A program made the position numbers and the translations under genes. A DNA stretch of 23,346 nucleotides from a virus: positions 1 through 23,346 of IMG/VR virus record IMGVR_UViG_3300009488_001021. One strand, given 5' to 3'. The notes beneath the pieces are model-generated. The model saw nothing but the letters and a program-made list of their open reading frames with translations, did not search any database and was not told the origin of the DNA. Positions within the stretch are counted from its first letter, which is position 1; each line of letters starts with the position of its first letter. Below, piece by piece: positions 1 through 23,346 of the stretch.

Positions 1-122
1 AACAACAGATCAGGGATCAAGAAAAAGAACTGGCCGAACTCAACGAAGTGGTCGAAAACGCCCTCGGAGGGCTAGAAGAGTGCCCGACTTGCGGCGGCAC
101 CTTAGATCACGTCCACGCGTAA
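1..122 (+). CDS. C-terminal end of a coiled-coil protein with a zinc-hook-like CxxC (possible N-half of Rad50/SbcC)
   Basis: The gene enters from the left edge; only its last 39 codons are visible, ending in TAA at 120-122. They read as a charged helix rich in Glu, Gln and Leu (for example DQEKELAELNEVVENAL), then EECPTCGGTLDHVHA and the stop. Rad50/SbcC proteins carry a CxxC zinc hook (often CPxCG) at the tip of their long coiled coil, between the two ATPase halves. A protein that stops just after such a hook fits an N-terminal half of a split Rad50. The matching C-terminal ATPase half is encoded at 4788-5450 and SbcD/Mre11 at 1341-2345. The ATPase N-half with Walker A would lie outside the window, so this is inference. 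An unrelated protein with a C-terminal zinc knuckle is the main alternative. Confidence 0.55.
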   Translation, partial: QQIRDQEKELAELNEVVENALGGLEECPTCGGTLDHVHA

Positions 123-153
123 GCCCTGTTCGTAAGAGAATGGAGCCTTAGCC

Positions 154-1317
154 ATGACGAACCTGTTCGACATCGACAAACATACAATTTTCCTGGGACT
201 CACGGGCTCTCACGCCTATGGGATGGCCCGTCCGGACTCGGATGTGGACATCCGTGGCGTCTGTATCCCACCCCGCCGGATTCGAGACAGCCACTACCAG
301 AGCTTCAAGCAGTGGACCCCTAAGTCTCAGGTGGGCGCATGGGGCCCGAACGCTGAGAAGGCCATCGAGAATCTTGCCAAGCACCCCACCGCAGGCCCTT
401 GTTACGAACGGGACGGCCAGGACGCGGATTTGGTCATTTACTCGGTGCACAAGTTCATCAACCACTGCGCGGAGAACAACCCCAGCTTCTTGGAGATTCT
501 GTTCCTCCCCGAAGAGGCTCAAATCTACACGACGCCGCAATGGGAGATTCTCCAGGCGAACCGCAAGATGTTCCTGTCTCTGGAGGCACGTGCCCGGTAC
601 GTGGGTTACGCGATGGGGCAGCTCGATCGGATTCGTTCGCATCGTGCATGGTTGCTCAACCCGCCCAAGAAGGAGCCGACCCGAGAGGATTACGGTCTTC
701 CTGGGGAGACGGTCATTCCGGCCGACGTGCGCAACCAGATTGACGAGGCAGCCCAGAAGATCATCCGTGCCTGGGGCGTCGAAGATGGCCTCGACCAGTA
801 CATCAAGGGTGCTCCCCAAGATATGCTGCGAAAACGGATGGTGCAGTTCCAAGCAACGGTGATGCGTTGCGAAGAGGCCTTGGTGGATGAGAAAATCTAC
901 AAGCTGGCCGCAGCCTCGATCGGGCTGTCGAAGGACGCCTTGTTTGCGATCAAACAGGAGAGGCGTTACCGAGCAGCCCGGAAGAACTGGGAACAGTACC
1001 AGAAGTGGAAGAAGGATCGAAACGCGGCACGCGCTGAGCTGGAGGCCAAGTTTGGCTATGACTCGAAACACGCCTCCCATCTCATCCGTCTTTTGCGCAC
1101 TGGCCTGGAGCTGATGCGTGACGAGGAACTCCGCGTGTGGCGTGGGGATGCCGAGGAACTCATGGCGATTCGTCGTGGGAAGCTGACTTACGACGAACTG
1201 ATGGAGTCCGCGAACAATTTGAAGGCTGAGATCGTGGAAGCCGTCAAGACGTGCTCTTTCGAAAAGAGCCCGGATCGAGAAAAGATCGATAACCTGCTTT
1301 TCACGATTCTCGACTGA
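154..1317 (+). CDS. RlaP-like nucleotidyltransferase (DNA polymerase beta superfamily)
   Basis: This 387-residue protein opens with the nucleotidyltransferase signature GLTGSHAYGMARPDSDVDIR at residues 15-34. G18-S19 is the GS motif, and D30 and D32 are the metal-binding acidic pair of the DNA polymerase beta fold. That arrangement is typical of the RlaP family, found in bacteria and many phages and linked to RNA repair or modification; the exact substrate is generally unknown. The remainder is mostly helical and highly charged. The ATG at 154 has GGAG at 142-145 as ribosome binding site. The gene sits between the zinc-hook fragment and SbcD, so it probably shares their transcript. Family assignment is firm; a specific reaction is not. 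A long minus-strand open frame over the same stretch is a coding shadow. Confidence 0.8.
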   Translation: MTNLFDIDKHTIFLGLTGSHAYGMARPDSDVDIRGVCIPPRRIRDSHYQSFKQWTPKSQVGAWGPNAEKAIENLAKHPTAGPCYERDGQDADLVIYSVHKFINHCAENNPSFLEILFLPEEAQIYTTPQWEILQANRKMFLSLEARARYVGYAMGQLDRIRSHRAWLLNPPKKEPTREDYGLPGETVIPADVRNQIDEAAQKIIRAWGVEDGLDQYIKGAPQDMLRKRMVQFQATVMRCEEALVDEKIYKLAAASIGLSKDALFAIKQERRYRAARKNWEQYQKWKKDRNAARAELEAKFGYDSKHASHLIRLLRTGLELMRDEELRVWRGDAEELMAIRRGKLTYDELMESANNLKAEIVEAVKTCSFEKSPDREKIDNLLFTILD

Positions 1318-1340
1318 GTTTCACGTAACTCACCCCATCG

Positions 1341-2345
1341 GTGGGTAGAAGTCAGGAGATGATCCGGCTTCTTTGGCGCACCGATGTTCACTGTCGAGAT
1401 CACACCCCTTCGTCCCGCAAGGACGACTGGGTGGAGACGGTTTGCGGTAAGCTGACGCAAGTCGGAGAACTCGCCACCAAGTATGGCTGCGATGCAGTCA
1501 TCGACGGTGGCGATTTTTTTGATGACAAGCTCCCCGTGCGGACCTCTCACCGATTGGTGAGTCGTCTGGCACGGATTCATCGCAATTACCCGTGCCCAAC
1601 CTGGGCCAATATCGGCAACCACGATCTGAGGCTCTCCAAGATCGACAATCTGCCGGAGAACCCTTTGGAGACTCTGTACTCCACAGGGGTCTTCCAGCGG
1701 CTCTACGACGAGCATGAGTGCGTCATTGAGAAGGAGGGGTGCAAAGTCCGTATTGTAGGCGTCCCCTACCACGGACCTCGCTACGACCTTGCACGGTTCA
1801 AGGAGATCGAGCGCAAAGATGAAGACTGGCTCATCTGCAATGCCCACGTCCTAGCATCTCCCCAAGGTGGCGAGATGTTCAAGAACGAGGACATCCTCAA
1901 GTACGACGAGCTGTGTGACCTCAACCCGAACATTGATTGCTGGAATTTCGGACACTGGCATAAGAACCAGGGCATCGCCAAGGTCAAGGGTGACAAATGG
2001 GTGGTCAACATCGGCAGCCTCACTCGTGGATCTCTGACGGAAGACAACATCAAGCGCGAGCCCGGTGTGTGCGTCATGGGTTTTTGGCCCAAGGCGAAGG
2101 AGACACCCCCTTCCTTGGAGTTCGTGAAAATCAAGATCGGCGATCCGAAGGACGTCTTCGACATGGAAAAACGCGCCAAGGAAGAGGCGCGAGCGATGAC
2201 GGTCGATGCCTTCGTGGAGTCCGTGAAGCAGGAGCTACAGGCATCCAGTGACAAGTCTTTTGGGGAAATCGTGGAGACGATGGAGATCCCCGCGGAGATC
2301 AAAGAGCGCGCCCTTGAGTACATCGAGGCAGCGGCTGAGGGGTAG
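1341..2345 (+). CDS. sbcD: SbcD/Mre11-like metallophosphoesterase nuclease
   Basis: This is the nuclease subunit of an Mre11-Rad50 (SbcCD, T4 gp46/47-like) complex, which processes DNA ends for recombination. Counting from the GTG at 1341, all metal-binding motifs are present in order: D15-x-H17, GGDFFD at 56-61, GNHD at 92-95, H169 in NAH, and GHWH at 204-207. The C-terminal third is helical and charged, as expected for the Rad50-binding and capping region. The start is uncertain. GTG 1341 is the only upstream start before an in-frame stop. ATG 1359 would give the more usual MIRLLWRTDVH beginning, but AGGAG at 1354-1358 touches it with no spacer. The gene follows the nucleotidyltransferase by 23 bases and precedes the PD-(D/E)XK nuclease by 8. 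Its ATPase partner is most likely the split Rad50 described here. Confidence 0.9.
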   Translation: MGRSQEMIRLLWRTDVHCRDHTPSSRKDDWVETVCGKLTQVGELATKYGCDAVIDGGDFFDDKLPVRTSHRLVSRLARIHRNYPCPTWANIGNHDLRLSKIDNLPENPLETLYSTGVFQRLYDEHECVIEKEGCKVRIVGVPYHGPRYDLARFKEIERKDEDWLICNAHVLASPQGGEMFKNEDILKYDELCDLNPNIDCWNFGHWHKNQGIAKVKGDKWVVNIGSLTRGSLTEDNIKREPGVCVMGFWPKAKETPPSLEFVKIKIGDPKDVFDMEKRAKEEARAMTVDAFVESVKQELQASSDKSFGEIVETMEIPAEIKERALEYIEAAAEG

Positions 2346-2353
2346 AGTGTCCA

Positions 2354-3295
2354 ATGGTCCGCTCCAAGGTCCGCAGACTCTACTGGTCACACCTCAAGGC
2401 GTATGAGGAGTGCCCACGTAAGTACTTTTGGGGGTACGGGTGGGGCGATATCGATCTGGGTCGTGGTCCCGGTAGAGGTAAGCCTCGTCCGGTCGAGGAT
2501 TCGAAGCACCACCCGGTCATGGGCATCGTCATCCAGGCCGTCTGGGAAGACTTCTACAACAAGGAGTTGTGGCGCCTTCCCGAGATGCGCGGAGCGTACC
2601 TCAAGAGCCAGCTGGTCAAGATGACCAAGGGACACCTGCTCGATGTGCTGCCTCGATTCTACGTGGACTACGACAAGATGTCGTTCGAGGAGATTGAGGA
2701 GACCTGTGTCAGCGGTGTGCTCGGATACATCGCCACCATGCGGCACCACAAATTCCTCAGCCCGACCTATGCGAAGAGCGAGGTGGATTTGTCCACGGGA
2801 CAGATTGCCAACTGGCTCCCTATTGGTGGCCGTGTGGATTTCATCATCAGCCGGCAAGACACGGGCATCACCATCTTGGACGGGAAGAATTCGGCGACCA
2901 AGATGAAGTACACCGACCCGGACCAGCTTCGGTGGTACGCCCTGTGCTTCTCTCTGTGTCACCACAAGCTGCCCGATCGTTTGGGCTTTGTCTGGTTCCG
3001 TTACCCTTACGATGAGGAGAGCGGTGAGGAGGGGGTCGATTGGGTGGACTTCAATCGACGGGATCTCATTGATCTGGCGGCCCGTGCCAAGAAGGTGCGC
3101 CGAGCCCAGGAGAAGGAGCAGTTCGATCCAAAGCCCGTAGCCAAGAACTGCCGTTTTTGCGATTTCGAGTCTGTTTGCGATGCACGCATCGAACAGCGGG
3201 CTGCGAACTCTGCGAAGCGCAAACGAAAAAAGAGCCTGCCCGTCGTGGATGACAACGCCCTCGACGGCATCGTGGAATTCGGATTCAACGACTGA
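2354..3295 (+). CDS. Cas4/RecB-like PD-(D/E)XK nuclease with Fe-S cysteines
   Basis: This 313-residue protein has the features of Cas4/AddB-type exonucleases. An H-x-x-x-G element lies around H53-G57, E143 comes next, then the nuclease core with D162 (GGRVDFI) and D176-G-K178 (ILDGKNS). The QxxxY motif follows at Q191-Y195. One cysteine near the N-terminus (C20 in YEECPRKYF) and three near the C-terminus (C266, C269 and C275 in CRFCDFESVC) match the usual four-Cys iron-sulfur layout. The C-terminus ends in a Lys/Arg-rich stretch (KRKRKK) and an acidic tail. Many phages carry a similar enzyme next to recombination genes, where it probably degrades or resects DNA ends. No cas1, cas2 or repeat array is nearby, so a CRISPR role is unlikely. 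The family call is confident; polarity and partner are unknown. Confidence 0.87.
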   Translation: MVRSKVRRLYWSHLKAYEECPRKYFWGYGWGDIDLGRGPGRGKPRPVEDSKHHPVMGIVIQAVWEDFYNKELWRLPEMRGAYLKSQLVKMTKGHLLDVLPRFYVDYDKMSFEEIEETCVSGVLGYIATMRHHKFLSPTYAKSEVDLSTGQIANWLPIGGRVDFIISRQDTGITILDGKNSATKMKYTDPDQLRWYALCFSLCHHKLPDRLGFVWFRYPYDEESGEEGVDWVDFNRRDLIDLAARAKKVRRAQEKEQFDPKPVAKNCRFCDFESVCDARIEQRAANSAKRKRKKSLPVVDDNALDGIVEFGFND

Positions 3296-3316
3296 GCGTA
3301 GAAACCAGGAGGGGTC

Positions 3317-3586
3317 GTGAGCAACCTAGACGAACAACTAGAAGACGTCATCCAACGCCGCAAAAAAGTCACCGAGACTTTGGAGCGCCTCAAGGGCCGT
3401 AAGGAGCAGGCGCAAGCCAATCTTGAAGCGGTCGAAGAAGAATGCCGTGGTCGCAAAATCGATCCCGAGAAGATCGATGACATCATCGAGCAACTTGAGA
3501 CCAAGTACCGGGACCTTGTCCAGGAGCTGACCAGCGACATCGAAAAAGCCGAGAGCATGATCGAACCCTACGGAGCCAACTCATGA
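3317..3586 (+). CDS. small coiled-coil protein
   Basis: This 89-residue protein is almost entirely heptad-like helix. Residues about 1-45 (EQLEDVIQRRKKVTETLERL onwards) and 54-83 (PEKIDDIIEQLETKYRDLVQ onwards) form two helices joined by a short RGRKIDP turn, so a helical hairpin is likely. The GTG at 3317 has a strong AGGAGG site (within CCAGGAGGGGTC), and the last codons overlap the clamp start as ATGA. No family is recognised. It resembles a stretch of Rad50 coiled coil and lies between genes for Mre11, the clamp and the Rad50 C-half. A role as an accessory or detached coil segment is possible but unproven. It has no cysteine apart from one mid-protein. Confidence 0.75.
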   Translation: MSNLDEQLEDVIQRRKKVTETLERLKGRKEQAQANLEAVEEECRGRKIDPEKIDDIIEQLETKYRDLVQELTSDIEKAESMIEPYGANS

Positions 3587-4788
3587 AAATCGAAGTAGCC
3601 AAACCCGATCTGGAAGCCGCACTCCAAGTCGCTTCCATCGGTATCTCCAAAAGCATCAACCCTCTTACTTCGCACTTCATCTTCCGCTACCAGCAGGATG
3701 ACAACTCCATCGAAGTGCTTTCCAACAGCGGTCGCCAAGGGTGTTCGATGCCCTTGCAAGGGGCCAACATTTCCCTGGACGGAGACCACACTATGTTCAC
3801 CGTCGAGGCGTGGCGTCTCAACAAGTGGATTGCGGCCGTCGAAGACGCTGTGCTCACCCTGGAGTACAAAGACGGCGTCATCAAAGCCACGAGTCCGAAA
3901 GGTTCGGTCAAGTTCCAGTCCCTGGATGCTTCCGAGTTCTCGTTCTGGGACAAGTCTTTGTCCGAGGCGACCGAGGGCGTGGGGATCGAGGCCAAGCGTT
4001 TCCAAGCAGCTCTGAACCACGTCAAGATGTTCATTGCGGATACGGAGACCACGGCCCCCAAGCTTTCCGTTACTGAGATCACAGACGGTTCCTTGCGCTC
4101 TACGGACAAAGGCTCTCTGGCTGAGATTTCCCTTGAGGGGTTCGAGAAAAGCAACCTTCGACTTGGTATCAAAGACCTGGGTCCGGTCATGGCTTTCCTG
4201 GGACACTCCAAGAGCGAAGAGGTGACCCTCCGCGAAGGAGACAATGCCTTGTTCGTGGTTCGCCATGACGGCGGTACGTTGACGGTGACCCGTCCGCAGT
4301 ACCCTTTCCCGGCTGTCGTCATGCCCAGCATGGAGGACCCACAACACTACTGGATTCTTCGTAAGGACCAAGTTGTGTCGGCCATTCAGACGGCCATCGC
4401 CTCTGCGGCCCGTGAGGACCATCAGGTGTACTTTAAGCTCGTCAAGGACGGCGTGGTCGGTGTGTCGATGAAAAGCGCCTCAGGGGAGCTTGTGACGCTT
4501 CACCTGGAGACTCAAGGGTCTACGGTCCCTGGTGGGGAGGGTGAAGAGGACATCAAGATTTCGGGTGATGGTTCCCGAGAAGATGCCGTGCCGATTCCGG
4601 ACGACGGTTTCCCGGTCCCCTACCCTTACCTGCTCAAGGTTCTGGGTCAGTGGAAAGGTGACGAGGTCAAGTTCGTCATCACTCCTCGCATCGACCCGGA
4701 GACGAAAGCCTACCGAGGGGGTTACGTCCAGTTCGCTGAAAAACGTGGTGAGGACAACTTTCTGAGCCTCATCGTCTGGAGCAGCTGA
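3583..4788 (+). CDS. dnaN: DnaN-like DNA polymerase sliding clamp
   Basis: This 401-residue protein resembles the bacterial beta clamp (usually about 365-380 residues), a ring that tethers the polymerase to DNA. The N-terminal part has the clamp pattern, with SINPLTSHFIFRY followed by DNSIEVLSNSGRQGCSMPL, in which strand and loop alternate as in domain I. Later clamp-like elements are LDASEFSFWD, a central RFQAALNHVKMF helix, the LRLGIKDLGPVMAFLG region, and a TLTVTRPQYPFPAVVMP element. A Gly/Glu/Asp-rich insertion around residues 305-325 (VPGGEGEEDIKISGDG) adds length. The start overlaps the coiled-coil gene and the stop overlaps the Rad50 C-half gene (TGATG), which implies translational coupling. 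A DnaX-like clamp loader downstream supports the call. The clamp call rests on pattern resemblance, not on a catalytic motif, because clamps have none. Confidence 0.8.
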   Translation: MKIEVAKPDLEAALQVASIGISKSINPLTSHFIFRYQQDDNSIEVLSNSGRQGCSMPLQGANISLDGDHTMFTVEAWRLNKWIAAVEDAVLTLEYKDGVIKATSPKGSVKFQSLDASEFSFWDKSLSEATEGVGIEAKRFQAALNHVKMFIADTETTAPKLSVTEITDGSLRSTDKGSLAEISLEGFEKSNLRLGIKDLGPVMAFLGHSKSEEVTLREGDNALFVVRHDGGTLTVTRPQYPFPAVVMPSMEDPQHYWILRKDQVVSAIQTAIASAAREDHQVYFKLVKDGVVGVSMKSASGELVTLHLETQGSTVPGGEGEEDIKISGDGSREDAVPIPDDGFPVPYPYLLKVLGQWKGDEVKFVITPRIDPETKAYRGGYVQFAEKRGEDNFLSLIVWSS

Positions 4789-5450
4789 TGAATTCTTTGC
4801 TCCCGGAGCTTCCCGATCTCACCGAAGTGCGTGCCAAGGCCAATAAGGCCTTGGGGTCGCGCGACGCTTTGGATGAGCGCATCGCGGAGAATGACAAGAC
4901 CATCCGGGAGCTGGAGAACGAAGAAGAGCTGCTGAATCTGGTCGGCACACTCATTCGTCGCCTCATCGATGGTGAGGTGACGGATGGGGTCAAGGCTGTC
5001 GAGAAGCTTCAGACCGAAGGGCTCCAGGAGATTTTCAACGATCAGGACCTTTCGGTTCGTGCCGAGGTCTCGGAGTCTCGTGGCAAGGTCTGGGTGACGC
5101 TCTACACCCAGCGAAAACTGCCGGATGGGACGGTGGTTGAAGGCCTCGCGGACCAGTCTTTCGGCGGTAGTGTGCTGACAATGCAGAGCATCCTCATGCG
5201 CGTGACGGTCATCTTCCGTCGAGAGATGCGCCCGATTCTGTTCCTCGATGAGACCTTGGCGGCTCTAGAGGACAAGTATCTGGACCGTGCAGCCCTCTTT
5301 TTGTCGAATCTCTGCAAGCAACTCAATCTGGACATCCTGCTCGTGACTCACAACGAAGCACTCATCAACGCAGCGGAGCATGCCTATGTCGTTTCGGACG
5401 ACGGTGGAAAAGCGAAGTTCCGCAAGCTCAAGAGAGGTCGCAAGTCGTGA
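4788..5450 (+). CDS. C-terminal ATPase half of Rad50/SbcC
   Basis: This 220-residue protein contains only the C-terminal half of a Rad50-type ABC ATPase. A short coil (residues about 12-48) leads into the conserved region before the signature. A divergent ABC signature follows, SFGGSV at 124-129, where canonical Rad50 has LSGGE. Walker B is ILFLDE at 150-155, the D-loop is about 157-166, and the switch histidine is H188 in VTHNE. There is no Walker A and no zinc hook, so it needs a partner supplying the N-half. The likely partner is the protein ending at 122. Its start overlaps the clamp stop and its stop overlaps the next start, so all are probably translated together. A full Rad50 normally carries both halves in one chain. 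The tail is strongly basic (KFRKLKRGRKS). Confidence 0.82.
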   Translation: MNSLLPELPDLTEVRAKANKALGSRDALDERIAENDKTIRELENEEELLNLVGTLIRRLIDGEVTDGVKAVEKLQTEGLQEIFNDQDLSVRAEVSESRGKVWVTLYTQRKLPDGTVVEGLADQSFGGSVLTMQSILMRVTVIFRREMRPILFLDETLAALEDKYLDRAALFLSNLCKQLNLDILLVTHNEALINAAEHAYVVSDDGGKAKFRKLKRGRKS

Positions 5451-5845
5451 AATCCGAAGGCCAGATCAAGCAGAAAATCAAACAGCGGATTTACCGGCAC
5501 CGCAAGAACTATGTGGAGCAGGGGATGGCTCAAAAGCCTGCCAACTGCCAGAACAACCGAGTCGTCCGCCTTCCTCAGCATACGGGGAACCGGGCGACGA
5601 TTCGGGTTTGTGCCATCAAAGACAAGGTCTGCGACTCGACTATGGCCGGCGATCCCCAAGCGGAGAGCTGCCCAGATTTCGAGCACTGTCGAACGGCAGA
5701 GGATCTCAAGAACGAGTTCAAAGAACGCCTGGGGCTGGATGGGGGTGACGTCAACCTCAACGTCATCACCCGCGATTACCCGGATGTAGCCCTGCTGATG
5801 TGGGTGCTAGACGACAACACACAGGACAACACCGATGAACCCTAA
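5447..5845 (+). CDS. Cys-rich phage protein of unknown function
   Basis: This 132-residue protein starts at GTG 5447, overlapping the upstream stop as GTGA, with GAGAGG at 5432-5437 as likely ribosome binding site. A basic N-terminus (IKQKIKQRIYRHRKNYVE) is followed by five cysteines: in ANCQNN, RVCAIKD, VCDST, SCPDF and HC. The C-terminus ends in a YPDVALLMWVLD element. It resembles uncharacterised phage proteins with the same order (basic helix, spaced Cys, then YPDxAxLMWVL). The cysteines could bind zinc or an Fe-S cluster, which is inference. Its place directly after the Rad50 C-half suggests a role in recombination or replication. Confidence 0.75.
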   Translation: MKSEGQIKQKIKQRIYRHRKNYVEQGMAQKPANCQNNRVVRLPQHTGNRATIRVCAIKDKVCDSTMAGDPQAESCPDFEHCRTAEDLKNEFKERLGLDGGDVNLNVITRDYPDVALLMWVLDDNTQDNTDEP

Positions 5846-6368
5846 CCTGCTCGATATCGTTCCTCTAAGTCCCCAGAAGAAGCAAGCGAACACGCTCACT
5901 TTGGAGGACATCAACGTCAATCCCGAGCTGGCTCCTTTTCTGGTGTCGAGTACGAGGTCCGTGGCTTTCGTGCCTTTCGCTTCTCACAAGAAGACGATTC
6001 GTGCAGGCATTCGTAGTCGTCCTGGAATCGAATCGGAGATGGTTGCCGCGGTGGTCGATGCGGGTTCGGAGTTTGAATGGGGGAACGTCCACCCTCTGAC
6101 GACGGAAGGCGTCCAGGCCTGCCTGGAGCACGTGTCTTCGTACATCAGTGTCCCTTTGGAGATTATCTGCGCAGCGGATACTGACCTGGAGGGCGTGGAG
6201 ATTCCTGAGCACATCCAGCAGACCACCGCAAAGTGGCTTCCGAAGGATGCTCTTGTGGTGGTGCCGGCAGACCGGACTTACCTGGGAACCCTGTGGTTGC
6301 TGGGCCCCGACCGAGTGGCCGCAGTCATCCACAATGTTAGTCGGGGCATGGCAGTTGCGTGGAGGTAA
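5835..6368 (+). CDS. unrecognised protein in the replication block
   Basis: This 177-residue protein belongs to no family I recognise. It starts at ATG 5835, inside the end of the previous gene, and its last codons overlap the primase start at 6359. The composition is soluble, with alternating beta and helix. Elements that might be conserved are the FVPFASHKKTIRAGIRSR stretch (residues about 47-64), a cluster of acidic residues in CAADTDLEGVEIPEH, and a C-terminal VVVPADRTYLGTLW, then HNVSRGMAVAWR. No signal peptide, membrane segment or cysteine cluster is present. Its strict overlap with the primase gene suggests they are made together, possibly as partners, but nothing in the sequence shows the function. 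Confidence 0.7.
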   Translation: MNPNLLDIVPLSPQKKQANTLTLEDINVNPELAPFLVSSTRSVAFVPFASHKKTIRAGIRSRPGIESEMVAAVVDAGSEFEWGNVHPLTTEGVQACLEHVSSYISVPLEIICAADTDLEGVEIPEHIQQTTAKWLPKDALVVVPADRTYLGTLWLLGPDRVAAVIHNVSRGMAVAWR

Positions 6369-7054
6369 GCGCGTGGCTTACGAAGGGGCTGGAAGATTCG
6401 CCTCTTACTGAAGACGCCGTCGACTATCTCAAGGGTCGAGGGGCGACGGACCGCATCATCGAAGAGTGGGGCATCAAAGTCTGGGACCCTCCCTTGACCC
6501 CGTGTCCGGATGAGCGTTTGCATCGCCACTACGGAACGCATTTCGATCGTTTTGAGGGGAAGGCTATCTATCCTCTCCTGAGCCCCAAGGGACGATTTCT
6601 GGGTTTCGACAGCCGCCACATCGACCGCAAGGACGACGTCCGTTACCTGCTCCCTGAGAGCCGCTGGAACCCTGTGTGGGTGAACATGCCAGGGGCGATG
6701 GATCGCATCTGGAGCGGCAGTGACATCATGGTGGTGGAGGGCCGTTACGACGTGCTCGCTATGATCCAGCTGGCGGAAGCGAGGGGGAGCAAGATCGCTA
6801 TCCTGGGCTCTGGACCGGCGCACTTGTCGTACAAGCAGATGGGGTTCCTCAAACGCTGGGCTCTGGGCAAGATTTGGATGGCTTACGACAACGACCCGGC
6901 TGGTAAGAAAGGCACAGCAGACGCAGTGGAGTTCGCAAAAAAGGCTCGACTGAATCTTCAGCCCATCCGGTACGGTAAGCTATCAGACGATCCTGGCGCC
7001 CTTTGGGATCGTGGAGGGGTAGAACTCTTGGACCAGGAGTTCCCGCACTTTTAA
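6359..7054 (+). CDS. minimal DnaG-type primase (TOPRIM core only)
   Basis: This 231-residue protein matches the catalytic core of bacterial DnaG primases, which make RNA primers. Residues about 15-45 carry the N-terminal subdomain pattern (DYLKGRGATDRIIEEWGI). GRFLGFDSR lies at 78-86. The TOPRIM fold follows, with its glutamate E127 in IMVVEGRYD and the acidic pair D177-x-D179 in AYDNDPAGKKG, then SDDPGALW near the C-terminus. It lacks the N-terminal zinc-binding domain and the C-terminal helicase-binding domain, so it is roughly 40 percent of DnaG length. Those parts may come from other proteins or be dispensable. GTG 6359 is the only start after the in-frame TAG at 6338, and it overlaps the upstream gene. 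A general TOPRIM protein (OLD-type or topoisomerase-like) is less likely, given the DnaG-specific flanking motifs. Confidence 0.85.
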   Translation: MEVSAWLTKGLEDSPLTEDAVDYLKGRGATDRIIEEWGIKVWDPPLTPCPDERLHRHYGTHFDRFEGKAIYPLLSPKGRFLGFDSRHIDRKDDVRYLLPESRWNPVWVNMPGAMDRIWSGSDIMVVEGRYDVLAMIQLAEARGSKIAILGSGPAHLSYKQMGFLKRWALGKIWMAYDNDPAGKKGTADAVEFAKKARLNLQPIRYGKLSDDPGALWDRGGVELLDQEFPHF

Positions 7055-7066
7055 GGAAACAAACAC

Positions 7067-7531
7067 ATGGTAGAGAAGTGGAAAGCTGGAAAAGACGTCA
7101 TGGATCAGATGCGGGGCCTCATCGCTCAGTACCACCCACATCTGGCTCTGATCGATAAGGAGATCGTGGTGATGTTCCGCGAGAAGGCGGTCGAGAAATC
7201 GGGTCAGGTCATCCCTTGCACGGTCTCCAAGATTTCTCCCGATTTTGAGGTGATGACGGACAAGAAGTTCCCGTACCATTTCAAGATCGAGATTGGTGCC
7301 GATGTGTGGAACAACGAGTTCGACAACGCGCAACGTGAGGCTTTGCTGGACCACTGCTTGTGTGCCATGCGGGTCGAAGACGATCCGGAGAAAGGTCGTA
7401 AGTATTCCCTGCGTCCGCCGGATTTCGTTGGGTACAAAGAAGAGGTGGAGCGGCACGGGATGTGGCGTCCGATGGATGAGGACACTTTGACGATTATCGA
7501 AGAGATGTTCGGGAGCAAGGCAAACGGATAA
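7067..7531 (+). CDS. phage metallopeptidase-family protein with a destroyed HExxH site
   Basis: This 154-residue protein has the layout of the putative phage metallopeptidase family (PhageMetallopep). An N-terminal helix is followed by beta strands, a KFPYHFKIEIGADVW strand, AQREALLDH, and a C-terminal RPPDFVGYKEEVERHGMW. In active members the motif after ALLDH or LLFH is HELLH or HELCH. Here residues 96-100 read H-C-L-C-A, so the catalytic Glu is Cys (C97) and the second zinc histidine is Ala (A100). The later H-D element reads P-D. The protein is therefore probably not a zinc peptidase, unless C97 and C99 build a new metal site. It follows the primase by 12 bases and its TAA overlaps the next ATG. 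The family assignment comes from remembered motif order and is moderately sure. Confidence 0.68.
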   Translation: MVEKWKAGKDVMDQMRGLIAQYHPHLALIDKEIVVMFREKAVEKSGQVIPCTVSKISPDFEVMTDKKFPYHFKIEIGADVWNNEFDNAQREALLDHCLCAMRVEDDPEKGRKYSLRPPDFVGYKEEVERHGMWRPMDEDTLTIIEEMFGSKANG

Positions 7532-7776
7532 TGAAGGGCCGCGTAGATCCCTATAAAGTCTTGAACGACCGAGACGGTTGCCTGTGCGGTCATGGTGGTC
7601 GCAAACACCCGTGGGATTGGAAGGACGACCACAAAGCTGTCACCGTCCCCGTTGACCTCAGCAAGGCCACCTGTGAGACGTGCCGGGATCGATGGCAGAG
7701 TCTTGTCCTCGACCGTCAAAACGCGCTCTACGGCGATCCTTACTCGCCTGTCCCGATGGTAGGCGACGCCGCCTAG
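7531..7776 (+). CDS. small Cys/His-rich protein, putative zinc binder
   Basis: This 81-residue protein starts at ATG 7531, which overlaps the upstream TAA (TAATG). It has a CLCGHGGRKHPW element (residues about 17-28) and, after a short strand region, CETCRD (about 48-53). Two Cys-containing pairs separated by about 30 residues look like a small zinc-ribbon or knuckle, which is inference. Nothing else is recognisable. A DnaG zinc domain is missing from the nearby primase, but this protein lacks the CHC2 spacing needed to claim it fills that gap. It ends 31 bases before the clamp loader gene. Confidence 0.65.
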   Translation: MKGRVDPYKVLNDRDGCLCGHGGRKHPWDWKDDHKAVTVPVDLSKATCETCRDRWQSLVLDRQNALYGDPYSPVPMVGDAA

Positions 7777-7807
7777 GCCGCCCGTGTAGAAGGCACAGAG
7801 ACGTCCC

Positions 7808-9370
7808 GTGAGCCTCGATACTAAATACCGTCCTTTGCGTTACGCCGATGTGCTCGGCCAGGACGCAACCGTCGAGGTCTGCAAGCAGATCGTGAAGGAG
7901 GGCAAAGCCTTCCATCAGAGCTACGTCTTTGCAGGAGCGCACGGAAGTGGCAAGACCACGACCGCCCGTATCTTTGCGCGAGCGATGCTATGCGACGCCC
8001 CCGTGGACGGGGAGCCGTGTGACAAATGTCCTTCGTGTTTCGCGGTTTTGAGCGGGGCTTCGGAAGCTTTCCTGGAGGTGGACGCTGCGACGAACTCGGG
8101 CAAAGACCATGTGCGCCGCATCATGGAAGAGGCCCAGTTCGGAACGGTCTCGGGGAAGCGTCGCATCTATCTTTGGGACGAGAGCCAGGAGCTGAGCAAG
8201 TCTGCCCAGGACGCCATGCTCAAGCCGATGGAGGACAACATCCGTGGCTCACAAGACAGACAGCTCGTCTGCATCTTTGCCACGACCGAACCCAACAAGA
8301 TGCGCGGCGCGATCATGTCCCGGTGCGCGCCGGCCTTCAAGATCGCAATCAATTCGCCAGAGACGATTGCGAAGCGACTCGCTTTCGTCTGTGAACAAGA
8401 AGGGATTGAGCATGACCTTGCGACGCTTTCCCTCATCGCAGAGGTGTCCGAGTGTCACGTCCGCGATTCGATCAAAGCGGTCGAAGGCGTCTCCATGCTG
8501 GGGGCCATTAATCGTGAAAATGTGGAGCGCTACCTCCACTTGGACGCGAACACCTTGTACCTGGACGTTCTCGAAAGCCTGGGTGCAGACCTCCCTCGTG
8601 CCCTTCAAACGGTTGAGAAGATCAACGAACAGGTGTCTCCGGGAGTGGCTTATCGTCACTTGGCCGACATTTGCATGATGGCCTACAGGCTCGCACACCT
8701 GGGGCAAGCATCGGTTCCTTCGTACTGGGACAGGGAGCGACTCCTGCGCGCTGGGGAATTCCACAAGGAATTCCTCGTAGAATTTGCTCAGCGTTTCGCT
8801 GGGCGGCCGATGCGTCCGACAACTTCCATGCTGGCCTGTGACGTTGCGGCGCTTCATCAAAAGCGCGCAGGCGTCCAGGTGGTGGCGACGAGTACGGTCC
8901 AGGTGTCCGTTCCCGCACATGCCCCTCCGATGGCTCCTGTGGCCCCTCAGCCAGTATCTGAGCCACCAGCACCCTCCCCGGCTCCTGAAGCGCCAGAGAC
9001 TCCCGAACCTTCGGTGAGCGAGGTGCCTAACCCTGAAACCACCCTTGAGGACCCCACTCCTGTGGAAGCTCCTCAGCCCCCTATCGAGCCATTACCGAAG
9101 GCCGAAGAGGTGAAAGTGGTTGAAAGTCAAAACGAAGCGGCGCAAAGCGGTAGTATGCAGTCGGAAGCGCACATCAATGAGATGGGCGTTTACATTAACC
9201 CGCAAGCGCAGCAGATGAGTCGAGGCACACCACGACAAAAAGGGAATGGGGTCGGCACTATGACGATCGCATTTTTCACTGAAACACTGCATCGCCGGGT
9301 CATTGAGCTGACACAAGAGAGGTCAACCAGTGGCAGATCGGCGAGACGGGACGACGTGGGTAGCTCTTGA
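7808..9370 (+). CDS. dnaX: DnaX-like clamp loader ATPase (gamma/tau type)
   Basis: This 520-residue AAA+ protein would load the DnaN-like ring onto primed DNA. The start YRPLRYADVLGQDATVEV is the DnaX N-terminal box. Walker A is GAHGSGKT at 43-50. The DnaX zinc module has Cys at 62, 71, 74 and 77. Walker B reads YLWDESQELS with D124-E125, where bacterial DnaX usually has IDEVHMLS. Sensor 1 is IFATTEPNK at about 156-164, and the arginine-finger SRC is at 171-173. Residues about 180-350 are the lid and collar domains. From about 375 to 440 there is a Pro/Glu/Ala-rich linker, then a poorly conserved tail. GTG 7808 gives the expected short N-terminus. The last 41 bases overlap the NusG-like gene. 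The tail is unlike the tau polymerase-binding domain, so its partner is unknown. Confidence 0.9.
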   Translation: MSLDTKYRPLRYADVLGQDATVEVCKQIVKEGKAFHQSYVFAGAHGSGKTTTARIFARAMLCDAPVDGEPCDKCPSCFAVLSGASEAFLEVDAATNSGKDHVRRIMEEAQFGTVSGKRRIYLWDESQELSKSAQDAMLKPMEDNIRGSQDRQLVCIFATTEPNKMRGAIMSRCAPAFKIAINSPETIAKRLAFVCEQEGIEHDLATLSLIAEVSECHVRDSIKAVEGVSMLGAINRENVERYLHLDANTLYLDVLESLGADLPRALQTVEKINEQVSPGVAYRHLADICMMAYRLAHLGQASVPSYWDRERLLRAGEFHKEFLVEFAQRFAGRPMRPTTSMLACDVAALHQKRAGVQVVATSTVQVSVPAHAPPMAPVAPQPVSEPPAPSPAPEAPETPEPSVSEVPNPETTLEDPTPVEAPQPPIEPLPKAEEVKVVESQNEAAQSGSMQSEAHINEMGVYINPQAQQMSRGTPRQKGNGVGTMTIAFFTETLHRRVIELTQERSTSGRSARRDDVGSS

Positions 9371-9863
9371 GCTAACCCGCCTCGGAGAACAATTAGTCGA
9401 AAAAGGCTCCTTTGCCGAGGAGCTTCGCCGCGCATTGGACGTGGAGGAAGAATGGCCTGTTTTCATCCCTGCTCGGGTGTACGAGAAGAACGGGAAACGG
9501 ATTCCGGTTCATCTCATGGAGGGTTACGCGTTTGTCGCCACTGGGCTTGATGAGGTGCGCTACTTCCGGCTGGAGCAGACCAAGCTTGTAGAACAGGTGA
9601 TGTCCTCACGTGGCTCACGTGGAATTCGACGTTTAGAGACCATCCACGACGGTCATATCAGCGATCTTCGCAGGCGCCTCAATGAGGAGGTTGCCGCGGA
9701 CATTATTCCTGGAATGAGAGTACTGGTAACTGACGGAGTTTACAGTAAGCTAGAGGGCGTCGTAAAAGACGTCGAAGGCGACTATGCGGTTGTCTATTTT
9801 GAGCTGAGATCCCTCAAAGTGTTTTCCAAGATCCCCAAGGTGTTCTTGGACACGACCGCGTAA
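9330..9863 (+). CDS. NusG-like transcription factor with KOW domain
   Basis: This 177-residue protein has the NusG/RfaH two-domain plan. The N-terminal NGN-like part begins TTWVALELTRLGEQLVEKGS, continues with VFIPARVYEKNGKRIPVHLM and closes with GYAFVATGLDEVRYF. NusG proteins show the same order: an opening W-x-V/A-L, a mid-domain FIP, then LxxGYxFV. A helical linker (residues about 90-122) leads to a C-terminal KOW-like barrel, GMRVLVTDGVYSKLEGVVKD to KVFSKIPKVFLD (about 126-175). Such factors bind RNA polymerase and change pausing or termination. GTG 9330 with AGAGAGG at 9318-9324 sets the start inside the end of dnaX. It lies between replication and virion genes and directly before a sigma-like gene, so a role in late-gene antitermination is plausible but inferred. 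Confidence 0.72.
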   Translation: MADRRDGTTWVALELTRLGEQLVEKGSFAEELRRALDVEEEWPVFIPARVYEKNGKRIPVHLMEGYAFVATGLDEVRYFRLEQTKLVEQVMSSRGSRGIRRLETIHDGHISDLRRRLNEEVAADIIPGMRVLVTDGVYSKLEGVVKDVEGDYAVVYFELRSLKVFSKIPKVFLDTTA

Positions 9864-9865
9864 TT

Positions 9866-10480
9866 ATGGGCAATTGGGCAGACTGTCGAACCGTAGATCC
9901 TTCCGAACTCGAAAGCCGGGTTAGCACAGACCACAATCTGGAGTTCCTCCACATGGTCCTTTCCGAGGAACCCAGTGAGGAATCAGCCCGCAATTTAGAG
10001 CGGGTTCGTGAAATTATGAGCACGCTCCCAAACCGCGAGGCGGATTTTGTGGAGCTGTATTTTTTCAACCATAAGACACAGACCGACATCGCCCAGATCT
10101 TCATGGTTTCGCAGCCAACGGTCTGCTATCGGCTCAAACGAGCTACATCACGTATCCGGTTCGTCCTTTCCCTGCCCGACATCTCGCAAGCCGAACTGGA
10201 AGAGGCGCTCAAAGGGTTCCTGTCTGACCCCGAAGACGTCCAGATCATGATGCTGATGTTCGAAACGACTTGCCAGAGCGCGGTAGCGAAGCGACTAGGG
10301 GTCACTCAAGGCAAAGTTCGCCACCGGTTCATGCGCTCGACCAAGCGAATGGTGGAGTCCGAAGACCCCGAGATGGCAAAAATCGCGCAGATTTTCCAGA
10401 CCATCTCCGAGAATTTGAACATCCTACGCGAAGTAGACCGCCCCAAATGGGATGAGAAGGTCTACTTCGTCGTCAATTAG
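9866..10480 (+). CDS. protein with two sigma-region-4-like helix-turn-helix units
   Basis: This 204-residue protein contains two DNA-binding helix-turn-helix units in tandem. The first (residues about 54-99: TLPNREADFVELYFFNHKTQ, then TDIAQIFMVSQPTVCYRLKR) is a good match to sigma-70 region 4, including the leading LPxRE and the QxTVxxRLKRA recognition helix. The second (about 120-162: DPEDVQIMMLMFETTCQSAV, then AKRLGVTQGKVRHRFMRSTK) repeats the pattern more loosely. There is no sigma region 2, so it cannot melt a promoter like a full sigma factor. It may be a sigma-like adaptor, an anti-sigma-type regulator or a late activator. Its start follows the NusG-like stop by two bases with no clear ribosome binding site, suggesting coupled translation. 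The HTH content is clear; the mode of action is not. Confidence 0.75.
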   Translation: MGNWADCRTVDPSELESRVSTDHNLEFLHMVLSEEPSEESARNLERVREIMSTLPNREADFVELYFFNHKTQTDIAQIFMVSQPTVCYRLKRATSRIRFVLSLPDISQAELEEALKGFLSDPEDVQIMMLMFETTCQSAVAKRLGVTQGKVRHRFMRSTKRMVESEDPEMAKIAQIFQTISENLNILREVDRPKWDEKVYFVVN

Positions 10481-10492
10481 AGGCCGGTTTTC

Positions 10493-10519
10493 CTCCTATC
10501 CAAGCCCGCTGGGTAGGAG
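10493..10519 (+). promoter_or_regulatory. RNA hairpin that buries the lipoprotein ribosome binding site
   Basis: CTCCTATCC at 10493-10501 can pair with GGGTAGGAG at 10511-10519. This gives a nine-pair stem (one G-U) with a nine-base loop. The 3' arm contains the TAGGAG Shine-Dalgarno site at 10514-10519, seven bases before the ATG at 10527, so folding would hide it. No T-run follows, so a terminator is unlikely. Control of translation at the virion-block boundary is inferred from the pairing. Confidence 0.5.
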
Positions 10520-10526
10520 TATCTCG

Positions 10527-11342
10527 ATGTCCCGCTTCGGCAAAATTACGGTTTCTGCGGCTCTCCTTGCACCTCTCGTCCTTGGCGGATGCCGCCCTTC
10601 AAAGGGTACTGCGAACCCTGAGGACTATTTTCCGCTGATCCAGGTCGCCATGGCCGGAGGCGAGACCGGAGCCATGATTGGTCGAAATGAGGCCATCAAG
10701 GCCAAGAACTTCGCCGGTTGCGTTGCGTCAGAAGCGCTCATTTCCGCGTTCGACAGCGCAAACGAGGTCCTTACTGGCCGTTTGAACGACCAGATCGTCA
10801 TCCCGGCCGTCGAAGTTGACGTTTCGGAGTGCATGGCGCTTCGTGACGCGCCCGCTGAGGAGTCTGAGGACGGTCGAGAGGACGAGGCTGCCGTCACCCA
10901 TCTGGGAGTCGCCGTGGCCGGCTACGCGCCCGCTGAAGAGGAGGCTCCCGTCGAGGGGCCCGCAGCTGAAGAAACCCCTGCCGAAGAAGAGGCAGCCGAG
11001 GAGCCCGCAGCTGAAGAAGCTCCCGCTGAGGAGCCTGCTGAAGAAGCCGCCGAGGAAGAGCCCGCAGAAGAGGAGGCCCCTGCGGTCGAAGCTTCGCTGG
11101 AGCTGAGTTCTTCGGATGCTGCTGTTCTTGTGGAGTCGATTGCCGGCATCACGGTGGCAGCGGTCCTGCACTACGCGGTCAAGCTCAAGGGAGCGAACTG
11201 CAAGAAAGGCACCGCTGCTCTTGGAGCGATCAACTACGTCAACGGGATGATCAAGCCCGTCGCTGATGAGATTGCCAACCCTGACGGTAAAATCTCAGTT
11301 CCTGCTGTCACCATCGACCTCAGTGAATGTAGCGACAGCTAA
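10527..11342 (+). CDS. predicted lipoprotein with duplicated Cys-bounded domain
   Basis: The open frame begins at 10452, but ATG 10527 is the right start. It has TAGGAG seven bases upstream and gives a proper lipoprotein signal: basic MSRFGK, a hydrophobic core, then the lipobox LGGC with C22 as the lipidated residue. The mature protein has two similar domains. Copy one runs about 40-102 and ends IVIPAVEVDVSEC, with C65 and C102. Copy two runs about 200-268 and ends ISVPAVTIDLSEC, with C225 and C268. Between them, about 134-190, lies a repeated Ala/Glu/Pro linker of strongly acidic character. The paired cysteines may form disulfides outside the cytoplasm. Phage lipoproteins often act in superinfection exclusion or lysis (spanin outer subunits), but no such family is recognised here. 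It opens the virion block. Confidence 0.8.
   Translation: MSRFGKITVSAALLAPLVLGGCRPSKGTANPEDYFPLIQVAMAGGETGAMIGRNEAIKAKNFAGCVASEALISAFDSANEVLTGRLNDQIVIPAVEVDVSECMALRDAPAEESEDGREDEAAVTHLGVAVAGYAPAEEEAPVEGPAAEETPAEEEAAEEPAAEEAPAEEPAEEAAEEEPAEEEAPAVEASLELSSSDAAVLVESIAGITVAAVLHYAVKLKGANCKKGTAALGAINYVNGMIKPVADEIANPDGKISVPAVTIDLSECSDS
10926..11095 (+). repeat. degenerate Ala/Glu/Pro codon repeat inside the lipoprotein gene
   Basis: Short imperfect units built on GAGCCCGCAGCTGAAGAA and GCCCGCTGAAGAG recur through this stretch and encode the acidic linker of the lipoprotein. The low complexity could expand or contract by slippage, so its length may vary between related phages. The frame stays open across all units. 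Confidence 0.7.
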
Positions 11343-11360
11343 GACTTCATAAGGAAAGCC

Positions 11361-11672
11361 ATGTCGAATAAACCATCAGCACGCCGGGTCGTCATGACCA
11401 AGAAAGTGGCCAGACAATGGCTGCTCAAAAAGGCAAACCCAGAGTACCGCTTTCGAGTGTTCAACCCTCTGGCTAAAGACTATCCCTCTGTGCTCCGTTC
11501 TTTCCGTGACGGCAAGTTGAAACTAGCCAACGGCGATGTGGCCCCTATCCCTGACTTGGGAGTGAAGGAAGACTTTGAGAGCTTCACCGTCTGGTCCTCA
11601 GACAGGGAAGCTCTGAAGACTTTGGAGCAATGGTTCTCAAAGCGTGGTTTGGAGACGAACTGGATCTGGTGA
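11361..11672 (+). CDS. small basic unknown protein
   Basis: This 103-residue protein starts at ATG 11361 with AAGGAAA just upstream. The N-terminus is basic and contains ARRVVMTKKVARQWLLKKA. The rest is mixed alpha/beta, with FRVFNPLAKDYPSVLRSFRD and a C-terminal FESFTVWSSDREALKTLEQW region. No known family is recognised. The ARQWLLKKA element resembles the C-terminal end (ASQWLAKKG) of the protein at 14402-15178. The gene sits between the lipoprotein and the beta-sandwich protein, so a virion or assembly role is possible. Confidence 0.7.
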   Translation: MSNKPSARRVVMTKKVARQWLLKKANPEYRFRVFNPLAKDYPSVLRSFRDGKLKLANGDVAPIPDLGVKEDFESFTVWSSDREALKTLEQWFSKRGLETNWIW

Positions 11673-11676
11673 TTGA

Positions 11677-12120
11677 ATGGCGGCCGTTCGAACTCGCATT
11701 GAGACTTGCTTCACGTACATGGTGCGGATCGATGATCCGTGCTCGCCGTCGTGGATGTTCACCATTGTCGTGAACCAAGACGGTACTTGTGGAGTACGGG
11801 ACATCAAGTCCCCGAACGGTCTCCTGTGTGACTCTGCCCTTCAAGTTCCTGGGGAAGTGCTGGACGAGATCAATGCCGCGAAGGCGGATGTGGAGAACAT
11901 TTTGGCACAGTCGAGCGCAGTCAACGGAACCCTCACCTTCACCGATCAGACGACCCAGTCGATCGTATTTGCTACGCCTTTTGCGAACACCGCTTACCGA
12001 GTCTACGTGACTCTCAACGATTTCATCGACTGGCGCATCACCAACAAAACCACAACCGGTTTCGACATCGAACTCAACGTCACTTACACGGGCGAAGTTC
12101 AGTACGACGTCTTTGTCTAG
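11677..12120 (+). CDS. beta-sandwich domain protein, likely tail or fibre component
   Basis: This 147-residue protein has a Cys-containing N-terminal beta region (residues about 1-50, with cysteines in ETCFTY, DDPCSP, GTCGV and LLCDS). A short helix follows (EVLDEINAAKADVENILAQ), then a C-terminal domain of about 60 residues from TFTDQTTQSIVFATPFANTA. That last domain has the pattern of small lectin-like beta sandwiches found on phage fibres: a VxFxxPFxNTxYxVxVT strand pair, then a TGFDIELNVTYTG strand near the end. The tail-spike-like gene just downstream ends in a related domain. The coupling helix may trimerise the protein. Function is inferred from pattern and neighbours; no catalytic residues are seen. 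Confidence 0.72.
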   Translation: MAAVRTRIETCFTYMVRIDDPCSPSWMFTIVVNQDGTCGVRDIKSPNGLLCDSALQVPGEVLDEINAAKADVENILAQSSAVNGTLTFTDQTTQSIVFATPFANTAYRVYVTLNDFIDWRITNKTTTGFDIELNVTYTGEVQYDVFV

Positions 12121-12130
12121 GGAGTAGATC

Positions 12131-13747
12131 ATGGCTGTACAACCTCCATTTCGCAGTGATGCCTACGAAGTCGAGAATGCCGACGCTCCCGTTGGTCCTC
12201 GACTCATTGAAGCAAGCCTTCTTGATGGCTCCATGCTGTTCACAGACCCCCGCGTTCCTGCTGGGGTTGCCCTGGCAGCATTGGCTGGTCTTCAGCAGCT
12301 CAACAACACTGTCGTTGTTTCCCAGACGGGCATCGGAGCGAGCAAGGACATCAACGGTGACCCCATCACGACCATTCAAGCGGGTCTGGATGCCGTTCCC
12401 GATAGCGCAGACGTAGATTCTCCCTGGACCGTTTTCGTTGCTCCTGGCCTTTACGTCGAGGATGTCTACCTCCTCAAGGATGGCGTGACCCTGCACGGTC
12501 TGGGCACCTGCATTCTTCGCAACGCTTCTGCTGTCAGCACCATTCGAGTCCGACAAGGCGTCTCAACAGTTCCTCGCCGTATCACATTGTCCAAGATGCG
12601 CGTGGAGAACGTCTCCCCCGCAGAAGCATGCATCGATATCGGAAGCGCGACTTTTGCTTCGGGCACTCTCACCATCGCGTCCGTCCCCAATATCGGAGAC
12701 ATCGCAGAGGTAGGTGGCGTCAACCTCACGGCCATCGCTAACGGTAGCGTGCCGGCTCCTGGCGAGTTTGAGCTGGGAACCGACGAGGCCACGACCGCTG
12801 CGAACTTGGTCACGGCCATCAATGACCCTGTCAATGGCCTGACCTCTGTTGTCGTCGCAACTTCGACGGGCACAGTTGTGACGGTTCGGGCTCTCGATGA
12901 CGGTGTGGCTGGAAATGCCATCACGATCTCCAGCACGGTTGTTCTGGTGATTGTCCCCTCGGGGCCGACCCTGACGGGTGGTGCTGCGGATTCAGCTGGT
13001 TCGACGGTGGGCAACGACCTGATTCAGGTCCTCAACTGCGATCTGGTTCCGACCATGGCGTCTGGGTTCACCTTGCGCGCCAACGCCATCAACAATCTGT
13101 ATATCGAAGGTGGCAACTGGACAGAGGCTGCGACGGGCACTTCGCTCAGCGTGACCGACTGTGCGGCTTGCAATCTCATCGGCGTAGATACCGAGGCGGT
13201 TGTCCTCAACTACGACAACACCAACCCGAACCTGCCTTCTATCGGCACTTCGGCCTACGAGATGAGCAACGTCAACATTCTTGGCGGAGCTGGTCTATTG
13301 GCCGGGTACACGGGCGTCGGTAGCCTGACAATGACGGAGTGCACGATCATCGGACCCACGGTTTACAGTGGGTCTGCGGTGGCTCAAAGCCTCACGGCAC
13401 GTCGCTGCACTCTGGGACCATTGACGGTTGGTGGTCTTGTCCCCACCGTGGTGCTCAGCAACTGCACACGAGGCGCTCTAACGGCTGGTGGTGGCACTGG
13501 CACCTTGTCGGAGACGCGGGCATACGGGTCGGCCTCGTTCGTGGCTGCGGCCTCTGTGACGGTTCCTTTCGATCCTCCGCAGCCCAACACCTCGTATCAG
13601 GTTCACCTGGAATACGACGGCCCTCCTGCGGCTATCACCGACATCCCGGCAGTCCCTTCGGCAGCCAAGTTGACGACCAGTTTCGACATCACTTTTGGCG
13701 CCGCCCAGACCACGACGGTCAACTACACGATCGAACGTGACATCTAG
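12131..13747 (+). CDS. beta-helix tail-spike or fibre-like protein
   Basis: This 538-residue protein begins at ATG 12131 after GGGAG. An N-terminal region (about 1-95) precedes a parallel beta-helix of the pectin-lyase type, beginning WTVFVAPGLYVEDVYLLKDG and continuing as short repeated strands (TLHGLGTCILRNAS, SLTMTECTIIGPTVYSGS, SLTARRCTLGPLTVGG). The helix is interrupted at about 175-287 by a separate domain. That domain has the repeated phage-virion pattern SGTLTIASV, EVGGVNLTAI, TDEATTAANLVTAIND, VVTVRALDDGVAGNAITIS and TLTGGA. Residues about 466-538 form a beta-sandwich (SVTVPFDPPQPNTSYQVHLE to TVNYTIERDI) related to that of the preceding gene. Beta-helix proteins of phages often bind or cut surface polysaccharide; no catalytic residues can be assigned here. 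No signal peptide is present. Confidence 0.78.
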   Translation: MAVQPPFRSDAYEVENADAPVGPRLIEASLLDGSMLFTDPRVPAGVALAALAGLQQLNNTVVVSQTGIGASKDINGDPITTIQAGLDAVPDSADVDSPWTVFVAPGLYVEDVYLLKDGVTLHGLGTCILRNASAVSTIRVRQGVSTVPRRITLSKMRVENVSPAEACIDIGSATFASGTLTIASVPNIGDIAEVGGVNLTAIANGSVPAPGEFELGTDEATTAANLVTAINDPVNGLTSVVVATSTGTVVTVRALDDGVAGNAITISSTVVLVIVPSGPTLTGGAADSAGSTVGNDLIQVLNCDLVPTMASGFTLRANAINNLYIEGGNWTEAATGTSLSVTDCAACNLIGVDTEAVVLNYDNTNPNLPSIGTSAYEMSNVNILGGAGLLAGYTGVGSLTMTECTIIGPTVYSGSAVAQSLTARRCTLGPLTVGGLVPTVVLSNCTRGALTAGGGTGTLSETRAYGSASFVAAASVTVPFDPPQPNTSYQVHLEYDGPPAAITDIPAVPSAAKLTTSFDITFGAAQTTTVNYTIERDI

Positions 13748-13757
13748 GAGATAATCT

Positions 13758-14327
13758 ATGGCACACGAAGAAGACGAACTCTACGGCGGCCTCACTCTTG
13801 GGGCCAAAACGGCATCCTCCCTCGACCTGTATCTACAGGACCGGGAGTCTCAATCGGCGAACCAGGGATTGCGTTCGCTGACCGATCTCGGGCGCGCTGC
13901 CAACGCACTTCCGTTGCCGGCAGACGTTGGAACTCGGGTTTCTTTCGTCACAAACATCGGATCGGTTCTTCAGTGGAAAGATCCTCCGAGTGCTGGTGCG
14001 GAAGGTACGGTCGTGATGGTGCGAACTGCCGAGGGTGACGCTACAAGCCTACATGGTCTTGTCTTCGTCAAGTTCGATAATGGCCAGTTTCTTCAGGTGG
14101 ATCCGACCTACCTCCGCAAAGCCTCCGTCAACAATAAAGTGGCCTCTAGCTTTACCCGTCGAGTCGCAAGTCTTGGAGATCTTTCAGGTTTTCTGCGTTG
14201 GGGCTCGGATGACAACGAGCTTGTTCACAAAGCCACCCGTGATCTGTGGAGTTTTGATACCAGCGATACAGGCGAATTCGTGATTTCACGTCTGTTTGAT
14301 GATTCGGGCGAACCTCTCAAAGTCTAG
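13758..14327 (+). CDS. unrecognised virion-type protein with SH3-like strands
   Basis: This 189-residue protein starts at ATG 13758, with TAGGAG at 13745-13750 as ribosome binding site. No family is recognised. Residues about 58-125 alternate strand and turn (TRVSFVTNIGSVLQWKDPPS, then GTVVMVRTAEG and LVFVKFDNGQFLQVDPTYLR) and look like a small SH3-like barrel. The C-terminal third, FTRRVASLGDLSGFLRWGSD onwards, is of mixed helix and strand. It follows the spike-like gene and precedes a 74-base gap. Placement and pattern suggest a structural role only by association. Confidence 0.72.
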   Translation: MAHEEDELYGGLTLGAKTASSLDLYLQDRESQSANQGLRSLTDLGRAANALPLPADVGTRVSFVTNIGSVLQWKDPPSAGAEGTVVMVRTAEGDATSLHGLVFVKFDNGQFLQVDPTYLRKASVNNKVASSFTRRVASLGDLSGFLRWGSDDNELVHKATRDLWSFDTSDTGEFVISRLFDDSGEPLKV

Positions 14328-14330
14328 TGT

Positions 14331-14347
14331 TGCGCGATCTTCGCGTA
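14331..14347 (+). other. short stem-loop after the preceding gene
   Basis: TGCGCGA at 14331-14337 and TCGCGTA at 14341-14347 can pair around a TCT loop (seven pairs, one G-U). It lies three bases after the stop at 14327, in the widest gap of the window. It could be a weak terminator or an RNA-processing or stability element. No T-run follows, which argues against a Rho-independent terminator. The rest of the gap is G- and T-rich, and no promoter is convincing. Confidence 0.35.
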
Positions 14348-14388
14348 GGGCTGGGGGTGGTGGTTTTCGCTTTATAGCCTCCCTTTAG

Positions 14389-14395
14389 CAGGAAG
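14389..14395 (+). promoter_or_regulatory. ribosome binding site that sets the start at 14402
   Basis: CAGGAAG lies seven bases before GTG 14402 but directly against the TTG at 14396. The spacing favours GTG 14402, giving a protein that begins MSTPDPKRVAALYVA, over the longer TTG version. Confidence 0.6.
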
Positions 14396-14401
14396 TTGAC
14401 T

Positions 14402-15178
14402 GTGTCTACCCCCGATCCAAAGCGTGTTGCGGCTCTCTATGTGGCCGCCAAAGGACGTACGAAGACAGCCGGTGAGGTTGTTTTCAAGAAAGACCGCGGA
14501 GACGATGTCGGCTCTTGGGCTTACAACAACATCCCTCCGTCGAAACGTGAAATTCCTGGGGATTTCAATTACAGCCCTCGGCATCAAAAGCCATTGGCAA
14601 AAATTCTCCGAGCGACCCTCGCGGCATTGGGCCACACCCTGTCGGGCTACAATCGATTCGCTAAAATCAAGTCGGCTCGAATCTCCCCTGATGGTGCGAT
14701 GGGCGGTCGCGGGTACATCCAGAAGATCGCCGACATGCGCAAGCAGTACATGAACTGCGTTGAGGCACTCTCGGCTCTGGCGGACACCATCTACGACGAA
14801 ATCAACGCACCTCACTGGTCTCTCATCTCCCGCCAGGAAGAAGGCGAAGAGAAGGAAGAGGTCAAGGCTCTCATTGGAGACGCCGAGCAAATCCGCAGCG
14901 ACCCGCAGGAGTGGGCCGAGAAGGAAATGGCGGAGGAGTTCGACAAGGGCGACAAGAAGAAGAAAAAGGACGAGGACGAGGACGAAGAGGAGGAACAGGG
15001 GGACATGGTCCTTGAGGTCGTAAGCCCTGAAGACTGGGACTCCTGGGGTGGCGAGACGGAGGCTGAGCAAACCGTTCCTTCGTCCATGAACAAACGAGCC
15101 TCTGCAAAAGACGTCCGTCTCAAGCTGGCGACCTCCCGACTCGCTAGCCAATGGCTCGCCAAGAAAGGGCAAAACTGA
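14402..15178 (+). CDS. unrecognised virion-type protein with a highly charged C-terminal linker
   Basis: This 258-residue protein most likely starts at GTG 14402. An N-terminal KRVAALYVAAKGRTKTAGE element comes first, then a helical domain to about residue 140 (including KPLAKILRATLAALGHTL and a YIQKIADMRKQYMNCVEAL helix). Residues about 150-205 are extremely charged: EEGEEKEEVK, then DKKKKKDEDEDEEEEQG. The last residues are ASAKDVRLKLATSRLASQWL followed by AKKGQN, a basic amphipathic end like that in the 103-residue protein at 11361. No family is recognised. Such charged linkers followed by a basic tail occur in scaffold and capsid-associated phage proteins, so a virion assembly role is a guess. 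The stop overlaps the next start (TGATG). Confidence 0.72.
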   Translation: MSTPDPKRVAALYVAAKGRTKTAGEVVFKKDRGDDVGSWAYNNIPPSKREIPGDFNYSPRHQKPLAKILRATLAALGHTLSGYNRFAKIKSARISPDGAMGGRGYIQKIADMRKQYMNCVEALSALADTIYDEINAPHWSLISRQEEGEEKEEVKALIGDAEQIRSDPQEWAEKEMAEEFDKGDKKKKKDEDEDEEEEQGDMVLEVVSPEDWDSWGGETEAEQTVPSSMNKRASAKDVRLKLATSRLASQWLAKKGQN

Positions 15179-17394
15179 TGTCCAAGAACTCTGAATCGAA
15201 ACTTCCTGGCGAACTCAATGAGGATTGGGGTTCGAACTACATGATGGACGGCTTCTGGCACGACATGGAGTACGGCCACGGCCTGAAGGAGAACCCTCCT
15301 GCTAATCCTATCCCGCAGCCCTCTGAGTCCGGAATGGCTCAACTCCCTGATGGCCTGATGGTCGCTTTGGAGATTGAGGACGAGTCAGCTCCTGAATTTG
15401 CAGTCCAACACCAGGACGACGAGGGCGCAATGGACCTGGAAGGTCTGGGCATCGTCGCTGCCACACATGTTACGCTGGAGCCTGCGACCACGGGCATCGT
15501 GGATCACTCCTGGTTGTCCAACGCTTTCCAAGATCCCGCTCGTCTTCCGGACCAACCGGTGGATAACGGGATCCCTGAGCTGCAAGAGGCATGGGGCGAT
15601 CGTACGGATGGCATCACTCGAATCGATCTCTACGACCGCGCTTCGAAGACCTACGAAGAGACTGTTCGCCACTCCCAGGATGACGACGCTCTGCACCGGG
15701 AGAAACTCGCCAAGCTCGTTCAGATGGCCATGCGTCGCTCTGCATCGGGTCGTCCGATGGAGCAGATCAAGGCTGAGCTGATTAGCGTTCTGGGCCCGGA
15801 GCAGGCTCGCCGTATTGCCAAGTCGGTGCAAGCCATCGACCTGGAGCACGGCTTGACTGGAAATGTGTACGTTCGCGCTTCGGCGTACCCCCGTTTGCAA
15901 CACGGCAAATGGGCCAAGGAACTCAAGCGCGCGGCAAAGGGTTGTCGTTACCTCGTGGCGGCAGCGGGAGAGGATTGTGAGTCATGTGCAACTGCTTTAA
16001 ATCTCGTGGTCGTCGCTCATCCCAACGAAATCCCGTGGCAACAAGAACTGGAGCACTACGCCGGTCAGCTTCTGGCATCTCGAAAGGAACCAAAAACCGC
16101 AAACCAGCAGGAACCGCGCGAGTACCTGCGAATGTGGTTCTTGGGGGCAAGCCAAAAACCTAAGCTCACCATTGAGCCGACTCGCAACCGACACACCATG
16201 CCGGTTGATCGTGTCACTGCCGCAGAGGCCAAGAAGGCCCTCACCGAGTTCACGGTTCCCCATCGTGTCGTCCTGGATATGCAGGAGCGGCACAACAAGA
16301 AAGACACGGAGAAAGTCATCAAACGTGTTGGCACGATGGTCGCCGCTCGACTGGTGACTCCTGAAGAGGCCAAGTCCCTTCTGGAGTCCAAGGCTCCTCC
16401 CAAAGATATTCTCAAGGCTGCTGCCAAGATTGCCTTGACTGTCAAGAAGGCTACGTACAAAGGACCGGTTCCGGTCATCCCTGGTGAGAACATCTCCAAG
16501 GAGGCTGCGTGGGCGGAACTCAATCGCGCTGAGGCCACGTGGAAGAAGAGCCATCAAGCCGTTCGTGACCGCGTCGCTCAAGACAAGATCGCCCAGAAGG
16601 TTCGTCTCATCGAAGCCAAGATCAATGGCGGACTGCAAGGACAACGTCTTGCGAGCTTCATCCGTGAGACTTTGACCCGTGAAGAAGCTTTCTTGGCTTC
16701 TCCGATGCTCACTCCGATTCTCAAGAAGACCAGCGCTTTGAACCCCAAGGCTGCTGAGACCAAGCAGTACGAGGACGCCAAGTTCACTCGTCACGTTGCT
16801 TCTAGCCCGGAGCTGCAAGTCCCCGCTAAGGAGATTCGCAAAGCAGCTCGCTGGGTGCGTCAGCAAATGAGCGAAGGCGTTGCTGGGCCTCAGCTCGATC
16901 AACTCGTGCAGCTTCGTCTGGACCGTCGAGTCGCCAAGGCGGGGGCTGAGCAAATCGCTCAAGTCCGCAAGGAGCACGAGGGCGTAGCTGGCCACGTCTA
17001 CGTTGAGGCTGCTGCTTACGCCAGCGCCGAAGGTACCGCCGGTTGCGAGCAAGGTGCCCTCAAGCACCGGGCCAACCAGCTCAAGCTGGTCAAGGCAATG
17101 AACCGCTGTGCTTCTTGTGTCTTCAAGAACGCGGACAATGTCTGCCAGAAGTACAACAAAGAGCTGTTCGATGAGATGTCGCCTGAGCTGAAGAACGAGC
17201 TTCAGCGAGTCAATCTCGCCAGCCACTCCATGACGGACCAGGAGTCCACCGCAGCTATGTTTGCGGTAGGTGAGGCAGCCATGAGCGTGGCTGAGGAGTT
17301 CGGACTGCACAATGCGGCCCTGGACGACGTCGAGACTGAAGCCCCTGCTCACGAGACCATCGACGGAATCTTCTTTGGAGGCTTTGAGATCTAA
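15178..17394 (+). CDS. large helical virion-type protein with an internal duplication and CxxC motifs
   Basis: The open frame extends to an ATG at 15151, but ATG 15178 is the better start. It overlaps the upstream TGA and has AAAGGG about eight bases before it, giving 738 residues. The first 160 residues are acidic and extended. Two related segments follow. Copy one (about 180-300) has ARRIAKSVQAI, EHGLTGNVYVRASAY and cysteines at 256, 267 and 270 (CESC). Copy two (about 560-665) has the matching EHEGVAGHVYVEAAAY and cysteines in GCEQ, CASC and VCQK. Between them are helical repeats such as GLQGQRLASFIRETLTREEA. The CxxC sets may bind zinc. The protein is unidentified. Size and place among virion genes suggest a structural or internal head protein, but it could also be packaging related. 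Confidence 0.76.
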   Translation: MSKNSESKLPGELNEDWGSNYMMDGFWHDMEYGHGLKENPPANPIPQPSESGMAQLPDGLMVALEIEDESAPEFAVQHQDDEGAMDLEGLGIVAATHVTLEPATTGIVDHSWLSNAFQDPARLPDQPVDNGIPELQEAWGDRTDGITRIDLYDRASKTYEETVRHSQDDDALHREKLAKLVQMAMRRSASGRPMEQIKAELISVLGPEQARRIAKSVQAIDLEHGLTGNVYVRASAYPRLQHGKWAKELKRAAKGCRYLVAAAGEDCESCATALNLVVVAHPNEIPWQQELEHYAGQLLASRKEPKTANQQEPREYLRMWFLGASQKPKLTIEPTRNRHTMPVDRVTAAEAKKALTEFTVPHRVVLDMQERHNKKDTEKVIKRVGTMVAARLVTPEEAKSLLESKAPPKDILKAAAKIALTVKKATYKGPVPVIPGENISKEAAWAELNRAEATWKKSHQAVRDRVAQDKIAQKVRLIEAKINGGLQGQRLASFIRETLTREEAFLASPMLTPILKKTSALNPKAAETKQYEDAKFTRHVASSPELQVPAKEIRKAARWVRQQMSEGVAGPQLDQLVQLRLDRRVAKAGAEQIAQVRKEHEGVAGHVYVEAAAYASAEGTAGCEQGALKHRANQLKLVKAMNRCASCVFKNADNVCQKYNKELFDEMSPELKNELQRVNLASHSMTDQESTAAMFAVGEAAMSVAEEFGLHNAALDDVETEAPAHETIDGIFFGGFEI

Positions 17395-17957
17395 TGCAGA
17401 GTTGGTCCTTCATGCCGGGAGGGTCCTTTCCCTCTTTGGAGAACGCTCGTAAAGAACTGTCTCAGAAAGGTGCTGCCGTGGAGATGTTGCAGTGGCTTTT
17501 GGCATGCCTGCGTTCGCAGTACTGGAGTTACCAGGAATCTCACTGGCAAGTCCGAGGGCAGTCTTTTTACGGTGACCACCTTTTGTTCCAACGTCTCTAC
17601 GGGAGTGTGCAGGATCAGGTGGACACGCTCGCAGAGAAGATGGTGGCGCTGTACGGAGAAAAGGCTGTGGACGGCCTTGATCTGGGAGCCAAGTTTGAAG
17701 TCTTTATCCGTCGTTGGGGCGACGCCGATTGTCTGCACAAGCGGGGGTTGCTTTCGGAGACGGATTTCCAAGCCCTATGCAAATGGGTTTACGACAAGCT
17801 CACCGCGATGGGTGAGATGAGCCTCGGGATGGATGACTTTCTGATGGCAACTGCCAACGAACACGAGACCAACCAGTACCTCTTGAAGCAGGTACTACGG
17901 TCCAAAGAGTCCGCCCGGTTGGCGGCGGATGATTGGGCCGCTCTCAAGGAGGAGTAG
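17394..17957 (+). CDS. Dps/ferritin-like protein
   Basis: This 187-residue protein carries the Dps signature. LRSQYWSYQESHWQVRGQSF is followed by YGDHLLFQRLYGSVQDQVDT, then LAEKMVAL. Against E. coli Dps (H51, H63, D67, D78, E82) the same spacing gives H50, H62, Q66, D77 and E81, so four of the five ferroxidase-site residues are kept and one Asp is Gln. Dps proteins are four-helix bundles that oxidise and store iron and shield DNA in 12-subunit shells. The C-terminal part (ANEHETNQYLLKQVLRSKES) supplies a last helix. Unusual features are an insertion around residues 92-125 and the position among virion genes. The start overlaps the upstream TAA (TAATG). A structural role that reuses the ferritin fold is as likely as iron chemistry. 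Confidence 0.75.
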   Translation: MQSWSFMPGGSFPSLENARKELSQKGAAVEMLQWLLACLRSQYWSYQESHWQVRGQSFYGDHLLFQRLYGSVQDQVDTLAEKMVALYGEKAVDGLDLGAKFEVFIRRWGDADCLHKRGLLSETDFQALCKWVYDKLTAMGEMSLGMDDFLMATANEHETNQYLLKQVLRSKESARLAADDWAALKEE

Positions 17958-17960
17958 CCC

Positions 17961-18584
17961 ATGCCTACGACAGCACAACCCCCGTACGAGCTTCTGGTTG
18001 CGAACTTTTCGCGCCCGACTCAAAACTCTTTGCGCGGCTCGGATACGAGTCACATGGCCCCGACCAAGACCCGTACGGGTTTTGTGTTCCAGATGGTTCA
18101 GAACCTGGGTTTTGCGACGGATCACGTCAGCAGCACTTACGCTCCTGGTCGTTCTCTAATCACCAAGTCTGTTCCAGCCCGATTGGACCCTTTTGCTCCG
18201 AATGATGCTCCGTCCGGGGACGTTGAGGTCATCAGCGATGTCTTTGCAGGGCGTTCTGCAAGCCTGTTCGTGGGTCCTTTTGAGCTTGTCTCAAACCGCG
18301 ATTTCACAACGGGCGGCGGTGCAGCTGCTACGGCGGCTTCGATTGCGACAGCTATCTCGGCTCTTCCTGGTTACACCGCCACTCCAGCGGGTGCAGTCGT
18401 GACGGTAGAAGGTCCTCGGGGACAGTTGGGTCTTCGTTTTGATGCAGAGTATCGGGGCGGTGAACTGAATTTTAGCTTCACGTACCTTCAGGACGAAGGG
18501 GTTCTTGGATTTACGCAGCCCGCAAGTCCTTTGGATCCCCCCACTATTCTCCCGGCTGGCACGCCTAACGGAGTCGCACCCTAA
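17961..18584 (+). CDS. virion-type protein with a domain shared by phage tail and decoration proteins
   Basis: This 207-residue protein starts at ATG 17961 after AAGGAGGA. The N-terminal part (about 1-85) is extended and not recognised, with TRTGFVFQMVQNLGFATDHV. The middle, about 86-175, reads DVEVISDVFAGRSASLFVGP, then AAATAASIATAISALPGYTA and AVVTVEGPRGQLGLRFDAEY. It follows the same strand, helix (xTAxxIAxAI) and strand order as the domain inserted in the spike-like protein at 12131-13747. The C-terminus is Pro-rich (SPLDPPTILPAGTPNG). This fold pattern is frequent in phage baseplate, tail and capsid-decoration proteins. Exact role unknown. Confidence 0.73.
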   Translation: MPTTAQPPYELLVANFSRPTQNSLRGSDTSHMAPTKTRTGFVFQMVQNLGFATDHVSSTYAPGRSLITKSVPARLDPFAPNDAPSGDVEVISDVFAGRSASLFVGPFELVSNRDFTTGGGAAATAASIATAISALPGYTATPAGAVVTVEGPRGQLGLRFDAEYRGGELNFSFTYLQDEGVLGFTQPASPLDPPTILPAGTPNGVAP

Positions 18585-18597
18585 CTAGGAGGCCTGC

Positions 18598-19314
18598 ATG
18601 TCAGCTGCTGAAGACCACGTTGACAATAAGCTCTCTCGCCAGGAGATGATTGATCGCATCCCCCTGGATGCGAAGCGCGTCAAGGTGCGCACGGCCGAAG
18701 GCCACATGAAGTACCGGACAGTGAACCCTCAGGAAGAGGACTTCGCTGACCTGCGCGACAGTGATGAGATTCTCCTTTTGAGGGGTCGCCCCATCACGAT
18801 GAACAAGACGCCGGGACGTAAGAAGAAGTCTGCGCCTCCGACCCCTCCTGAGCCTACGACGCTCGCCAATGCCGAGACGCAGGCTCGGAAGATCGCGTTC
18901 ATGGACCATGACCCCCTGCTCAAGCAGATTGAGAAGGGTGTCGAGTCGGAGGATGTGCTCCTTCTTGTCATGCGCGGCTTCGCCATGGAGTCCGCATCTT
19001 TGGAGTTCGAACGCCTGCAAGCAGAGGCGGATGGTAAAGAGACCAGCGCGATTTCCATCCGTCGCATCAACGCCTTGAAGGCGGTGGTGGATTCGTGGCT
19101 CAAGCGTAAAGACCAGCTGTCGGGCAAGACCATTGATATGGCTAGCCCGGCTTTCACACGATTGTTTGCGTTCATGCTGGAGACTTTCCGTGAGGCCATG
19201 TTGGCTGGTGGCATTCAGCGTGACCAAGCTGAGACGGTGTTCTCGCAGTTGTCGTCCCGTATGTCTGACGAGACCTGGGAGCTGGAAGCACAGAACAAGA
19301 TGAAGGGAAGCTAG
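18598..19314 (+). CDS. candidate small terminase subunit or terminase-linked protein
   Basis: This 238-residue protein starts at ATG 18598 with a perfect AGGAGG at 18587-18592. It lies directly before the large terminase gene: its TAG at 19312-19314 is followed after one base by GTG 19316. The N-terminus is mixed, with LSRQEMIDRIPLDAKRVKVR. A Lys/Pro-rich linker (about 70-90, GRKKKSAPPTPPEP) leads to a long helical C-terminal region (about 90-235) containing SISIRRINALKAVVDSWLKR and ending near QNKMKGS. Helical oligomerisation segments are usual for small terminase subunits, but no HTH of the TerS type is obvious. The functional call rests on position, so treat it as tentative. Confidence 0.5.
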   Translation: MSAAEDHVDNKLSRQEMIDRIPLDAKRVKVRTAEGHMKYRTVNPQEEDFADLRDSDEILLLRGRPITMNKTPGRKKKSAPPTPPEPTTLANAETQARKIAFMDHDPLLKQIEKGVESEDVLLLVMRGFAMESASLEFERLQAEADGKETSAISIRRINALKAVVDSWLKRKDQLSGKTIDMASPAFTRLFAFMLETFREAMLAGGIQRDQAETVFSQLSSRMSDETWELEAQNKMKGS

Positions 19315-19315
19315 A

Positions 19316-22300
19316 GTGGCGAAGAAGAAGGGAGTCGCCGCTAATCTCGCCCGCATTGCTCTCAATGCGGGTCGTAGCTCAGATAACGCCAACGCGGAAA
19401 CTGAGGCAGCGGACATTATTACCTTCATCCAGGCTCCTTGGGGCCTGGGCGTCAAGCTATTCCCTGTTCAGCGCGTCATCCTGAAGGCCCATTACGGGCT
19501 CAAGCTCGATGACGATCCCAATAACACGTTCACGGTCACAGACTGGAAGCGTGAGGAAGCCAAGGAGTTCACCGAAGCAGGCTACCTGCGTTGGCTGTAC
19601 GACAACAACCGGTGCAACATCAGCGAAGTTGTTCCGGGCCATGAGCGACGCACTCTGATTCTCCCCATCGGGCGCCGTAGCGGCAAATGTGTCGTCGGTA
19701 ACACTCTTCTTTTGACGAATGAGGGAGTGCGCCGAATTGAGGAGTACGACACCGAACAGTCTTACATCGACCATCCGGACGAGGACCACTATCCCCTGGA
19801 GCTTACGGTTGCCCAGGAGGGTAAGAATGCACGGAGCCAGTCTGCCTATTTCTACCGGGGTGGGCATCGAGACATCATCCAAGTAGCGACCTCCTGTGGT
19901 TTTGAGATCGCGGGAACCCCTAACCACCGTATCAAGGTGATGGGCTCAGATGGTCTCATTCAGTGGCGCCGTCTTGACGAGCTTGCAGTGGATGACCAAG
20001 TAGCTGTCCACCGCAACACAGATCTCTGGGCTTCGGAGTACGTCGACACTACAGCGGCTGCCAAGGCTGCTTCTGAGTCTGGACGGAAACAGCTGGCGTT
20101 TCCTGAGAAGCTCGATGAGCAATGGGGACTTCTCCTGGGGATGCTTGTTGGAGACGGGAACTGGCCTGTAAAGAACACGGTCTCCATGACCGTGGAGCAC
20201 GATGAGATGTGGGAGAAGGCGGAAGCCCTTTTCACGCAACTGCTTGGGGCTCCTTCTCGTGTGATGGATAAGCGCACGAAAAACACAGGGGCTCTTCAAT
20301 TCTACAGCGTCGCTGCACGTCGTTTCCTTCATGAGCTTGGGTTCGACTGGCACTGTGGGCGCTACGACAAGCGAGTTCCGCACACGATCATGCGGTCCCC
20401 ACGTCCTGTGGTGCAGGCATTCCTTCGCGGTCTTTTTGAGACCGATGGGGGTGTAGAGTCGGGCGGCAAGACCGTTTCGTTTAGTACGGCGAGTTCCGAG
20501 CTAGCACGCGAAGTTCAAGTTCTGCTGTTGAACTTGGGCATCGTCAGTCGTCGCAAAGCCAAGCGCAACGTGAAGATGGATCGTGATTACTATATCGTCA
20601 CGGTTCGTGGATTGAAATCCCGCACTCTGTTCGCAGAGCGTGTCGGGTTCATGACGCACAAAAAGATGGACCCTTTGTGTGAGTCCATTCGAGTGGCTTC
20701 CCGCGAAGGCGGGAATACGGAAACCATCCCTCATCAGCGAAACTGGTGTCGTCAGCTTCTAGAGTCCGTGCCTAAAGGACACAAAACCAGTGGAAAGGGG
20801 TGGCAACGTTCCAACCTCCGTAGCTGTTTGGGCAATACGATCAAGCCTTCTGCAAAAGAAGAAATGACCTACCCGCGTTGGGAGAAGACACTCCCCGTTG
20901 CTGAGAAGCTTGGTGCAGATCTTGAGATTCTTGAGCATTTTCAGGAACTGACCGAGGCCGACTATTTTTACGATCCTGTCGTAAGCTTGGTGGAGGACGA
21001 AGAGGCGGTCTACGACTTGTGTGTTCCGGATGGCGAGAGCTTTGTTGCCAACGGGTTGACGAACCACAATACGATGATCTCTGCGTGCATCGCTGCGTAC
21101 GAGACCTACAAGCTCATCAACAAGGGCAACCCGCAGAAGTACTACGGCGTTGCTCCTTCGAACCCCATCCGTCTCGTCTCTGTCGCTACCGGTAAGGAGC
21201 AGGCAGGTCTTCTGTACGAAGAGGTTTCGCACCACTTTGCGAAATGCCTAGCGGGTGAAACTGAAGTTATCACTGATAAGGGAATTTTGCCGATTGGGGA
21301 GCTGGCAGGGACGGAGCAGATTTTGCTCACTGGGGACGGGTCTTGGGTCAAAGCGCCTATTCGATCGTTTGGGCATCAACGCCTGTATGAAGTGCGCCTT
21401 AAAAGACAAGGGCGCGAGAAAGTCATCTACGCGACAAAAGACCATCGATGGTTCACGATGGATGCTCGAAAAGCATATCGTGGGAAAGGCTACCAGGAGT
21501 TCACAACTGAGGAGCTTCGTCCAGAGAAGCACCGTCTGAAGATGTCATATGGGCGTTCCTGGAAAAACCGGATTAACCCGTCTCCTTTTGGGATCGCGCA
21601 TGGGTTTACTTTCGGGGATGGATCTACCAAACCGGGGAAACGGAACGCCAACACGGCGAATTTGATCGGGGCAAAAGACCAAGCTCTTCTTCCGTATTTT
21701 TCGATGTGCCCGCAAGCTGAGCGGTCTGCGATCAACAGTGTTGAAGTGGCCGCGTTGCCCAATTTCTTCCGGGAACTCCCTGATATCCAGGAGAACAAAG
21801 CTTACCTTCTAGGTTGGTTGATGGGGTACTTCGCGGCGGACGGTACTGTGATGAAAGAAGAGGGCATCCTCCTCTATTCCGCAAGTCACCGAAATCTCAA
21901 GTTTGCCGAAAGCGTCTGTGCGCTTCTTGGTATTGGGACTTACGACATCCGATATCAAGACCGGATCTCGAATATGACGGGACGTCCTTCTCGGATGTAC
22001 AGTCTGCGGCTGATGGGTCATACGCTGAATGAGGATTTCTTCCTCATCTCTCACCATCAGGAGAATTATCGGAACACAGGGGCCGCAGAACTCAAAAGGG
22101 ATGCGACTAAATGGCGTGTGGTTTCTGTGAAAGAAACGGACCGCGTGGAAGAAGTATTCTGCGCGACCGTGGAGGGCCACGGGGATTTCACCCTTGCTGG
22201 CAACATCGTCACCGGTAACTGTAACTTCTTCAAGCGGTACACGGCGAACAACACCATGTCGTATGCGCGTTTCCAGACGCCGCACGACATTGATGAGTTT

Positions 22301-23346
22301 GGTTCGTACTCCGAGAACCCCCAGGCGCGCGCTTCCATCAAGGTGTTCTTCGCAGCCTGTAACGCCAAGAGTCTTCGTGGTCAGGGCAACATCGTCATCA
22401 TCCTCGATGAGGTTGCCCACTTCTTGGCTCAAGGTGGCAGTTCCGCGGACGAGGTCTTCAGCGCTGTTGCACCGTCGAATGCAGCCTTCACCCCCAAAGA
22501 CGAGTTTGGTGTCCCCATCGACGGCGTTGAGGAGACGGAGTCTGACGGTCGCATCATCATGATTTCGTCTCCGCTGGGCAAGCAGGGACTGTTCTACAAG
22601 AAGTTCTTGCAGGGCATGAGCGGCAGCGAGGCCGCTGAAAACATCCTCTGCGTTCAGGCTCCTACCTGGGAAGTGAACCCCACCGTTCCCGCTTCTTACT
22701 TCAAGGAGCACTACGCGTTCGACAAGCGCGTGTTCTTCCAGGAGTTCGGTGCCGAGTTCTCGGACCGTACTCTCGGTTGGCTGGATGATCCCCAGGACTT
22801 GTTTGACTGTGTGGACAAGAACCTGCGAGCCAAAACACGTGGTCTTGCTCGTGTCCCCTACTTCGTGGGGTTCGACCTTGGTCTGGTGAAGGATGCCAGT
22901 GCAATTGCGATCACCCACATCGATGAGAACCAGCGCATCGTCCTGGATTACATCGGACAGATTCAGGCAGGCCATGGAGAGTTCGAAGGTAAGCCTCGAC
23001 TCGACTTCGAAGAGATCGCGGCTTGGATTCATCTCCTGTCACGCCGCTTCCACTTCCATCGCGGCCTGTTCGATCAATATGCCGCTATCCCGTTGGAGCA
23101 GGCTCTTCACAAGAAGGGTTTGTCCATGTTCGAAGGCAAGCTTTTCACGCCTCGGGAGAAGTCGGATATTTGGGCGAACTTCAAATCGATGATGTGGGAC
23201 CGCATTGGCGGCAAACCCCGTCTTGCTTTGTACGACATGGACGATCGGATGCGTGCCAAGTATGCCGCTCAAGATGAGATGGCACCGGAGCACTTGCCTT
23301 ACATCCGACAGATCCTGTCGCTTCAGGCAACCTACCGTTCGCAGTA
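19316..23346 (+). CDS. terL: large terminase subunit interrupted by two inteins, 3' end beyond the window
   Basis: The frame is open from GTG 19316 to the window end. Spliced together, the exteins form a phage DNA-packaging motor. Extein 1 (124 residues) ends in GRRSGK, the Walker A loop; extein 2 (58 residues, TMISACIAAYETYKLI onwards) resumes with Thr, restoring GRRSGKT. Extein 3 starts CNFFKRYTANN. Walker B is NIVIILDEVAH and the coupling motif is IMISSPLGKQG. The nuclease domain shows VGFDLGLVKDASAIAI with the first metal Asp and GLFDQYAAIP with a second acidic residue. The C-terminal nuclease part runs off the end. Inteins lie at 19688-21070 and 21245-22219, and phase is kept through both. 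Coupling to the preceding gene is tight. Splicing must occur for packaging, because intein 1 splits the ATP site. Confidence 0.93.
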   Translation, partial: MAKKKGVAANLARIALNAGRSSDNANAETEAADIITFIQAPWGLGVKLFPVQRVILKAHYGLKLDDDPNNTFTVTDWKREEAKEFTEAGYLRWLYDNNRCNISEVVPGHERRTLILPIGRRSGKCVVGNTLLLTNEGVRRIEEYDTEQSYIDHPDEDHYPLELTVAQEGKNARSQSAYFYRGGHRDIIQVATSCGFEIAGTPNHRIKVMGSDGLIQWRRLDELAVDDQVAVHRNTDLWASEYVDTTAAAKAASESGRKQLAFPEKLDEQWGLLLGMLVGDGNWPVKNTVSMTVEHDEMWEKAEALFTQLLGAPSRVMDKRTKNTGALQFYSVAARRFLHELGFDWHCGRYDKRVPHTIMRSPRPVVQAFLRGLFETDGGVESGGKTVSFSTASSELAREVQVLLLNLGIVSRRKAKRNVKMDRDYYIVTVRGLKSRTLFAERVGFMTHKKMDPLCESIRVASREGGNTETIPHQRNWCRQLLESVPKGHKTSGKGWQRSNLRSCLGNTIKPSAKEEMTYPRWEKTLPVAEKLGADLEILEHFQELTEADYFYDPVVSLVEDEEAVYDLCVPDGESFVANGLTNHNTMISACIAAYETYKLINKGNPQKYYGVAPSNPIRLVSVATGKEQAGLLYEEVSHHFAKCLAGETEVITDKGILPIGELAGTEQILLTGDGSWVKAPIRSFGHQRLYEVRLKRQGREKVIYATKDHRWFTMDARKAYRGKGYQEFTTEELRPEKHRLKMSYGRSWKNRINPSPFGIAHGFTFGDGSTKPGKRNANTANLIGAKDQALLPYFSMCPQAERSAINSVEVAALPNFFRELPDIQENKAYLLGWLMGYFAADGTVMKEEGILLYSASHRNLKFAESVCALLGIGTYDIRYQDRISNMTGRPSRMYSLRLMGHTLNEDFFLISHHQENYRNTGAAELKRDATKWRVVSVKETDRVEEVFCATVEGHGDFTLAGNIVTGNCNFFKRYTANNTMSYARFQTPHDIDEFGSYSENPQARASIKVFFAACNAKSLRGQGNIVIILDEVAHFLAQGGSSADEVFSAVAPSNAAFTPKDEFGVPIDGVEETESDGRIIMISSPLGKQGLFYKKFLQGMSGSEAAENILCVQAPTWEVNPTVPASYFKEHYAFDKRVFFQEFGAEFSDRTLGWLDDPQDLFDCVDKNLRAKTRGLARVPYFVGFDLGLVKDASAIAITHIDENQRIVLDYIGQIQAGHGEFEGKPRLDFEEIAAWIHLLSRRFHFHRGLFDQYAAIPLEQALHKKGLSMFEGKLFTPREKSDIWANFKSMMWDRIGGKPRLALYDMDDRMRAKYAAQDEMAPEHLPYIRQILSLQATYRSQ
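19688..21070 (+). mobile_element. intein 1 with LAGLIDADG homing endonuclease, in the terminase Walker A loop
   Basis: These 461 residues run from Cys1 (CVVGNTLLLTNEG) to the C-terminal VANGLTNHN; the +1 extein residue is Thr (21071). Block B has the GTPNHRIKV (TxxH) motif within GFEIAGTPNHRI. Blocks F and G read AVYDLCVPDGESFVANGLTN then HN, the normal penultimate His and last Asn. Two endonuclease motifs, LLLGMLVGDGNW and AFLRGLFETDGGVE, mark a LAGLIDADG (DOD) homing enzyme that could cut intein-free terminase alleles. The insertion lies between the Lys and Thr of GRRSGK/T, a P-loop site also used by inteins in other terminases and ATPases. All required splicing residues seem intact. No stop or frameshift is visible. 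Confidence 0.92.
21245..22219 (+). mobile_element. intein 2 in the terminase, with a non-canonical Gly-Asn C-terminus
   Basis: These 325 residues run from Cys1 (CLAGETEVITDKGILPIGEL) to the end FTLAGNIVTGN; the +1 extein residue is Cys (22220). The TxxH motif is ATKDHRWF. The endonuclease region has IAHGFTFGDGST and YLLGWLMGYFAADGTV, LAGLIDADG-like motifs. The end lacks the usual penultimate His and has Gly-Asn instead, a variant known to splice in some inteins. A hand count gives 31/60 G+C at 21541-21600 inside it, versus 36/60 at 22321-22380 in the extein, a small hint of separate origin. Only 58 extein residues separate it from intein 1. Confidence 0.9.

Follow-up and report, generated by a model that had tools for sequence, protein, structure and literature searches.

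The question raised by the 3' part of this virus record is whether a single terminase gene can accommodate two separate inteins at close quarters and, if so, how both came to reside there. An open frame at 19316-23344 of the window (the whole stretch of DNA analysed, 23,346 bases) begins with GTG and continues for 1343 codons without a stop until it runs off the window end; the chance of a stop-free frame of this length, judged from base composition, is about 2e-23. Since the window is the entire virus record, the 3' end of the gene is missing, and the rest of a related gene, including its C-end, was supplied by L001, a contig from another metagenome. The frame is divided into 124, 461, 58, 325 and 375 aa, exactly the partition claimed in the preliminary description, and on sequence evidence the presence of two separate LAGLIDADG inteins in one large terminase subunit (TerL), 58 extein residues apart, can be taken as confirmed. 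The features are as follows.

19316-19687, plus strand: TerL N-extein, 124 aa, ending in Walker A GRRSGK (19670-19687); from alignment to intein-free TerLs
19688-21070, plus strand: intein 1, site a (GK^T), 461 aa, Cys1, +1 Thr; from motifs, families and same-site homologues
19916-19927, plus strand: TPNH of intein 1
20126-20158, plus strand: first LAGLIDADG motif of intein 1, GLLLGMLVGDG
20417-20452, plus strand: second LAGLIDADG motif of intein 1, AFLRGLFETDGG
21071-21244, plus strand: middle extein, 58 aa; identical in the L001 protein and of equal length in the other double alleles
21245-22219, plus strand: intein 2, site b (K^C), 325 aa, Cys1, +1 Cys; from motifs, relatives and a structural model
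21434-21445, plus strand: TKDH of intein 2
21590-21622, plus strand: first LAGLIDADG motif of intein 2, GIAHGFTFGDG
21806-21844, plus strand: second LAGLIDADG motif of intein 2, LLGWLMGYFAADG
22220-23344, plus strand: TerL C-extein, 375 aa, truncated by the window end; from alignment to intein-free TerLs
22391-22411, plus strand: Walker B IVIILDE, in the C-extein
22562-22582, plus strand: ISSPLGK, in the C-extein
22868-22897, plus strand: first nuclease Asp motif GFDLGLVKDA, in the C-extein

The host gene encodes TerL of a large tailed phage. Walker A (GRRSGK^T), Walker B (IVIILDE) and the nuclease Asp motif (GFDLGL) are all present, the protein matches PHROG 17415 TerL, and the extein is 28% identical to the annotated TerL of Tunturi_5 over 83% of its length. 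The genes upstream, at 154-9367, encode an RlaP-like nucleotidyltransferase, a metallophosphoesterase, a PD-(D/E)XK nuclease, a Toprim primase-like protein and a clamp-loader-like ATPase, a set that fits a large phage; no inteins were shown among the genes scanned in that region.

We propose, with a probability of roughly 0.92, that TerL has been invaded by two unrelated inteins of class-1 type, which both splice, arrived separately and spread by homing, a ribonucleotide reductase (RNR) intein being the probable source of intein 2. The precursor would splice twice to yield an uninterrupted ATPase-nuclease, excision of intein 1 joining Lys to the Walker A Thr and excision of intein 2 joining Lys to a conserved Cys 58 residues further on. 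As the P-loop is broken until intein 1 leaves, splicing should be needed for packaging. Each LAGLIDADG endonuclease would cleave the corresponding unoccupied site in a phage that infects the same cell, and the intein would then be copied into it. The two inteins probably arrived in separate steps, and each comes and goes independently of the other.

Precise absence of the intein was found at both sites in homologous host genes. The preliminary description had named, as the observation that would speak against it, an alignment in which homologous terminases keep 19688-21070 or 21245-22219 as normal sequence; when this alignment was made, the TerLs of L002, L006 and L010 lacked both stretches and were continuous at both joints. 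The identity of these intein-free proteins to the window exteins is 73% (L002), 82% (L010, on a 618,736-base contig) and 52% (L006, LR745208, a 485 kb record). Empty alleles also bear on the two +1 nucleophiles, Thr after intein 1 and Cys after intein 2, both of which we found at their joints. In the respective alignment columns, the +1 residue in empty alleles is Thr in 58 of 60 rows at site a (Ser in one, with one row not covering the position); at site b, 75 of 76 rows have Cys. The nucleophiles are thus what the host gene offers there. The earlier proposal that their difference limits cross-splicing finds no support in these ordinary host residues, and nothing suggests that they were chosen to avoid it.

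Another explanation for the pair would be that it is retained as a regulator of packaging, two conditional splicing steps serving as sensors that delay terminase activity. Such a role was proposed for the TerL of cyanophage Mic1 (PMC7156551), and intein 1 is located in the P-loop. However, a close relative with an empty gene (L010, 82%) and repeated gain or loss show that neither intein is needed, and homing alone accounts for the pattern; we consider regulation improbable and prefer invasion by homing elements.

The joint of intein 1, whose C-end is FVANGLTNHN, reads GK^C...NHN^T inside Walker A, and C1, TPNH, NHN and the +1 Thr are all in place. Its score with Pfam Intein_splicing is 45.1 against a gathering cut-off of 35.8, that with LAGLIDADG_3 (73.3 bits) is also above the gathering score, and the endonuclease Asp residues are present in the LVGDG and FETDG motifs. 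Intein 1 further resembles the intein portions of many NCBIfam models; NCBIfam intein_Nterm matched both inteins, its cut-off being exceeded by intein 1 only. No similarity between the two inteins was detectable by BLASTP (E=0.34).

The preliminary description credited both inteins with complete block sets. That of intein 2 is not fully canonical: its C-end is GNIVTGN (joint TGN^C), with Gly instead of the block G His before the final Asn, as in most of its relatives. Endings of the TGN type are the norm in the intein 2 family across TerL, RNR and DnaG hosts, so the penultimate Gly is a natural variation and is not taken to disqualify the element as an intein. The splicing residues C1, TKDH, N325 and +1 Cys are present, and C1, T64, H67, D125, D199 and N325 are invariant in an alignment of 38 sequences of the family. 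A single-sequence fold (pLDDT 35) was superseded by an alignment-based model with mean pLDDT 93.4 and pTM 0.90, whose best PDB matches are the TliVMA intein (E 1.6e-12), PI-PfuI (1.8e-11) and PI-SceI; according to this model, intein 2 is a complete Hint splicing fold with a LAGLIDADG domain. It could be argued that only intein 1 still splices, intein 2 being impaired (TGN, not xHN) and the functional terminase coming from elsewhere, as the penultimate Gly is non-canonical and intein 2 scores 23.4 with Intein_splicing, below the cut-off of 35.8 (LAGLIDADG_3 is passed, at 23.7 against 22.5). This seems very unlikely in view of the usual family ending, the modelled Hint fold, the intact terminase around it and the strong purifying selection on its sequence.

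The last point is provided by L001, which carries both inteins at identical positions. Identity between the window and L001 is 78% for intein 1, 90% for intein 2 and 84-100% for the extein segments, and the two intein pairs gave pN of 0.145 and 0.062 against pS of 0.77 and 0.73, respectively. The first LAGLIDADG motif of intein 1 reads LAGGG in L001 and LVGDG in the window; with this catalytic Asp lost, the L001 endonuclease is probably dead, the splicing blocks being retained.

How the two sites are occupied was surveyed by a profile search of viral contigs, which gave 80 TerL loci, and by a second search aimed at relatives of intein 2, which added filled b sites; the combined set has 86 TerL rows, 74 of them different. 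Fifty-six are empty, 19 have intein a only (two seen in part), two have b only, eight have both, and one more has b with a unseen, the contig starting within intein 2; since the search for b carriers was targeted, these counts are biased and are not population frequencies. The double alleles are those of the window, L001, L115 (counted as double, its contig holding just the end of intein 1), L116-118 (identical TerLs) and L120-121, and represent about four TerL lineages with a spacing of 58 residues in each. On the extein tree there were at least 14 changes at a and at least seven at b (the trees are quick ones, with SH-aLRT as their only support). L120, with both inteins, and L068, with a only, are 98.6% identical in exteins and 94.8% in intein 1; L114 (b only) and L115 (both) are 91% identical in exteins and 89% in intein 2. 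In these near-identical pairs the difference in intein content is confined to a single site. Each site thus changes alone, and the pattern indicates, at the level of sequence, stepwise homing and loss at both sites.

These data also bear on the idea that the two inteins move as one unit rather than singly. Both are common to the window and L001, as co-homing would predict; yet the closest relatives of double alleles are a-only and b-only alleles, the changes on the extein tree (14 and seven) are separate, and double homing of adjacent inteins is inefficient in Haloferax (PMC10643990). We therefore give co-homing very little credence. An assembly chimera or misread frame, for which one could cite the metagenomic origin of the contigs and the continuation of the gene past the window end, is refuted by recurrence of the architecture in L001, L115, L116-118 and L120-121 from several metagenomes and by the absence of stops from 1343 codons, and its probability is negligible.

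Several searches and candidates around this survey deserve mention. A DNA pattern for filled b sites retrieved chiefly empty alleles and overlooked filled ones whose +2 residue is Ala; the protein-profile search was better. At the nucleotide level, the phage collection gave no match to the first 1.75 kb of the gene. Four relatives seemed to lack a long frame, but their true start lies downstream of the stop, and recoding was excluded. Two TerLs (L052 5184-5654, L057 5172-5642) have about 157 extra residues near position 70 of the extein; this insert, considered as a third site, has no intein features and is perhaps an added domain.

Where intein 2 came from is a separate problem. Its nearest relatives outside TerL are RNR inteins of phages and one bacterium, inserted at NN^C[AG]F; the closest family is that of the TGN^C RNR inteins (for example L128, L193, Thermobifida phage P318), at no more than 55% identity, which share its endonuclease layout and mostly its C-end, and differ in host protein. 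In the intein tree, a single branch next to the RNR inteins unites those of TerL-b; as the support of this branch is 57%, a single entry of the family into terL is likely by sequence, not proven. When a 22-base RNR homing site was compared with successive positions on either strand of 16 empty terL genes (about 3,100 places), site b had a median rank of 3rd; its median rank with DnaG homing sites was 183rd, and that of site a with RNR homing sites was 788th. Matches to the RNR site averaged 11.7 of 22 for b sites against 7.6 (sd 1.5) among 479 in-frame Cys codons; most b sites were above the 99th percentile of such codons and still high without the six central bases, a level that DnaG homing sites did not reach. 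Homology among the 16 empty b sites, however, makes them one high-scoring site and not 16 independent tests. Ectopic homing of an RNR intein is the probable route by which intein 2 reached terL. The fuller scenario, in which site b was opened once by ectopic homing of an RNR intein with a similar recognition sequence, the intein then spread and doubles arose several times by stepwise invasion, is one that we favour by a narrow measure; if true, the a/b doubles of TerL would be to phages what the MCM-a/MCM-d pair is to haloarchaea. Among RNR genes, a 257 kb phage contig (L107, ORF from 3588) has a frame of 1627 aa with three apparent inteins, the first a mini-intein related to intein 2, and the intein in the RNR of Thermobifida phage P318 (L087) ends in TGQ^C, Gln replacing the usual final Asn.

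The preliminary description regarded such a double as less common. This is correct in general, but not within this phage family, with its four or so double lineages, and published two-intein TerLs exist. Cyanophage Mic1 (MN013189) carries two inteins in TerL (PMC7156551), as here with one +1 Thr and one +1 Cys and an endonuclease domain in the larger intein; its sites, taken from MN013189, are LLTG^C...SHN^TPKGYG and, near the gene end, DHL^C...VSN^C. Unlike here, neither is Walker A or b, and their spacing is far greater than 58 extein residues. Two inteins also divide the TerL of the crAss-like Delta phage OBYQ01000140 (PMC7886860) into three in-frame pieces, as in the window, but they are of Hint-Hop type in a gene with in-frame TAG codons, whereas those described here are of LAGLIDADG type under the standard code. 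In mycobacteriophages (PMC5050341), the TerL1-a intein separates the invariant Lys of Walker A from its Thr, just as intein 1 does; alternative insertion sites in TerL, several in number, are also described, and five representative terminase inteins were shown to splice and two to cut empty targets. The passages of that report used here mention no two-intein TerL. Haloferax MCM-a and MCM-d (PMC10643990) are likewise adjacent LAGLIDADG inteins in one ATPase gene, one of them just past the Walker A Lys; the host is an archaeal helicase, which, like the second site, is unrelated to the TerL case. The haloarchaeal MCM inteins are transferred separately, with no sign of co-homing and with mutual hindrance of homing (PMC10643990). 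Site b (HF..^C.FF), which falls after Walker A and before Walker B, is undescribed in the intein literature cited here, TerL1-c and TerL1-d aside; a PDB search with the TerL profile gave no match, so site b is not placeable on a solved terminase.

Two inteins in a phage terminase have thus already been reported, and the present case is a good new example with unusually good natural alleles. Empty, single and double alleles differing by as little as 1-9% in extein offer a natural test of the way in which adjacent homing elements coexist in a gene, and the TerL family also tests intein jumps between unrelated genes via look-alike sequences. There is a warning for annotation as well: TerL serves as a standard marker of phages, and inteins make up nearly 60% of the frame as translated in the window.

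Other observations concern the surroundings of TerL in related phages. Tandem terminase ATPase-like paralogues lie just upstream of an intact TerL (L076 1251-3297, L065 3369-4133), and in some of them Walker A looks altered (AGGRLGSKS, VGRRGGMS). In the 485 kb phage LR745208 (L006), a TnpB/IS605 OrfB-like gene from 1608 is directly upstream of TerL. The portal proteins of two related phages (L110, ORF from 2257, and L111) have inteins at the same place, so an adjacent packaging gene has been invaded too. On the 618 kb contig of L010, where TerL is empty, inteins occur in the P-loop of a RecD-like helicase (GTGK^C...SHN^T) and in a DnaB-like helicase (L108, L109).
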